A stretch of 64,000 bases of DNA from the NCBI RefSeq assembly GCF_963665355.1, contig NZ_OY762229.1, positions 2,232,001 through 2,296,000 of the forward strand, in the 5' to 3' direction. The stretch's first letter is position 1; the number at the start of each line of letters is the position of its first letter. The translations under genes and the position numbers were made by a program. A model generated the notes under the pieces. That model was not told the origin of the DNA. It ran no database searches and worked only from the letters and a program-made list of their open reading frames with translations. Source of the stretch: an uncultured Desulfobacter sp. (lineage in GTDB: Bacteria; Desulfobacterota; Desulfobacteria; Desulfobacterales; Desulfobacteraceae). Positions 1 to 64,000 of this stretch are shown here, one piece after another.

Positions 1-17
1 GAGGCTGGGGGAAAGCC

Positions 18-1007
18 ATGGCTGAAAACATGCATCAAGGCTTGAATCGGATACTAACCGCGGTTAACGAGGTACACAAGACCTCGCGCACGGAAGCCCT
101 GTCTTATGCCATGAAGCTGTGGCCGACGGCTAAACAGTTCGACCCTGAACTTGAACCATTTGTTCGCGGTCAGGCCCAGGGTGCAGGAATGAGCCTGGAG
201 GAGGCGTGGGCTACACGATGCGGCTTAGAGCTGCTTTTTGTGAACACCGGACTGGCTGCCATGTGCACCACCCTGGCCGGTACCGGTCTGGCTACTCCTG
301 ATGGTCAATCCATCATGGGCCAGAATATAGACTGGTTCAAGGGTACGCCGATTGCCCTTTTACATATCAAGCGAAGTGACGGCCTGCGACAATTGGTGCT
401 GCCTTTGCTGGGCTTGGGTGAATACACACTTAATTCAGCAGGTTTGGCCTGTTGTCTCAACGGTGTTTCGGCCATGCAGCCAAATTTGAAACCAAAAATT
501 TCCATGGGAGCTTATCTGCCACTATCCATGCGGCAAACCGACATAACCAAGGCACGCCAGTTGCTCGAACAGGCATGCCGGGGGATAGTTGCCGTTACCT
601 TGGCAGACGCAAAAGGCAACCTTTTGTGTGTTGAAGGTACCCTGGACGACTATGAGGTCCTCCAGCCACATGACGGATTTCTTACCCACGCCAATAATTA
701 CAAGACATTGCGCTTTCAGGCAGTGGACGGCTGCCAGATGATATTCCCAGACAGCCAGGCTCGAACCGCACGCATGGATGAATTGGCCGCTGGACTGGCC
801 GGACAACTTACACCCCAGACTCTTGGTCAAGCACTGATGGACCACCAGGGGTTCCCCAACTCAATCTGCCGCCACCCGGATCCGTCCGTGCCGCCGGGAT
901 TACAAGCGGAGTCGCTGGGGTCATTTATAATGTTGCCGTCCGAGGGCGCTATGCTGGTAGCCGAAGGCAACCCCTGCACGCATGAATATGTACGTTATGA
1001 TGTTTGA
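18..1007 (+). CDS. C45-family autoproteolytic acyltransferase/hydrolase (5' end uncertain)
   Basis: The protein resembles the acyl-CoA:6-aminopenicillanic acid acyltransferase (peptidase C45) group, N-terminal-nucleophile enzymes that cleave themselves in front of a Cys and then hydrolyse or transfer amide-linked acyl groups. The supporting motif is MCTTLAGTG followed by GQNIDW; Cys83 is the expected new N-terminal nucleophile after self-cleavage. Further on LTHANN matches the family's conserved His/Asn strand. The first ATG at 18 has a purine-rich stretch (GGGGGAAAG) just ahead, but the frame stays open to the window edge and the pre-Cys segment is a little short for the family, so the true start may lie outside. 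The natural substrate is unknown; cytoplasmic, no signal peptide seen. It is followed closely by a flavodoxin/ferredoxin gene in the same direction. Confidence 0.75.
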   Translation: MAENMHQGLNRILTAVNEVHKTSRTEALSYAMKLWPTAKQFDPELEPFVRGQAQGAGMSLEEAWATRCGLELLFVNTGLAAMCTTLAGTGLATPDGQSIMGQNIDWFKGTPIALLHIKRSDGLRQLVLPLLGLGEYTLNSAGLACCLNGVSAMQPNLKPKISMGAYLPLSMRQTDITKARQLLEQACRGIVAVTLADAKGNLLCVEGTLDDYEVLQPHDGFLTHANNYKTLRFQAVDGCQMIFPDSQARTARMDELAAGLAGQLTPQTLGQALMDHQGFPNSICRHPDPSVPPGLQAESLGSFIMLPSEGAMLVAEGNPCTHEYVRYDV

Positions 1008-1043
1008 TTGAGATTGAACAAAATTACAAAATGGAGACATCAT

Positions 1044-1871
1044 ATGAAAATCAAATCAGTACGTTGTATCTGCTTTTCCCCAACTGGAACAACAAGGACT
1101 ATTGCAGAAAATATTGTTAAGGGCATCAACCCTGAATGTGTGGAATTTCTTGATATAACGAAAAGATCACAGCGCAATGGTCTATTTTGGTTGGGTAAAG
1201 ACGAGATCGTCATTTTCGCAACCCCCGTATATTACGGCCGTGTGCCAGAGGAAATTTTACCATTCCTTACCTCACTTAAAGGTGCGCAGACGTCTGTTGT
1301 ACTTGTGGCAGTCTATGGTAATAGAGCTGTAGAAGATGCCCTCATGGAACTCAATGATATTGCTGTAAACATTGATTGTATTCCAGTAGCCGCAGGGGCT
1401 TTTGTTGCCGAGCATTCGTATTCTTCGAAAAGGTATCCGATTGCTCCCAATCGTCCCGATAAAAACGATATCCGCAAAGCGCAGGCGTTTGGCGCCGCAA
1501 TTCGAGATAAAATGCAACGCCTTGGATCATCGGGGCATGCAACCAACATTTCCATCCCAGGTCAGTCACCCTATATTGAACCTGTGAATTTGAATATGAT
1601 AAAAAAAGCACGATCGGCTATAACCCTGACTCCGGAAACAGACACATCCAAATGTACACAGTGCGGACAATGTGTCGAAGTATGTCCCACTGGAGCAATT
1701 TCTCCTGATGACGTCACTCAAACAGATAAGTGGCAATGTCTTATATGCTTTGCATGTGTGAAAATCTGTCCGGTAGAAGCAAGGCAAATGAACGAACCAA
1801 ATTTTCAATCAGCTATCCAGGCATTACAACAAAACTGCCTGGATAGGAAAGAGCCAGAAATATTTTTATAA
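1044..1871 (+). CDS. EFR1-type flavodoxin-ferredoxin fusion protein
   Basis: 275 aa from the ATG at 1044, chosen because GGAG lies 7 bases upstream; a longer frame reaches back to 1008 with no good start. The N-terminal half is flavodoxin-like: CFSPTGTTRTIAEN is an FMN phosphate-binding loop, and TPVYYGRVPEE is the typical second loop. The C-terminal third carries two 4Fe-4S clusters, CTQCGQCVEVCP and CLICFACVKICP. The protein should be a soluble electron carrier linking ferredoxin-type and flavin redox partners; its partner is not known. It starts 36 bases after the C45 gene, so the two may be co-transcribed, but a functional link is not established. Confidence 0.85.
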   Translation: MKIKSVRCICFSPTGTTRTIAENIVKGINPECVEFLDITKRSQRNGLFWLGKDEIVIFATPVYYGRVPEEILPFLTSLKGAQTSVVLVAVYGNRAVEDALMELNDIAVNIDCIPVAAGAFVAEHSYSSKRYPIAPNRPDKNDIRKAQAFGAAIRDKMQRLGSSGHATNISIPGQSPYIEPVNLNMIKKARSAITLTPETDTSKCTQCGQCVEVCPTGAISPDDVTQTDKWQCLICFACVKICPVEARQMNEPNFQSAIQALQQNCLDRKEPEIFL

Positions 1872-2170
1872 AAATTGAATTCCGGGAACACAATACTTAG
1901 TTCTAAGCAAAAAATGCAACGGATGAACCGGTGCGTTTCACGTTAATTTTTCAAAAATTTTAAGAAATCGGATACTCCACAATCTGTCTATTTAACCGGA
2001 CCTGCAAGATTTTGAATGAAGCGATCAATTCCCCAAAAAAGAATCAGGGGTTTGAACCCGACACCAGTGAATCTTACAACTGGTAAGGCTCGCTTTTCTC
2101 GAAAAGATGACCCTATACATCTTGTGTCTGGAGTTTTTTTCATTTGGCCAGAAAATCCATTGTCAAAATT
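1872..2170. other. intergenic, no supported gene
   Basis: About 300 bases between convergent genes. A tract at 2047-2095 looks superficially like the T-arm and anticodon arm of a minus-strand tRNA, but it does not fold as one (see rejected items). The only open frame, at 2016-2216, shows no recognisable motif and runs into the next gene's antisense. Confidence 0.5.
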
Positions 2171-2428
2171 TTATTCCCATGGCAACGTTGGGAGCTCCAG
2201 AAGTCGTCTGACATAAAGCTGGCGGTCAAAGACACGGTTCTGCTTCATCATCTCGAACATTTCGGTCGATAGAACGCATGCAAGCATCTTGAAGACCTCT
2301 TTCTCAGGATGTCCGTCGACAATCAGTCTGTCGTATGTCTCCTTCACCTCTGGAGGGTCGTCAATGGCTATCTGTTGCCTGACACCCTCAATAATCTTTT
2401 CTCCCAAGTAGGGATTCGTTTCTTCCAT
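2171..2428 (-). CDS. conserved small hypothetical protein
   Basis: 85 aa, acidic and helical, beginning MEETNPYLGEK and ending LPTLPWE. The ATG at 2428 is preceded by AGGA about 12 bases upstream on the minus strand. The pattern (Asn-Pro near the N-terminus, DDPPEVKETYDRL, a Phe-Asp-x-x-x-Tyr stretch near the end) recalls small helical proteins of the DUF1841/SEC-C-tail kind, but I cannot assign a family with certainty. It is a single gene, convergent with the EFR1 gene and divergent from ihfA. Function unknown. Confidence 0.6.
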   Translation of the reverse strand: MEETNPYLGEKIIEGVRQQIAIDDPPEVKETYDRLIVDGHPEKEVFKMLACVLSTEMFEMMKQNRVFDRQLYVRRLLELPTLPWE

Positions 2429-2709
2429 GATCTCTGATTCCTATTGTTGCAAGCAAGTGATTATTCAGTCAGTTTTATTGGAGAATATCCTGACCGCCCC
2501 CTGGAAGACAAGGGAGAATTTGAACTCCTGGATCAAAAAACTGGAAGATTAAAACAAGAGTCCGAGGTGAAGACTACCTCCAAAGCAAGGTCCGTTTTTC
2601 AGATGAATGAACACAGTAGACTATCCCTGTAATTAAGCTGTGTTAAACGTATCAAAAAAAGGATAGCGTGTTCGCTTTTTCCCGAAAATAATGTAGGCTA
2701 CAAAAGTGT

Positions 2710-2725
2710 GTTTCATTGATGAAAC
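2710..2725. promoter_or_regulatory. 16-bp palindrome upstream of ihfA
   Basis: GTTTCATTGATGAAAC is a 7+7 bp inverted repeat with a 2-bp centre, 79 bases before the ihfA start, in the 375-base gap that follows the small hypothetical gene. Size and symmetry fit an operator for a dimeric regulator. No other feature is visible in the gap; a 62-codon open frame at 2444-2632 looks like noise. Confidence 0.3.
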
Positions 2726-2803
2726 GCTTTTTATAAAAATCTTGATCGCCCCAACCATTTTCAAAGGGTATGAAAGGCGTTTTTATAATGGAAGGATCTC
2801 ATT

Positions 2804-3091
2804 GTGGCACTGACAAAAACTCATATTGTTGAACTGATTGCAGCTAAAAATGATTTTAGTCCAGCCGAAGCAAAAGACGTGTTAGAGGAGCTTCTTGAAA
2901 TCATAAAATCGACCCTTGCGTCAGGTGAAGACCTTATGATTAGCGGTTTCGGGAAGTTTCAGGTCAATGAAAAAAACCCGAGAAAGGGACGGAATCCAGC
3001 CACCGGTAATTCAATGGTTTTGGACAAGAGACGGGTGGTTACTTTCAAAATTGCCGGGAAATTACGGGACAAAATCAATGAATCAAATTGA
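2804..3091 (+). CDS. ihfA: integration host factor alpha subunit / HU-family DNA-binding protein
   Basis: 95 aa, the usual IHF/HU length. It starts at GTG 2804 with GGAAGGA just upstream, giving MALTKTHIVELIAAKN, the canonical N-terminus. The dimer helices (EELLEIIKSTL) are followed by the ISGFGKF turn and the DNA-binding beta arm with RKGRNPATG, whose Pro intercalates into the minor groove. IHF bends DNA and supports replication, recombination and sigma-54 transcription. A truncated paralogue with near-identical EELLEIIKSTLA sits at 14624-14758. The gene heads a compact string of small genes with overlapping ends; its 3' end overlaps the next gene by 14 bases. Confidence 0.93.
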   Translation: MALTKTHIVELIAAKNDFSPAEAKDVLEELLEIIKSTLASGEDLMISGFGKFQVNEKNPRKGRNPATGNSMVLDKRRVVTFKIAGKLRDKINESN

Positions 3092-3338
3092 CCCTAAATT
3101 ATATGGACTGACGGCGCGAACAGTTTTGCTGAAGGATGACCACGATAACTTTGTCCTTTCTATCGAAAGAAAAAGCCGTATCATCATGAAGGATGCCGCT
3201 GTCATTCTTGAGAAAGCAGATAAAATCAGAAAGACTGTTACAGGAGCCATAATCACGCTGGAAACAACAGCGCCTGTTTGCAGCAAATCAACAAAGTTCC
3301 TATCAGACAATGGAATTGAGATCATTTCAAAAAAATAA
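3078..3338 (+). CDS. hypothetical protein overlapping ihfA
   Basis: 86 aa from the ATG at 3078, inside the last codons of ihfA, to TAA at 3336-3338, which shares one base with the next start (TAATG). The sequence MNQIDPKLYGLTARTVL continues with a Lys/Ile-rich region and a Cys near the end (APVCSKSTK). I recognise no family. It is believed real because it exactly fills the space between two coupled genes and uses the same tight overlap style. A longer frame back to 2967 would lie within ihfA and is unlikely. Function unknown. Confidence 0.6.
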   Translation: MNQIDPKLYGLTARTVLLKDDHDNFVLSIERKSRIIMKDAAVILEKADKIRKTVTGAIITLETTAPVCSKSTKFLSDNGIEIISKK

Positions 3339-3556
3339 TGCAACCAGTCATTCCAGATAAAAATGAAATCATTACGCTTACTACGATGAAAATGCCTTTT
3401 GGTAAATATAAAGGTTTGCGCCTTGTGGATCTGCCTGAACCCTATCTGGTCTGGTTCTACCGTAAAGGGTTTCCAGAGGGTAAATTGGGCAGACTGTTGC
3501 AGACCGTCTATGAAATTAAACTCAACGGCCTGGAATATCTTTTCAAACTGAAATGA
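3338..3556 (+). CDS. DUF3820 family protein
   Basis: 72 aa. The core MPFGKYKGLRLVDLPEPYL, followed by Trp-Phe, KGFPEGKLG and a closing NGLEYL, is the DUF3820 signature, a small domain sometimes annotated as a quorum-sensing-regulated factor. The domain resembles exonuclease-linked modules, but its biochemistry is not settled. The start ATG overlaps the previous stop by one base and its own stop overlaps the next ATG (ATGA), so translation is probably coupled. Confidence 0.8.
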   Translation: MQPVIPDKNEIITLTTMKMPFGKYKGLRLVDLPEPYLVWFYRKGFPEGKLGRLLQTVYEIKLNGLEYLFKLK

Positions 3557-3957
3557 AAATCTATACCGCTCAATACAAATATGCTGGAGATGACCGACTT
3601 GATATTACCGTAAAAGGGAAAGATCCAGGAGGCCGTTGTTTTGCACTCACCTGGAAAATGGTCATGGGATCAAAAGAAGGCAAAATCTCTTGGGATGAAT
3701 ACAAACAAATGTATCGGGAATTGATGCAGAAATCTTACCGGGAAAATTTAAGCGCCTGGAATGATATTTTGGGCAAAGATGAGGTAACGATTGTTTGCTT
3801 CTGCGCATTCTGGGAAGACTGTCATCGGTATCTACTGGCAGGATACCTGGAAAAACTTGGGGCTGAATATATGGGGAGCGGGTTTAATGCCAGGCAGAGA
3901 TTGGTCGTCATATCTCCTGAAATGTTCAGACGGATCGCTGTACTGTGGCGTCACTAA
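3553..3957 (+). CDS. DUF488-like hypothetical protein
   Basis: 134 aa. Recognisable are RLDITVKGKDP near the N-terminus and VTIVCFCAFWEDCHRY with YLEKLGAEY further on; the Cys-Phe-Cys...Cys-His-Arg arrangement is typical of DUF488-like proteins. Homologues usually stop shortly after LEKLGAEY. Here the frame runs a further 25 codons or so and overlaps the next gene by 71 bases, which suggests the original stop was lost by mutation. Function unknown. It starts with a 4-base overlap (ATGA) on the DUF3820 stop. Confidence 0.7.
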   Translation: MKIYTAQYKYAGDDRLDITVKGKDPGGRCFALTWKMVMGSKEGKISWDEYKQMYRELMQKSYRENLSAWNDILGKDEVTIVCFCAFWEDCHRYLLAGYLEKLGAEYMGSGFNARQRLVVISPEMFRRIAVLWRH

Positions 3958-4153
3958 AAATATGGGAAATCGGCTGATAAAGCATAACGAAGGGACTGCC
4001 GCAAAATATACAAAATCCCGCCTGCCGGTGGAATTGGCTGCAGTCAAAGGAGATTTGACCAAACGTGAGGCCTACCAGTTGGAATATCAAATCAAGAAGA
4101 CCCCGACTCACAAAAAAATAGCGACACTGAATGACTGGAAACCCAAAAATTGA
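3887..4153 (+). CDS. GIY-YIG nuclease-superfamily protein (UPF0213-like)
   Basis: 88 aa from the ATG at 3887, giving MPGRDWSSYLLKCSDGSLYC. The segment SYLLKCSDGSLYCGVT is the GIY-YIG beta strand pair (here as Tyr-Leu-Leu and Leu-Tyr-Cys), followed by NRLIKHNEG, GTAAKYTKSRLPVEL and a Glu in the EAYQLE helix, as in stand-alone YhbQ/UPF0213 proteins. Such proteins are thought to act on damaged or branched DNA, though activity is often unproven. The open frame extends to 3791, but the upstream part has no family similarity and overlaps the DUF488-like gene. It overlaps yheU by four bases. Confidence 0.8.
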   Translation: MPGRDWSSYLLKCSDGSLYCGVTKNMGNRLIKHNEGTAAKYTKSRLPVELAAVKGDLTKREAYQLEYQIKKTPTHKKIATLNDWKPKN

Positions 4154-4392
4154 ATGCTGTTAAAATCCCTTATGATCAATTGAGCCTCAAAGCCTTGCAT
4201 GGTGTCGTTGAAGAATTTGTAACCAGAGACGGCACGGACTATGGTGAGGTTGAAGTGCCTTTAGGCTCCAAGATTGCCCAAGTGCTGGCTCAACTCCGGT
4301 CCGGCAAGGCCGTTATCGTTTTTGACCAGGAAACGGATTCCGCTACTATTTTGAGAAGTGATGATCCTTTGGTGAAGGCTCTGGAGGGGTGA
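4150..4392 (+). CDS. yheU: YheU family (UPF0270) protein
   Basis: 80 aa. FVTRDGTDYGEVEVPL, then KIAQVLAQL and GKAVIVFD, is the UPF0270/YheU pattern; in E. coli this is a small protein of unknown role. The best start in frame is TTG at 4150, overlapping the stop of the GIY-YIG gene (TTGA); the nearby ATG at 4154 is in another frame. It is the last gene of the overlapping run that begins with ihfA. Confidence 0.8.
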   Translation: MNAVKIPYDQLSLKALHGVVEEFVTRDGTDYGEVEVPLGSKIAQVLAQLRSGKAVIVFDQETDSATILRSDDPLVKALEG

Positions 4393-4775
4393 ACTTTTGT
4401 TGAGGTAGTTGGATCTGTGCTGATTTTTGTTAAAGGCAACAATGCTTTTGGTAGTGGTGGGGGGGACTGGGAGGGGTGAATTCCCCATAATCATACCATT
4501 ATGTTGACAGTGGTATTACTGATTTCCCTTGTGGTGGTCGTCAGGAATCTTGCTTTTTTGAAAATCCAGGCCAATGCTTAACATCTTTCAAAATTGAGAA
4601 TTAGTTTCAAATTATCGTTTGCACGTTAAAGGTTATAACCTGATTGCCATTTACCCTAAACTTTGATAGCGATAATCAATACAGATTATTGGTTCCGATA
4701 TGATCAAATTGAAATTAATTTCGAATAAAAATTTTGGGGTGTGATGATGACATTAATGGCTGATGGGAAAGAAAA
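4393..4775. other. intergenic, no gene seen
   Basis: AT-rich gap after the ihfA-yheU run, with a G-rich tract at about 4453-4476 near its start. I see no terminator with a convincing T run and no conserved open frame. The change in base composition here marks the entry into the accessory region. Confidence 0.5.
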
Positions 4776-5504
4776 ATGAAGAAAGAAGCCACATTCAAAT
4801 GGGATGATAAAGAATTCATAGAATTCTATAGAAATTCTGCAAATGTAATAATGCTCGAAAGGCAAAGATGTATTGAAATCCTTATTCAAGTATTATCACT
4901 ACATTTTCCTAATCTCACAGGACTAAGCATTCTTGATTTAGGCTGTGGTGATGGCGAAATTTCAAGCAATATCATTAAGCAATCAAATAGCTGTAACTTT
5001 ACCCTGTTGGATGCTTCAGAGGAAATGTTGAGCAAAGCAAAGGAGAGATTGGGAAATAGTAGCATTGTATATACACATATGTCATTCGAGGATTATTTTG
5101 AGAAAAATTCCGAAGACAGTAAGTACGATATAGTTGTCTCTGCAAATGCCATTCATCATTTGGATTACATCGGAAAATCAGAGATTTTTACTCAAATTTA
5201 TAAAGAGTTAAAATTGGGTGGCGCATTCGTCAATATTGACCCCGTAGAACCGCCATCTTCATACAGTGAAAAAATTCAATTTGGCATATGGAAAAATTCG
5301 ATGAATGAAACTATAAAAAAAACTGGCCGCAATGAAGAAGTTGGAAAATATGACCATATTCCAAGTAAATATAAAAATAATCTTGAAAATAAGCCGAGTG
5401 GTTTATGGGACCAGCTGAAAGCTCTTGAGCAGAGTGGGTTTAGGGATGTCGATTGTTTTTATAAATATAGTATTTTTGTTGTATATGGTGGGTTTAAGTT
5501 TTAA
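4776..5504 (+). CDS. class I SAM-dependent methyltransferase
   Basis: 242 aa. Motif I, ILDLGCGDGEIS, binds the SAM methionine; TLLDASEEMLSKAKERL is motif II with the acidic residue that holds the ribose; VSANAIHHLDY is the post-II/III region and LKLGGAFVNIDP is motif III. The type resembles small-molecule methyltransferases of the UbiE/Methyltransf_25 group; the substrate cannot be told. Strong AT bias and lack of operon partners suggest an acquired gene. Confidence 0.85.
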   Translation: MKKEATFKWDDKEFIEFYRNSANVIMLERQRCIEILIQVLSLHFPNLTGLSILDLGCGDGEISSNIIKQSNSCNFTLLDASEEMLSKAKERLGNSSIVYTHMSFEDYFEKNSEDSKYDIVVSANAIHHLDYIGKSEIFTQIYKELKLGGAFVNIDPVEPPSSYSEKIQFGIWKNSMNETIKKTGRNEEVGKYDHIPSKYKNNLENKPSGLWDQLKALEQSGFRDVDCFYKYSIFVVYGGFKF

Positions 5505-5731
5505 CGATTTTCATGGAATTCTGGGGGAATGATATAAATTTAAGAAAAGCACAGCAAAAATAAAGGCCAGCAGCAAACCCGGAGGAAGATAATGCCATCA
5601 ATCCTATGCACTGATACATTGTGAAAACGTACTTCTCCCAATAAAAATTCCGCTAACCATTTTTGCACTTAACCGGTACTTCGCTGTCGCTCACACCGGG
5701 TGGAACGAAATACCGTATATAAGGATAAGTG
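5505..5731. other. spacer with CCGCTAAC and a hairpin
   Basis: The gap holds CCGCTAAC at about 5651 and a CCGGT...ACCGG hairpin at about 5670-5698. The same CCGCTAAC octamer recurs immediately after the tautomerase stop at about 6123, so the tautomerase frame is bracketed by it like a cassette. The rest is unremarkable. Confidence 0.35.
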
Positions 5732-6121
5732 ATGCCTTTAGTAAAAATCAGCATTCAGAAAGGAAGATCGGATTCTGAAAAAAAACAATTACTGAATATT
5801 GTTCATTCTGCTTTGGTGGACGCATTTTAAATCCCGGATCGAGATAGAGTCCAACGAATTTATGAATTCGAAAATAAAGATTTTGAAATTCCAGAAGATA
5901 GGACGAACAAATTTACAATTATTGAAATTACGATCTTACCTGGAAGGACCTTTGAGGCTAAGAAAAAATTATATAATCTAATATTTAGGCAGTTGAAACA
6001 ACTTGATTATCAAGATAATGATGCGGTTGTTGTTCTGTCAGAACCAGAACTAAATAATTGGGGTGTCCGTGGAGGTATTCCAGCAAGTGAAATTGATATA
6101 GGTTTTAATTTAAAAGTATGA
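5732..6121 (+). pseudogene. tautomerase-family gene with in-frame TAA
   Basis: Reading straight through from ATG 5732 gives a complete 129-residue tautomerase-like protein that starts MPLVKISIQKG, with Pro as residue 2 (the catalytic Pro-1 after Met removal). The only break is TAA at 5828-5830 in codon 33, where AAA (Lys) would fit (DAF-stop-IPDRDRVQR). Downstream codons remain in frame and sensible: FEIPEDRTNKFTIIEITILP, then NWGVRGGIPASEIDIGF. A single A-to-T change therefore explains the interruption, so the inactivation is either recent or a sequence error. It belongs to the 4-oxalocrotonate tautomerase superfamily with a longer, tautomerase_2-like chain. Confidence 0.75.
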
Positions 6122-6129
6122 TCCGCTAA

Positions 6130-6357
6130 CAAAGTTGCGGTGCCATGAGCCATATGTGCGTTGATGCGACAACCCGCGCCGCATTTGATTACGGGTTTAA
6201 CTGTGTTGTCGTTGAAGATGCCTGTGCAACAAGAGACTTAGTATTTAAAGACAAAACAATAAAAGCATCAGATGTCCATGCCTCATTTATGGCTGCGTTG
6301 TCCGTACCTTACGCACAGGTTCTCAATACCAATGAAACATTAAAAAATATGCTATAA
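6130..6357 (+). pseudogene. 3' fragment of an isochorismatase-family hydrolase gene
   Basis: The frame from about 6130 reads QSCGAMSHMCVDATTRAAFD, continues through VVVEDACAT and ends at TAA in 6355-6357. This is the C-terminal third of cysteine hydrolases of the isochorismatase superfamily, including the catalytic Cys of the SHMCVD motif. The N-terminal two thirds are absent: the homology begins a few bases after the tautomerase stop, directly behind the CCGCTAAC octamer and an in-frame TAA at 6127. It is therefore a truncated remnant created by recombination. Confidence 0.75.
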
Positions 6358-6442
6358 CCCAGGCATGAATGGCGACGGTAAAGAGGCACAGGTCCTTATG
6401 CCCGGTCATTGGCATCCTGAAAGGGTGCAGCTCTTGGAGGAC

Positions 6443-6835
6443 TTATGAATAATCAACGTTTAAGGACTTGAGAATAGCCTTTATCTGCTCTTCATCCATC
6501 CGATCTGCGGTGACCATTTTGACATTTTGTGTTTCCCCTTCGGGCACAAGTTGCACGGCCCCCACACAATCCCTGCCGATGTGAGAGAGAAGGTCAAAGG
6601 CCCGGATGGACGAGGGCCCGACCCTGGCCTGTAGCCTGTTGCGCAATGCCATGTTGGCCGACAGCAGGTTGTCAAAATAATTTTCAACCCGGTCGCCAGA
6701 ATAAACCTGGGTTGTAAGAGGCAGGGGCAGGGACAAGAGTCTTCTGTTGCGGGCTGAAAGCCAATCCTCGTCATAACCAAAAGAGATAATCCCTTTGGCA
6801 CTGCAGATCAGACGACCTACAGAAACGCCGTTCAT
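6443..6835 (-). pseudogene. hipA: 5' fragment of a HipA-type toxin kinase gene
   Basis: 130 aa. ISFGYDEDWLS, then RLLSLPLPLT, FDNLLSAN and VGAVQLVPEG, are those of the N-terminal (Couple_hipA) domain of HipA serine kinases. A full HipA is about 420-440 aa; the catalytic kinase domain is missing and the frame ends in an unrelated tail (LNVDYS). No hipB repressor frame is recognisable upstream on the minus strand. Without a kinase domain the product cannot be a working toxin. Confidence 0.75.
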
Positions 6836-6939
6836 AAGGACAATATTTTATCATTTTCAGTTAAGGATGGCGTTTCTGGGAGCTTTTTCCGCTTCCAATA
6901 AAAATTTACGAAAACTTAATGTTGTTGCAGATTTCATTT

Positions 6940-9906
6940 TCAATCCAATATTTTTCTCAATTTTATAGAAAGGTCCTGTTTTGAAAAAGGTTTGTTTATG
7001 AAATCCAGACCATCATCCAATATCCCCCTATGGGCGATCACGTTTGCCGGATAGCCGGACATATACAGACACTTCATATTAGGAAAGGACAATAGGATCT
7101 CTTCTGCAAGCTCACGTCCATTCATTGATGGCATGACCACATCGGTTATCATCAAGTCGATTTTAATGCCAGAGACATTGCTGATTTTGATAGCCTCATC
7201 AGGAGTGTTTGCCGCCAACACGGTATAACCCAGCCTTTCAAGTATCTGTCTTGTCATCTTCAGAATAGCATCTTCGTCTTCCACCAGGAGAATGGTTTCA
7301 TGGCCTTTTGGTGAATCTTTCTGAACTTCATTTTCTGTTTTTTGTTCGGAATTTTCAAAGTATCTCGGCAGATAGATCTTGAAAGTGGTTCCTTGGTCGA
7401 TTTCACTGTAAACGTTTATGAATCCGCTATTCTGTTTCACAATGCCGTATACGGTCGCCAGACCAAGTCCGGTTCCTTCTCCGTTCTTTTTTGTTGTAAA
7501 AAAGGGCTCAAAAAGATGTGTTTTCGTTTCCCGATCCATTCCACAGCCGTTATCACTGACACCGATTACAATATAATTTCCAGATATGAAACCAGTGTGC
7601 TTTTCACAGTAGGTCTCATCAAAGCTAATATTGCCGGTTTCAATGGTGACTTTGCCTACGCCTTTTATGGCATCCCTTGCATTGACACAGAGATTGGCCA
7701 ATATTTGATCGATTTGGGAAGGATCTATTTTAATGGACCATAAATCCGTTTGAGGGCGCCACAACAGGTCAATATCTTCTCCTATCAGGCGTTTTAACAT
7801 TTTAAGCATGCCCTCGATTACATGGTTGGGATTAAGAATTTTGGGAGAAATCGTCTGTTTCCGGGCAAACGCCAGCAGCTGGCGGGTAAGGTCTGCTGAG
7901 CGCTGTGCTGCATTTCGAATTTCCTTCAGGTTTGAAGAACATGGATGCCCAGGTTCGATATCTTCCATCATTATTTCCGAATTGCCCAGAATGATACTGA
8001 GCATATTATTGAAATCATGGGCAATACCACCAGCCAATGTCCCAATGGATTCCATTTTTTGAGCTTGAATAAGCTCTTTTTCAAGTTTTTCTTTTTGTTT
8101 CAATGATTCTATTTGCTCTGTGATATCCTGAATCACACCGACAACTTTTAACGGCGCACCCGATTCGTCTCTGAGAACTTCTGCCATGGATCGAATCGTT
8201 CTGGCTTTAAGCCCTGAGGCAGGATGGATATCAAATTCAAGGTTATAAGGAACGTCCTTTTCGATCAAATCGATCAGCGCCTGATGCACACGTTCCCTTT
8301 CCGGAATACAGTTTTCAATTTCATCGGTGGTGAATCGGTCACTCTCTGAATCAAACCCATAAATTTGTTTGGCCATTTCAGAACCCCAGAAGGTCCCGTT
8401 CACAAGATCATATTCCCAGTTTCCTACCTTCCCCATACGTTGGGCTCTTACATAGCGTTGTTCATTCTCCTTCAGCTTCTCTTCTGCATTCTTCAGGTCT
8501 GTAATGTCAGTATGAGTGCCACTCATTCTTAAGGGGTTTCCATTTGAGTCACGTTGGACAATCTTGGCCTGATCCAAGATCCATTTATATTGGCCATTCT
8601 TGGTTCTCATCCGGTACTCAATTCGATGTACTGATGTTCGTCCTTCCAAATGATCCTGGATGGATTGCCAGGCCAAATCTTTATCGTCCGGATGATGAAG
8701 GTCGGTCCATTGCTTTGTACTAAATTCAATCTCTTCAAGAGTGTATCCCAGCATTTCAGCCCATATGTCATTTCGAGTGACTTTTCCTGTGAGGATATCC
8801 CAATCCCAAAATCCAAGCTGGCTTCCATTTAGCACAAAAGACAGGCGCTTTTCGCTTTCCAGCAGAGCATCTTCAGCCCGTTTTCGTTGGCTGATGTCTT
8901 GAGCCGCACCCCAAAGACCTATGATTTTCCCTGCCGAATCCTTTTCTGTCTCTCCTCTCATCCACATCCATCCATTGCTCCCATCACCCCACACGGTTTC
9001 AAGCTCAAGTTCATATGGTATTCCAGTTTCAATGGTTTTGGACAGAGCTGTTGAAAGTTGTTTCCAGCTTTCGGGAGTGAATAGCTTCATGTATTCGGAG
9101 TATGGGGGTGGCGTCAGAGCCAGATCAAAACCATACATGCGATACAACTCTTCCGTCCACCTGACCTTATTGGTATCTAAATCCAACCGCCAACTGCCCA
9201 GGTGGGCAATCCTCTGGGAGGCCTTCAAGTCCTTCTCATTCTCCTGAAAAGCCGACTCGGCCTCTTTGCGCTCCTGAATCTCACGTTCAAGTTCACCTCG
9301 GATTTTATCATAATAGAGCAGTAAAATGCCGATGGCGGCGGTGAGAAAGAGCACCGCGGCGATCAGAAAGCCCCAGGGAGCGAACCATCCCACAGGTCTC
9401 AGGAATGTGTAGTCAGCCCGATGAATACCCCAAAGTATCAGTGCATAGCCGGATACAATTCTTCCGGGGCTGCGAATTTGAGTTTGGTGTAAAATGATGA
9501 TTCCGGACCAGCAAAAAAGCAAACCAGTAAAAAAGGCGATCGGCAGATCAGCCGCCAAAAAAGGCAGATGTACTATCTGTGCAAACACCACCCAGCCAAT
9601 AGAAATTACTGCCCCATACCACCACCATGTATCAGCGGGTTTATTCGCAAAGGCTTTGGCACCGGCAATACAAAGGAAGGTACCTGTCAGGGTGGCTACT
9701 TCTTGAAGCACAACCATCCAGGGAGGCAGAAAGTGTAACACCACCGAAGTCTGGATCACAAAACGCAGGGAGTAAATTCCCCAGGCCGCGCTCCAGAACT
9801 GCAGAATTCTGTCCTTATTATTTAAGTAAAGATACAGGTACAAAACGGCCACTATTAGGGACATGGTGGTCACGGCTATCAGACCTGGAATCAGGAAGGA
9901 GTCCAT
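6940..9906 (-). CDS. membrane-bound multi-PAS hybrid histidine kinase
   Basis: 988 aa. Residues 1-205 form six or seven hydrophobic helices (integral sensor region). Then come a short coiled coil and three PAS/PAC units at roughly 230-340, 355-470 and 485-600. The HisKA segment LAGGIAHDFNNMLSII has the phospho-acceptor at His630. The HATPase domain contains NARDAI, GVSDNGCGM and GTGLGLATV, and the C-terminal receiver has the acceptor Asp922 in MITDVVMPSMNG and the Lys of FINKPF. The start ATG has GGAG six bases upstream. AHDFNN-type kinases with a fused receiver are common in this phylum; no output partner is adjacent. Confidence 0.92.
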   Translation of the reverse strand: MDSFLIPGLIAVTTMSLIVAVLYLYLYLNNKDRILQFWSAAWGIYSLRFVIQTSVVLHFLPPWMVVLQEVATLTGTFLCIAGAKAFANKPADTWWWYGAVISIGWVVFAQIVHLPFLAADLPIAFFTGLLFCWSGIIILHQTQIRSPGRIVSGYALILWGIHRADYTFLRPVGWFAPWGFLIAAVLFLTAAIGILLLYYDKIRGELEREIQERKEAESAFQENEKDLKASQRIAHLGSWRLDLDTNKVRWTEELYRMYGFDLALTPPPYSEYMKLFTPESWKQLSTALSKTIETGIPYELELETVWGDGSNGWMWMRGETEKDSAGKIIGLWGAAQDISQRKRAEDALLESEKRLSFVLNGSQLGFWDWDILTGKVTRNDIWAEMLGYTLEEIEFSTKQWTDLHHPDDKDLAWQSIQDHLEGRTSVHRIEYRMRTKNGQYKWILDQAKIVQRDSNGNPLRMSGTHTDITDLKNAEEKLKENEQRYVRAQRMGKVGNWEYDLVNGTFWGSEMAKQIYGFDSESDRFTTDEIENCIPERERVHQALIDLIEKDVPYNLEFDIHPASGLKARTIRSMAEVLRDESGAPLKVVGVIQDITEQIESLKQKEKLEKELIQAQKMESIGTLAGGIAHDFNNMLSIILGNSEIMMEDIEPGHPCSSNLKEIRNAAQRSADLTRQLLAFARKQTISPKILNPNHVIEGMLKMLKRLIGEDIDLLWRPQTDLWSIKIDPSQIDQILANLCVNARDAIKGVGKVTIETGNISFDETYCEKHTGFISGNYIVIGVSDNGCGMDRETKTHLFEPFFTTKKNGEGTGLGLATVYGIVKQNSGFINVYSEIDQGTTFKIYLPRYFENSEQKTENEVQKDSPKGHETILLVEDEDAILKMTRQILERLGYTVLAANTPDEAIKISNVSGIKIDLMITDVVMPSMNGRELAEEILLSFPNMKCLYMSGYPANVIAHRGILDDGLDFINKPFSKQDLSIKLRKILD

Positions 9907-9993
9907 ATTTTCTCCAAATTATTTTTCGAGTGGCAAATTTGGTTTTACCAGTGCCAAGATTATTATCTTACGGGCGCATTCCCATTTTCCCGG

Positions 9994-10363
9994 TCATGCC
10001 ATCGGTACTGGATTGTGCGTGGTTGCCATCAGTTTCAGGCAGTTCCAACGCCCTGCTTTATAATATGATCGTAGCATAATCATTTTTTCTGCATTCTCCC
10101 GATACCAAAAAGTGCATGGGCCTTTAAGACGTAAATTCACAACTCTTACGAATTGAACTTTCAATAGCACCGCTGCCAATCGGTAAATTCAACGATTTTA
10201 CAGTTGAGAAATCAAGCCGCCCTTCATTGCGTACAAAATAATCACGTTCTGTCTTTATAACCTTGCTGTTCCTGCCTCGACTCAGATAAGCAAACGCTAT
10301 CATGCTTTTTGCACTAAAAGACAGACTTTTTTTTAACCGGGAAAATTGGAATGCCCCAGGCAA
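9994..10363 (-). pseudogene. C-terminal transposase remnant, frameshifted (ISKra4-like)
   Basis: Two overlapping minus-strand frames join into one transposase tail: LPIGSGAIESSIR in the upstream frame continues as RVVNLRLKGP...ENAEKM...YYKAGRWNCLKLMA in the next. Deleting one A near 10145-10148 restores continuity. IGSGAIES-x-IR-RVVNLRLKG and the KAGRW tail are typical of the C-terminus of ISKra4-like DDE transposases; the family name is tentative. The N-terminal part and inverted repeats were not found. Confidence 0.6.
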
Positions 10364-10520
10364 GAGTTTAATATATTAAATTTAATCTTGCTTTTTACCC
10401 GACTTAAGTTGGCTGATTCCTCAAAAATAAAGGGGCCACGGTTGATATTTATTTAGGTTACTGATACGTAATAAGCGGAACTTATCTTTAATTTCTCAAA
10501 ATCAAAATCCAGGAGGTAAC

Positions 10521-10985
10521 ATGATGAATAAACGTATTATCTTGATTCTTATTGGTGTACTCATCCTTGCTTGTATTGGAAGTTATTTTGTCTCAAAAAT
10601 TTTAGTTTCAGAAAGAAATCCACCTCAACGATATTCTGGAATAATAATAGGAAATGAGGCGGATAAGATTTTAAATAGAGTTTGCTTTAACTGTCACAGC
10701 AACGAAACACGTTGGCCTTGGTACACTTCTTTGCCAATGATAAATATTTTGATCTCAAGCGATGTTGGAGATGCAAGAGATCGTTTGAATTTTTCTAATT
10801 GGGATTCTATCCCTAAAGACAAACGAGATCTCTATATAAACATGGTATTTGATAAAATAGAACATAATGAAATGCCACCTATGATTTATAAACTTGGTCA
10901 CCCAGAAGCCAAAATAAATCAAGAAGACTTAAAAATATTGAAAACGACAGCAAGCTCCCTTGGAATTTCTTTTACACCCAATTAA
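10521..10985 (+). CDS. membrane-anchored haem-binding (Haem_bd-type) protein
   Basis: 154 aa with one N-terminal hydrophobic helix (about 5-27) that anchors the rest outside the cytoplasm. CFNCHSNETRWPWYTSLP contains a CxxCH haem-attachment motif in the context typical of Haem_bd (cytochrome-like DUF) proteins, and MPPMIY could supply a distal Met ligand. The start follows an excellent AGGAGGT; either ATG 10521 or 10524 is possible. It probably binds one c-type haem in the periplasm. AT-rich and without operon neighbours. Confidence 0.8.
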   Translation: MMNKRIILILIGVLILACIGSYFVSKILVSERNPPQRYSGIIIGNEADKILNRVCFNCHSNETRWPWYTSLPMINILISSDVGDARDRLNFSNWDSIPKDKRDLYINMVFDKIEHNEMPPMIYKLGHPEAKINQEDLKILKTTASSLGISFTPN

Positions 10986-10994
10986 GCCATACTT

Positions 10995-11063
10995 AGGCCG
11001 TTCCATGCTAATCAGCCGACGTAAAAAATAACACCGCGGCTGATTAGCAGCGTTAACGAGCCT
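10995..11063. repeat. long imperfect palindrome after the haem-binding gene
   Basis: GCTAATCAGCC at 11007-11017 is repeated inverted, without mismatch, at 11038-11048 around a 20-base loop. The symmetry continues outward: AGGC-CGTT at 10995-11002 faces AACG-A-GCCT at 11055-11063. It lies 10 bases after the gene stop, so it may end transcription, but no T run follows. The nested symmetry also recalls folded recombination sites. Confidence 0.5.
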
Positions 11064-11467
11064 ATTCTACTTATTAATTCCCTATTTTCTAACGTCTTTC
11101 AGAATCAATTTAATAGAACAAAAAATTGACAAAGCACTTATACTCATTTTTTCAAAATGAAGCCAAACACCAGATATTGGGGTTTAGGAAATTTGGTCAA
11201 TAGCGACAGGTCATAGAATATCTGTCGCTCAATTACATTGTGAATTTTCGCTAAGTTAGTTGACGGAATTAACCGTTTTCCCCTTAAATTAAAATAACAA
11301 ATGTAAAGTCAAAGACTCGAAATCATTTGACACAAATTCATTAAAAATAATTAACAATTTGTGCGATACACCGTGAGGAACTGTATATGCGCTAACTGAC
11401 GCTCGGAGCCGTTTCTCTATATTTAAGTCGTATTGCAAGTAAAACCAAGATGTTCGCCATGTTTTGA
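11064..11467. other. intergenic stretch with a hairpin, no supported gene
   Basis: AGCGACAG at 11202-11209 pairs with CTGTCGCT at 11222-11229. On the minus strand near 11400-11480 one frame reads ERIDQNMANILVLLAIRLKY, which resembles a transposase C-terminal tail but is too short to name. Nothing else is supported. Confidence 0.35.
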
Positions 11468-11929
11468 TCAATTCGTTCAAAGCTAATAGCTTTTGAATTT
11501 ACCTTGATTCTCGTCATCGTAAGACCTGTGATCATTGCCGTCAGCCTGTTGATCGATAATTCGGTTCATGACACCCACCTGGACAACGTGGCCCAAAAGG
11601 TCAATATCATTGAGCAGATGCTCGGGGTGTTTTACGATGACCTGGACCGGAACATTGTCACTACTTTCAATCCAAAAAGTTTGATCTTCATTGCTGCATT
11701 CCTGCCTCAGTTCATCAATTCCGCTAATTCACTTGGATTACAGTTTTTGATAATTGTTCCAACCTTTTTATTCATCACCTTTACAGTAACCACCGTGTGG
11801 GCATTGATTACCGGAAATATCAGAGATTTTCTACATGAATCGTGGGCATTAAAACCCATCTTAAGAACAGCCGGTGGGATGATGACAGTTGCAGGATTTG
11901 GGCTATCCATGGCACGACGTGTCAATTAA
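11468..11929 (+). pseudogene. chimeric remnant: sensor-like N-terminus joined to LysE/RhtB C-terminus
   Basis: The open frame begins after a stop at 11465. Its first part (SIRSKLIAFEFTLILVIV then SLLIDNSVHD) looks like the start of a membrane sensor. From about residue 65 it changes to FNPKSLIFIAAFLPQFI, with three further hydrophobic stretches and LRTAGGMMTVAGFGLS, the C-terminal half of LysE/RhtB amino-acid exporters. The N-terminal half of a normal LysE (two to three helices and a GxxxG region) is absent. TTG 11504 is the first plausible start, with no good ribosome binding site. Confidence 0.55.
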
Positions 11930-12055
11930 CGAACGAAAAGCCCAAACAAAAACAAAGGGGCGTACTGATGGTCTTTTCCCGGAGTCATCATTACCAGAAC
12001 TATTGAACCCTTTGAAAATCAGTTGAAATTCCGAGGGCTCATATCTGTCGCTTTG

Positions 12056-13204
12056 CTATTCCTCAGAAATATCATTATCCGGATAATATTTTTCCATACA
12101 GTCGTCGCATATCCCGTGACTGAACTCTGCTTCAGAATGATCATGGATATAGGATTCAAGCTGGGTCCAATACCCTTTATCATCACGAATTTTTTTGCAA
12201 TACGAACAGATGGGCAAAAGACCACTTAATGTCTTAACCTCTTCCAGTGCTCTTTTAAGCGAAGTGATATCTTCTAATATTATAATGATTCCATCAAATT
12301 TGCCGCTTATATCTAAAATTTTAGAGAACTTTATGCTGTAGATAAATGATTGTTGATTTAAGGCAATTTGTTTTTCGAAAATCAATGAATCAAGATTGTT
12401 GTCTACATAATTATTAATTTCATGTTCAAGCCACGGCAAAAGTTCAGACAGGGCTGCTCCACCAAAACATGAAGGATCTATAGGCTTATCTTCATCCAGG
12501 TATTGCTCTATTTCCAACTGGCGATCTCTACTTAGACAGTAATATTGAGACCCTGGTGAAATATTTGTTTTAAATAATTCAGCAGCCAAAAGGTTCATGT
12601 TATCAATCTTTTTCGCACGATTCAGAATTATCACTGGATTTGGAATACTTTCAAATATGGTCAGATATTTATTCTTTTCATTCGTCATCATTCGATTATT
12701 GATTTGAAGTTCCAAGATGGTATTGTCACCTTTCGAACCTGACCACTCAACACAAAAGCCAATCTCAATGCGATCAAATATCCTGTTTACAGATAATTCA
12801 TAATCCCTAAAGACGGTCCGATCCGTTATTTTATTGTGGATTAAATCAATATAGGACTGTCGATAATACTTCATTAACCCAAGAAACATGCTTAGACTAA
12901 CTCCTCTTTCTCTATGTTTTTGTGCTTCAACAATGCCAAACATAGCGATTGGGTCATCATTCATATCTTCTTCTGGAGTTAATTCTGGAGCAGTCGTATG
13001 TGCTTTAATCCCTTGTAGAATGGAACCAGTTAAACCGGATATCGATAGTCGCCAAGCTTCCTTTAAAGTTGACGTGTAAGCTGAATACCCCTGCATTAAT
13101 GCATACTCAAGTATTCTGCTCATCAACCATTCTTCATTGTCTATGAAGATTGACTTTAATAGTTTATATTTTGATTTTTCATTTTCATGTTGTGTTTTTT
13201 TCAT
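12056..13204 (-). CDS. PAS-domain sensor protein with C-terminal Cys-rich CKKIRDDKGYW module
   Basis: 382 aa, cytoplasmic, no membrane helix. Residues 1-165 are helical (RGVSLSMFLGLMKYYRQSY), like the N-terminal sensor helices of some RsbR-type proteins. A PAS domain follows at about 175-310 (IFESIPNPVIILN ... GIIIILEDIT), then a short coiled coil. The end is a module with LLPICSYCKKIRDDKGYW, HSEAEFSHGICDDC, holding two CxxC pairs that could bind zinc. There is no kinase, GGDEF or receiver domain, so the Cys module may be the output. The start ATG and its AAAGGG lie at the edge of an inserted repeat element (13205-13363). Confidence 0.8.
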   Translation of the reverse strand: MKKTQHENEKSKYKLLKSIFIDNEEWLMSRILEYALMQGYSAYTSTLKEAWRLSISGLTGSILQGIKAHTTAPELTPEEDMNDDPIAMFGIVEAQKHRERGVSLSMFLGLMKYYRQSYIDLIHNKITDRTVFRDYELSVNRIFDRIEIGFCVEWSGSKGDNTILELQINNRMMTNEKNKYLTIFESIPNPVIILNRAKKIDNMNLLAAELFKTNISPGSQYYCLSRDRQLEIEQYLDEDKPIDPSCFGGAALSELLPWLEHEINNYVDNNLDSLIFEKQIALNQQSFIYSIKFSKILDISGKFDGIIIILEDITSLKRALEEVKTLSGLLPICSYCKKIRDDKGYWTQLESYIHDHSEAEFSHGICDDCMEKYYPDNDISEE

Positions 13205-13363
13205 GGCTATGTTCCCTTTAAATGTTGAAAAACAATTAACAGTAGATGATTAAAGGCTTTTCCCATTTAGAGCTTCAATGCCTATCAAAGCTGATTTTAG
13301 GCCTCACTACAGCGATTTTGTCTTCGTCTGGCATTTGATTTCAACAATTAAAGGGAACATAGC
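13205..13363. mobile_element. 159-bp MITE-like element B
   Basis: The ends are inverted repeats: 13206-13227 (starting GCTATGTTCCCTTTAAA) and 13342-13363 match in reverse complement at 21 of 22 positions. The element is flanked by the direct repeat TTTTTTCAT at 13196-13204 and 13364-13372, a 9-bp target duplication. It has no coding capacity, so it would have to be mobilised in trans. Read on the minus strand, the duplicated target is ATGAAAAAA, the first three codons of the neighbouring sensor gene, and the element end contributes AAAGGG eleven bases before that ATG. Confidence 0.75.
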
Positions 13364-13537
13364 TTTTTTCATACTTCTTCATTTTACACAAACCAACGCT
13401 GAAAAACAATAATCCATCAAAAACTCAGCTAATAAGAACCCTCCAATATTTATGTAGCGAGTTTTTTTGGTAGCGAGTTCTACCCCGCCCGATCCAGCCG
13501 GACCCCGCCATATCGTCCTGATCATCGTCCATCCGAT

Positions 13538-13570
13538 CATAGACCTAATGAGGTATCAATCAGGTCTATG
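13538..13570. repeat. 9-bp inverted repeat ending on a start codon
   Basis: CATAGACCT at 13538-13546 and AGGTCTATG at 13562-13570 are perfect inverted repeats with a 15-base loop. The right arm contains the AGG and the ATG of the zinc-ribbon fragment, so a hairpin would bury its translation start; alternatively it is an operator or an element terminus. Confidence 0.4.
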
Positions 13571-13732
13571 AAAAAGCAAATTCGCCAGCGCAGGTGTAAA
13601 AACTGCCAAAATTTATTCATGCCCGATTCCCGCCATGGGCACTGGGCTCGTATCATTCTGCGTAGCAGAAAATCCACAAGATATCGTGGGTTTTCAATTT
13701 TAAAAAGCACAACTTATGGTGTTCTGGAATAG
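13568..13732 (+). pseudogene. zinc-ribbon N-terminal fragment cut by element A
   Basis: The frame reads MKKQIRQRRCKNCQNLFMPD and then SRH before it enters the repeat element at 13635 and stops at TAG 13730-13732. RRCKNCQ-x-LF-x-PDxR is the start of a zinc-ribbon type often found on small proteins beside insertion sequences; the second Cys pair is missing. The remaining 30 or so codons are derived from the element and carry no motif. Confidence 0.5.
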
Positions 13733-13748
13733 TACGAGCCCAGTACCC
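13635..13748. mobile_element. MITE-like element A, copy 1
   Basis: 114 bases (AT plus a 112-bp core, 13637-13748) identical in every base to 50493-50606. The core begins GGGCACTGGGCTCGTATCAT and ends with its near-inverse, so 22 terminal positions pair with two mismatches and one G-T. Three small internal inverted repeats are present: TTCTGC/GCAGAA, AAAATCCAC/GTGGGTTTT (one mismatch) and AGCAC/GTGTT. It has no reading frame of its own. Left and right flanks belong to different genes and show no target duplication, unlike copy 2. Confidence 0.85.
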
Positions 13749-14605
13749 TCGTCGATGACTTCATCAATTTTCTTTCCGGAGACATCTACGAAGGATTTTT
13801 GGATCAACTTCTCTCCGGCAGGATTGATTGAGACGAACCTGTTCTTTTTATCCAGGACCATGATTGCATCATCAAATCCGTCAAAAATTTCTGCTTTTGC
13901 AATTGGCATAATATCCAGGAAGTTGTACCGGCAAAATCCCCAGGCAAATGAAAGTGCAACAAAAGAGAAAGCGATCGGACTCAGGTCCATATTTCGGACA
14001 GGAGAATGCCCGGTAATGTATATGCCGTTGGCCACCCATACTATAAAAAGAGATGTTAGTATTACCCCTGCCTGTCCACGCTTAAAGCCGCTTGAGGTTA
14101 GGAATTGATGCAATAATAAGAAGAATGCAACGGCAAGCAAAAGGTAATGATAACCAACACTAACCCAGAATAAAGGACCATGATGTAGCCCCAGCATGGG
14201 GAATGGTCCTGATTCAATGGTATAGAAATCAGCATAAAAAAGATGATGATAGGAATTTGTCCATACAGCTATAAGGGTAAATAGCGGCACAATATACAGT
14301 AATCTTGCCCTGTACGGTTTCAGCCATGACTCAAAGCCAAAAATAATACAAGAGAGAATCAGAAAGGTAGGAGCAGTCAATACAATTCCGAGATATTGAA
14401 AACAGGTAATCAAAAAATTTATTTCTATATCAAAACCAAGGTAGAGCAAACCTTCTGTAAAAGACCAGTACCCTGCTGCAAAACAGAACAGAATAAAGGC
14501 TCGCCGGCCTCTTGCTCCGTGATGTGGCCATGCCATAGCAGCAACCCCCGCCATCAGAGCAACTGAAATCATAAAGGGGGCGATGTATACAAGATTAGTT
14601 TTCAT
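13700..14605 (-). pseudogene. truncated 7TM histidine-kinase sensor gene ending in element A
   Basis: 301 aa. Seven hydrophobic segments over residues 1-230 (with GLHHGPLFWVSVGYHYLLL in the middle) match the histidine-kinase N-terminal 7TM domain. A PAS domain begins at about 240 (IFDGFDDAIMVLDKKNRFVS) but breaks off after KKIDEVIDE. The last 15 residues and the stop codon come from the repeat element. No HisKA or ATPase domain follows, so the product could at most be a membrane sensor fragment. It lies 18 bases after a truncated ihfA-like frame. Confidence 0.75.
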
Positions 14606-14623
14606 AAACTATCCGACTTTTCC

Positions 14624-14758
14624 TCATTCATCATCTCCATCAGCCAACGTGGATTTTATAATTTCAAGGAGTTCTTCTGTGGTGTCCTCTGCCCAAGCCC
14701 GTTTTAGGTCAAGTCGTTTTGCTGTTTTTTCGATGATAGAGGCTTTAGTTAGAGGCAC
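14624..14758 (-). pseudogene. truncated IHF/HU-type gene
   Basis: From GTG 14758 (GGAG upstream) the frame reads VPLTKASIIEKTAKRLDLKR, then EELLEIIKSTLADGDDE and stops. This matches the first 40 or so residues of IHF alpha. The stop falls where ISGFGKF should begin, so the DNA-binding beta arms are absent. The copy is diverged from the ihfA at 2804 in its first helix, so it is a separate paralogue or transferred copy rather than a recent duplicate. Confidence 0.65.
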
Positions 14759-15022
14759 GGTATTGCTCCTAATAAGAATGGTAACGGTTTTGTTATCGCG
14801 TATCAATCAATACGGGGATAGAATCCTAACGATTTGGGGACTACAATGTCAAGTCGAAGGCTGTAAATTCACTGGTCTCTTTCGGATGGTATTGGTATTC
14901 CTTAAAGCACAAGATCAAAAAATTAACAAGCATAGGAATTGGAGGATCAACAATACCATAAGTCCTTAGTTAACATGGCAACCTTAATTATAATAGGCTC
15001 ATGTTTTTTTATTTTTGCTTGA

Positions 15023-16291
15023 TCACTCTCCTTCTTTTTTATACCATTGTTCTTTGCCATAAAGCGCCTCTATACACTGTGGACACATGCCATGGCTAAA
15101 AGAAGCATCAGAGTGTTTCTCGATATAAGATTCGAGGTTGTTCCAGTACCCTTTATCGTCACGAATTTTTTTACAATTGGCGCAAATTGGAACAATACCC
15201 TTTAATGTTTTAATTTCGTCCAGGGCTATTTCAAGATCCTCAATCACTTTTTGTTTTTCTTTTTGAATCTGCTTTCTTTGTATTATTTCAAGTTCAAGTT
15301 TACCCTTGGATACTGTTATCTTTTGAAGGTTTTGGGCCATGTCGTTGATTTCTTGAGCCAGAATATTAAACTCATCATTCGAAGGAACTGAGATCCGAGT
15401 TTGAAAATCTCCCGTCCCGATATTCTTTGTCCCTTCTATCAGTAATTTGAGGGATCTGTTAAGGAAGGTTGATATGATAAACGAGAGCAGAAAAGAAAGG
15501 ATAACGCTGCAAAGTATCAAGACAACGCAAATCCATTTTAATTTGATCAGTTTGTTCAGCTCGGGCCCAACGGAATAATCTACACCAAGTATGGCAATTG
15601 TTATGTTATTTTCGTCTAATATGGGAATACTTCCTGATAAGGATTTGTAGAAAGAATCGGTTATCAATTCTTTGTGAATATATATTTGATGTCTGATTTT
15701 TGAAAATGGAACAAAAGATCGAAACAAAGTACCAATTGGATTTCCAGGCCATCCATCATCCGTTGCCCAAGCGTCTGTAGATACAAGGTAAATACCCATA
15801 TCGGGGGGCAAACTATCCACGCCAACCATAAGATATGCCCCGATCATGCCTTTTGCGAAGCCCGAATGACCGGTTTCCTCGTAATCATCCAACAAAGGCA
15901 CTGCACCTTTATAGCTTGCATAATTGATCATTTTAAGACGGTGCAGAATCGTAAGAAAATCATCTGACGATTGAATAATTTTTACTTTTTCTGGAGGAAT
16001 ACTTCTGGTACTTCCACCTACCGGAAGAGAATCAATTTTCTTCAAGTCAAATTCAACTTCTTCAAAAACCTTTTTTTTTAAACGTTTGATAGCATTTCTA
16101 TTGTCGTGGTCGAACAGCATTGCACCTACACTACTAACATCTCTAAGATTTTTCTGTAACAAATTGAAAATAGTTTGATAACTTGCTACATAAAAATAAT
16201 AGACACCAAGACTGGTGAGGCCAACAGACAACAGACAAAATGCAATTCGAATTTTCCATTGGAATGATAATTTAATTTTTGGCTTTCGCAT
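15023..16291 (-). CDS. membrane sensor with periplasmic domain, HAMP and C-terminal Cys-rich CKKIRDDKGYW module
   Basis: 422 aa. A first membrane helix (about 12-34), a periplasmic region of about 210 residues, and a second helix (about 248-272) frame a single extracytoplasmic sensor that resembles Cache-type folds (GVDYSVGPELNKL near its end). A HAMP linker (LLIEGTKNIGTGDF) and a coiled coil follow. The C-terminus has GIVPICANCKKIRDDKGYW, then HSDASFSHGMCPQC. This last module is nearly the same as in the PAS protein at 12056-13204, though the sensing parts are unrelated. No kinase or cyclase domain is present. Start ATG has AGAGGA upstream. Confidence 0.82.
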   Translation of the reverse strand: MRKPKIKLSFQWKIRIAFCLLSVGLTSLGVYYFYVASYQTIFNLLQKNLRDVSSVGAMLFDHDNRNAIKRLKKKVFEEVEFDLKKIDSLPVGGSTRSIPPEKVKIIQSSDDFLTILHRLKMINYASYKGAVPLLDDYEETGHSGFAKGMIGAYLMVGVDSLPPDMGIYLVSTDAWATDDGWPGNPIGTLFRSFVPFSKIRHQIYIHKELITDSFYKSLSGSIPILDENNITIAILGVDYSVGPELNKLIKLKWICVVLILCSVILSFLLSFIISTFLNRSLKLLIEGTKNIGTGDFQTRISVPSNDEFNILAQEINDMAQNLQKITVSKGKLELEIIQRKQIQKEKQKVIEDLEIALDEIKTLKGIVPICANCKKIRDDKGYWNNLESYIEKHSDASFSHGMCPQCIEALYGKEQWYKKEGE

Positions 16292-16348
16292 ACATCCTCT
16301 TCGTTAACGGTAGCCATAAAAAAATGGTTCATGTTGTTTTCCAGGGTC

Positions 16349-16613
16349 TTATTTAATTAAAAGGTCAACAAGCGAATGGAGTAGAGCCTTTCCTCGTTTG
16401 CCGACATTGTCAACGAACTCGAAGAATCCAAGATAAGTAGGGAGTTCCTCCTGTGAAATCCCACGATGTGCCCCCAACCATCCTCGTAGCAGAGACGAAA
16501 ATCCTTCCATCATATTTTCATGGACTTCATGGAAACCATATCCATCCTCGTCCCTGGCGTATTCTCCAGTTCCGTGATTTACGCTTTTATGCTTGTAACC
16601 CCACTTGGTTAAT
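16349..16613 (-). pseudogene. IS1595-family transposase C-terminal remnant
   Basis: The minus-strand frame reads LTKWGYKHKSVNHGTGEYAR, then HEVHENMMEGFSSLLRGWLG, GAHRGISQEEL and a terminal LVDLLIK stop. GEYARDEDG, HEVHxNxxEG and the GISxxxL-x-x-Y helix are the C-terminal signature of IS1595/ISXO2-type transposases. The first part of the gene is missing; the frame is closed by a TGA at about 16614-16616. No inverted repeats were located. Confidence 0.65.
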
Positions 16614-16997
16614 CAATGTTAAGCAGCTCATTTATATCAAAATATAGCCTCTTGATCAACCTCTGGGAAAGCGACACTTAAGTCTATTTATCGTCGCTCA
16701 AGCCTCTTCCAAAACAGCATTCAATAACAGATGTATTGTGGCGGGAGAATCATTTTAAATTTTCACTACTGAAGACCACATCCATATCGAGATGTTCCCG
16801 GTGTGGAAATTAGAATTCCGGATCATTATCGATAATTATGGCCGCAGTTTGTCTGTTATCAAATATAACCCGGACAAATCGCATATAGTTTCAGGATTGT
16901 CAAATTCAGGGATTGTGGCTACAATACCACAATAATTCCCATATCAGATCCGTTCCTGCGGTGTACCCCAAGAGCTTAAAAGGAAGATAATCCGTAT
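16614..16997. other. spacer before the acyl-CoA synthetase gene
   Basis: A 55-codon plus-strand frame (about 16770-16934, containing MFPVWKLEFRIIIDNYGRSL) has no recognised relatives and no good start. TTGTGG...CCACAA at about 16913-16932 can form a small hairpin. The AT-rich accessory region ends here; the following genes are clearly GC-richer. Confidence 0.35.
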
Positions 16998-19376
16998 ATG
17001 CAACTATTCATAGATTTTGAAAAGATGACTGCGGTTTTTGAAAACGCGGCCAAAAACAACCGCTTCCTGCTATTTGAATATGAAACCTATGCGCTGCTGT
17101 CGGCCCTGGGCTCGGAATCGGTGCCCCATCACCGTTTCCTGGCCCGCAACCATCGCCTGACAAGTGAGCTGCTTGATCAGTTCCCCGGCGAAAAAGTGGT
17201 GTTGAAAATCGTCAGCCCGGACATTGTCCATAAATCTGATGCCGGTGGGGTCAAGGTGGTCCCCAAAGCCATTGGAAAGGTCAGAAGTGAGGGCCGGCGT
17301 ATGGTGGATCTGGTCAGTGACCGGTTTTCACAGATCCTTGAGCACAATCCGGATCAGACATTGCCCGGGGTTGAGGGGCTTTCGGGGGTTCAGCTTCGGG
17401 AGGCTGTGAATAAAAATATTCAAGGGGTGCTGATCACACAGTTTCTGCCGTCCGAATCCGAGGCCCTGGGCCATGAGCTTCTGGTCAGTCTCCGGTGGAC
17501 CCGGGAATTCGGTATGGTCATTACCGCAGGGCTTGGCGGCACAGATACCGAACTTTATGCGGAACGGTTCCGGCTGGGGCAGGCCGTGGTGTCAGCCTCC
17601 ACCGCAGACATCTGCGGGGAAGAATTTTTTGATATTTTTAAAACGACCATTGCCTATCAGAAAATATCCGGGCAGACCCGGGGCGGGAACCGGCTGATAT
17701 CCGATGAACAACTCATGGAGTGCTTTGGAGCCTTTATTGCCGCAGGTAATTATTTTTCTCCGTTCAACGATGCCGCTCCCTATGTGATCGAAGAGTTTGA
17801 AGTCAACCCCTTTGCTCTGGTGGATTATGAAATGGTGCCCCTGGATGGGCTGTGCAGATTTTCGCCCGCTTTTTCCCCCAAAGGGTCCCCCCGGGTGGAA
17901 CAGATCGATTATATGCTCCACCCCCGGGATGTGACCATTGTGGGCGTCAGTGCCACAAAGATGAATTTTGGACGGGTCATTCTCCAAAACATGATCCAGG
18001 CCGGGTTCCCGGTCGAAAATATCCGGGTTATAACTTCGGCCGCCCAGAATATTGACGGGGTTGCCTGTGTCACAGATATCGCACAGGTCAGGAGCACAGA
18101 CCTGCTGATCGTTACTGTCCGGGCCGAACTTGTGCCGGATCTCATTGATCAGATTATTGACCATGACCGGGCCAAAAGTATTGTTCTGATTTCCGGAGGA
18201 TTGGGTGAAACCCGGGATACCCGGGACAGGGCCAGGCAGGTGATGGAAAAAATCGCATCGGCCCATTTGCAAAAAAGCCAGAGCCCGGTTTTTCTGGGAG
18301 GCAACTGCATGGGCGTGATCTCAAGGCCCGGCCGGGTGGACTCTTTTTTTACGCCCCGGTCCTGCTCTCCCCAGCGCCGGAACAAAAAAGCGGCCCCTGC
18401 CGCCCTGATCAGCCAGAGCGGCGCCTTTGCCGTGGTGCGCATGGCGTCATTTGTATCTGGCGATCCTGCCTACAATATCACCGTGGGCAACCAGATGGAC
18501 CTGACCATTGGCGATTTCATCACATGGATGGCAGATGCCGATGATATTGAGCTTATTTGCGTTTATGCCGAGGGGTTCCAGGACCTGGACGGGCTTCATG
18601 CCTGCCGGGGAATCGCAAAAGCGGTTGGGAACGGGAAAGAGGTGCTGGTTTACAAAGCCGGCCGGACTCCGGAAGGCAAAAAAGCCACGTCCGGCCACAC
18701 AGCTTCCGTTGCCGGGGATTATATGGTTTGCACGGCCTGTCTGAGCCAGGCCGGAGCCCTTGTGGCCGACACCATAGAGGAGTTTGACGGCCTGGTCAGC
18801 CTTGCTTCGACCCTGCATAAAAAGCAGGTCTCCGGCGACAGGGTGGCTGCGTTGAGCTCTGCCGGATATGAGTGTGTGGGGGTGGCGGATGCCCTGGAAT
18901 CAAAGGGGTCGGGTTTGCGCCTGGCAAAGTTCAGCGACACCACCCGGAAAACCATTGCCGGACTTTTTGAGCAGTCAGAACTCAAAAAGATCATGGATGT
19001 TAAAAATCCTTTGGATATAACACCGGCAGCACCGGATATTGTCTACACCGAATCCATTAAGGCGATGATGCAGGACCCCGGCATTGATGCGGTGGTGGTC
19101 TCTTTGGGATCCCTGGCACCGGCCACCTCGGACACCCCCGATGCCAATGACCCCAAAGGTTTTGTCACAACTGAAACAAGCCTTTCCTCTCTTTTGCCAC
19201 AGTTTTCGGCAACCTTTGAAAAACCGCTGGTGGTGTTCAACGATGCCGGCTCAGCCCATGAGCCCATCAATAACCGTCTTCGGCAAAACGGGGTGCCGGT
19301 GTTTAATTCTGCCCGGCAGGCTGTCACTCTCTTGTCCCGGTATACGGCGTATCGCAAGCGTATCGGAAGGTTTTAA
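16998..19376 (+). CDS. ADP-forming acyl-CoA synthetase (ATP-grasp, CoA-binding and ligase domains fused)
   Basis: 792 aa. The order is ATP-grasp (about 10-300, with LKIVSPDIVHKSDAGGV), CoA-binding Rossmann domain (about 305-450, DVTIVGVSA) and two succinyl-CoA-ligase-like flavodoxin domains (SQSGAFAVVRM ... ATSGHTASVAG). His567 in TSGHTAS is the expected phosphohistidine. The enzyme turns acyl-CoA, ADP and phosphate into a free acid, CoA and ATP. With the ATP-grasp part first, it is a beta-alpha fusion. AAGGAAG precedes the ATG. The indolepyruvate oxidoreductase genes downstream suggest, by inference, that arylacetyl-CoA is one substrate. Confidence 0.88.
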   Translation: MQLFIDFEKMTAVFENAAKNNRFLLFEYETYALLSALGSESVPHHRFLARNHRLTSELLDQFPGEKVVLKIVSPDIVHKSDAGGVKVVPKAIGKVRSEGRRMVDLVSDRFSQILEHNPDQTLPGVEGLSGVQLREAVNKNIQGVLITQFLPSESEALGHELLVSLRWTREFGMVITAGLGGTDTELYAERFRLGQAVVSASTADICGEEFFDIFKTTIAYQKISGQTRGGNRLISDEQLMECFGAFIAAGNYFSPFNDAAPYVIEEFEVNPFALVDYEMVPLDGLCRFSPAFSPKGSPRVEQIDYMLHPRDVTIVGVSATKMNFGRVILQNMIQAGFPVENIRVITSAAQNIDGVACVTDIAQVRSTDLLIVTVRAELVPDLIDQIIDHDRAKSIVLISGGLGETRDTRDRARQVMEKIASAHLQKSQSPVFLGGNCMGVISRPGRVDSFFTPRSCSPQRRNKKAAPAALISQSGAFAVVRMASFVSGDPAYNITVGNQMDLTIGDFITWMADADDIELICVYAEGFQDLDGLHACRGIAKAVGNGKEVLVYKAGRTPEGKKATSGHTASVAGDYMVCTACLSQAGALVADTIEEFDGLVSLASTLHKKQVSGDRVAALSSAGYECVGVADALESKGSGLRLAKFSDTTRKTIAGLFEQSELKKIMDVKNPLDITPAAPDIVYTESIKAMMQDPGIDAVVVSLGSLAPATSDTPDANDPKGFVTTETSLSSLLPQFSATFEKPLVVFNDAGSAHEPINNRLRQNGVPVFNSARQAVTLLSRYTAYRKRIGRF

Positions 19377-19385
19377 AATGTTTTT

Positions 19386-20163
19386 TCAACGGATACTTTG
19401 AGCTAATTCACAAGCGATACTGCTGCTTTCAAGCCGCATAATGCTTTCTTCAGAATAACCAAAGCTTAAAAGATTGATGCTGCCGTACCAGGTGATCCTG
19501 TTATCGATTATTGCAAATTTCTGGTGAATGTTGGATTTGTATACCATTTGAACACCGTCTGTTTCAATCGTTGAAAAAAGGTCGCCCAACATGGCTTTTT
19601 TGTTTTTGAAGTGACGGTGCAGCCTGCCTGCATATTGATGCAGTGTCCCTTTCCAGGCAATGGGCATGGCTAAAAATAGTGTATCCAGCCGCGCTTTATC
19701 AAAACCCTCACCAATATAGCTGCCCGTAGCAACCAGAACAAAGGGTTCTGTCTCTCTGATCTCATTTATTTCACCGATGACCCGGGCTGTTGTTTTTTCA
19801 CCCATACCGCCTGTTAAACAAAAAACATTTGATATTCTGGCTGTCAGCTTTTCCCCCCAGCACTGCCACATGACTGACCCGACCCGTTAAAATAAGTGAT
19901 TTTCTACCTTTCTCACAGCATTCCACAACATCATCTATAATAAGTTGATTTCTGATTTCATCTGAAACTAAACGGGTTTTTATTTCCTGGAGGGACAATT
20001 GTGTTTCGTCTTCGCCGGGTGGTGATCTGAAAGATGTGAATCTGGGGATCAGATAATGATCAAAGGGGCGTTTTTCAGCCTGTGTTTTTGCATCCAGAGT
20101 TTTATTTTCTTCAAGCAGGGCGTCATATTTTCTTTTCAACTCATCGTAGTCGCTGATAGGCAT
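19386..20163 (-). pseudogene. decayed DEAD/DEAH-type helicase with phospholipase-D-like tail
   Basis: Two frames make one remnant. The upstream one (19798-20163) has DELKRKYDALLEENKTL and FDHYLIPRFTSFRS up to LILTGRVSHV. The downstream one (19386-19871) continues with ISNVFCLTGGMG, VLVATGSYIGEGFD and QYAGRLHR (helicase motifs V and VI), then jumps to VYKSNIHQKFAIID and WYGSINLLSFG, the last PLD-like segment. Removing one G from the six-G run (19853-19858 on the + strand, as C) restores the frame. The N-terminal Walker part and most of the linker to the PLD domain are missing. The architecture resembles helicases of TOTE-like or other mobile DNA-conflict loci. Confidence 0.65.
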
Positions 20164-20449
20164 ATGGCCGGTTTCTGTTTATGTCTCGTATTTGGGTTTT
20201 CAAAAATTAAGTTGTTCTCTGTTCACTATCTGTTTAGAGCCCAAACGGCAACACATGTTTGGCCTCCTTTACACAGAGGCGCATGCCCGAAAAGTTGAAC
20301 AGAACAGGAGTTTTTTTTGCAGACACCTTTAATTTTATAATAAATTCCGGTAATAATTAAGGGTTAATTGTTTACGGGAACGGCGGGCAAAGTGATACCT
20401 GGTTGTTCCTGATATGTAAGAACTTGTAAGAATGAAAGGCCTAAAAATT

Positions 20450-20767
20450 ATGTGCCAGCATTGTAGTGATCATAGCCATGATCATCACCACCATCACCAT
20501 GATCATCCCGAAATTATTCAGCTGATGCCTGTCCAGAACAGTCTTTTTGCCGTTTACCAGACAGAAGCCCCGCTGGATTTCAGTGTTGAAACCGGCAAGA
20601 ACGGAATCAGCCTTGTTCCGGTGCTTTTCATGGGGTTGATCCGCCATGGGGACAAAACCATGGTGGAAGGGTTTTTTGCCTCCAGTGCCATCAACTCCTG
20701 CGAGGATACCCACGGGTTCAAGGGGTATGCCTCTTCCCTGGCTCATGCTGAAAAACTGTATTCCTGA
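20450..20767 (+). CDS. small histidine-rich protein, function unknown
   Basis: 105 aa from ATG 20450 (AAAGG about 11 bases upstream); an ATG at 20432 has a poorer context. It starts MCQHCSDHSHDHHHHHHDH, a run of His and Asp with a Cys-x-x-Cys that could bind Ni, Co or Zn. The rest is a compact domain (LFAVYQTEAPLDFSVETG, LMGLIRHGDKTMVEGFF in outline) without known relatives. No signal peptide, so cytoplasmic storage or delivery of metal is possible, but this is only inferred from the His tract. It lies immediately upstream of iorA with a possible shared transcript. Confidence 0.65.
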   Translation: MCQHCSDHSHDHHHHHHDHPEIIQLMPVQNSLFAVYQTEAPLDFSVETGKNGISLVPVLFMGLIRHGDKTMVEGFFASSAINSCEDTHGFKGYASSLAHAEKLYS

Positions 20768-20856
20768 AATAAAAACCTGAATTTTTAAATACTACCCCAT
20801 AGCCGTCTGACGGGAGTTACATCCCGTCAGATTTTATTGTTTAAGGAGCCGTGTGC

Positions 20857-22704
20857 ATGCATAAACTTTTAAAGGACAGCCCCGGAGAGAAGATCATGCT
20901 CCTGGGCAACGAAGCCATTGCAAGGGGCGCTGTTGAAGCCGGTGTCGCTTTTGGTACCACATATCCCGGGACCCCGTCCTCGGAAGTCTCTTTGAATCTG
21001 TTCCAGATGTCCAAAGAATCGGATCTGTATTTTGAATATTCCACCAATGAAAAAGTCTCCCTGGAAGTTGCGGCCGCTGCAGCCAACTCCGGGCTTCGCA
21101 CCTTTTGCATGATGAAGCATGTGGGACTCAATGTGGCGGCAGATCCGCTCATGACCCTTGCCTATATCGGCGTAACCGCCGGCATGGTGATTTTAACGGC
21201 AGACGATCCGGCCATGTTCTCCAGCCAGAACGAACAGGACAATCGCTACTATGCCAAGTTCGGCCATCTGCCCATGCTTGAACCCTCATCCGTGGCCGAG
21301 GCCAAGGATATGGTCAAAGAGGCTTTTGAGCTGTCCGAAACCCTGAAGCAGCCGGTTATCCTGCGCACCACCACCCGGATTAACCACTCCAATGCCTTTG
21401 TCACCTTCGGCGACATTAAGGAAAGAAAGACAAAGGGCCGGTTTGAACGGGACCCCATGCGCTGCGTCACAGTGCCCGCCGTGGCCCGGGGACTGCATGT
21501 CAAGCTTCTGGAGCGCATGGGTACGGCCGCTGTAATGTCCGAATCTTCTCCCTTCAACTTTGTCACGGGGCAGGGTGCCTGGGGCGTTGTGGCCAACGGG
21601 GTGAGTTACCATTATGCCCTGGATGCCGTAAAAGACCTTGGTCTTGAATCAAAGGTCAAGATCCTTCGTCCCGGGTTTTCCAACCCCCTGCCCGGGAATA
21701 AAATTAAAGAGTTCCTGGCCGGGTGTGAAAAGGTGCTTGTCATCGAAGAGGGCGAACCCTTCATGGAAGAGGCCATCAAGGCCTTTGCCCAGGAAGCGGG
21801 GCTTGTCATCCCCATCCGGGGAAAGGCTGACGGACTGTTTACACCGTTGGGAGAATTTCATCCCGCCATGGTCCGGGAGAAGGTCGCGACCTTTTTCGGC
21901 GTGGATTTTACTCCTGTTCCGAAAATTGATACCTCCGATGTGCCCGAAATTGCCAACCGTCCCCCTAATCTTTGCTCCGGATGCTCCCACAGGGCCACCT
22001 TCTACGCCATTAAAAAGGCGGCGGAAGGGATGGATGTGATCCATCCCAGCGATATCGGCTGTTATACCCTGGGCTTTATGCCGCCGTTGTCCATCGGGGA
22101 TTTTGTGGTGTGCATGGGCGGTTCCGTGAGCACCTCCTGCGGTTTCAGCAAGAGTACGGACCAGAAGGTGGTCAGCGTTGTCGGCGACTCCACCTTTTTC
22201 CATTCAGGCATCACAGGCCTTGTCAATGCGGTGTTCAACCGCCACAAATTCACCCTGGTGATCCTTGAAAACGGCATTACCGCCATGACCGGCCATCAGC
22301 CCCATCCGGGTGTGGACATGGAACTGATGGGCCTGTCCGGGTACGGCCGGGTGGATATTGAGACCCTGGTCAAAGCCCTTGGTGTGGAGCATGTTTCCGT
22401 GATCAAGCCCTTTAAGGTGAGAAAAAGCATAGAGACGCTCAAAGAGGCCTTTGCCTTTGATGGCGTTTCCGTTGTCATATCCAAAGAGCCCTGTATTCTG
22501 TGGGCAAAGGGTATCAAGCTGAAAAAGCCCAGACCCTTTGAGGTGACCGATAAATGCAAAGACCACAAGGAGTGCATCAACGGGATTGCCTGTCCGTCTT
22601 TTTACATTGAAGAGGGCCGGGTGAAAATTGATGCCGATACCTGTGTGGGCTGTGCGCTGTGCGCCCAGATCTGCCCTGAAAACGCCATCCTCCCATTGAA
22701 ATAG
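20857..22704 (+). CDS. iorA: indolepyruvate ferredoxin oxidoreductase alpha subunit
   Basis: 615 aa from ATG 20857; AAGGAG ends 8 bases before it, whereas the GTG at 20851 would be too close. It contains the pyrimidine-binding region (TTYPGTPSSEV), the TPP-binding segment CVGDST-like VVGDSTFFHSGITG, and a C-terminal ferredoxin domain with CVGCALCAQICPENAI plus the upstream CKDHKECINGIACPSF. IorAB oxidatively decarboxylates aryl pyruvates (indolepyruvate, phenylpyruvate, hydroxyphenylpyruvate) to aryl-acetyl-CoA and reduces ferredoxin. The length fits the family. The beta subunit follows 19 bases later. Confidence 0.93.
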   Translation: MHKLLKDSPGEKIMLLGNEAIARGAVEAGVAFGTTYPGTPSSEVSLNLFQMSKESDLYFEYSTNEKVSLEVAAAAANSGLRTFCMMKHVGLNVAADPLMTLAYIGVTAGMVILTADDPAMFSSQNEQDNRYYAKFGHLPMLEPSSVAEAKDMVKEAFELSETLKQPVILRTTTRINHSNAFVTFGDIKERKTKGRFERDPMRCVTVPAVARGLHVKLLERMGTAAVMSESSPFNFVTGQGAWGVVANGVSYHYALDAVKDLGLESKVKILRPGFSNPLPGNKIKEFLAGCEKVLVIEEGEPFMEEAIKAFAQEAGLVIPIRGKADGLFTPLGEFHPAMVREKVATFFGVDFTPVPKIDTSDVPEIANRPPNLCSGCSHRATFYAIKKAAEGMDVIHPSDIGCYTLGFMPPLSIGDFVVCMGGSVSTSCGFSKSTDQKVVSVVGDSTFFHSGITGLVNAVFNRHKFTLVILENGITAMTGHQPHPGVDMELMGLSGYGRVDIETLVKALGVEHVSVIKPFKVRKSIETLKEAFAFDGVSVVISKEPCILWAKGIKLKKPRPFEVTDKCKDHKECINGIACPSFYIEEGRVKIDADTCVGCALCAQICPENAILPLK

Positions 22705-22723
22705 ACAAGGAGACAAGTTCAAT

Positions 22724-23326
22724 ATGAAAACATTAAGAATGGTCATAGTTGCAGTTGGCGGACAGGGCAATCTTCTGGCTTCCAAGGTCCTGGGCGAAGC
22801 CGCCCTCATTGAAGGGGTGCAGGTAAGAATGAGTGAAATCCACGGCATGGCCCAACGGGGCGGTGTGGTGGAGTCTTCCATTATTTTCGGCGATGCGTCC
22901 TCCTCCATCATTTCCGATGGGGAAGCCGACATCCTGCTGGGATTTGAGCCGGCTGAAACCCTGCGCGCCATTGGCCGGTGTTCGGCCAAAGCAAAAGTGA
23001 TTACCAATACGGCCACCCTGCCGCCCTTTACCGTGGGGATCGGTAAAGGGGCCTACCCCGAGGTGGATGAAATCAAACGGCTGCTCAAGGAGAAGACCGC
23101 AGGCCTTGTGGCCATAGACGCCATGGCCCTGGCCAAGCAGGCCGGCTCTCCCATGAGTGTGAACATTGTGCTGCTCGGCGCCCTGATCCAGACCGGTGCT
23201 TTGGGCTTTTCAAAGGAAAACGTCAAAGAGGCGATCAGGCGCAGGATTAAACCCAAGCTTGTGGAGATGAACCTTCATGCCTTTGACTTGGGATTTGAAG
23301 CCGCTGCTGCGGGCAGCGCGGCATAA
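22724..23326 (+). CDS. iorB: indolepyruvate ferredoxin oxidoreductase beta subunit
   Basis: 200 aa. VAVGGQGNLLASKVLGEAA is the start of the POR/KOR gamma-type domain, and MSEIHGMAQRGGVVESS is its conserved second motif. It forms the alpha2-beta2 enzyme with IorA and contributes to CoA binding. AAGGAGAC precedes the ATG. The products of the pair are substrates for an ADP-forming acyl-CoA synthetase such as the one at 16998-19376. Confidence 0.93.
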   Translation: MKTLRMVIVAVGGQGNLLASKVLGEAALIEGVQVRMSEIHGMAQRGGVVESSIIFGDASSSIISDGEADILLGFEPAETLRAIGRCSAKAKVITNTATLPPFTVGIGKGAYPEVDEIKRLLKEKTAGLVAIDAMALAKQAGSPMSVNIVLLGALIQTGALGFSKENVKEAIRRRIKPKLVEMNLHAFDLGFEAAAAGSAA

Positions 23327-23391
23327 CTGAAAACTGCGTTTGCCCCGGGATAATTTTTATCCCGGGGACAAAGGCGGTCAGGGAGGAGAAG

Positions 23392-23853
23392 ATGAATACC
23401 CTATCCCAGATAGTCCCCGGCATGATTCATGTTATCAATGGTCCCAATCTGAACATGCTGGGGAAAAGGGAACCCGATATATACGGGGCCTTAACCCTTG
23501 ATCAGATCAACGCCGACCTTAACGCCCGCGCCGATGCGTTGGGGCTTGTCCTGGATTTTTTCCAGTCCAATCATGAAGGCGCAATCCTGGATTACATCCA
23601 TGCCGCGTTTGAACAGGGACCGGCCGGCGTAATTATTAATCCGGGTGCACTGACCCACACATCCGTGGCCCTGCGCGATGCCCTGTCCATGCTCTCATGC
23701 CCCATTGCGGAGGTGCATCTGTCCAACATCCACAAGCGTGAACCCTTTCGCCACACCTCCATGATTGCCGGTATCGCCACAGGGCAGATCACCGGATTCG
23801 GCCACTATGGCTACCGCATGGCCCTTGATTATCTTCACTCTTTGTCCTGCTGA
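23392..23853 (+). CDS. aroQ: type II 3-dehydroquinate dehydratase
   Basis: 153 aa, the normal length. INGPNLNMLGKREPDIYG holds the Asn and the catalytic Tyr; FFQSNHEGAILDYIH, INPGALTHTSVALRDAL and EVHLSNIHKREPFRH carry the other conserved active-site residues (His, Arg). It catalyses the trans-dehydration of 3-dehydroquinate in the shikimate pathway. GGAGGAGA lies upstream of the ATG at 23392. It is placed between iorB and a tatD-like gene on one strand, so aromatic amino-acid synthesis and oxidation genes sit together. Confidence 0.95.
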   Translation: MNTLSQIVPGMIHVINGPNLNMLGKREPDIYGALTLDQINADLNARADALGLVLDFFQSNHEGAILDYIHAAFEQGPAGVIINPGALTHTSVALRDALSMLSCPIAEVHLSNIHKREPFRHTSMIAGIATGQITGFGHYGYRMALDYLHSLSC

Positions 23854-23855
23854 AC

Positions 23856-24668
23856 ATGACCGGGTTCATTGACGTTCATACCCATCTGCATGATTCAAGG
23901 ATCATCAATGATGTCCCGGATATTGTTTTGCGGGCAAAGAACGCCGGGGTGAAAAAAATCGCTACCTGCGCCACCATGCAAGAAAATTTTGAGCGTACAG
24001 CTGAATTGTCGGAAAAGTTTTCTGGCGTTTTGCCCTGCTTTGGGATTCATCCCTGGTTTCTTGATACCTTAAGCCCGAACTGGGAGGACAATCTTGCACA
24101 ATGGCTGGAAAAAATACCTTCCGGGGTGGGGGAGACCGGGCTTGATTTCATGGATAAAGGCGCTGACCGGGACTTGCAGCTTGGGGTGTTTAAAACCCAT
24201 CTGGCCCTGGCCTGCGACCTGAACCGGCCCATTAACATCCATGTCCGCAAAGCCTGGGACGCCATACTTAAAATTTTGAAACACCATGGTCCCCTGGCTG
24301 CGGGCGGTGTCATCCACTCCTATTCCGGATCAGCCGACCTTATCCCGCTCCTTGAAAAGTTTAATCTTCATATCTCCTTTTCCGGATCCGTAACCCGGCC
24401 CAATGCCAAAAAGGTTGTCCAGGCCCTGGGGGCGGTCAGTCTTGATCGGATCGTCTTTGAGACCGACACCCCGGATATTGTTCCCCAGTTTATTCTGGAT
24501 GCCCATCCGGACAAGACACCGTTAAACGAACCCGCCAATGTGCCGCAGATTGTCAGGGTGGCGGCCCAGCGAAAATGTATGGACTTTCAAACCCTGGCCC
24601 GGCACGGATATGAGAACAGCTTAGTGTTGTTTGGATCTGTTTTAAATTCAAAGGCGGAACATAAATGA
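23856..24668 (+). CDS. TatD family metal-dependent hydrolase
   Basis: 270 aa. FIDVHTHLHD gives the two metal-binding His, CFGIHPW and GETGLDF the Glu, INIHVRKAW and GVIHSYSGS the further His, and FETDTPD the Asp. These are the TatD/YcfH-type metallo-hydrolase residues, associated with 3'-5' DNase or deacetylase activity. The start is three bases after aroQ and the stop overlaps the tcdA start by four bases, so it is part of the aroQ transcript. Confidence 0.87.
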   Translation: MTGFIDVHTHLHDSRIINDVPDIVLRAKNAGVKKIATCATMQENFERTAELSEKFSGVLPCFGIHPWFLDTLSPNWEDNLAQWLEKIPSGVGETGLDFMDKGADRDLQLGVFKTHLALACDLNRPINIHVRKAWDAILKILKHHGPLAAGGVIHSYSGSADLIPLLEKFNLHISFSGSVTRPNAKKVVQALGAVSLDRIVFETDTPDIVPQFILDAHPDKTPLNEPANVPQIVRVAAQRKCMDFQTLARHGYENSLVLFGSVLNSKAEHK

Positions 24669-25438
24669 CCCGGGATGCAAGTCCGATCAATCCCTTTGCC
24701 CGGCTTGAGCAGTTGCTGGGCAAGGCGGCGGTGGATCGGCTTAAAAAGTCCCGGGTGGCCGTCTTTGGCCTGGGGGCGGTGGGCTCTTTTGTGGTGGAGG
24801 CTTTGGCACGTTCCGGTATCGGCTATCTGCGTCTTGTGGATTTTGACCGGGTGGATGCCTCCAATATCAACCGGCAGATTTATGCCCTGCACTCCACATT
24901 GGGATTGGAAAAAGCGGCCCTGGCCAGGGCCAGGGTCCTTGATATCAATCCCGCGTGTGAGGTGGATCTGCGCACCTGTTTTGTCAATGCCGACAGCCTG
25001 TCCCAGTTTTTAAGCCCGGACCTGGACATGGTTGTGGATGCCATTGACGGACTCAACGCCAAGGTCAGCCTGATCCTTGGGGCAAAGCAGATGGACCTTG
25101 ATATCATCTCCTCCATGGGGGCGGCAGGCAGAACCGATGTCTCCATGATCCGGACCGGGGATCTTTTTGATACAGAGGTCTGTCCCCTGGCCCGGATGGT
25201 GCGCAGACGACTGCGCCGCAGGGGGCTGGAACATGGGGTACCCTGCGTCTATTCCATAGAACCGCCCCTGAACAAAGAACCCTTTGAGGATAAAGACATG
25301 GTGGATCCCCTTGACGAGGGGGATGCCGAAGGGGGGCATGGACGCCCGAGACCTCCCATCGGGTCTGCGGCCTGGGTCCCGGGATGTTTCGGATTGACCC
25401 TTGCAGGCCTTGCGGCAAAGACCCTTGCCGCTGAATAG
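24665..25438 (+). CDS. tcdA: tRNA threonylcarbamoyladenosine dehydratase (ThiF/E1-like)
   Basis: 257 aa. VAVFGLGAVGSFVVEALARS is the ATP-binding GxGxxG loop; LVDFDRVDASNINRQI is the E1 motif with the Asn/Arg that contact ATP; VVDAIDGLNAKV and SSMGAAGRTD are typical for TcdA/YgdL. The enzyme cyclises t6A37 of ANN-decoding tRNAs to ct6A. The ATG overlaps the tatD-like stop (ATGA). The later part has a Pro/Gly-rich insertion (GDAEGGHGRPRPPIG) before the C-terminal helix. Confidence 0.9.
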   Translation: MTRDASPINPFARLEQLLGKAAVDRLKKSRVAVFGLGAVGSFVVEALARSGIGYLRLVDFDRVDASNINRQIYALHSTLGLEKAALARARVLDINPACEVDLRTCFVNADSLSQFLSPDLDMVVDAIDGLNAKVSLILGAKQMDLDIISSMGAAGRTDVSMIRTGDLFDTEVCPLARMVRRRLRRRGLEHGVPCVYSIEPPLNKEPFEDKDMVDPLDEGDAEGGHGRPRPPIGSAAWVPGCFGLTLAGLAAKTLAAE

Positions 25439-25554
25439 CGCATCAGGGGGGATGGATCATTTTTTTATATCGTTTTATATAAGTCTGTGTAACCGGCTCA
25501 GATCTTTCAACCTTCGTTGTGGGCTGTGCCTGGGTGTTGATAGACCAAGTCGGC

Positions 25555-26877
25555 CTATGGCCGTTCGTAAAATTTAATGGTGTTTTTTCCGGCATTTTTG
25601 GCTTTATACATCGCTTCGTCTGCCCATTTGAGAATTTCATCGGTACCGGCAATCTTGTCACCTGCAAACACGGCCACACCAATACTGGCGGTACAGGTGT
25701 GGCTGATCTTCTGCTTCTTGCCCCCATTATTTTCGTCAAGGGTTATCTGGCAGGGCTGTGAAACAGCGGCAAGGACCTTTTGGGAGACCCGGGCGGCCTG
25801 TTCTGTTGCCTGCTGACTGTCTTTGCCCAGGATTGTGAGAAGAACAACGAATTCATCACCGCCGATACGCGACACCGTATCCATCTTCCGCACCGTTTGT
25901 GTAAGGCGCTGGGCGATTTCCATCAAAAACAGATCTCCGGCTTTATGACCCCATGTATCATTTAACGGTTTGAAATTATCGAGATCAAGATATATCAGGG
26001 CATTGTAGCGTGCCGTTCTTTCACTTTGTGTTTTGATATGCTTGATGCGATCCTCAAGAAGACGTCGGTTAGGCAGTCCGGTTAAGCCGTCCAAAAACGC
26101 CATTTGCCGAACTTTCTCCTCTGATTCTTTTTGTTCGGTAATATCTTCGCAAATGCCGAGCAATCGTTCGATTTGGCCCTGTTTGTCCTTGATCGGCACA
26201 AGCCTGGCACTGACAACCTGGTTGTTTTCTCCTCTTGTCCTGAACTCAAACTGGCAAATCTCTCCCTGGCAGGCTTTGTCAAAAATGTGGTTCACACGCA
26301 ACAGGTCCGTTTCATTTACGATTGCCCTGTAATTCGTTGCAAGAATCTCTTTTCCATCAGGGATCCCGATCATTTTTAACCCGGCGGCGTTCATTGAAAT
26401 AATGTTTCCCTGTAAATCCAGTTCATGGATGCTGATGGGCGCATTTTCCACAATCATGCGAATCTGTTTTTCACTCTTTTGAAGAGCAAGGGTTTTTTTT
26501 CTTAATTCAATATGGGTTTTGATTCTGGAAAGCATTTCTGCCTGATCAAAGGGCTTGGTGATGTAGTCGACACCACCGGCTTCAAATCCCAGCACTTTAT
26601 CCTCGACATTGTCCAGAGCTGTCATGAAAATGATGGGGATATCGGCTTTTTGCCGGTCGGTTTTAATTTTTCGACAGGTTTCAAAACCATTCATTCCCGG
26701 CATCATCACATCCAGCAAAATGAGATCCGGCATCAGTCTGTCGAGCAATTGCAGCGCCCTTTCGCCTGATTCAGCAATGCGGGTCTGGAAATTATGATTC
26801 CTGAGAAAGGAGAGCAACACCTTGATGTTGTTGGGCTGGTCATCAACCACCAGAATCATTGGTCCATCCATAAACAT
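25555..26877 (-). CDS. REC-PAS-GGDEF diguanylate cyclase
   Basis: 440 aa if started at 26877; the ATG at 26871, 8 bases after AAGGAAC, is equally likely. A receiver comes first (ILVVDDQPNN, acceptor Asp in ILLDVMMPGMNG, Lys in YITKPF), then a PAS domain (about 135-255), then GGDEF at about residues 339-343 (SRIGGDEFVVLL). RKMD five residues before it is an intact inhibitory I-site. The protein should make c-di-GMP under control of a phosphorelay. It begins 5 bases after the large sensor kinase reading frame, so that kinase is the likely phosphodonor. Confidence 0.93.
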   Translation of the reverse strand: MFMDGPMILVVDDQPNNIKVLLSFLRNHNFQTRIAESGERALQLLDRLMPDLILLDVMMPGMNGFETCRKIKTDRQKADIPIIFMTALDNVEDKVLGFEAGGVDYITKPFDQAEMLSRIKTHIELRKKTLALQKSEKQIRMIVENAPISIHELDLQGNIISMNAAGLKMIGIPDGKEILATNYRAIVNETDLLRVNHIFDKACQGEICQFEFRTRGENNQVVSARLVPIKDKQGQIERLLGICEDITEQKESEEKVRQMAFLDGLTGLPNRRLLEDRIKHIKTQSERTARYNALIYLDLDNFKPLNDTWGHKAGDLFLMEIAQRLTQTVRKMDTVSRIGGDEFVVLLTILGKDSQQATEQAARVSQKVLAAVSQPCQITLDENNGGKKQKISHTCTASIGVAVFAGDKIAGTDEILKWADEAMYKAKNAGKNTIKFYERP

Positions 26878-26882
26878 GTTCC

Positions 26883-28331
26883 TTATTTTTTGTAAAATCG
26901 AACTATGAGCTGCTCGATTTCCTGAATTTGAATATCAGCCGCAAGTTGCCCCAGGCAGAGGGCAAAAGCCTGGTAGCGTCCCGAATCTGTCTGGGCCATG
27001 TCCGATGCCATGGATTCAATGGCGTCAATGTTGCCTTCCTCCAGGTGATTTTGCAGTTGTTCTAGAATTTCAGACGGGGGGGGGACAATCTTTTCATCAG
27101 TCGGTGCCGTTAAATTTTCCCGATCCAAAGAGAGATTTAGCAGATCGGCAAGGGTCTCAAGTAACTGCTGTTTTGCAAAGGGTTTGGGTAGAAAACCACT
27201 GAAACCGGCTTTTTGGCACCTTTCCCGCAAGTGATCCTGGTTGATAAGCGATGCTGTAATGGCAACAACCGGAATGCGGCCGTAGGCCTGGGCTTTGCGC
27301 AGTTGCTGCATGGCCGTAAACCCATCAATGACAGGCATGACAAGATCCATGAAGATGATGTCAGGACGCTGCCGTTCACAGGCCGCCAAGACATCTTGCC
27401 CGTCCGCGGCTTCTTCAATGGCAAACCCCAGAGGTTCCAGGGTGTCTTTGAGCACAGCACGATTGCTTGGCTGATCATCCACGATCAGGATCGTTTTGGT
27501 GCCCGGTTTAAAGCCGTGAAGACGGGGCACTTGCTTGGGCTCATGGGAGATCTCGGATTCGTCTGCATCACGGGAGTCCACAACAGCAGTGAAGATAAAC
27601 CGGCTCCCCGGGCCATACTCGGCCTGGTTATCGGCATGAACCGGACTGGTCAGGCTCAGGTTGCCGCTCATGAGTTCAACCAGCTGTAAACTGATACTCA
27701 GGCCCAGGCCTGTTCCCTGGGATGCCTTTAGACGGTCACCCGACTGCTTGAACGGTTTAAACACTTCTTTTTGCAGGTCTTTGGCAATGCCCGGTCCGGA
27801 ATCTTCCACGATAAACGTCAATTTTGTTTTATCCCCTTCAAGAGAGTGCGCCTCAACCTGGAAAAGGCAATAGCCTGTGTCGGTGAACTTGGCCGCATTG
27901 GAAAGAAGATTGAGCAGGATCTGGCGAAGTCGCAGTTCATCCGCCACGATGATATCAGGCAGTTGTTCGTCCGGTTCATATCGAAATGAGATTTTTTTAA
28001 GAGCGCACCGGTTCCGTGCAATGTCACAGATACCTTGTAAAAATGGTTTCAGGTTAATCTCGTTGAGAATCAGTTCCAGTTTGCCGGCTTCAATTTTAGA
28101 CAGGTCCAGAATATCGTTGATGAGCATCAGAAGGTGCTCTCCGGCATTGTGTATGGTTCTGATGCCGTTCTGCTGTTTTTCGTTCAAGGTCTGATCTTCG
28201 GCAAAGATCTGGGCATAGCCGAGAATGGCATTGAGTGGTGTGCGCAGTTCATGGGACATATTGGAGAGGAAAACTGATTTTGCCAGGTTGGCGGCCTCAA
28301 TGGCGGCTATGGCCTCTTTAAGTTTTTCTTC
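26883..28331 (-). pseudogene. 3' part of a split sensor kinase: HisKA-HATPase-REC
   Basis: The frame includes TEEKLKEAIAAIEAANLAKS before the first ATG (28259, MSHELRTPLNA), so the coding sequence clearly starts upstream of that ATG and continues the frame of 28307-32164. Domains: HisKA with SHELRTP, HATPase with NLLSNAAKFT, VEDSGPGIA and GTGLGLSIS, receiver (TILIVDDQPSN, IIFMDLVMPVIDG, PKPF), and a short helical tail. A single missing base around 28329-28341 separates the two parts. If translated from 28259 alone, the fragment would be a soluble kinase without sensor domains. Function of the joined protein: see the next entry. Confidence 0.8.
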
Positions 28332-31300
28332 TGTCTCTTTTGTACCGTTATATCGTAAATTGTGCCCATTGACACCAGTGGCTTGCCGATGGGGTCAAAT
28401 TCAACACCTCCCTGCTCTTCTACCCATTTGATACGGCCGCTTCCCGTCAAAATTCTGTGGGTCAGTTTGTATTTTTCCCGTGAGAGAAATGCGTTTTCAT
28501 AGGCCGTGGCCACCCTGTGCCTGTCGTCCGGATGGATTTTTTCCATAAAAGTCCCATAGGATGGCGTAAACGATTCCCTGTCCAGCTCAAAGATTTTGAA
28601 TGTTTCATCCGACCAGATCAGGCTGTCATTGATGATATCAAATTCCCATATGCCAAGATTGGCCAGCTGTCTGGCCCGCTCCAGCTCCTCCTTGATTTCC
28701 GTTAATTCGTTGTTTTTCCGCAATAAATCTTCCCTGACAGTGACATCTGCCGTGATATCTTTTGCGGACAGGAGTATGCGTTGTTTGTCAGGCATCATGG
28801 CAAGGCTCATGCTGGCAATGAGCGTCTCGCCGTTTTTGGTGAGACACCGTTTTTCCAAATCCGTGATGATCTGTTTGTGCGGCAGTTCGGCAAAAACCTT
28901 TTGAATCGTTTCTTGTTCCGGTTGGATACTCAAATCTATACAGTTGAGCTTCAAAAGTTCATCCATTCTGTATTGAAGCATATCCAGGTATGCCTCATTG
29001 GCATAAAGAAAATTCGCCTTCAAATCCACAAGGGCGATACCATGCTGACTGGTGGCAAAGATAGCTTCCAGCTCCTTGTTTTTCATTTTCAGTAGCCGGC
29101 TGCGCTGATAGTACCACAGGAGTATCACAAGTATCAGGGCCAAGGCGGCAAGCACATATCTGTAGTTAATCCTCTCCTTGACAGGTCCGTGTCCCCATTT
29201 GTGCTTTATGTCGGTAATCGTTTCCGGTGCAAGGGTTGGCATCATCCTGTTAAGGATGTAGATCAGCTTTTTGCTGTTATTATTGGCAAAGATGTATAGG
29301 TCAAAATTTTGTTTGCTGAGGCTGCTGATTTTGAGATGGTCATAGTTGTATTTGCGGCTGATGAAGTTGAGAACAGGCAGAAGATCAGCCGCCGCGTAAA
29401 CTTGCTTCCTTGCCGTCAGATCCAGTGCTTCCAGGGTGTTATTAACCGGTATCAGGATTATATCCGGATAATATTTTTCCAGCATCCTGCGGACAGTGGA
29501 ATTGTGGCTGACAGCAATTCTTTTCCCTTTAAGGTGATTCATAGATCTTTCAAAGGGGGCATCCAGTCTGGTCATAATGGCGATGGGATAGGAATCATAG
29601 ATTTCACTGAAAACCCCATGATGCTCCAGTTCTTCGGTTTTACCGGCGGCAATCGTTAGGGCGTTGGGGTCCTTTTTGATTCTTTCCAGTAGCTGTTCGC
29701 ATGTGTCAACCTTTATGAAATTGTATTGGACGCCCAGATCCTGAACCAGGGCCCGCCAGAAATCGACACTGAGCCCCTGGACTTTAAGTTTTTCATCGGA
29801 CGAGTTGGCAAGGATGGAGAACGGTTCCCAGTTATTGACATAGATGTTGAATGTATTGTTTTGAAGATACGCCGTCTGTGCAACAGAGAGTCGGCGGCTT
29901 TTGTCATCTTCGCTCAGAAACCACTTCCGGCGCAATTTTTCAAGCTTTGAGTACCCAATGGTGCCATAGCTTTTATCGAGAATGGATTTCAGAATGGGAT
30001 TTTTCTTTTGCACGCCCCAGATGGCGGCTTTGGCCTGCCCCTTGTCCGGGGATGTCAGGAATCCCTTGGCCTTGAGGCCGTGCAGGTTGTTTTTGTAGAT
30101 GATGTATTCGCCGCTGTGTTGTTCCTGAAAACATGCATCCGCCTTTCCGTTCTCCACCAACTGCATCATCTCTGATGCATCCCCGCCGGTGATAATGGCG
30201 GCCGGGTCAAAATTTTCTGCAATAAAGCCATTGAGTCCGCAACCGCTGTAGGTGGCCACAGTTTTAGTTCTCAGCGATGCAAGGTCGGTAATATCCCCTG
30301 CGTCTGCCCCGGCAAAAATGGCAACGTTGAGAGTCTGATGGTGATTGCTGAAGTCTATGTATTTTTCTCGCTCAGGAGAAACCACCATGGCCAGGGCCAC
30401 ATCAAACTGACCGCGTTTCATTCCTTCAAGGACGTTGCCCACAGGCAGAGGAGAAGAATATTCAGCCTTGAGTCCGGCAGTGTTCAGGACTTCCTGAAAT
30501 ATGCCGGCGTAGTATCCTTTGACCTTATTGTTCTCAAAGATAATATACGGAGGGATTTCATGGACCCCGACCTTTATGGTTGGATTTGACTGTATCCAGG
30601 CCTCTTCCTCATCGGTCAAATGATGCTCCCGGTGCATGCCGAGCCACTTGTCGCTGATGGCATATTTTTCTTTTATTGAGAGTGAATGTATCGCCTTGTC
30701 CAGAATGTCTCTGAGGATCGGGGCGTCCGGGCGGATTGCCGAAACGGATTTGATGGTAATTCCCTTAATGGTAAAAACGGGCTCAATGTCGCTTAAAAAG
30801 TGTTTCGCAAGAAGAAAGTTGCCTGTGTTTAAGGAGACCACTGCATCGGCTTTGTTGTTCTCCAGCAAAGCAAATGCATCCAGTATCGTCGGGACGCGCA
30901 CCAGGTCCATTGTGTTTTGATACTGGGAGAGGAAGCGATCAAGGACAAGGATGTTCTGGGTAAATGCCACCCGGAGATGATGCAAATCCTCAATGGAGTT
31001 AAGCGGGATATCTGTCTCTTTGGGGGCATATACCTGGGTGAGAATCTCAAAAACTTCTTCACTGATCAGCGTGTTGTGGAGCAATGCCGTACGGCTGTCC
31101 ATCAGGGGGATAACATCTATTTTGCCATCATGGAGCTTTTGAATCGTTGTTTTCCAGTCACCTATTTCAAAGCGCAGAGTAATCCCGAGTCTTTGGGCAA
31201 TCAATGCGTAAATGTCAGGTACTATTCCTGTATACTCATTGGGTGACTTTTCTATGAGGAAAGGCTCGAAGCCGAGTGCGTAGCCCAGGGTCAGTACCGG

Positions 31301-32164
31301 ATTGTTCTGCAGATATGCCTGCTCCTCACTGGTCAGCGGCAGGGTGGGGAGCGACATCGTTGTATCCCATTTTACCAGTAGACTTTTAAGTTTTTCCGGC
31401 GGGATGGAGTTATAGGCCTTGTTCAGGCTGGATATCAGAAGCGGTTCGTTTCTGCTGACTGCAAAATGCATGAAAAGCTCGGGTGAATGTTCGTCATCGA
31501 GCATTTTAATGGTTATGTTTTTTTCAAATAGAGGCACGGTGTTGAACAGGTAGCTCACCACGGAATAATTCTCGATAAAGGCATCAATTTCACGGTTGAC
31601 AAGTCCTGTTATCAGGTCATTCATCTTGGAATAGCGGATCGTTTTTTGCCGGGGATGATGCTTGGCTAAAAACTTTTCAAAAACAGAATCCTGCATGACA
31701 CCGAGCATGCCGTCTCCCAGTTGGCTGATCCGGGTGTGTCCTTTAAGGCTGACCAGTCCGGTCATCAGTTTGAACGTTGTTTTATCACTGAAAAGATAGG
31801 CTTTTTCCCGTTCGGCTGTTTTCACCATGTTGCCCACAAGATCCAGACCACCTGCTTTGAGCATTTTCATGTGATCAGCCCAGGGGTATCCCTGGACGAA
31901 CTCTATGTTCACATTGAGCTTTTCTGCTATCAGGCAGGCCAGATCAATCAGATAGCCTTGGGGCTTGCCGTTGTCCACAAAGTTGAACGGTTGCCAGTTG
32001 TCATAGGTGGGCATGCGCAGAATCTTTTTTTGTTGGAGATAGGCTCTTTCTGCCTGGCTCAAACCCAAATCCTGTACCCGATCATTTACGGGAAGTTGCG
32101 CATACAGTTGCCCTGACCACAAACATAAATGGACAAAAATAAGCAGAGAACAGGCTGACTTCAT
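28307..32164 (-). CDS. 5' part of split sensor kinase: four solute-binding domains, TM, two PAS
   Basis: 1285 aa. A signal peptide (about 1-22) is followed by four tandem SBP_bac_3-type periplasmic binding domains at about 35-275, 280-520, 530-770 and 780-1020; each starts with a Leu-Gln/Ser-Asn-Asn/Lys stretch and has YxP-like ligand entry motifs (GYLIDLA, GIVPDIYALI, GYYAGIFQEV). A membrane helix (about 1026-1046) leads to two PAS domains. The frame ends in QKRQKKNLKRP; skipping one base gives TEEKLKEAI and the kinase of 26883-28331. The joined protein would be about 1770 aa, sensing amino-acid-like solutes through repeated BvgS-type domains. The break may be a real frameshift mutation or a sequence error. 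Confidence 0.88.
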   Translation of the reverse strand: MKSACSLLIFVHLCLWSGQLYAQLPVNDRVQDLGLSQAERAYLQQKKILRMPTYDNWQPFNFVDNGKPQGYLIDLACLIAEKLNVNIEFVQGYPWADHMKMLKAGGLDLVGNMVKTAEREKAYLFSDKTTFKLMTGLVSLKGHTRISQLGDGMLGVMQDSVFEKFLAKHHPRQKTIRYSKMNDLITGLVNREIDAFIENYSVVSYLFNTVPLFEKNITIKMLDDEHSPELFMHFAVSRNEPLLISSLNKAYNSIPPEKLKSLLVKWDTTMSLPTLPLTSEEQAYLQNNPVLTLGYALGFEPFLIEKSPNEYTGIVPDIYALIAQRLGITLRFEIGDWKTTIQKLHDGKIDVIPLMDSRTALLHNTLISEEVFEILTQVYAPKETDIPLNSIEDLHHLRVAFTQNILVLDRFLSQYQNTMDLVRVPTILDAFALLENNKADAVVSLNTGNFLLAKHFLSDIEPVFTIKGITIKSVSAIRPDAPILRDILDKAIHSLSIKEKYAISDKWLGMHREHHLTDEEEAWIQSNPTIKVGVHEIPPYIIFENNKVKGYYAGIFQEVLNTAGLKAEYSSPLPVGNVLEGMKRGQFDVALAMVVSPEREKYIDFSNHHQTLNVAIFAGADAGDITDLASLRTKTVATYSGCGLNGFIAENFDPAAIITGGDASEMMQLVENGKADACFQEQHSGEYIIYKNNLHGLKAKGFLTSPDKGQAKAAIWGVQKKNPILKSILDKSYGTIGYSKLEKLRRKWFLSEDDKSRRLSVAQTAYLQNNTFNIYVNNWEPFSILANSSDEKLKVQGLSVDFWRALVQDLGVQYNFIKVDTCEQLLERIKKDPNALTIAAGKTEELEHHGVFSEIYDSYPIAIMTRLDAPFERSMNHLKGKRIAVSHNSTVRRMLEKYYPDIILIPVNNTLEALDLTARKQVYAAADLLPVLNFISRKYNYDHLKISSLSKQNFDLYIFANNNSKKLIYILNRMMPTLAPETITDIKHKWGHGPVKERINYRYVLAALALILVILLWYYQRSRLLKMKNKELEAIFATSQHGIALVDLKANFLYANEAYLDMLQYRMDELLKLNCIDLSIQPEQETIQKVFAELPHKQIITDLEKRCLTKNGETLIASMSLAMMPDKQRILLSAKDITADVTVREDLLRKNNELTEIKEELERARQLANLGIWEFDIINDSLIWSDETFKIFELDRESFTPSYGTFMEKIHPDDRHRVATAYENAFLSREKYKLTHRILTGSGRIKWVEEQGGVEFDPIGKPLVSMGTIYDITVQKRQKKNLKRP

Positions 32165-32603
32165 TAGATTCCTTTGTCTATGGATTCACATAAGGCCATC
32201 TCTAATTACTTAGAGACACCCATAATAGAAAATCGCAAGCCCCCATGAACCAGATCGGGGTTTTGTCATAAAAAAGCACAGAACAAAAAAAATGATGGGG
32301 AATATTATCCTCAAGACGTTTTTGTACGGAATAATAGAAAAGTCCCATCACTATTTTTCTAAATGACAGCTTGTATCCATAGTAACTGCGCCATATAGAA
32401 AAATCAATTCCCATTTTATCTGGTAGCCAATGGATTGAATTTATTGATCCTGTGCATTTTACCTATTATTCTATTTGCTTCCTCAATATCGTTCATTTGA
32501 ATGATTCGTTGTGTTTTTTATTTAGGAATATTATAAAATAGACATACGAATCAAAAGAACACTGAAATTTAGATCATTGCAGCTTTTCCGGCATCAATAA
32601 AAT
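32165..32603. other. divergent intergenic region
   Basis: This 439-base gap lies between the minus-strand sensor and the plus-strand dikinase gene and should hold both promoters. A minus-strand 70-codon frame at 32202-32414 has no motif and no ribosome binding site and is not accepted. AT content is high. Confidence 0.45.
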
Positions 32604-35072
32604 ATGCAAATAAAAACGATCACATCTGAAGAATGGCATCTGGAGGGGAAGTGGCGGATTTGTCCTCTCTTTATCTCTTGGCAAAATGAAGGGGTTTGCA
32701 AACATCTTTCTGATACTTTTAAGACCTCAATTAAGTTAAAAAATCCTACGATTTTAACGGTAAATGGTCGCGATTCGTATGTTAAGGCAAACCAACGAAA
32801 AAAAATAGTTGCTCTGCTGCAACAGGAAGCATCCCAAAAATTATCTTTTCTGGAACATCACATTGAGCGCTGCACAAATGTTATAAGCAGGCTTTTGGAT
32901 CAATCTAATCAGATAAAAAGAACAGACCTTGTAAACACGACAAACCAAGAGCTTATTAAAATTTTCACCTTTTTTTCTGATAAATTTATAGATTTAATGC
33001 CCTATTTAATGACATTCGATTATTTGGGTGATGTGTTGGAAACCCTTGTCAGTGACGAATTAAAAGAGGTCTTTGCCAGATATGATTTCCCTGGGAAAGA
33101 TTTTCACAAACATCTGGCGGTGTTGACGCGCTGTTTAGATGAAACAAATTTGATCAGAGGACCCCATGCGCTGTATAAAATTGGGAAAAAAATGCAGAAG
33201 ATTTCTCGCAAAAATTTTCAAAAAGCGTTGAATAACAGAGAAATTTCTACACTTTTAGAACGTCACACTCAAAAATATGCCTGGATGAAGGTGTACAGTT
33301 TTTTAGGAACCCCGTTTTTAAAATCGGATTACATTAATCGTCTGCGAGAAATGTACCACGACAACTTTGCTGATATTTTAAAGCAAAAAAACAGGAATGC
33401 CTGTATAGGTCGGCAAGAATGGCAAACTGTTCAAAAAATTTATGAAAAAGAACCTGTTCTGATAAGAAAAGCCGGGATCACTCAAAAATTTATTTTTATG
33501 CGCGCCCATCGTTTTGAAATGATGAATCTGGCGTATTGTTTAGTTCATAATTTGTTTAAAGAAATGGCCAATAGAGTGGGGCTTTGTGACTATACGGACC
33601 TTGTCTGGCTATTACCAGACGAAATTATTGGCGGCCTTCAAGGCGATTCCCAGGATTTAGTCAGCACTATACGAGAACGAAAAAAAGGCTTTACAAGTTT
33701 TGGAAACCCCAAGAAAAATCTGATTTTAACAGGAACGTTGCATGAAGAAATTAAACAATTCTTTGTCAGAAAAGATGATGGTTTTGGTCAACATATAAAG
33801 AAAGTTACGGGACAAACCGCCTTTGGCGGTTGCGTCGTGGGAACGGTAAAAATTGCATTAACCGCCAATGATCTCAAAAAAGTGAATAGGGGCGATATTT
33901 TAATAGCCAAGATGACCAATGCGGATTTGGTGGCCGGATTGGAAAAAGCCGGCGCATTTGTCACCGATGAAGGCGGTATTTTGTGTCACGCAGCCATTGT
34001 CAGCCGGGAGATGCAAAAGCCCTGTGTGATTGGCACAAGAAATGCCACACAGATTTTTCAAGACAATGACAAAGTCATTGTAAATGCTGATAAGGCAGAA
34101 GTCGTTCTTTATGAAGAAAAAAATACTTCCCTGAAGAAAAGGCAAAAAAATATTGCCATTGCATCGTTTCAACAGCTTGGTATTGCGGACAGGGATATTG
34201 CCGGAGGAAAGGGGGCGTCCTTGGGCGAGTTAACAAATGCCGGTATTCCTGTTCCGCCGGGCATTGTGTTAACAACCAGAGTATTTAACAACTTTTTATC
34301 GGAAAATAAGCTGACGTCGGTCTTGCAGTTTTTGATAAAAGATAGGGATGATTTTGAGGTTACTTCCCTGCGGATTCGTAAATTGATTGAAGATCAGATT
34401 TTTACAGAAAAGTACCAGAAAGAACTTTTGGAAAAGTTACAGTTATTTCATTCTGATTTTTATGCGGTTCGTTCATCCGCAACTGCTGAAGATGGATCTG
34501 ACAATAGTTTTGCAGGACAACTGGATACCTTTTTAAATGTTACTGCTGACCATGTCCCTGATATGGTAAAAAAATGCTGGGGATCGCTTTTTTCTCCCCG
34601 TGCTCTTTTTTATCAAAAGCATAATAAGATTGATCAGGCCAATGTAAGCGTAGCCGTCGTAGTCCAGAAAATGATTGACGCGGAAATTTCAGGGATTGCA
34701 TTTACTGCAAATCCCATCAATAAAAATCGTTGTGAAATGGTCATTGAAGCTGGTTTTGGACTTGGGGAAGCCATTGTTTCCGGGCAAATTACACCGGATG
34801 ACTATATTGTCAGCAAAAGCGATCTACAAATTATTCATAAAAATATTCAAAAACAAAAAGAAAAAATTGTTCGCCATGGCAATGACACTCAAACAGAAAA
34901 AGTTGAAAAAAAATTGCGGGGAAAACAAAAATTAAACAATAGGCACATTATCGAACTGGCTCGAATTTGTCTTAAAATTGAAGATGTTTATCAAAAACCA
35001 ATGGACATTGAATGGGCGTTTGACGGGGAACAATTATTCATCACCCAGGCTCGTCCGATAACTACTCTGTAA
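32604..35072 (+). CDS. PEP-synthase-like dikinase with permuted domain order
   Basis: 822 aa. Residues 1-400 are a helical domain without assigned family, whose end (RAHRFEMMNLAYCLVH, NRVGLCDYTDLVWLLPDEI) resembles the helical linker of rifampin phosphotransferase-like enzymes. Then comes the swivelling phosphohistidine domain, with KMTNADLV and GGILCHAAIVSRE, catalytic His462. The PPDK_N-type ATP-grasp domain is last: GGKGASLGEL, VRSSATAEDG, DTFLNV, GEAIVSGQITPDDY and DIEWAFDG...ITQARPITTL. The order helical-His-ATP is a circular permutation of the ATP-helical-His order in rifampin phosphotransferase. The substrate is unknown. AT-rich, followed 10 bases later by an EamA transporter. Confidence 0.82.
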   Translation: MQIKTITSEEWHLEGKWRICPLFISWQNEGVCKHLSDTFKTSIKLKNPTILTVNGRDSYVKANQRKKIVALLQQEASQKLSFLEHHIERCTNVISRLLDQSNQIKRTDLVNTTNQELIKIFTFFSDKFIDLMPYLMTFDYLGDVLETLVSDELKEVFARYDFPGKDFHKHLAVLTRCLDETNLIRGPHALYKIGKKMQKISRKNFQKALNNREISTLLERHTQKYAWMKVYSFLGTPFLKSDYINRLREMYHDNFADILKQKNRNACIGRQEWQTVQKIYEKEPVLIRKAGITQKFIFMRAHRFEMMNLAYCLVHNLFKEMANRVGLCDYTDLVWLLPDEIIGGLQGDSQDLVSTIRERKKGFTSFGNPKKNLILTGTLHEEIKQFFVRKDDGFGQHIKKVTGQTAFGGCVVGTVKIALTANDLKKVNRGDILIAKMTNADLVAGLEKAGAFVTDEGGILCHAAIVSREMQKPCVIGTRNATQIFQDNDKVIVNADKAEVVLYEEKNTSLKKRQKNIAIASFQQLGIADRDIAGGKGASLGELTNAGIPVPPGIVLTTRVFNNFLSENKLTSVLQFLIKDRDDFEVTSLRIRKLIEDQIFTEKYQKELLEKLQLFHSDFYAVRSSATAEDGSDNSFAGQLDTFLNVTADHVPDMVKKCWGSLFSPRALFYQKHNKIDQANVSVAVVVQKMIDAEISGIAFTANPINKNRCEMVIEAGFGLGEAIVSGQITPDDYIVSKSDLQIIHKNIQKQKEKIVRHGNDTQTEKVEKKLRGKQKLNNRHIIELARICLKIEDVYQKPMDIEWAFDGEQLFITQARPITTL

Positions 35073-35082
35073 TCAAAAAAAT

Positions 35083-35955
35083 ATGACTTGGGTTATTTTT
35101 ATTTTATTTTCAGCGTTTACTCGAGGAATCGGTGATGTTTTTTATAAAAAATTAAGTTTTGATTTTACGCCGCAGACCATTTTACTGATTTCCGCATTTT
35201 TAAACCTTGTTTTTTTAACCCCCACTTTTGGTGGGGTTGGGTTATTGGAAACAAAACTTTTTATATTGGTCTTTTTGAAAGCTGTGGCCATGACCACGGG
35301 CTGGCTTCTTTTTTTGTATTCCCTTAAAAAACTGCCAATCTCCATTGCCACCCCTCTGCAGATGCTTTCCACGCTTTTTTCCATCATATTCGGTTTCTTG
35401 TTTTTAAAAGAAAGTCTGACACCATTGCAATCTGCTGGAATTATTATTCTTCTAAGCGGGGTTTTAAGTTTGCAACTGCTTTCAAAGAAAGAAAAAAAAG
35501 ATGCTGAAACAACAAATAAAATTTTATCCAAAGCTTTTTTCCTTGGAATTATAGCAAGCTTTTTCAGCGCCTTATCTTTAACACTTGACCGATACCTGCT
35601 TCGTGATTTAATTGATCCGGTTAATCTGCAGTTTTGGTTTTATATCTTTATATTAACCAATACATTGGCCGTGTTTTTATTATTAAAAACACCTGCCCAT
35701 AAAGAGGTTCAAAATTTAAGGTCAAAGTGGTGGATATTCATTATTCTAAGCTTTTTTTTGGTGATTTCTGATAAAACGTATATGATCGCTGCGACTTACC
35801 CTCTGGCGCTTCTGGGGCTGTTAATTCCCATGAAAAGACTTTCTATTATCGTCAGCGTTTTCATTGGCGGTAAAGCATTTAAGGAAAAAAATTTAGGAAG
35901 CAAGATTTTTGCTACCCTTGTGATGTTGGCGGGCCTGTGTTTAATGGTGTGGTAA
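35083..35955 (+). CDS. EamA/DMT-superfamily transporter
   Basis: 290 aa with about ten hydrophobic helices arranged as two EamA repeats (first: residues 1-137, second: 150-290). ATPLQMLSTLFSIIFGFLFL is the typical end of the first repeat. The N-terminal TRGIGDVFYKKLS and the FLKESLT segment also fit. It is a probable small-metabolite exporter in the inner membrane. The gene starts 10 bases after the dikinase and shares its AT-rich composition, so both were probably acquired together. Confidence 0.83.
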   Translation: MTWVIFILFSAFTRGIGDVFYKKLSFDFTPQTILLISAFLNLVFLTPTFGGVGLLETKLFILVFLKAVAMTTGWLLFLYSLKKLPISIATPLQMLSTLFSIIFGFLFLKESLTPLQSAGIIILLSGVLSLQLLSKKEKKDAETTNKILSKAFFLGIIASFFSALSLTLDRYLLRDLIDPVNLQFWFYIFILTNTLAVFLLLKTPAHKEVQNLRSKWWIFIILSFFLVISDKTYMIAATYPLALLGLLIPMKRLSIIVSVFIGGKAFKEKNLGSKIFATLVMLAGLCLMVW

Positions 35956-36034
35956 TGCTCCGCTTTCTATGGATTTCTATGTGTCGAACAGGCCAGGTCA
36001 GCATCGTCTCAAGGCTGTTCTATGGAATAACGGT

Positions 36035-37541
<1,507 letters not shown>

Positions 37542-39242
37542 ATGAAGAAAAAAAAAGTGTTGATCATTGGCGGCGTTGCCTGTGGTCCTAAAGCCGGGGC
37601 CCGGATTAAACGACTTGACCCTGATGCTGAAGTGACTATCCTTGAAAAAGGCGAACTGATTTCCTATGCAGGATGCGGTTTGCCCTATTATATCTCCGGG
37701 CAGGTTGACAATGATGATGAACTCATGGCTACGCCCACAGGCGTGGTCAGGGACCCTGCTTTTTTTAAGATGGTCAAGGATATTGATGTAAAAAATCACA
37801 CGCTTGCGCAATTCATTGACCGTGAACATAAAGTTGTAACCGCTGTTGATCTTTCAACAGGAACCCCCATTGAATATCAATACGATGATCTTGTCCTCTG
37901 CGTGGGAAGTCAGTTTAGAAAACCGCCATTTCCAGGCATTGACCTTGCCGGTGTGCATTTTCTCCAGACCGTGGAGGATGCCAAGAAAATCCGAAATGAA
38001 GGCGGTCCCCTGGAAGGAAAAAATGTCGTTATTGTTGGCGCCGGTCTCATCGGCCTTGAGGTTGCGGAATCCTTGAAGGCCAAGGGGATGAACATTACCA
38101 TGATCGAAATGGCAAGCCAGGCCATGGGTAATCTTTTTGATTCCGAAATGGTGTTTCACCTGCACAATGAACTAAAAAGAAACGGTGTTGTGCTCAAAAC
38201 ATTGGAAACGGTGCGGGAAATAAAAGGCAATGACCGTTCGGCCGTAACATCAGTTGTCACGGACAAAGGGGAATACCCCGCAGACCTGGTGCTGGTTGCC
38301 GTGGGCGTAAATCCCAATACTCAACTTGCGAAACAGGCCGGCCTTGAGATCGGTGAAACCGGGGCCATCCGGGTGGATGCCTCCATGCGGACGTCAGATT
38401 CCAGTATCTATGCAGGCGGGGACTGCGTTGAAAATGTTTCCATTATTACGGGAAAGCCCATCTTTGCGCCCATGGGCTCCACGGCAAACAAGCACGGCAG
38501 AATTATTGGCGATAATATCTGCGGCATCGGTTCCAGATTCAAAGGGGTTTGCGGTACGGCCATATGCAGGGTTTTCAATATCAACGTGGCCAGAACAGGC
38601 CTTACTGAAAAACAGGCCAAGGAGATGGGGTATGACTGTGTTACAGTATTGGCGCCGTCTCCTGACAAACCCCATTTCCTTGATGAAGCCAAATTGATTA
38701 TCGTTAAGCTCATAGTGGATAAGGCCACCCATGGGCTTTTGGGTGCCCAGATCGTGGGGCCGGGGGATGTGGCCAAACGCATGGAAGTCGTTGTGGCCAA
38801 TATTTCGTCCGGTGCCAAGGTCACCGACATTGCTCAGTATGATCTGGCCTATGCACCGCCTTTTTCCCCTGCCATGGATAATATCATCACGGCTGCCAAT
38901 ATTGCTGAAAACAAACTGTTTAATCGCGGCCGTTCCCTGACACCTGGGGAAGTTCAGGCAAAAATAGATAAGGGAGATGACTTTATATTTCTGGATGTAC
39001 GTTCACCCCAGGAGTATGAGCAGATGCGCATTGAAGATCCCAGGATTAAACTGATCCCTTTAGGCAGACTGAGAAGCACTCTTTCTGAGCTGCCACAGGA
39101 CAAAGAGATCATCGCATTTTGCAAGATTTCCCTGCGAGGCTACGAAGCTGAGCGTATTTTGACAGGCCTCGGATACAAAAATGTTAAATATTTGGACGGC
39201 GGTGTGGTGTGCTGGCCCTATAAAAAATTTGTTCTTTCATGA
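37542..39242 (+). CDS. CoA-disulfide reductase-like FAD oxidoreductase fused to rhodanese
   Basis: 566 aa from ATG 37542, with AAGGAG 6 bases upstream (the frame extends to 37500). The FAD-binding start VLIIGGVACGPKAGARIKR, the redox Cys in SYAGCGLPYYISG, and a second Rossmann fold (VVIVGAGLIGLEVAESL) identify the CoA-disulfide reductase/NADH persulfide reductase group. The C-terminal rhodanese domain (about 480-566) starts FIFLDVRSPQEYE and has its active Cys in AFCKISLRGY. Such fusions reduce CoA-persulfide or polysulfide with NAD(P)H, fitting sulfur metabolism in an anaerobe. An efficient terminator follows. Confidence 0.9.
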   Translation: MKKKKVLIIGGVACGPKAGARIKRLDPDAEVTILEKGELISYAGCGLPYYISGQVDNDDELMATPTGVVRDPAFFKMVKDIDVKNHTLAQFIDREHKVVTAVDLSTGTPIEYQYDDLVLCVGSQFRKPPFPGIDLAGVHFLQTVEDAKKIRNEGGPLEGKNVVIVGAGLIGLEVAESLKAKGMNITMIEMASQAMGNLFDSEMVFHLHNELKRNGVVLKTLETVREIKGNDRSAVTSVVTDKGEYPADLVLVAVGVNPNTQLAKQAGLEIGETGAIRVDASMRTSDSSIYAGGDCVENVSIITGKPIFAPMGSTANKHGRIIGDNICGIGSRFKGVCGTAICRVFNINVARTGLTEKQAKEMGYDCVTVLAPSPDKPHFLDEAKLIIVKLIVDKATHGLLGAQIVGPGDVAKRMEVVVANISSGAKVTDIAQYDLAYAPPFSPAMDNIITAANIAENKLFNRGRSLTPGEVQAKIDKGDDFIFLDVRSPQEYEQMRIEDPRIKLIPLGRLRSTLSELPQDKEIIAFCKISLRGYEAERILTGLGYKNVKYLDGGVVCWPYKKFVLS

Positions 39243-39340
39243 AATAATTAAGATCCCGACGGCAAAATCGAAAGTGTCAAGCGGGATTTCATCACGAACA
39301 AGAGGGGTGCTGGACGTAATCTCCGGATATGAAATATCCA

Positions 39341-39378
39341 AAAAAGGCAGGGTTGGTCCTATCCAACCCTGCCTTTTT
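39341..39378. terminator. bidirectional rho-independent terminator
   Basis: A perfect 16-bp stem, AAAAAGGCAGGGTTGG against CCAACCCTGCCTTTTT, with loop TCCTAT. The T run on one strand and A run on the other serve both directions. It ends the CoA-disulfide reductase transcript about 100 bases after the stop. Confidence 0.9.
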
Positions 39379-39455
39379 GTATCACATCAACCTCATTGCC
39401 GGGGTTGATTTTTTGCCATAAAGTCCATCTCTGTGCAGTTTGGCCTAAGCCAGAC

Positions 39456-39582
39456 CTCTGTGTCCTCTGTGGTTTTAAAACAAGAAATCCCGAAGGGATT
39501 GAATGTTTCTCTTCAATCTCCCGGAGTGTAAAAGTAGCGGGCTTCGCCCGCGTTTTTTTATTTCACCACACAGGACACAGAG
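39456..39582. repeat. inverted-repeat-bounded intergenic element
   Basis: CTCTGTGTCCTCTGTGG at 39456-39472 and CCACACAGGACACAGAG at 39566-39582 are inverted copies (16 of 17). Inside are AATCCC-GAA-GGGATT (39486-39500) and the terminator-like GCGGGC-TTC-GCCCGC plus seven T (39537-39559). CACAGAGGACACAGAG-type sequence is a widespread dispersed repeat in environmental bacteria, often beside GxxExxY genes; none is present here. Confidence 0.6.
39537..39559 (+). terminator. rho-independent terminator hairpin
   Basis: GCGGGC, loop TTC, GCCCGC, then G and seven T. On the + strand it is a second terminator behind the CoA-disulfide reductase gene. Confidence 0.75.
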
Positions 39583-39588
39583 AGCACA

Positions 39589-39615
39589 GAGTTTCAGTGC
39601 CGGGCACTGAAACTC
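39589..39615. repeat. 27-bp perfect palindrome
   Basis: Thirteen bases starting GAGTTTCAGTGCC are followed by a central G and their exact reverse complement. It adjoins the inverted-repeat element and lies 37 bases beyond the 3' end of deaD. There is no T run directly after it on either strand. Confidence 0.7.
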
Positions 39616-39651
39616 AAGGTAATTAGAGTCCCCGTATATGTTTAAATCCTT

Positions 39652-41373
39652 TTAGCAGGCATATTTTGAAATTGACATCTTCTGGGATCTGATCCAGGTT
39701 TTTTGCAGCAGATTGAAGATGTTTTTAGGCATGCCAAAGGGCAGGTCCACCAGGGAATAATCATAGTCAATACTGATGGCACCGATAAACTTGCTTTCCA
39801 GGCCGGATTCATTGGATATGGCACCGACAACATCGCCGGGTTTCAGGCCGTGCTTCAAACCCACTTCAATGCGATATCGTTCCATTCCTTTTTCGGCTGG
39901 TGCAATTTTATTGAGGTTGAGTCTGTCGGGTGCCTGGGGCTGTTTGGGTGCAACGGGGTCTTTGGTTTTTTTTGTTGTCTTGGTTGTTACCTTGTTTGTT
40001 GTCTTAGTCGCTGTCGCTGTCTTTTTTGCGGCAGGTCTGTCAGCTTTTTCTTCAAGCAGAAATGGTGTGCCGCCTTGGATCATTTTTGCCAGTGCAGCAG
40101 CCACCTGGGATATCGAAACATCCTGTTCCTTTGCGGTGGTTTCCACAAGATCCGTAAAATCGTTTACATCTTGGGTACTGATGGTTTGGGCGATTTTATT
40201 TTTAAAATCATCCACCCGTTTTCTGTTGATTTCCCTGTTGGTTGGCAGAGTCATTTCTTCAACCTGGAGGCGCGTGGCTTTTTCGATCTGTTTGAGCATC
40301 CATTTCTCTTTGGGCTGGACAAATAGAATGGCCTCACCGGTCCGCCCGGCCCGCCCGGTTCTTCCGATTCTGTGAATATAAGGTTCGGTTTTGCTGGGCA
40401 TATCGTAGTTGATGACGTGGGAAATCCGCTCCACATCAAGCCCCCTTGCCGCCACATCCGTGGCCACAAGAATATCAATATTTCCGTTTTTTAACCGGTT
40501 GACTGTGCGTTCCCTGGCCGCCTGGGCAATATCACCGTTCAACGCCTCGGCTTTAAACCCTTTTTCTTCCAGGACTTTTGTAACCTCCAATGTGTCGTTC
40601 CGGGTTTTGGTAAACACAATGACGCCATCATGGGTTAAGGCTTCAAGTATCCGGATAAGTGCATCATTTTTTTTTATGTGTTGAATCATCAGAAATTTCT
40701 GGTGAATGGTGCTGGTGACATCTGAGTCGTGATGAATGATAACCTTTTCAGGATTTTTAAGGTATTTGCCTGCAATTTTCTGAATGGGAGCCGGCATGGT
40801 GGCCGAAAACAGTGCGATCTGTGTGGGCTGGGGGATTTGGGATAAAATCCATTCAACATCATCAATGAAACCCATTTGCAGCATTTCATCCGCCTCGTCC
40901 AGAACAAGGCCCGTAAGATCAGAAAGACTCAGGGTTTTACGCCGCATATGGTCCATAAGCCGGCCCGGAGTTCCCACAACCACATGGACGCCCCGTTTCA
41001 GCTGGTTTAACTGAACGCTGTAGCTTTGGCCGCCGTATACTGCCAGGACATTCAGACCCTTCATGTTTGCGCCATAATCCTTAAAGGACTGGGCCACCTG
41101 GATGGCAAGCTCCCGGGTCGGGGTGATGACAAGAACCTGGGGCCTTTTGTTTTCAAGGTCGATCCGGGAAAGCAGGGGCAGTGCAAAGGCCGCTGTTTTT
41201 CCGGTTCCGGTCCTGGCTTGACCCAGAAGGTCTTTATATTCCATCATACGGGGGATGGTCATGGTCTGGATTGGTGTCGGAGTTTCATAGCCAACGGTCT
41301 GTAACGCAGCAAAAACAGCCGGGCTCAAATTCATTTCGTCAAACCCGGCCGGGGCTACACATTTATGGGACAT
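39652..41373 (-). CDS. deaD: DEAD-box ATP-dependent RNA helicase, DeaD/CsdA type
   Basis: 573 aa from the ATG at 41373 (MSHKCVAPAG), which has AAGGA upstream; the frame runs ten codons further up with no site. All DEAD motifs are visible: PTPIQ, ARTGTGKT (Walker A), PTRELA, TPGRL, DEAD, SAT, VFTKTR, ATDVAARGLD and HRIGRTGRAG. After a Lys/Thr-rich linker (about 440-490) the C-terminus has RYRIEVGLKHGLKPGDVVGA, a DbpA-type RNA-binding domain. It unwinds structured RNA in ribosome assembly and cold adaptation. Confidence 0.92.
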   Translation of the reverse strand: MSHKCVAPAGFDEMNLSPAVFAALQTVGYETPTPIQTMTIPRMMEYKDLLGQARTGTGKTAAFALPLLSRIDLENKRPQVLVITPTRELAIQVAQSFKDYGANMKGLNVLAVYGGQSYSVQLNQLKRGVHVVVGTPGRLMDHMRRKTLSLSDLTGLVLDEADEMLQMGFIDDVEWILSQIPQPTQIALFSATMPAPIQKIAGKYLKNPEKVIIHHDSDVTSTIHQKFLMIQHIKKNDALIRILEALTHDGVIVFTKTRNDTLEVTKVLEEKGFKAEALNGDIAQAARERTVNRLKNGNIDILVATDVAARGLDVERISHVINYDMPSKTEPYIHRIGRTGRAGRTGEAILFVQPKEKWMLKQIEKATRLQVEEMTLPTNREINRKRVDDFKNKIAQTISTQDVNDFTDLVETTAKEQDVSISQVAAALAKMIQGGTPFLLEEKADRPAAKKTATATKTTNKVTTKTTKKTKDPVAPKQPQAPDRLNLNKIAPAEKGMERYRIEVGLKHGLKPGDVVGAISNESGLESKFIGAISIDYDYSLVDLPFGMPKNIFNLLQKTWIRSQKMSISKYAC

Positions 41374-41732
41374 GGTTTTCCTTAAAAGTAAAAAGGGCGG
41401 CACCGCCAGCCCTGGATATCAATATTAATACAGAATCAAACCTTATATATGTATTTAATATAAAATGCAAGCTATTTGTCGTTTTAACGTAACTTTAATT
41501 GATAAAGAATAAGACTTGTTTCCTGCTTTTGGGATATTGCCGAAAATGTGCGGTGGACACCATTGTCCCCAAAATCTGTGGCATGGTTTGACGACTGGAA
41601 AGGTATAAATCCGGGACGAAGGTATGTGTTGATTTCCTGTGAGAGTGAAGTTAGTATTTATATATTCAAATGTTTGTCGCTTTGGGAATCGTTTTGTAAT
41701 CGCCGAAAATCGAGTGAAAAATCGAGTAAAAA
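41374..41732. other. divergent intergenic region
   Basis: Promoter region of deaD (minus) and of the giant sensor kinase (plus). A 62-codon frame at 41548-41736 ends by overlapping the kinase ATG (ATGA), but it has no recognisable domain and no good ribosome binding site, so it is not called. Confidence 0.4.
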
Positions 41733-42539
41733 ATGAATAAGAAGACGAAAACCAACCCCAAAATGTTTTATTTTTTTTTCTTCATAATCGCCTGCCTGTT
41801 CGTTGTGGCCATCGAAGAAAAGTTTGCAGCCATTCACATCCGTGAGCACACGGAAAAAAATTACAGGAAGGTCAGTGAGCTTGCTGCAAGAAAGATCACG
41901 ACACTCATCGATGAAAAAAAGAACGCCACCCTTGGCATTGCTTTGGCGCTGGCCCAAACAGGCTCCGTGCAAAGGGCCTTGGCTGTCTGCGATCCCCTGG
42001 GGCTGGATCTGTCGCAGTTCTCTCTTCTTTTGCGCAGGGAAACCAGTTTTAAAAATGTGTGGATACAGATTGTTGATAAAGAGGGGAAATCTTTTTATCG
42101 CTCCTGGACAGACGCCCATGGTGATGATCTGCGCAAGATACGGACAGATGTTTGTCGTATGGCGTCCAACCCCGGAGCAACAACGGCCATAAGTGTGGGG
42201 AAATTTGACATTGCAATTAAAGCAATGGCTCCCGTATATGACAGCGGTGGAGCATTTCTGGGCTTTTTAGAGATCATCACTCACTTTAATTCCATAGCTG
42301 AAAATCTCAAAAGTGAAGGCTTTGAAACGGTGATTCTGGTTCATAAAAAATATAAAAATCAGATTCGATTTCCTTTCACCGACAAATTTGTGGGACAGTA
42401 CTATGTTGCCAATAAAAATGCGCCACAATATCTATTGGACCATATCCAGGCCACGGGAGTGGATTTGTTTTTCAATCAAAGTTCAACATACAGGATTGAC
42501 ACCCCAATTGGCTCTCTGGTGATTTTGTATACACTATTG
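41733..42539 (+). pseudogene. 5' part of a giant hybrid sensor kinase, interrupted by an IS
   Basis: The host gene's first 269 codons: one membrane helix (about 11-28) and a periplasmic domain with ESxxF-like RRETSFKNVWIQIVDKEG and SYDSGGAFLGFLEI-type ends, resembling double-Cache sensors. At TTG 42537-42539 it runs into the insertion sequence and stops three codons later (MVL-stop). Removing 42540-44446 and one copy of CACTATTG gives ILYTLLDEQKKTMANF and continues in frame into 44455. The insertion thus cuts the sensor from the signalling domains. Confidence 0.85.
42532..42539. repeat. 8-bp target duplication, left copy
   Basis: CACTATTG, repeated directly at 44447-44454 on the other side of the insertion sequence. 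Confidence 0.93.
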
Positions 42540-44446
42540 ATGGTCCTGTAAAAAGTCAGAGCCCAAATCAAGCTCCTGTTTTTGAGTTTGAACACTATTT
42601 TGATCATATGATCAAAACTTGTTAAAAAACAATTTTTATAAGCCAAATTGCTCTTTGACATTCCAAAAAGCAGTGTATTACACCCCGAAAGGGCTCCCCT
42701 ATGCCTCCTTTATGCATAGCTAAGCGCCTTCTGGACAATAGTTGCCCTGAAGAGGTTGATTCCTGCTGCTTTTAAGGTTGCCGCGAACCTTACTGCTTGG
42801 AGACCTCGATATTTTAATCGTTTCACCCCGGTTCGTCGATCATATTCGGACATTGTTGCTTCGACTCCGGCTCGCCACCGATATCTATCTTTGAACTCAT
42901 CTGTCTGTTCATAAGCTCTTCTTCGGGCGATCCTTGCAGCCTTAGCGGTATATCGACTGTACGCGTACTTTTTCCCCTGTTTTACCGGGCAATCTTCCAG
43001 TTGAGGGCAGCCCATGCAGGTATCAAGGGGAAAACCTTGGGTAATCCGTTCCTTCTTTTTCTTTTTAAAAACCGGGGCATGCCCTTGCGGACATGTTATG
43101 ATCTGCCCATCTGCCGCAAGGTTGAAATCAGTAAGGCTGAGCTTTTCCTTTTTGGTCGTTCCCATGGTGGGCGAAACAAGATTAATTCCATCTGACTGGG
43201 CAATCTGGTGATTCTCATCGCTTCCATAAAGAGAGTCCGCCTGGAGTTCTTTGGGAGAAAGGTTTCTCTGCTTGGCGGCATCAATTGCAGGGATAAGAGC
43301 ATTGGCATCACTTGCCGAGGCAGGTTCCACCTCAACATGAGTGATAAGATTCAAGGTTCCGGCCTTCTCATCTTCATCCTCTGTTTCTGTAAAGGTTTCC
43401 ATCACCTGAACCTGGTAACCTTGTCCCTTATGTCCGCTGTAGGTCGCATCAGGGTCTGAAGGATTTTGAAGTGAGTCTGAAGGAATCTCTTTTGGAGCTT
43501 TAAGCGCAACCTTCTGGCCACTTTCAGGATCAACTTCCAGATTGCACTGCTCTTTCAAAACCCTTTCAAGCAGCTTGTAGCTGTACATGGATGAAACATC
43601 AGAGTCGCTTTTAAATTCCTGGATCAGATGGTAAAGATCCTTGCTGACACTTGCAAGAGTTTTAGCTGAATCAGAGGGTTTTACCATGGAAAAGCAGGAC
43701 AATGCCTTTTCCGAAATATACTTCCCGATAATATCGGTGCTGATACCGGAAAAATGGTCAGGGTGCTTGCGTTTCAGGTTAACCAGAAATTTATTGATAC
43801 TCGCTGCAAAGATACTGATTCTTCCCAGCCGTCGCATATTTGACTTAACATGGACCGAATCGATTCTTTGGTTGTCAGAATTGACTTCAAACACTGCTGC
43901 AAGTTTGTCTGTAATAGCATTGAAGAGGGCTTTGTCCAGTTTCTTTTCGATCATGAGTTGACGGAAGGTCCACAGGGTTTTCAAACATAGATATTTGGCG
44001 GCATCCGATTCTTCCGTTAAATTCAAGGCATAGTGCCATTGAATATTGAATGCCAGTTGCGATACGGTTTCTTCGTCAGTAAGATCATGAGCTTGCTGGA
44101 GCAGCAAAACACCGAGCATGGTGAAGAGTTCCTTTGTAGGACGTCCTGCTTCTCTTGAGAAATAGGGTTTGATCAGATTGACCGGTAATGAGCGGAGGAT
44201 TTCTTTTTGAAAAAGCCCTGCCCAGGAGTCATCGAGCAATTTCCTGCGCTTCGGGCTTAAAAAGTCCCAAGGATCGAAAAGGTGGAGCTGATTGTGGTCA
44301 TTTGTTTTAATCATTTAGTCAACCATAAGTTATTGATAACATAGAGTATGTTATACAAAATAAATATTTTTAATACAAGCTAAAAATCGAATTTTAGCCA
44401 ATAATATTAACCTGTTAAATTGATTTTGGACTTTTTACGAGTCCAT
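42540..44446. mobile_element. complete insertion sequence, IS1182-like, 1907 bp
   Basis: The left end is ATGGTCCTGTAAAAAGTC. The right end, read inward, is ATGGACTCGTAAAAAGTC: 15 of 18 positions match. Flanking CACTATTG repeats define the borders exactly, and a single uninterrupted transposase gene fills the element. With perfect target copies and an intact transposase, insertion is recent and the element may still be active. Confidence 0.92.
42710..44314 (-). CDS. IS1182-family transposase
   Basis: 534 aa. N-terminal DUF772-like region (FSREAGRPTKELFTMLGVLL, LTDEETVSQLAFNIQWHYAL). The DDE core includes RIDSVHVKSNMRRLGRI and LQADSLYGSDENHQI. Then a Cys-rich zinc patch (CPQGH, CMGCPQLEDCPVKQG) and the terminal YRWRAGVEATMSEYDRRTG with RAGVEATMSE carrying the last acidic residue. 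Full length and no stops, so probably functional. It lies antisense to the host kinase gene. Confidence 0.92.
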   Translation of the reverse strand: MIKTNDHNQLHLFDPWDFLSPKRRKLLDDSWAGLFQKEILRSLPVNLIKPYFSREAGRPTKELFTMLGVLLLQQAHDLTDEETVSQLAFNIQWHYALNLTEESDAAKYLCLKTLWTFRQLMIEKKLDKALFNAITDKLAAVFEVNSDNQRIDSVHVKSNMRRLGRISIFAASINKFLVNLKRKHPDHFSGISTDIIGKYISEKALSCFSMVKPSDSAKTLASVSKDLYHLIQEFKSDSDVSSMYSYKLLERVLKEQCNLEVDPESGQKVALKAPKEIPSDSLQNPSDPDATYSGHKGQGYQVQVMETFTETEDEDEKAGTLNLITHVEVEPASASDANALIPAIDAAKQRNLSPKELQADSLYGSDENHQIAQSDGINLVSPTMGTTKKEKLSLTDFNLAADGQIITCPQGHAPVFKKKKKERITQGFPLDTCMGCPQLEDCPVKQGKKYAYSRYTAKAARIARRRAYEQTDEFKDRYRWRAGVEATMSEYDRRTGVKRLKYRGLQAVRFAATLKAAGINLFRATIVQKALSYA

Positions 44447-44454
44447 CACTATTG
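44447..44454. repeat. 8-bp target duplication, right copy
   Basis: CACTATTG, matching 42532-42539. Confidence 0.93.
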
Positions 44455-47400
44455 GATGAGCAGAAAAAAACCATGGCAAATTTTTTCCTGTTTAAGGGGC
44501 TTGGTGAAGTTGATGCCATGTCTGAAAGGGCAAACAAAAACCTGATACGTATATCTGCCTTTTTTACCATGGTTGTTATGGCTCTGGTCTTATTCCATTG
44601 GGGGGAAATGCGTACCCACCTGTCTTATCTGAAAGAGATTTTGGAAAAACATTTCCGGGTTATTCAGACGGCCATGGATGGATTCTGCCGCGTGGATGAA
44701 ACCGGAAAAATTCTTGAGGTGAACCACTCACTATGCAACATGACAGGCTATGAGGCCCGGGAACTGGCATCCATGAATATTGCAAATCTGGATGCAAAGA
44801 TGACGGCTGATGAAATCAAAGAATTGATGGAGGCAATTGTTCAAAAAGGCCATGGCCGTTTTGAAAGCGTCCAGCGTCGGAAAGACGGAACTGTTTTTGA
44901 TATTGAAGTCAGTGTGCAGATCTATCAGGAGGCTGAAAAAATTGAGTTCATTGCCTTTAGCAGGGATATTACAGAACGAAAGCTTTCTGAAAAAAAGCTC
45001 AAGGAAAGCGAAACCTTTAAAAACGCATTGCTTGAGGCCATTCCCATACCTGTCTTTTACAAGGACCATCATGGCAGGTATCTTGGTTTTAATAAGGCAT
45101 ATGAACAGTTTTACGGCAAGAGAAAAGAGCAGATGGTCGGTAAGTCCGTATTTGACCTCAACCCGCCGGAGCTTGCCGAAATTTACCATGCAAAAGATAA
45201 TGAACTGCTTTGTAACGGCGGAACTCAGGTTTATGAGACCCAGGTTCGGGATGCCCATGGGGATATCCGGGATGTCATTTTTTACAAAGCAATTTTTACC
45301 ACCGATACAGGGCAGATCGGTGGCTTGATTGGTGCCATTCAGGATATTTCTGAACGCAAAAAAGCTGAAGAAAAATTGCGTGAGAGCGAAGCCAAATTCC
45401 GCACCCTTTTTGATGTTGCGGCCATTCCACTGTGCCTGGTGAACAGTGCGGGTGACATCAAGTTTATTAACAAGAAGTTCAGACAGGTTTTCGGATACAC
45501 CCGAAACGATATCCCTTCTATTGAACAGTGGTGGCATCTGGCCTACCCTGATCCTGATTATCGCAGATGGGTGATGGAAACATGGGACCAGGCTGTGAAA
45601 AACTCCCAGGAAGGTCGTTTTGAAATCGAACCCATTGAATACCGGGTAACATGTAAAAACCAAGATGTCAGACAGGTGATTATCTCCGGGAATACGATTA
45701 AAGATGGTTTCCTGGCCACCTTTATCGATATCACCCAGATTAAGGATGCCGAGGAGGCCCTTGTCAATTCCATCTCCCTGCTGGACGCGGCATTGGAATC
45801 CACCGCGGACGGGATACTGGTCGTCAGCTGTGACGGGACAAAAATCACAAGGTTCAACCATAAATTTGCAGATCTGTGGCAGGTACCGGAAGACATTTTG
45901 TCGTCAGGTGATAACAGCCTTCTGCTTGCATATGTGGGCAGCAGAGTAAAAGATACCGGCGCATTCATTGAAAAAGCAAAAGAGATGTATCATCAGCCTG
46001 AAAAGGAGGGCTTTGATCTTCTGGCGCTGAAAGATGGTAGAATTCTTGAACGTTATTCGATCCCCCAGCGCATTGGGGATAGGATCGTAGGGCGGGTCTG
46101 GAGTATTCGGGATATCACGGACCGTTTCTATGCCGAAGTCGAATTGAAAAAGCTTTCCAGGGCCATAGATGCCAGTCCGGCCTCGGTGGTGATCACGGAT
46201 TGCGACGGCAACATTGAGTACATCAATCCCAAGTTCACCGAAGTCAGCGGCTATACAATGGATGACGTGCGGGGGCAGAACTCCCGGACATTAAGTTCCG
46301 GCCGGCATGCGCCGGAATTTTTCAAAGAATTATGGAATACCATTACAGCCGGACGCCAGTGGCAGGGTGAATTCCAAAATAGGAATAAAGACGGGCAGAT
46401 CTATTGGGAATTGGCATCAATTTCACCGGTTATGAACCCCCATGGCAAGATTACCCATTATGTGGCGGTCAAAGAAGAGATCACAGATCGTAAAAAACAG
46501 GAAGATGCGCTGTGGCGGCGTCAGCGGAATGCTGCATTGGAGGCTGATATCGGCTTGTTTTTGACGCGCCGGATTAAATTGTCCAATGCTTTACAGCATT
46601 GCACCCAGTCCCTTGTGCGGCATCTGGATGTTGCGTTTGCCCGGGTCTGGATACTCAATCCCGATGCACAGGTGCTTGAGCTTTACGCAAGTTCCGGAAT
46701 GTACACCCATCTTGACGGTAAACACAGCCGCGTTCCTGTGGGGTCTTACAAAATCGGTCAGATCGCTTCTGAAAAAAAACCGCATTTTTCCAACCAGGTC
46801 ATCGGCGATCCCTGGATACATGACCAGGAGTGGGCCCGGCGTGAAGGGATGGTTGCCTTTGCCGGCTACCCGCTCATCGCAGAAGGTCAGCCCATCGGTG
46901 TGCTGGGGCTGTTTTCACGCAGTCCTCTTGACCCGGAAACCCTTGATACCTTGGGAAATCTGTCCAGGGTATTGGCATTGTTTATCATGCGTCAGGATGC
47001 AGAAAAAGACCTGCTGGAAAGTGAAGTTAAATTTCGCTCACTGTATGAGGCCACCGGGGATGCCGTTATACTGATGGATCAAAATCGGTTTATCGATTGT
47101 AATCCGGCTGCGCTGAAAATGTTTGGCTGCAATTCGTTGGCAGATTGCCTTCAGCTGAATATAGTTGTCCTGTCTCCGCAATGTCAGCCCGACGGACACA
47201 ATTCCCTTGAACGAATCAATGAATTGACAGTCACTGCTTTTAAAGAGAAAAGCTGTCGATTCGAATGGTTGTTTAAAAGACGGGACGGAGTAACCTTTCC
47301 GGCCGATATTCTCCTAAATCGGATTGAGCTTCACGGTCAGCCGGTCCTTGAAGCGGTCGTTCGTGACATCACCCGCCAGAAACAGGTGGAGCTCCAGCTG

Positions 47401-49209
47401 TTATCTGCCAAGGAGGCCGCTGAAACAGCCGTTCGTGTCAAGAGCAATTTTCTGGCCAACATGTCCCATGAAATACGGACCCCCTTAAACTTAATACTCG
47501 GATTTCTGGAACTGGTCCTGGAAGAGCCCTTGATGAAACAGCAGCAGAGGGCACATCTCACTACCGCACGAAAGGCAGGGGTCAGCCTTCTGGAAGTGAT
47601 CAATGATATCCTGGATATCAGCAAGCTGGAAAATGGGCTTTTGACCATTGAACAACATCCTCTGCGTATTTCCCGTCTTATGCATGATGTGCAGTCGGCA
47701 CTGAATATAGCTGCAAAAGAAAAAGGATTATATCTTGAGCTGGATATCCATCCGGCGGTTGCAGGTGTCTTTCTCGGCGATCCTTTGAGATTGAAGCAGA
47801 TCCTGATGAATTTAGCGGGAAATGCCGTTAAATTCACCGGAAAAGGCGGGGTGATCCTGCGGGTCATGCCCGCAGAGTCGGAATACAAGCTGCACTTCGA
47901 GGTGGAAGACACCGGTATCGGGATACCGGCTGACCGGTTACGCCGGATTTTTGATCCGTTCACCCAGGCCGATGCATCCACAACCCGCCGATACGGCGGC
48001 ACAGGCCTTGGCACCACAATTGCCCGTGAACTGGTGGAACTGATGGGCGGAGATATTTGGGCCCAAAGCCGGGAGGGCAAAGGGAGCACATTTCATTTTA
48101 CAGTCCAACTGCGCCCCACCGATCAAGTCCCGGATGATGATTCGTCCGATGTCCTGCCAACCCCTGTTTGGGCCGGCACACGAAAGGGCTTCAGGATATT
48201 GCTGGTTGAAGATGTCCAGGCCAACGTCAATCTGGCCAGAATACGCCTGGAACAAAAGGCCCATGAGGTGACTGTGGCCTGGAACGGGAGGGATGCGGTT
48301 GATTTTGTTCAGAGCGCGGACTTTGATATTATCCTTATGGATATTCAAATGCCGGTAATGGGAGGTGTTGAAGCTGCCAGGCGCATTCGAAGGCTTGAAA
48401 ATAGCACCAAAAGACGTGTGCCGATTATTGCCATGACAGCCGCAGTCATGCAGGAGGAGGCACGAAAATACCTGGAAGCGGGAATGGATGCGGTTGTGGC
48501 CAAGCCGATTAATTTCAGCAAACTTTTTAAAACCATCGAAAGCTTGGTTCCGGAGGGTGTGGGAACGCGTATTGAAAGTCCTGGGCCGGCAGGTTCTGCA
48601 GCGTTGGAATCAAAATTGCCTTTCCTTGATGGTATTGACGTTGACCAAGCGATTCAGCGTTGGAAGAACCGGGAAAATTTTGTCAGTGGTTTGCGGTTGT
48701 TTCTGCTTGATTACAGTACTGCAGATGTGCAATTAAAACGTTATATAAATGAAAGAGATCTGGATAGCGCATATCGCATGGCACATAAACTCAGGGGTGT
48801 GGCAGGGAACCTGTCTTTGAGCGAAGTAACGGATACCATTACAGTCGTTGATTCGGCGCTCAGCAAAGAACAAGTTGATAAGGCTCAAGCCGCTCTTTTG
48901 CCTTTTTCCCAGGCGCTGGCAAAAACTGTTGCGTCAATTCGACAGCTGGCGGTGATTAAGGAACAGGAAGAGGCGCCAGAGAGAGAAATGGATGCAGGGC
49001 GCGTGGCAAAGGTTTTTGCTGATCTGATGGCGGCTTTTGATCTGTGCAAACCAAGCATTGTTGAGCCGTATTTGGTTGAACTTGAAACATATTTCTCAAA
49101 AGAGGCACTTTCTCCCATTGTGGATCGCTTGAAGACATTTGATTTTGACGGAGCCAAACAGGAAACGGCCCGTTTTGCACAGATTTTGAAAACGAAGCTG
49201 GAGAGGTAA
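44452..49209 (+). pseudogene. 3' part of giant hybrid kinase: TM, six PAS, GAF, HisKA, HATPase, REC, HPt
   Basis: 1585 codons that continue the interrupted gene at 41733. A membrane helix (about 28-48) is followed by PAS domains at about 60-180, 190-305, 318-435, 440-560 and 565-690, a GAF domain (about 700-850) and a sixth PAS (865-985). HisKA has NMSHEIRTP with His1006; HATPase has NLAGNAVKFT, VEDTGIGIP and GTGLGTTIA. The receiver has Asp1297 in ILMDIQMP, and the HPt has His1445 in AHKLRGVAGN. All phosphorelay residues are intact, so this part could work without its sensor if translated from an internal start such as ATG 44473. The HD-GYP regulator starts one base after its stop. Confidence 0.88.
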
Positions 49210-49210
49210 A

Positions 49211-50293
49211 ATGGCAAAATGGAAACCCGAAGTTCTAGTTGTGGATGACGAGCCCGGCAACCTGGAATTATTAAGACAAATTTTGCAGGATAAGTATGAG
49301 ATGTCTTTTGCCACAGACGGACAAAAAGCCTTGACCGTGGCACAAAAAGCCAAACCAGATATTGTTTTATTGGATGTTATGATGCCTGAAATGGATGGCT
49401 TAGAAGTTTGCCGGCGGTTAAAAAACAACCCTGTGACGGCTAAAATTCCTGTTATCTTTGTGACGGCCATGGGGGATGTGGATAATGAAGAAAAAGGGTT
49501 TGAAGCCGGGGGCGTCGACTATATTACCAAACCGGTATCTGCCCCCATTGTCCATGCCAGGATACGTTTGCATCTTGAACTATATAATCAGAATCGTGTG
49601 CTTGAAGAAAGGGTGGAGCAGCGAACAAGACAACTGCGACACGCTTATGAAACCATAAAAAATTTATCCCTGGATACCATTTACCGACTCGCCAGAGCTG
49701 CCGAATTCAAAGACGAAGATACCGGGGCGCATATCCTTCGTATGAGCAATTACTCTGCTGCCGTGGCCAGAAAGATGGGATTTGAAGAAAAGACCGTGGA
49801 ATCCATTTTATATGCCGCGCCACTGCATGATATCGGGAAAATCGGAACACCGGACAGAATCTTGCTCAAACCCGGCAAACTTGATGCTGCCGAGTGGGAA
49901 ATTATGAAGCAGCATACAATCAATGGGGGCATCATACTGGAGGGGTCTGAAAAGGGATTTATCAAATTAGGAGAGATAATCGCTTTAACCCATCATGAAA
50001 GATGGGACGGAACCGGATATCCGAAAGGTCTGAAGGGAAATGCGATTCCCAAGATCGCGCGCATAATAGCTATTGCTGACGTATTTGATGCCCTGACAAC
50101 CAAACGGCCCTATAAGGAGGCCTTTCCCATAGAGAAATCTTTTGCAATTATTAAAGAAGGTCGTGGAAGCCAGTTTGATCCGGCTGTGGTGGATGCTTTT
50201 TTTGCGGTTAAAAATGATGTTCTGGCCATCAAAGAAAAATATAAAGACGAAAATCAAAGTTTACTTTATAAAATTACAAGTACGTCTGCCTAA
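49211..50293 (+). CDS. REC-HD-GYP cyclic-di-GMP phosphodiesterase (RpfG-like)
   Basis: 360 aa. An N-terminal receiver (VLVVDDEPGN, acceptor Asp55 in VLLDVMMPEMDG, Lys of YITKPV) is joined by a coiled coil to an HD-GYP domain: HTGAHI-like DEDTGAHILR, HD at 206-207 (LHDIGKIGTPD), HHERWDGTGYPKGL with GYP at 269-271, and the DVFDALTTKRPYK motif. It should hydrolyse c-di-GMP when phosphorylated. The gene begins one base after the giant kinase stop, whose HPt is the probable phosphodonor. It is the functional opposite of the cyclase at 25555-26877. Confidence 0.93.
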   Translation: MAKWKPEVLVVDDEPGNLELLRQILQDKYEMSFATDGQKALTVAQKAKPDIVLLDVMMPEMDGLEVCRRLKNNPVTAKIPVIFVTAMGDVDNEEKGFEAGGVDYITKPVSAPIVHARIRLHLELYNQNRVLEERVEQRTRQLRHAYETIKNLSLDTIYRLARAAEFKDEDTGAHILRMSNYSAAVARKMGFEEKTVESILYAAPLHDIGKIGTPDRILLKPGKLDAAEWEIMKQHTINGGIILEGSEKGFIKLGEIIALTHHERWDGTGYPKGLKGNAIPKIARIIAIADVFDALTTKRPYKEAFPIEKSFAIIKEGRGSQFDPAVVDAFFAVKNDVLAIKEKYKDENQSLLYKITSTSA

Positions 50294-50297
50294 CCGG

Positions 50298-50656
50298 CTA
50301 TAAATCCTTTTCAACGGTGCCTTTGCGGTTGGGATCTCTCACCCGGGCCGGATCTGCCACCTGGGCTTCTTCTCCCGGTAAAAAATCAAGCCGGTCGAAC
50401 TGTTTGGGGGCTTTGTGTTTAACCTGCGGACAAATCGCTTTACGCTGTTGTATTTATAGTTAAAACTGAACTGTTCCGCCAGGTCCTGGTAGATGGGCAC
50501 TGGGCTCGTATCATTCTGCGTAGCAGAAAATCCACAAGATATCGTGGGTTTTCAATTTTAAAAAGCACAACTTATGGTGTTCTGGAATAGTACGAGCCCA
50601 GTACCCATAACGCCGGCAAGAGAGGAAAGGCATTGCTCCATTCTCTTATCGAACTC
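50298..50656 (-). pseudogene. IS21-type istA transposase remnant, split by element A
   Basis: On the minus strand, EFDKRMEQCLSSLAGV stops at element A. Beyond the element, IYQDLAEQFSF, KYNSVKRFVRRL follow, then (after a one-base frame change) HKAPKQFDRLDFLPGEEAQV and DPNRKGTVEKDL. Together they match the region of IstA just before the DDE core. Removing the element with one AT copy restores GTT-ATC-TAC (Val-Ile-Tyr) in frame. The rest of istA and istB are absent. Confidence 0.7.
50493..50606. mobile_element. MITE-like element A, copy 2
   Basis: Identical over all 114 bases to 13635-13748. The 112-bp core is 50495-50606, and AT lies on both sides (50493-50494 and 50607-50608), a 2-bp target duplication within istA. 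Terminal inverted repeats as in copy 1. No open frame of its own; it needs a transposase in trans. Confidence 0.88.
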
Positions 50657-50735
50657 TTAGTTAAATAAGACCTTGAAACGTAACATGAACCAAACTGAAA
50701 AACTTGTTCATCTGCCTGGTTTAAACACTGAGAGT

Positions 50736-50804
50736 GCAGGCATCCCCGCAGCCACCAGGGGGTGGATGTGGTGTAGTGGCCGATGACCGCGGGAAGATGC
50801 CTGC
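50736..50804 (-). ncRNA. stem-loop downstream of ftsZ, possible structured RNA or terminator
   Basis: GCAGGCATC plus CCCGC at 50736-50749 pairs with GCGGG plus GATGCCTGC at 50789-50804, 14 bp with only an AA bulge. Inside, GCCAC and GTGGC can pair again. It lies 22 bases past the ftsZ stop on the minus strand. No T run follows, so it may be an mRNA 3' stabiliser or an independent structured RNA rather than a simple terminator. Confidence 0.4.
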
Positions 50805-50825
50805 CGATTGCGATATGGAAATAAA

Positions 50826-52151
50826 CTAATCTGCTTTGCGTCTTAAGAACGTGGGAATTTCCAAATCGTCATTATCAAAACTCTCAAAGTTCATGCCGTA
50901 GTCCTGGGATGGTTTGTCTTCTCCCACCACTCTTTTGTGGCGGACAACGCGCACGGGTTCATCCCAGCTGGCTATATCCTCCTCCGTGGCATCCCTCAGA
51001 GTACCCCTGGCAATGGGTTCCGGGCGGCCTGTGGACATGGTCTGCCCGCCCTGTCCATAGAACTGGGCCGGGTATGCACCGTAAGCGCCGTATGTGCCGT
51101 TGGCCGCCGGCATTTGCTGGGGCTGCTGGGCCTGCTGGGCATAAGGCTGGGCTGTATGGGGGGCAAAACGGCTCATGTTTTCAGAAAGCGGCTGCTCCAT
51201 GCCGATACCTGTGGCAATAACGGTGATGCGGATTTCATCGCCAAGGGATTCATCAAAGGTCTGGCCCCAGATGATTTCAGCCTCGTCACCAACTTCCTGG
51301 TAGATGCGGTCACAGGCTTCGGTCATTTCGTCAAGGGTCAGATCAGAACTTGAGGTGATATTCATCAGTACACCCTTGGCACCGGACACGGAGATATCTT
51401 CGAGCAGCGGATGGGAAATGGCCCGCTCCGCCGCTTCCGTGGCCCGGTTTTCCCCGGAGGCAATACCAATGCCCATTAATGCCTTGCCTGCTTTCTGCAT
51501 GGTGGTTTTCACATCGGCAAAGTCCAGGTTGACGTGGCCGGGCATCATGATCAGGTCTGTGATGCCTTTAACGGAGTGGTGCAGAATTTCATCCGCTTTG
51601 ATGAACATGTCCTTCATGCGGGCACCTTTGCCTGCAATGCCGCGCAGCCGGTCATTGGGGATGGTGATGACGGTGTCGGTAATTTCCTGGAGTTTTTCCA
51701 AACCGTCCATGGCCGCCTTTTCCCGTTTTTTGCCCTCAAAGGAAAATGGTTTGGATGCCACTGCCACGGTGAGAATGCCCAGATCCTTGCAGATTTCTGC
51801 AATGACCGGCGCCGCCCCTGTGCCGGTACCACCGCCAAGCCCTGCAGTAATGAAGACCATGTGGCTGTCTGCCAGGGCTTCACGAAGTTCGTCCATACTT
51901 TCCAGGGCCGCATCCCTGCCCACATTGGGGTCTGCTCCGGCCCCGAGCCCTTCGGTGAGCTGGGTGCCCATCTGGATTTTCACTTCTGCCCTGGAGTGTT
52001 CCAATGCCTGGGCATCGGTATTGGCCACAATGAATTTAACGCCGCAAAGCTTGGCATCAATCATATTGTTGACCGCGTTACCGCCGGCTCCGCCGACACC
52101 AATGACCTTAATTTTAGCCGTATTGGTGTTTTCCACATAAGAGAAAGTCAT
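50826..52151 (-). CDS. ftsZ: cell division protein FtsZ
   Basis: 441 aa starting MTFSYVEN at ATG 52151; the upstream in-frame ATG (52163) lies within the GGAGGTGG that serves as ribosome binding site. VIGVGGAGGNAVN, the GTP-binding GLGGGTGTGAAPV and NDRL/NFDF-type NLDFADV segments are all present. A Gln/Ala/Pro/Tyr-rich linker (about 320-400) precedes the C-terminal peptide DDLEIPTFLRRKAD that binds FtsA/ZipA-like partners. It forms the Z ring. Last gene of the dcw cluster. Confidence 0.97.
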   Translation of the reverse strand: MTFSYVENTNTAKIKVIGVGGAGGNAVNNMIDAKLCGVKFIVANTDAQALEHSRAEVKIQMGTQLTEGLGAGADPNVGRDAALESMDELREALADSHMVFITAGLGGGTGTGAAPVIAEICKDLGILTVAVASKPFSFEGKKREKAAMDGLEKLQEITDTVITIPNDRLRGIAGKGARMKDMFIKADEILHHSVKGITDLIMMPGHVNLDFADVKTTMQKAGKALMGIGIASGENRATEAAERAISHPLLEDISVSGAKGVLMNITSSSDLTLDEMTEACDRIYQEVGDEAEIIWGQTFDESLGDEIRITVIATGIGMEQPLSENMSRFAPHTAQPYAQQAQQPQQMPAANGTYGAYGAYPAQFYGQGGQTMSTGRPEPIARGTLRDATEEDIASWDEPVRVVRHKRVVGEDKPSQDYGMNFESFDNDDLEIPTFLRRKAD

Positions 52152-52170
52152 ATCCACCTCCATTTTGGAT

Positions 52171-53397
52171 TTAAATAATATTTTTAAACCACTGTTTCAT
52201 TTTATTTAAAATCATCTGCAGCCCCTGGGAATCGGATTTGGCAACCTGCTTACAACTGCCTGTCTGTGAGCCGAAGATAACAAGTCCAACGCCTGTGGCG
52301 TATGCGGGGTTTTTAACAATATCTTTAAGTCCGCCGATACGGTTGGCTACACCGATACGAACAGGTACATTGAATACGGATTCGGCCATTTCCACAATAC
52401 CGTCCATGACCACGCTGCCGCCGGTAAGGATAAATCCTGCCGGAAAGCTGTTTTCAAGTCCGTTGGAAAACAGTTCCTTCTTCAGCAGGGTAAAAATTTC
52501 CTCCACCCGGGGTTCCAGGATTTCAGCGAGAATACCCTTGGCCAGACGTTTGGGGGCTCTGCCGCCCACCGCCGGCACTTCGATGACATCTGATGCCTTG
52601 ACGTGCTGGGGTATGCAGGTGCCGTGTATTTTCTTAATTTTTTCCGCTTCGGGCAAGGGGGTGCGAAGCCCTACGGAAATATCATTGGTCAGGTTATGAC
52701 CGCCCACGGTAAGTTCATATATGAACTTCAGGTTGTTGTCTTTGAACAGTGCCAGGTCTGTGGTTCCGCCGCCGATATCGGCCAGGATGCAGCCAAGTTC
52801 CTTTTCTTCATTGGTGAGGACGGCATAGCCCGAAGCCAGGGATTCAAGGGCAATGTCGCACACCTCTAGACCTGCCTTCTGACAGCACTTGACAATGTTT
52901 CGTGCAGCAGACACCGCGCCTGTAATGATGTGGATCTTGGCTTCCAAGCGCACGGCCGTCATGCCCACGGGATTCTGGATGGAGGTCATCTCATCCACGA
53001 TAAACTCCTGGGAAATAACATGCAGAATTTCTCTGTCCGGGGGGATGGCCACCGCCTTGGCCGCGTCAATGACCCGCTCCACATCCATTTGGGTAATTTC
53101 CCGGCCTTTGATGGCAATGATACCATGGCTGTTGAAACCTTGGATGTGATTGCCTGCAATCCCCACGTAAACCGAAGAAATATTGCAGTCTGCCATAAGT
53201 TCGGCTTCCTCCACAGCCTTTTTGATGGAATCCACCGTGGACTCTATGTTGACTACAGAGCCCTTGCGAAGTCCTGTGGACGGGTGCGTGCCCACGCCGA
53301 TGATGTTGATTTCACCATCCAGCATTTCACCCACGACTGCGCAGATTTTGGTGGTGCCGATGTCAAGTCCCACCAGTAGTTTTTCGTTCCCCTGCAA
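52171..53397 (-). CDS. ftsA: cell division protein FtsA
   Basis: 408 aa. LVGLDIGTTKICAVVGE is the actin-fold phosphate-1 loop; CILADIGGGTTDLALF is phosphate-2; PAGFILTGGSVVMDGI is the adenosine motif. The C-terminal amphipathic helix (LNKMKQWFKNII) anchors it to the membrane. It tethers FtsZ filaments. Start is directly after ftsQ (one base gap) and 19 bases separate its stop from ftsZ. Confidence 0.96.
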   Translation of the reverse strand: MQGNEKLLVGLDIGTTKICAVVGEMLDGEINIIGVGTHPSTGLRKGSVVNIESTVDSIKKAVEEAELMADCNISSVYVGIAGNHIQGFNSHGIIAIKGREITQMDVERVIDAAKAVAIPPDREILHVISQEFIVDEMTSIQNPVGMTAVRLEAKIHIITGAVSAARNIVKCCQKAGLEVCDIALESLASGYAVLTNEEKELGCILADIGGGTTDLALFKDNNLKFIYELTVGGHNLTNDISVGLRTPLPEAEKIKKIHGTCIPQHVKASDVIEVPAVGGRAPKRLAKGILAEILEPRVEEIFTLLKKELFSNGLENSFPAGFILTGGSVVMDGIVEMAESVFNVPVRIGVANRIGGLKDIVKNPAYATGVGLVIFGSQTGSCKQVAKSDSQGLQMILNKMKQWFKNII

Positions 53398-53398
53398 G

Positions 53399-54298
53399 TT
53401 AAACCCCCTTTTTTATAATGGTGTGGGCAGCATCTTCAGTAGTAACAAACACCTTTTCCAGACTGAAAAGATCCATGGCCGATATGGTTTTGTCAGGATA
53501 GTTGGTCTGCATATAGTGCTGGACCTGCCTGGCCCTTGCAAGTTTTTCATCAAACCTGTCAAATCCGAGTTTCACCGGGATAATGGTCTGATTTTCAGCA
53601 TCTTTTTCGCCGGGATTGTCTGTGACGCCTGTGTCATGAAATGTGTTTAATATGTTTATGAGTATGCCGGTATTTTCGTCCCCCAAAATGGTCCGAATCT
53701 GTCCGAATCCTTTAATCTTAATGACTTCCATCACCGCGTTGAACAGATCCCCTTCAAACAGGTAGGAGTTGTTGGACTGGCTTAAGTCCACCCCGGATAT
53801 AACGGGCAACGCCTTTAGATTGTCCTTGGCCGGTTCGTATTTTTTAAAGGGTGCCCCCTGGGTGTTGATGACGATGTCGGCCTGGTTTTCTATAGTCACG
53901 ATGGCCAGGGGTTCCTGTTCTTCAATTTTAATGGAAATGGTTGATAACAGCTGCCGTTTTACAGTGGTGGTGCGGATCCATGGGTGGGTGTTCAGTTTTT
54001 TTTCAAGCATTTGGGGCTGCAGTTGAAAAATATTGGCTGGCTTGTCAAGTCCTGTCTGGGCCAGAACCTCTTCCCGGGTTACCCGGTCAAGACCGTCAAT
54101 CATAATGGTTTTAACATCAAATAGAGGGGACTGGAGAACCGCATCGTGGATGTAGATACAGCCAAGACTCATCGCACCGATAAACAGAAAAAGAAGAATT
54201 TTCCCCCAGGGAACTTTGCCGCCAAAAAAAGTTTTGAGTTTCCGGGTTTCTTTACCCGGCACCTTGTACCTGTTTGGAGTAATTTTCTTAGTTGCCAA
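53399..54298 (-). CDS. ftsQ: cell division protein FtsQ
   Basis: 299 aa. A basic N-terminus, one membrane helix (about 33-53), then a POTRA domain (FDVKTIMIDGLDRVTREEVL, HPWIRTTTVKRQLLSTISI, EEQEPLAIV) and the FtsQ beta domain. It is the bitopic scaffold of the FtsQBL complex in the periplasm. The first codons overlap the end of murB by 11 bases. Confidence 0.93.
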   Translation of the reverse strand: MATKKITPNRYKVPGKETRKLKTFFGGKVPWGKILLFLFIGAMSLGCIYIHDAVLQSPLFDVKTIMIDGLDRVTREEVLAQTGLDKPANIFQLQPQMLEKKLNTHPWIRTTTVKRQLLSTISIKIEEQEPLAIVTIENQADIVINTQGAPFKKYEPAKDNLKALPVISGVDLSQSNNSYLFEGDLFNAVMEVIKIKGFGQIRTILGDENTGILINILNTFHDTGVTDNPGEKDAENQTIIPVKLGFDRFDEKLARARQVQHYMQTNYPDKTISAMDLFSLEKVFVTTEDAAHTIIKKGV

Positions 54299-55241
54299 TG
54301 GTTTTTACCTCTTCTTTAAGGTTAATCCCGAACTTCTCATATACGCTTTTCTTTACCTGGTCGGCCAGGTTCAGAATATCGCTTGCGCAGGCGTTGCCCT
54401 GGTTGATAATGAAGTTGGCGTGCAGATCAGACACCATGGCATCGTTGCACCGGGCGTTTTTCATTCCGGCCTGCTCAATGAGAAAACCGGCTGATTTAAA
54501 GCCCGGGGGATTTTTGAAATAACACCCGGCAGAGGCCTGGGACACCGGCTGGGTGGACTGCTTGGTTTTAAGGTTGCGGTAAAATTCCTCTGTGACGGTT
54601 CCGGTGTCTGTTTTGACCAGGCCGAGTCGGACTTTGAGTATGATGCCGTTTTCAAGGACAAGTTTCCGGTAGGAAAACTCAAGGCCGCTTGCCGGAAGAA
54701 CAGCTGTTTTCAGGGTGGTCAGGTCCAGTACTTCAATTTCTGAGACGATTTGGCTCATGTCGGAGCCAAAGGACCCGGCATTCATCATGACGGCGCCACC
54801 AATGGTGCCCGGAATTCCGGCTGCCCACTCCAGACCGGTCAGGTTTAAGTTCCCAGCATGTCTGCAGACGCTGCCAAGACGTTCGCCGGCAAGTGCCGTT
54901 AAACAGACCCTGTTTGATGTTTGGGGGTCTGGTGATTTGGGCTCTGGATTCATTCCGGGTGATGTCTGTTCTATTTGACCTTTCAGTCGGGTCAGAACAA
55001 TTACAAGCCCGCGAATCCCTTTGTCCGTTACAAGGACATTGGTGCCGCCGCCGATGACGGTCACCGGCAGACCTGCTTTTTGCGCGGTCGTGACAAGGGC
55101 AATGATCTCTTCCCTGGTTTGCGGCAACACCAGAAGGTCCGCAGGCCCGCCCACCCTGAAGCTGGTGTACCGGTCCATGGCCTTGTCTGTTTCCGATGCA
55201 AAGGAAGCGAACATCTTTTTTATGTCACGGCTTATGCCCAT
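54288..55241 (-). CDS. murB: UDP-N-acetylenolpyruvoylglucosamine reductase
   Basis: 317 aa from ATG 55241 (MGISRDIKKMF), four bases after the murC stop; the open frame upstream overlaps murC and is noise. FAD-binding: TSFRVGGPADLLVLP and VIGGGTNVLVTD; GLEWAAGIPGTIGGAVMMNAG is the second binding loop. The catalytic region reads SAGCYFKNPPG, with Cys where many MurB enzymes have Ser. It reduces UDP-GlcNAc-enolpyruvate to UDP-MurNAc with NADPH. The short form without the Tyr-loop insertion is a type II MurB. Confidence 0.95.
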   Translation of the reverse strand: MGISRDIKKMFASFASETDKAMDRYTSFRVGGPADLLVLPQTREEIIALVTTAQKAGLPVTVIGGGTNVLVTDKGIRGLVIVLTRLKGQIEQTSPGMNPEPKSPDPQTSNRVCLTALAGERLGSVCRHAGNLNLTGLEWAAGIPGTIGGAVMMNAGSFGSDMSQIVSEIEVLDLTTLKTAVLPASGLEFSYRKLVLENGIILKVRLGLVKTDTGTVTEEFYRNLKTKQSTQPVSQASAGCYFKNPPGFKSAGFLIEQAGMKNARCNDAMVSDLHANFIINQGNACASDILNLADQVKKSVYEKFGINLKEEVKTIGN

Positions 55242-55245
55242 GTGA

Positions 55246-56613
55246 TTACAAAATCTCCACCAGCTTCTCGCCAAGGGTGTACACATCGCCGGCCCCCAGC
55301 GTAAGCACCATATCCCCGGGCTTTGCCTTATGGGTGATGATGGACAGCGCCTGGGTGAAATCCGGGGCAAAGCAGGCATCCTTGTGGCCGTGGGCCTTTA
55401 TGCCCTCCACCAGCTTTTCCGAATCCACTCCGTCAATGGGTTTTTCGGACGCTGCATAAATGGGCAGCACCATGAGTACGTCTGACTGGTAAAAGGCCCG
55501 GGTAAACTCCTGGAACAACGCCTTTGTCCTTGTGTATCTGTGGGGCTGGAATACCACGACAAGCCGTTTGTCCGGATAGCTTTCCCTGACAGCCGTTAAG
55601 GTGGCCCTGATCTCTGTGGGGTGGTGGCCGTAGTCATCCATCACCGTAATGCCCCTGGCTTCGCCTTTGATATCCAGGCGGCGTTTGACGCCTTTGATCT
55701 CTTCCAGAGCTTTTTTAATGGTTTCAAAGGGGATGTTCAGCTCAAGACCCGTGGCAATACCGGCCATGGCATTGAGGATATTGTGCTGTCCCCCGATGTT
55801 TAACAGGATCTGGCCGAGGTCTTTTTCATCTTTGAACACGTTGAATCTTGATTTGCCGTTTTCAAACCGGATGTTTTTAGCCTGCAGTCCGGACTGGGCC
55901 GTCATGCCGTAGGTCACGTGCCGCACTGTGATCCGGGGCAGAATGTCCTGGATGTGCGGGTTATCCAGACACAGGACAGCCAGGCCGTAAAAGGGTACAG
56001 AGTTGATGAACTGGACAAATTTGTCTTTTATGTCTTCGATATCTTTATAAAAATCGAGATGTTCCAGGTCAATGTTGGTCACAATGGCAATGGACGGGGC
56101 ATATTTGAGGAATGATCCGTCGCTTTCATCGGCCTCGGCTACGATAAATTCGCCTGACCCGTGCAGGGCGTTGGTGTCCAGGCCCTGGAGCAAACCTCCG
56201 ATGATCACTGTGGGGTCAAGTCCTGCGGTATTCAGGATTTGGGAGACCATGGCTGTGGTGGAGGTTTTGCCATGGGCCCCTGCCACGGCTATGGCGTATT
56301 TGATGCGCATAAGTTCGGCCAGCATTTCAGCCCTGGGAATGATGGGCAGCCCCAGTTCTTTGGCCCGGATCACTTCCGGGTTCTGGCTGGAAATGGCCGA
56401 AGAGGTCACCACCACATTGACATCCTTGATGTTTTCCTTGGCATGGCCCTTGTAAATTTCCGCCCCTTTTCCTTTGAGTCTGTCCGTGATGTGGGACAGC
56501 TTGAGATCGGATCCGGATATGGTGTAGCCAAGGGTTAACAGCAATTCGGCAATGCCGCTCATGCCGATGCCGCCGATGCCTACAAAATGTATATGGTAGT
56601 CGTGCTGGTACAT
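55246..56613 (-). CDS. murC: UDP-N-acetylmuramate-L-alanine ligase
   Basis: 455 aa. HFVGIGGIGMSGIAELL is the N-terminal Rossmann loop, GAHGKTSTTAMVSQIL the ATP P-loop, EADESDGSF the Mg-binding acid cluster, and DYGHHPTEI the conserved C-terminal motif. It adds L-Ala to UDP-MurNAc. It lies between murG and murB with gaps of two and four bases. Confidence 0.97.
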   Translation of the reverse strand: MYQHDYHIHFVGIGGIGMSGIAELLLTLGYTISGSDLKLSHITDRLKGKGAEIYKGHAKENIKDVNVVVTSSAISSQNPEVIRAKELGLPIIPRAEMLAELMRIKYAIAVAGAHGKTSTTAMVSQILNTAGLDPTVIIGGLLQGLDTNALHGSGEFIVAEADESDGSFLKYAPSIAIVTNIDLEHLDFYKDIEDIKDKFVQFINSVPFYGLAVLCLDNPHIQDILPRITVRHVTYGMTAQSGLQAKNIRFENGKSRFNVFKDEKDLGQILLNIGGQHNILNAMAGIATGLELNIPFETIKKALEEIKGVKRRLDIKGEARGITVMDDYGHHPTEIRATLTAVRESYPDKRLVVVFQPHRYTRTKALFQEFTRAFYQSDVLMVLPIYAASEKPIDGVDSEKLVEGIKAHGHKDACFAPDFTQALSIITHKAKPGDMVLTLGAGDVYTLGEKLVEIL

Positions 56614-56615
56614 TC

Positions 56616-57737
56616 TTAATCCTTTTTAAAACAAGTGCTTCCAACAATACGGCCGGCAATAAGGTCTGCCCCGTGGGGCATGGCAAGGGCCTTCATGGTC
56701 CCGGCCATTTTTGATCTTTTCTCCGGATTGTGCTGCAGGTCTTCAATGGCTGCCAATAATCTTTCTCCTGTCAGATCCTTGTCCGGGATCAGGATGCAGG
56801 CACCCTGGTCAGCCAGGAATTTTGCGTTTGCCGTCTGGTGATCGTCCGCCGCATGGGGGTAGGGGACCAGGATGGCGGGTTTGCCCTTGATGCAAAGCTC
56901 GGATACGGTGCCGGCTCCGGCCCGGCTGATGACCAGGTCGGCCCGGTCCTGGATGGCGGGCATATCGTAGAAAAAGGCTGCGGCTTTGTGCCGGATATTC
57001 GTTGTTCCATAAAATTTCTGTATTTGGCTTTCGGCATTTTTTCCGGTCTGGTGGATGATGAAAAGCTTGCCGGTATCTTCCATCAGGGCCAGTGCATCGG
57101 TGAATGCCTCGTTAATGGAGGCTGCTCCCTGGCTGCCGCCGGTGACAAGGATGAGGAAATCATCGGGATTTATCCGGTCAAGGATGCTTTCCTCCACCGG
57201 GGTATTTTCCCGGTGCGTATCCAGGGGGCGGCGCACCGGGTTGCCCACCAGGAAGGTGGTCTCATTTTCCGGCATGCCTTTTGTCTCTTTAAAGGAGATA
57301 AACCGGATCCGGGCAATTTTGGACAGCATGCGGTTGGTCATGCCGGGAAAGGCATTCTGCTCATGGATGGCCGTGTCCCGGAACAGGATGCGCCCGGCCA
57401 GAACCAGGGCAAAGGATGAAAATCCGCCCACGCCCAGGATGAAATCGGCCCTGAACCTGATGATGATACCCAACGCCTGGATCAGGCTGATGCCCACAAG
57501 GCCGGCTGACCAGGCCTTTGCAAAAATGTTTTTCCCTTTAATGGGTCTTGAGATAATTGATTTATGGGCAAAACCGTACCGGGCAAGTGTGTCTGTTTCA
57601 AAGGGTGCATTGGTGCCCACAAAAAGAATTTTGGTGGAAGGGTTTTTTTCCACCAGGGCCTGGGCCACGGCAATGCCTGGGAATAGATGTCCCCCTGTTT
57701 TCCCGCCGGCTATGATGACATGTTTATTTTTTGCCAT
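56616..57737 (-). CDS. murG: UDP-GlcNAc:lipid-I N-acetylglucosamine transferase
   Basis: 373 aa. AGGKTGGHLFPGIAVAQAL is the first glycine loop, HEQNAFPGMTNRML the acceptor loop, VTGGSQGAASINEAF the second loop, and SRAGAGTVSELCIKGKPAILVPYPHAADDHQ the UDP-GlcNAc site (shown here only by its key residues Ser, Glu, Gln). It makes lipid II at the inner membrane face. Its 5' end overlaps ftsW by 14 bases. Confidence 0.96.
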   Translation of the reverse strand: MAKNKHVIIAGGKTGGHLFPGIAVAQALVEKNPSTKILFVGTNAPFETDTLARYGFAHKSIISRPIKGKNIFAKAWSAGLVGISLIQALGIIIRFRADFILGVGGFSSFALVLAGRILFRDTAIHEQNAFPGMTNRMLSKIARIRFISFKETKGMPENETTFLVGNPVRRPLDTHRENTPVEESILDRINPDDFLILVTGGSQGAASINEAFTDALALMEDTGKLFIIHQTGKNAESQIQKFYGTTNIRHKAAAFFYDMPAIQDRADLVISRAGAGTVSELCIKGKPAILVPYPHAADDHQTANAKFLADQGACILIPDKDLTGERLLAAIEDLQHNPEKRSKMAGTMKALAMPHGADLIAGRIVGSTCFKKD

Positions 57738-58878
57738 GGTTTGTCGATGCTCCTATGTTCATTAAAATCCCCATGGCTGCCATATTGATGATCAGGGATG
57801 TTCCGCCGTAGGAAATAAAGGGCAGGGTCAGTCCCTTGGTGGGCAGAACCCCCAGGGTGACGCCTGTGTTGATGATGACCTGAAGGCCCAGGTACAGGGT
57901 AATGCCCGTGGCGGTCACGGCCCCGAAAAAGGTGTCTGCCTGTTGGGCAATGCGGGTGCCGGTGTGAAGGATAAATCCGTAAAGCACCAGCACTGCCGTG
58001 ACCCCGATGAGGCCGAGTTCCTCGCCGATGATAGAGAAGATAAAGTCGGTGTGGGGTTCGGGCAGAAAGTGCATCTTCTGCATGGAAAGCCCCACCCCTT
58101 TGCCCACCAGACCGCCCGAGCCAAAGGCCTTAAGGGAGTTGGTGAGCTGCCATCCGTTGCCCAGGGGGTCGGCCCAGGGGTTGAGAAATGCAAGGATTCG
58201 TTCAAACCGGTAGCTGACCTTGAAAACCAGAAAGTACGCCACCACAGGAATGATCACAGGCAAAGGACTGAGCAGGTAACGCAGGGGAACGCCTGCGGTG
58301 AACATCATTCCCCAGCAGATCATGCCCATGACCACGATGGTGCCGAAATCGGGCTGAAACAGGATCAGTGTGGCCACAAGACCGAACACCAGGGCATGGG
58401 GCACCACACCAATGGAAAATTCCTGCAGTTTCCCCATTTCCTGTTTCCTTGACAGGGAGTAGGCCATGAAAAGGATCATGGCCAGCTTGGCAAATTCTGC
58501 GGGCTGGAATGCGAACAACCCGAAATCAAGCCAGCGTCGGGCATGGTTGGCTTTTATGCCCAGTGACGGAACAAGCACGGCAATCAGGAGACCAATGGCG
58601 ACCAATAAAATGATATAGGCCATGCGTTTGTAAAATCTGTAAGGCAATGAGGCAGTCACATACATTATGCCTAAGCTTACACTTAGGAACAGGGCCTGGC
58701 GTTTGAAATAATAAAATAAGGTGTTGTGTTCATCCATGGAGATGGCGCAGGAGGCTGAATAGACCATGACCAGCCCGATGAAGGTGAGAATGAGCACCGG
58801 GAAAAGAATGGTTTTTTCCCTGAAAAAAGGATGGAGACGATTGGGCATGTATTCCCGGACGCCTGATGCATCAGCCAT
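57724..58878 (-). CDS. ftsW: peptidoglycan polymerase FtsW (SEDS family)
   Basis: 384 aa from ATG 58878 (MADASGVREYMPNR), which has AGGAGG upstream and overlaps the end of murD by 8 bases; the much longer open frame runs antisense-like through murD and has no homology. Ten hydrophobic helices. KANHARRWLDFG, QPAEFAKLAMI, FQPDFGTIVV and LPFISYGGTSLI are SEDS signatures, with the essential Asp in FQPDFG. Septal glycan polymerase acting with a class B PBP. Confidence 0.94.
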   Translation of the reverse strand: MADASGVREYMPNRLHPFFREKTILFPVLILTFIGLVMVYSASCAISMDEHNTLFYYFKRQALFLSVSLGIMYVTASLPYRFYKRMAYIILLVAIGLLIAVLVPSLGIKANHARRWLDFGLFAFQPAEFAKLAMILFMAYSLSRKQEMGKLQEFSIGVVPHALVFGLVATLILFQPDFGTIVVMGMICWGMMFTAGVPLRYLLSPLPVIIPVVAYFLVFKVSYRFERILAFLNPWADPLGNGWQLTNSLKAFGSGGLVGKGVGLSMQKMHFLPEPHTDFIFSIIGEELGLIGVTAVLVLYGFILHTGTRIAQQADTFFGAVTATGITLYLGLQVIINTGVTLGVLPTKGLTLPFISYGGTSLIINMAAMGILMNIGASTNHGKK

Positions 58879-60241
58879 GGCAGCCCTCCTGTCCCGGAAC
58901 AATGTCATTGACCATGCGGGAAAAGTCTTTTCCCCGTTCCTTGTAATTGGCATAGAGATCAAAACTTGCACAGGCCGGGGATAAAAGCACCACATCGCCT
59001 TTTTCTGAAAGGCAAACCGCCTTGTTGACGGCGCAGGCCATATCCGGGCAGGGGTATGCGGGACAGACGCCTTCAAAGATCTCCATGATATGACCGGCAG
59101 CTTCGCCCATGCCGATAACCGCTTTGACCCGGGCTTTGACTTCGGGCACCAGCGGAGCAAAATCAAGGCCTTTTTCCCTGCCGCCGAGAATAAGAACGAC
59201 CCGGGATTCAAAGGATTTAAGGGCGGCAAGCACGGCATCCACGTTGGTGGCTTTGGAGTCGTTGTAAAAACGGATGCCGTCAACTTCCCGGACAAAGGCG
59301 ATGCGGTGGTCGGACAGGGTAAAACTGTTCAGGGCCTGTCTGATACCTGCCATGGACGCGCCGCCGCTGAGGGCCGCAAGGGCCGCTGCCGCAACATTCT
59401 CCCTGTTGTGCATACCGGGAAGCCCGGTCAGTGTTTCTGGGGAAATGGCATCGTTAATTTTTTCGGTCCGGATATCAATACCCATTTTGTGAATGCTTGC
59501 TCCCCGGGTCACAGGGCCGGTGGATGAAAATCCAAAGGTGCCTGGGCAAATGTTTTCAGTCCGTGCTGAAAAATTATTCAGGGCGGCGTTAATCACGGCC
59601 GTATCCAGGGCTGTCATATTTTTAAAAACCGACCATTTTGAATTGGCGTAGGCGTCAAAATCCGGATACCGGTCCAGGTGATCCGGGGCGATATTGAGAA
59701 GCACTGCCACATCAGGTCTGAACATATCCGCAAGATCAAGCTGGAAGGAAGAGATTTCGGCGACAACAATATCCTTGGGGCTCTCCTGCATGAGATACTC
59801 CACCAGGGGGGTGCCGATATTTCCGCCCACAAAGCAGGAAAGCCCCGATGCCTCAAGCATGGCTGCCACAAGTTCCGTGGTGGTGGTTTTTCCGTTGGTG
59901 CCTGTGATTGCGATGACGGGGGTGGTGTTGTACTGGGCAAAAATATCCAGTTCGCCGGATACAGGTACACCCTTGGCCCTGGCAGCCTTGATGAACGGCA
60001 TGTCAAGGGGAACACCGGGGCTGGGGATAATGACGGATGCCTTGTCAAACATATTCTGGCCATGGCTGCCGATCCTGACCGGGATCCCCAGTTTCTTTAA
60101 GGCCTCAGCTTGGCTGGTCTTTGTTCCGTCAATGTCCGTGGCCGCCACGCAGTGTCCCCGGGATTTCAGAAACCGGGCCATGGAAAGCCCGCAGGCCCCT
60201 AAACCCACAACCAGTTCATATGTTTCAGTAACGTTTGGCAT
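58871..60241 (-). CDS. murD: UDP-N-acetylmuramoyl-L-alanine-D-glutamate ligase
   Basis: 456 aa. VVGLGACGLSMARFLKSRG is the UDP-binding fold, ITGTNGKTTTTELVAAML the P-loop, AEISSFQLD and NIAPDHLDRY the acid and His motifs, and FYNDSKATNVDAVLAAL with LILGGREKGLD the C-terminal domain. It adds D-Glu to UDP-MurNAc-L-Ala. Placed between mraY (11-base gap) and ftsW (overlap). Confidence 0.97.
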   Translation of the reverse strand: MPNVTETYELVVGLGACGLSMARFLKSRGHCVAATDIDGTKTSQAEALKKLGIPVRIGSHGQNMFDKASVIIPSPGVPLDMPFIKAARAKGVPVSGELDIFAQYNTTPVIAITGTNGKTTTTELVAAMLEASGLSCFVGGNIGTPLVEYLMQESPKDIVVAEISSFQLDLADMFRPDVAVLLNIAPDHLDRYPDFDAYANSKWSVFKNMTALDTAVINAALNNFSARTENICPGTFGFSSTGPVTRGASIHKMGIDIRTEKINDAISPETLTGLPGMHNRENVAAAALAALSGGASMAGIRQALNSFTLSDHRIAFVREVDGIRFYNDSKATNVDAVLAALKSFESRVVLILGGREKGLDFAPLVPEVKARVKAVIGMGEAAGHIMEIFEGVCPAYPCPDMACAVNKAVCLSEKGDVVLLSPACASFDLYANYKERGKDFSRMVNDIVPGQEGCHG

Positions 60242-60252
60242 CTTATCTTGCT

Positions 60253-61332
60253 TTATCTTATCTTTAATGTACTCAGTGCTATGGCCGAAAGGGTGATGGA
60301 AATAATCCAGAACCGGACGATAACCTTGGACTCATGCCAGCCTTTTAATTCAAAATGGTGGTGCAAAGGCGCCATTCTGAAGATTCTCTTGCCGTGGGTG
60401 ATTTTAAAATAGGAGACTTGAAGAATCACGGAGACCGCTTCCATGACAAAAAGTCCGCCCACCAGCACCAGCATGATTTCCTGCTTGGTGACCACGGCGA
60501 TGGTGCCCAGGATGGCGCCAAGGGGTATAGACCCGGTGTCGCCCATGAAAATCTGGGCCGGATGGGCATTGAACCATAAAAATCCCATGCCTGCGCCTGC
60601 CAGAATGCCGCAGATTACGCAGACTTCACCGGCGGCGCTTATGTGCCGGACATGCAGGTACTGGGCAAACTGGGCGTGCCCGGCCGCATAGGCAAATACC
60701 ATATAGGTCACCGATGCCACGATAAAGGGGCCGATGGCCAGGCCGTCCAGGCCATCCGTGAGATTCACGGCATTAGACGTTCCCACAATGACCAGGCAGG
60801 CAAAGGGAATATAAAAAATTCCCAGATCAATGGCCACGTTTTTAAAAAACGGTACCGTAAGCACGGCATTGAAGTCCGGGCTGCTGTAAATCATAAAACC
60901 GATGAGCAGGCCCGAAAGGATTTGGAAAAAAAACTTCCCCCTGGCCGTGAACCCCATATTTCTTTTTTTCAACAGGGACATGTAGTCGTCAATGAAGCCG
61001 ATGCCCCCGAAAAGCAGGGTGGCGAGCAGTAATATCCCCACATAGTGGTTGGAGAAATTGCCCCATAACAGGGTGGAAATAAAAATGGAAAATAAAATCA
61101 TGATGCCCCCCATGGTGGGGGTTCCCTGTTTCTTAAGATGGGACTGGGGGCCGTCGGTCTGGATGATCTGGCCAAAATGCATGAGCTGCAGCCTGCGTAT
61201 CACAAAAGGTCCAAGAAGAAAGCAGATGGCAAAGGCGGTCAATCCTCCGTAAATGGTGCGGAAGGTGATATACCGGAAAATATTGAAAACGGTATATTGT
61301 TCGTGCAACGGGTATAAAAAATGGTAAAACAT
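60253..61332 (-). CDS. mraY: phospho-MurNAc-pentapeptide transferase
   Basis: 359 aa from ATG 61332 (MFYHFLYPLHEQY), matching the usual 360; an ATG at 61368 lies inside murF. Ten membrane helices. GTPTMGGIMIL, GFIDDYMSLLKKRN (Mg-binding Asp pair), NAVNLTDGLDGLAIG and FNAHPAQIFMGDTGSIPLG (active-site Asp) are conserved, as is MAPLHHHFELKGW. It forms lipid I from UDP-MurNAc-pentapeptide and undecaprenyl phosphate. Confidence 0.97.
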   Translation of the reverse strand: MFYHFLYPLHEQYTVFNIFRYITFRTIYGGLTAFAICFLLGPFVIRRLQLMHFGQIIQTDGPQSHLKKQGTPTMGGIMILFSIFISTLLWGNFSNHYVGILLLATLLFGGIGFIDDYMSLLKKRNMGFTARGKFFFQILSGLLIGFMIYSSPDFNAVLTVPFFKNVAIDLGIFYIPFACLVIVGTSNAVNLTDGLDGLAIGPFIVASVTYMVFAYAAGHAQFAQYLHVRHISAAGEVCVICGILAGAGMGFLWFNAHPAQIFMGDTGSIPLGAILGTIAVVTKQEIMLVLVGGLFVMEAVSVILQVSYFKITHGKRIFRMAPLHHHFELKGWHESKVIVRFWIISITLSAIALSTLKIR

Positions 61333-61336
61333 CAGA

Positions 61337-64000
61337 TCAATCGGCCTTTTCCGCAGGAAGTTGTTCAAGTAAAGGAATCAGCGTTTCCATGGCCATTCCC
61401 CTGGAGCCTTTGAGCAGTATCCAGTTTTCGTGTTTTGTTTCCTCTTTGAGGATATCCCCCAGTTCCTGTTTGGATCCCATGGCGATGTGTGCATCCGGAT
61501 ATCCTTTTTCCATGGCACCCTCCCGGATCTGGGCAACCTGGGTGCCGAACAGTAAAAGCCTTGCCGGGACCGTTTCCGCCACCAGATGGCCCACCTGCCG
61601 GTGGAGAAGCAGGGTCTGTTCTCCCAACTCCAGCATGTCTGCAAGCACCGCAATGCCATGGTTGCTGCCGGCCAGCCGGTTTAATACGTCCAGGGCCTGG
61701 GCCATGGAGGAGGGGTTGGCATTGTAGGTGTCGTCAATGAGGTGAAGACCGTTGTCAAGATGCTTTACGCTCATTCGTCCCTTGACCGGGACAAATGCTT
61801 CAAGGCCTTTGGCAATATCTGTTTCATCAAGGCCTGCGGCCATGGATAGGGCCGCGGCAGCCGCTGCATTAAAGGCCATGAAAACGGCAGGAGATGGCAC
61901 TGTGTACGAGCGGGTCTGTCCATTCATGGAAAGCAAAAAGGTCGTTTCGCCGTCGGTTGTGGTGATTTGTGACAAACGCACATCGCTGCCGGATCGGGTG
62001 CCGAACAGCATGACTTGGGCTATGTTCGGGTTTTTCCCTGCGCCCTGAACAAGAATGTCAAGTCTTGGGTCGTCGGCAAAGGCAATGGCTGTGCCTTGGG
62101 GAATAAGTCCTTCAAAGATTTCGGCTTTGGCCCGGGCCACATTGTCCAACGACCCCAGGCCCTGCATGTGCGAACCATGGGTGTTGGTCACAAGCGCGAT
62201 GTCGGGCCGGGCAATGGCCGTCAGGCGCGAGATTTCGCCGGGATTGCTCATGCCCATCTCCACCACGGCCCATTCATGAATATCCGCCAGCCTGAGCAGG
62301 GTCTGGGGCACACCGATTTCATTGTTCAGGTTGCCTTGGGTGGCCAGGGTGTCGTAGTGCTGTGAAAAGATGTTTTCGGCCATTTGCCGGGTGGAGGTCT
62401 TTCCGTTGGAACCGGTCAGGGCTGCAATGCGTGCCTTTGAACGCATTCTGTGATACCGGGCCAGAAGTCCCAATGCGGTCAAAGTATCCGGTACTTGGAA
62501 AAAGAAGGCTCCGGTTTTGTCCAGCACTGATTTCTGATCCGAATCAAGGGTATCCAGGTAACCCTGCCGGACAACGAGGGCTGAAATCCCCTTTTGTGCC
62601 AGGTCCGCAATAAAGTTGTGTCCGTCAAAGCGTTCCCCTGCCAACGCCAGAAAGACCATGTCAGAAGAGATGGCTCTTGAATCCGTGCCGATACCCTTGA
62701 AAACAGTTGTCTTCATATCGGCTTTCTGCCCTGAAGCAGTGACTGGACTGCACCCCAGGGCATTGGAGATATCGGTCAGATTCCATGGCCTTGGCGTCAA
62801 CAGGCTGGTACAGGCATCGGTCAGGTGCTCCTTATCGTCAAAATGAATGGTTCCCGTCCTGGTGACCTGGTAGGTTTCATGGCCCTTGCCTGCGGCAACG
62901 ATAATATCACAGGGCTTTGAGATCTGGACGGCCAATGCCAGGGCTTTGGCCCTGTCGGTTATCCGGATATACCCGTTTTCACCGGCACTGGCGCGGGAAA
63001 AATCAATCTGTTTAAATCCCCGGGTACGTATACCCTCTATGATTTCGTCCACAATGGCGTCCGGGTCTTCACTTCGCGGGTTGTCTGATGTGACAATGGC
63101 GACATCCGAATAAGTGCAGGCAATGACGCCCATGGGGCCGCGCTTGGTACGATCCCTGTCTCCGCCGCATCCGAACACAGTGATCACTCTTTTGGGGGCA
63201 CGTCCTGAAAGGGTTTTCAGGATAGATTCAAGAGCATCCGGTGTGTGGGCGTAGTCCACAAAGATGTGCCGATTCAGTTCTGTGTCAAGCTTTTCCAGCC
63301 GTCCCGGAACCCGTTTAAGGCCGGCGATACCCCGGGCGATGGATTCAGGGCAGATGCCTGTGGCCAGTGCCGCGCCTGCCGCGCACAGGATATTTTCCAG
63401 ATTGAAACGGCCCGTGAGTACGGACTGCATGGGCGTTTGAACACCGGTGAAATCCAGGGTCGCTTTCAGGCCATGGATATCGTCGGTAATATTAATGGCT
63501 TTTATTTCAGCTTCGCGGGGTCTGTTATCGTCCTGCCGGTCTGCACTGACCCGGATCACGGGCAGGGTAAGGCTTTCTGCCAGCCGGGCGCCGTAATCAT
63601 TGTCAATGTTGATCACCGCCTTGCCCCGGTTCCCGTCGCTAAAGGGGCCCAGATGCCCGGTGAAAAGAGTGCGCTTGCAGGCGAAATAATCTTCCAGCCC
63701 GTCATGGTAATCCAAATGATCCTGGGTGAGATTGGTGAACACGGCCGCATTAAATTCGCATTCATCCACCCGGTGCTGGTCCAGGCTGTGGGAGGAGACC
63801 TCCATGATGACGTGGGTGACTCCTGCAAACTTCATGTCGTGCATGGTTTTTTGCAGGCACACGGCATCCGGTGTTGTGACGCCGGCATCAAGGGTGGTGC
63901 CCGGGTATCTGATATTAATCGTGCCGATGACGCCGCAGGTTATGCCGCAGCTCTGGTAGATCTGTTCCAGAAGCCAGGTAATACTGGTTTTGCCATTGGT
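61337..64000 (-). CDS. murE-murF: MurE-MurF fusion protein (5' end beyond the window)
   Basis: At least 887 codons. The frame is open to the window edge, reading TNGKTSITWLLEQIYQ, the MurE P-loop, at 63954-64000. The MurE half includes VIMEVSSHSLDQHRV, FTNLTQDHLDYH and SDNPRSEDP; DNPR specifies meso-diaminopimelate. After about LLTPRPWN the MurF half starts (IGTDSRAISSDMVFLALAGE, LTGSNGKTSTRQMAENIF, DTYNANPSSMAQAL). It adds meso-DAP and then D-Ala-D-Ala to the stem peptide. No stop or start separates the halves. Its stop is five bases before the mraY start. Confidence 0.95.
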   Translation of the reverse strand, partial: TNGKTSITWLLEQIYQSCGITCGVIGTINIRYPGTTLDAGVTTPDAVCLQKTMHDMKFAGVTHVIMEVSSHSLDQHRVDECEFNAAVFTNLTQDHLDYHDGLEDYFACKRTLFTGHLGPFSDGNRGKAVINIDNDYGARLAESLTLPVIRVSADRQDDNRPREAEIKAINITDDIHGLKATLDFTGVQTPMQSVLTGRFNLENILCAAGAALATGICPESIARGIAGLKRVPGRLEKLDTELNRHIFVDYAHTPDALESILKTLSGRAPKRVITVFGCGGDRDRTKRGPMGVIACTYSDVAIVTSDNPRSEDPDAIVDEIIEGIRTRGFKQIDFSRASAGENGYIRITDRAKALALAVQISKPCDIIVAAGKGHETYQVTRTGTIHFDDKEHLTDACTSLLTPRPWNLTDISNALGCSPVTASGQKADMKTTVFKGIGTDSRAISSDMVFLALAGERFDGHNFIADLAQKGISALVVRQGYLDTLDSDQKSVLDKTGAFFFQVPDTLTALGLLARYHRMRSKARIAALTGSNGKTSTRQMAENIFSQHYDTLATQGNLNNEIGVPQTLLRLADIHEWAVVEMGMSNPGEISRLTAIARPDIALVTNTHGSHMQGLGSLDNVARAKAEIFEGLIPQGTAIAFADDPRLDILVQGAGKNPNIAQVMLFGTRSGSDVRLSQITTTDGETTFLLSMNGQTRSYTVPSPAVFMAFNAAAAAALSMAAGLDETDIAKGLEAFVPVKGRMSVKHLDNGLHLIDDTYNANPSSMAQALDVLNRLAGSNHGIAVLADMLELGEQTLLLHRQVGHLVAETVPARLLLFGTQVAQIREGAMEKGYPDAHIAMGSKQELGDILKEETKHENWILLKGSRGMAMETLIPLLEQLPAEKAD

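What the first reader, a model, noticed from the sequence alone, without database searches (positions are those of the whole stretch)
13635..13748. 112-bp inverted-repeat element present twice at 100% identity, 36.9 kb apart
13635-13748 and 50493-50606 are the same in all 114 bases although the surroundings are unrelated. The terminal 22 positions pair with only two mismatches, and the element encodes nothing. Complete identity in a non-coding sequence implies recent spread or gene conversion. I know of no named element with the ends GGGCACTGGGCTCGTA, so it may be an undescribed MITE family of this lineage.
Basis: seen in the sequence. Interest (0 to 1): 0.72.

Follow-up and report, generated by a model that had tools for sequence, protein, structure and literature searches.

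The report
Tiny hitchhiking transposon, IS1-like ends
This 110-base repeat is a miniature mobile element with no genes of its own that most likely copies itself around a bacterial genome by borrowing the transposase of an IS1-like insertion sequence with similar ends; it is a new example of a well-known kind of element.

Summary
In detail: window 13635-13748 and 50493-50606 are identical over 114 bases. The repeating unit is 110 bp (13638-13747, 50496-50605); the other four bases are coincidental flank. The genome has 8 exact copies plus one rearranged 106-bp copy. Three of the 9 have 8-9 bp target duplications, and at each of the three, leaving out the element plus one duplication gives an uninterrupted reading frame. 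One site, in a cbiD gene, has a 95%-identical paralogue about 5 kb away without the element.

The genome also carries IS1-like insertion sequences (343-aa transposase) whose left and right ends resemble the element's left and right ends; related IS copies in a congener make 8-9 bp duplications in 4 of 9 cases. Best explanation: a MITE moved in trans by an IS1-family transposase. Diverged relatives, 15 of 20 exactly 110 bp, occur in at least 8 genera. Both window copies lack target duplications; one truncates a 7TM-PAS histidine-kinase-type gene, suggesting an adjacent deletion.

I saw no description of it in the papers searched; it is a new member of a known kind.

The parts
13638..13747 (+). 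MITE copy 1, full 110-bp element (GGCACTGGGCTCGTATCATTC...GAATAGTACGAGCCCAGTACC); no target duplication
   Evidence: exact core shared with 7 other genomic places; flanks CCCGCCATG / CTCGTCGAT differ
13638..13658 (+). left terminal inverted repeat of copy 1
   Evidence: 18 of 21 positions match the right end; 20 of 21 match an IS1-like element's left end in a same-family genome
13727..13747 (-). right terminal inverted repeat of copy 1 (GGTACTGGGCTCGTACTATTC on the - strand)
   Evidence: resembles the right end of the IS1-like element of the same genome, GGCACTGGGCTCCAACTATTC
50496..50605 (+). MITE copy 2, full 110-bp element, between the convergent ends of an HD-domain response regulator gene (49211-50293 +) and ftsZ (50826-52163 -); no target duplication
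50496..50516 (+). left terminal inverted repeat of copy 2
   Evidence: identical to copy 1
50585..50605 (-). right terminal inverted repeat of copy 2
   Evidence: identical to copy 1
13700..14605 (-). histidine-kinase-type gene whose reading frame runs into copy 1 and ends inside it; the 7TM region and the first part of a PAS domain remain, no kinase domain was found in it
   Evidence: PF16927 E 5.1e-54; PAS models matched only to about position 50

Best explanation
The repeat is a 110-bp MITE, a non-autonomous transposon made of two terminal inverted repeats and a non-coding middle. An IS1-family transposase recognises its ends and moves it in trans, duplicating 8-9 bp of target. Shown: repeated sequence at unrelated sites, exact boundaries, target duplications on 3 of 9 copies, insertion into reading frames with a paralogue as empty site, and a co-resident IS1-like element with similar left and right ends; the matching duplication length of the IS is shown in a congener, not in this genome. 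Inferred: that this transposase (or a close relative with nearer ends) moves it, and that copies without duplications arose with adjacent deletions or other rearrangement.
For: 8 exact 110-bp copies and one rearranged 106-bp copy in 5.64 Mb. Target duplications on 3 of 9: gagacgtg, ctgttgccc, ttgccgtc. Leaving out element plus one duplication gives open frames of 272, 312 and 210 aa across the junctions; the first is CbiD by profile. The joined flanks align through the junction with the paralogue in the same genome (95% over 401 columns, two single-base gaps near the junction) and with the 5 congener genes held as loci (83-86%). IS of 1143 bp with a 343-aa transposase (NCBIfam IS1 E 6.8e-12) in the same genome, ends GGCACTGGGCTCGAATAATTC and GGCACTGGGCTCCAACTATTCCAAG. 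Of 22 places of the end pattern at up to 2 mismatches in this genome, 17 are MITE ends and 5 are ends of IS1-like copies. Related IS in congener G006: 4 of 9 copies with 8-9 bp duplications. Elsewhere 7 of 20 related small elements have 7-8 bp duplications.
Against: 6 of 9 copies in this genome, including both in the window, have no target duplication although the full cores are identical and so recent; no swapped half-duplications were found between copies. Of 16 full IS copies examined, only 4 have duplications of 8-9 bp, all in G006; the two in this genome have none. The resident IS ends differ from the MITE ends just after GGCACTGGGCTC. The IS1 profile match is below its curated cut-off (45.7 against 100 bits). 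One MITE-bearing genome of the family (G020) gave no transposase match, and MITE-bearing genomes of other families were not searched for it. No movement was observed.
Confidence: 0.92

Rival explanations
1. The element is moved by a transposase of another family that happens to have similar ends and target duplication length.
For: 8-bp duplications also occur in other families (PMC11448079, passages seen: 8-nt duplications for an ISL3-linked MITE); the resident IS1-like ends are similar but not identical to the MITE ends.
Against: Of 22 places of the end pattern (up to 2 mismatches) in this genome, the 5 that are not MITE ends belong to IS1-like copies; left and right ends pair separately with the MITE's left and right ends; another IS1-like element in the family has 20 of 21 left-end bases.
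Confidence: 0.05
2. The repeat is a functional structured RNA or regulatory cassette kept at many loci, the hairpin being the selected feature.
For: Own copy folds at -48.9 kcal/mol, z -6.77; one terminator-like stem inside. Slid versions of the structure pair far less than the structure itself (30-42% against 77.9% of cells).
Against: No Rfam match at gathering threshold. Across 21 relatives only the terminal repeat appears in the consensus fold. Pairs changed on both sides are no more than in shuffles (9 against mean 9.3); cells paired 77.9% against 76.8% (28 of 500 shuffles reach it) and covariation score 0.147 against 0.136 (69 of 500). Copies interrupt reading frames with target duplications.
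Confidence: 0.02
3. REP/BIME-like palindromes moved by a RAYT protein.
For: Short, palindromic, non-coding, several copies.
Against: A RAYT gene was not searched for.
Confidence: 0.01

Closest known systems
MITEAba12 of Acinetobacter (PMC6382973; abstract text and passages seen)
   Same: Non-coding element of 111-114 bp, 90% of copies one length (113), identity to IS limited to the ends, 9-bp duplications, duplications on only 40% of copies, disrupts a gene (hns).
   Different: Moved by ISAba12; IS with similar ends listed there begin GGCTTTGTTGC, unlike the ends here.
187-nt MITE of Microcystis (PMC11448079; passages seen)
   Same: Many identical copies in one genome, ends shared with a resident IS, 8-nt duplications, insertion in genes.
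   Different: Linked there to an ISL3-family transposase; other ends and length.
IS1-like insertion sequence with single 343-aa transposase, G000:C2:1346102-1347244
   Same: Left and right ends resemble the MITE's left and right ends (13 bases exact at left; 18 of 20 at right); relatives in G006 make 8-9 bp duplications.
   Different: 1143 bp, coding; similarity to the MITE is confined to the ends.

Membership tests
MITE | short, non-coding, terminal inverted repeats | tested here: met
   110 bp, 18 of 21 terminal positions inverted-repeat; no room for a transposase
MITE | multiple near-identical copies at unrelated sites | tested here: met
   8 exact plus 1 rearranged copy
MITE | target site duplication of constant length | tested here: met
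   8, 9, 8 bp on 3 of 9 copies here, absent on 6 of 9; 7-8 bp on 7 of 20 related elements elsewhere
MITE | ends shared with an autonomous element in the same genome | tested here: met
   IS1-like element, ends alike but not identical
MITE | mobilisation in trans by that transposase | not testable with these tools
   needs a transposition assay
IS1 family (the presumed mobiliser) | IS1-type transposase | tested here: inconclusive
   NF033558 E 6.8e-12 over residues 15-199 but 45.7 bits against cut-off 100; best plasmid relative (48.9% identity) is annotated IS1 family transposase
IS1 family (the presumed mobiliser) | 8-9 bp target duplications (length recalled; 8 bp at the ends of an IS1-type composite seen in a passage of PMC6382973) | tested here: met
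   4 of 9 copies in G006, 4 of 16 full copies in all, 0 of 2 in G000
Rfam structured RNA | match to a family model | tested here: not met
   no match at gathering threshold in the whole window
REP/BIME with RAYT | RAYT transposase in the genome | not tested
   no search made

The most novel reading that the evidence does not exclude
A single old MITE lineage whose length is locked at 110 bp, largely independent of interior sequence, has persisted across at least 8 genera and 5 families by parasitising successive IS1-like transposases, the length being imposed by the geometry of the transposition complex or by paired internal protein-binding sites.
Probability: 0.35. Interest if true: 0.45.

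Novelty: new member of a known kind. Interest (0 to 1): 0.3.

Why it matters
It adds a MITE family with IS1-like ends; I saw none described for this lineage in the titles, abstract starts and passages that my searches showed. It has recently entered reading frames in this genome (a cbiD copy, a transposase-like frame, an unassigned frame). The near-constant 110-bp length over diverged interiors is a testable clue to what an IS1-type transposase needs from a minimal substrate.

Tried and rejected
Structured RNA: no Rfam match at gathering threshold; internal hairpins not kept in the consensus of 21 relatives. Carriage by plasmids or phages: no match to the element in the plasmid (72,556 records) and phage (50,697 records) collections; none in viral contigs with an exact two-end pattern that misses elements beginning GGT at both ends. 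Exchange of target duplications between copies: best match 6 of 8 or 9 bases, nothing convincing. Association between MITE and transposase across family genomes: a Fisher value was computed, but the table mixed genomes not all scanned for both and relatedness confounds it, so I give it no weight. The repeated word GGGCACTGGCATCATA lies inside a large unrelated multi-copy element. Sigma-70-like promoters in 13600-13790: none. Rows left out before the counts: partial matches L046, L050, L051; repeats of one flank (L150, L152, L153); unpaired or doubtful ends (L141, L143, L145, L100).

Full report
Observation. The two stretches are identical over all 114 bases and diverge at once outside; they are the only repeat of at least 40 bp reported in the window. 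In the whole genome (5,643,293 bases, 3 contigs) a DNA search gave 9 places. Eight hold the exact 110-bp core GGCACTGGG...CAGTACC. The ninth (L052, L061) is a 106-bp form with an altered left part. The unit is therefore window 13638-13747 and 50496-50605; the leading ATG and trailing C are flank that these two copies share. The ends match at 18 of 21 positions.

It transposes. Three of 9 copies are flanked by duplications: gagacgtg (8), ctgttgccc (9) and ttgccgtc (8). At all three, leaving out the element and one duplication gives an open frame across the junction (272, 312 and 210 aa). The first is a cbiD gene (PF01888, E 4.8e-51 on the left piece). A 95%-identical paralogue lies about 5 kb away (start to start) without the element. 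The joined flanks align through the junction with it (401 columns, two single-base gaps near the junction) and with the genes of the 5 congeners held as loci (83-86%); 15 of 19 genus genomes, own included, have a match. This is a natural empty site. The interrupted cbiD copy also lacks roughly 90 codons near its start compared with the paralogue (coordinates), so whether it worked before the insertion is unknown. Of the other two frames, one resembles a transposase by eye (by profile only DUF4277 in its left piece) and the other had no family match on the piece tested.

What moves it. Searching the genome for the end sequence with mismatches exposed a 1143-bp element at C2:1346102-1347244 with ends GGCACTGGGCTCGAATAATTCAAG and GGCACTGGGCTCCAACTATTCCAAG around a 343-aa frame. 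Two full copies exist, with decayed pieces, and a 219-bp internally deleted derivative (L067). The protein matches the NCBIfam IS1 model at E 6.8e-12, below that model's cut-off; its best plasmid relative (48.9% identity) is annotated IS1 family transposase. A short-word comparison finds similarity between the MITE and the IS only at the ends (elsewhere just 8-base chance words): 13 exact bases at the left, 18 of 20 at the right, left with left and right with right. In this genome 17 of 22 places of the end pattern are MITE ends and 5 are ends of IS1-like copies. In congener G006, 4 of 9 copies of a related 1161-1162-bp IS have 8-9 bp duplications, the length seen for the MITE; over all 16 full IS copies examined it is 4 of 16, and neither full copy in this genome has one. 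An IS1-like element in another genus of the family has the MITE's left end at 20 of 21 bases (L104, L144). The exact parent was not found.

Relatives. With the element as query, 6 of 59 genomes (own included) have matches. With both ends separated by 70-100 bases, 9 of 389 genomes of the order match; the class-level search drew a largely overlapping set and gave the same 9 of 389. Distinct elements: 8 here, 11 elsewhere; of the 11, 9 are exactly 110 bp, one 109, one 96. No element with spacing 40-70 or 100-130 was found in 20 chosen genomes (exact match to the end pattern only, so diverged ones would be missed). Among 20 non-own elements brought together are 110 bp (range 96-113) and 7 have duplications of 7-8 bp; some borders were set by me from pairs of ends, and partial or repeated rows were left out as listed under Tried and rejected. 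They lie in at least 8 genera and 5 families (handles G000, G006, G015, G017; G031; G020; G091; G044; G111, G206; G281; G162).

Structure. The own copy folds strongly, as any long inverted repeat must. On 21 aligned elements only the terminal repeat appears in the consensus fold. Counting the pairs of the own structure gives 9 pairs changed on both sides against a shuffled mean of 9.3, 77.9% of cells paired against 76.8% (28 of 500 shuffles reach it), and a covariation score of 0.147 against 0.136 (69 of 500); slid versions pair 30-42%. I read the hairpin as a by-product of inverted ends and not as an RNA function. Near-invariant interior positions (ACAA-AT---GTG in the left half, ACA.....T..T in the right) might be protein sites; this is inference.

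Copies without duplications. Six of 9 copies, both window copies included, have none. Because the cores are identical, slow decay of duplications is unlikely. I found no swapped half-duplications between copies. Copy 1 lies where a 7TM-PAS histidine-kinase-type gene stops part-way through its PAS domain, which fits deletion of adjacent DNA. Missing duplications have been ascribed to degeneration, recombination between ISs, adjacent deletions or duplication-free movement (PMC11708052, abstract seen). MITEAba12 has duplications on 40% of copies (PMC6382973, passages seen). The proportion here is thus ordinary.

Literature. The searches showed no description of this element or of an IS1-type MITE in this lineage. 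I saw titles and abstract starts of the listed papers, passages of PMC11448079, PMC3718332 and PMC6382973, and the abstract and outline of PMC11708052. The library lacks most subscription journals, and ISfinder was not available. Placement in the IS1 family by duplication length partly rests on recall.

Verdict. A real, recently active MITE, probably driven by an IS1-family transposase: a new member of a known kind, with a curious constancy of length. On re-checking I lowered confidence from 0.93 to 0.92 because only 4 of 16 IS copies show duplications.

Noticed in passing
L139:920-1536 (G006:C1, from 1133919): Two elements of the family, one truncated at its left end, flank a tRNA-Met gene (1209-1285) within about 620 bp.
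   Followed up: partly
L142, L150, L152, L153 (G091:C1 about 3162624-3249666): Five places with the same element end about 19-24 kb apart; the four held as loci show the same 14 bases of flank on both sides, suggesting a repeated large segment or an assembly effect.
   Followed up: no
L044 (G006:C2:163926) and L045 (G015:C1:3864734): The element sits at the same site in two congeners (similar flanks on both sides), an old shared or co-transferred insertion.
   Followed up: partly
L171-L176 (G000:C2, six places): A multi-copy stretch of at least 2.3 kb, about 99.9% identical, with an ORF that by eye resembles IS66 TnpB and a 307-aa companion ORF.
   Followed up: no
G000:C2:950116-951207 and 955195-956128: Two cbiD copies about 5 kb apart; the second is interrupted by the MITE and lacks roughly 90 codons near its start relative to the first.
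   Followed up: partly
L067:1465-1683 (G000:C2 near 3053654): A 219-bp internally deleted IS1-like derivative keeping both ends and a match to the first 45 codons (one stop inside): a possible step from IS towards a small non-autonomous element in the same genome.
   Followed up: partly
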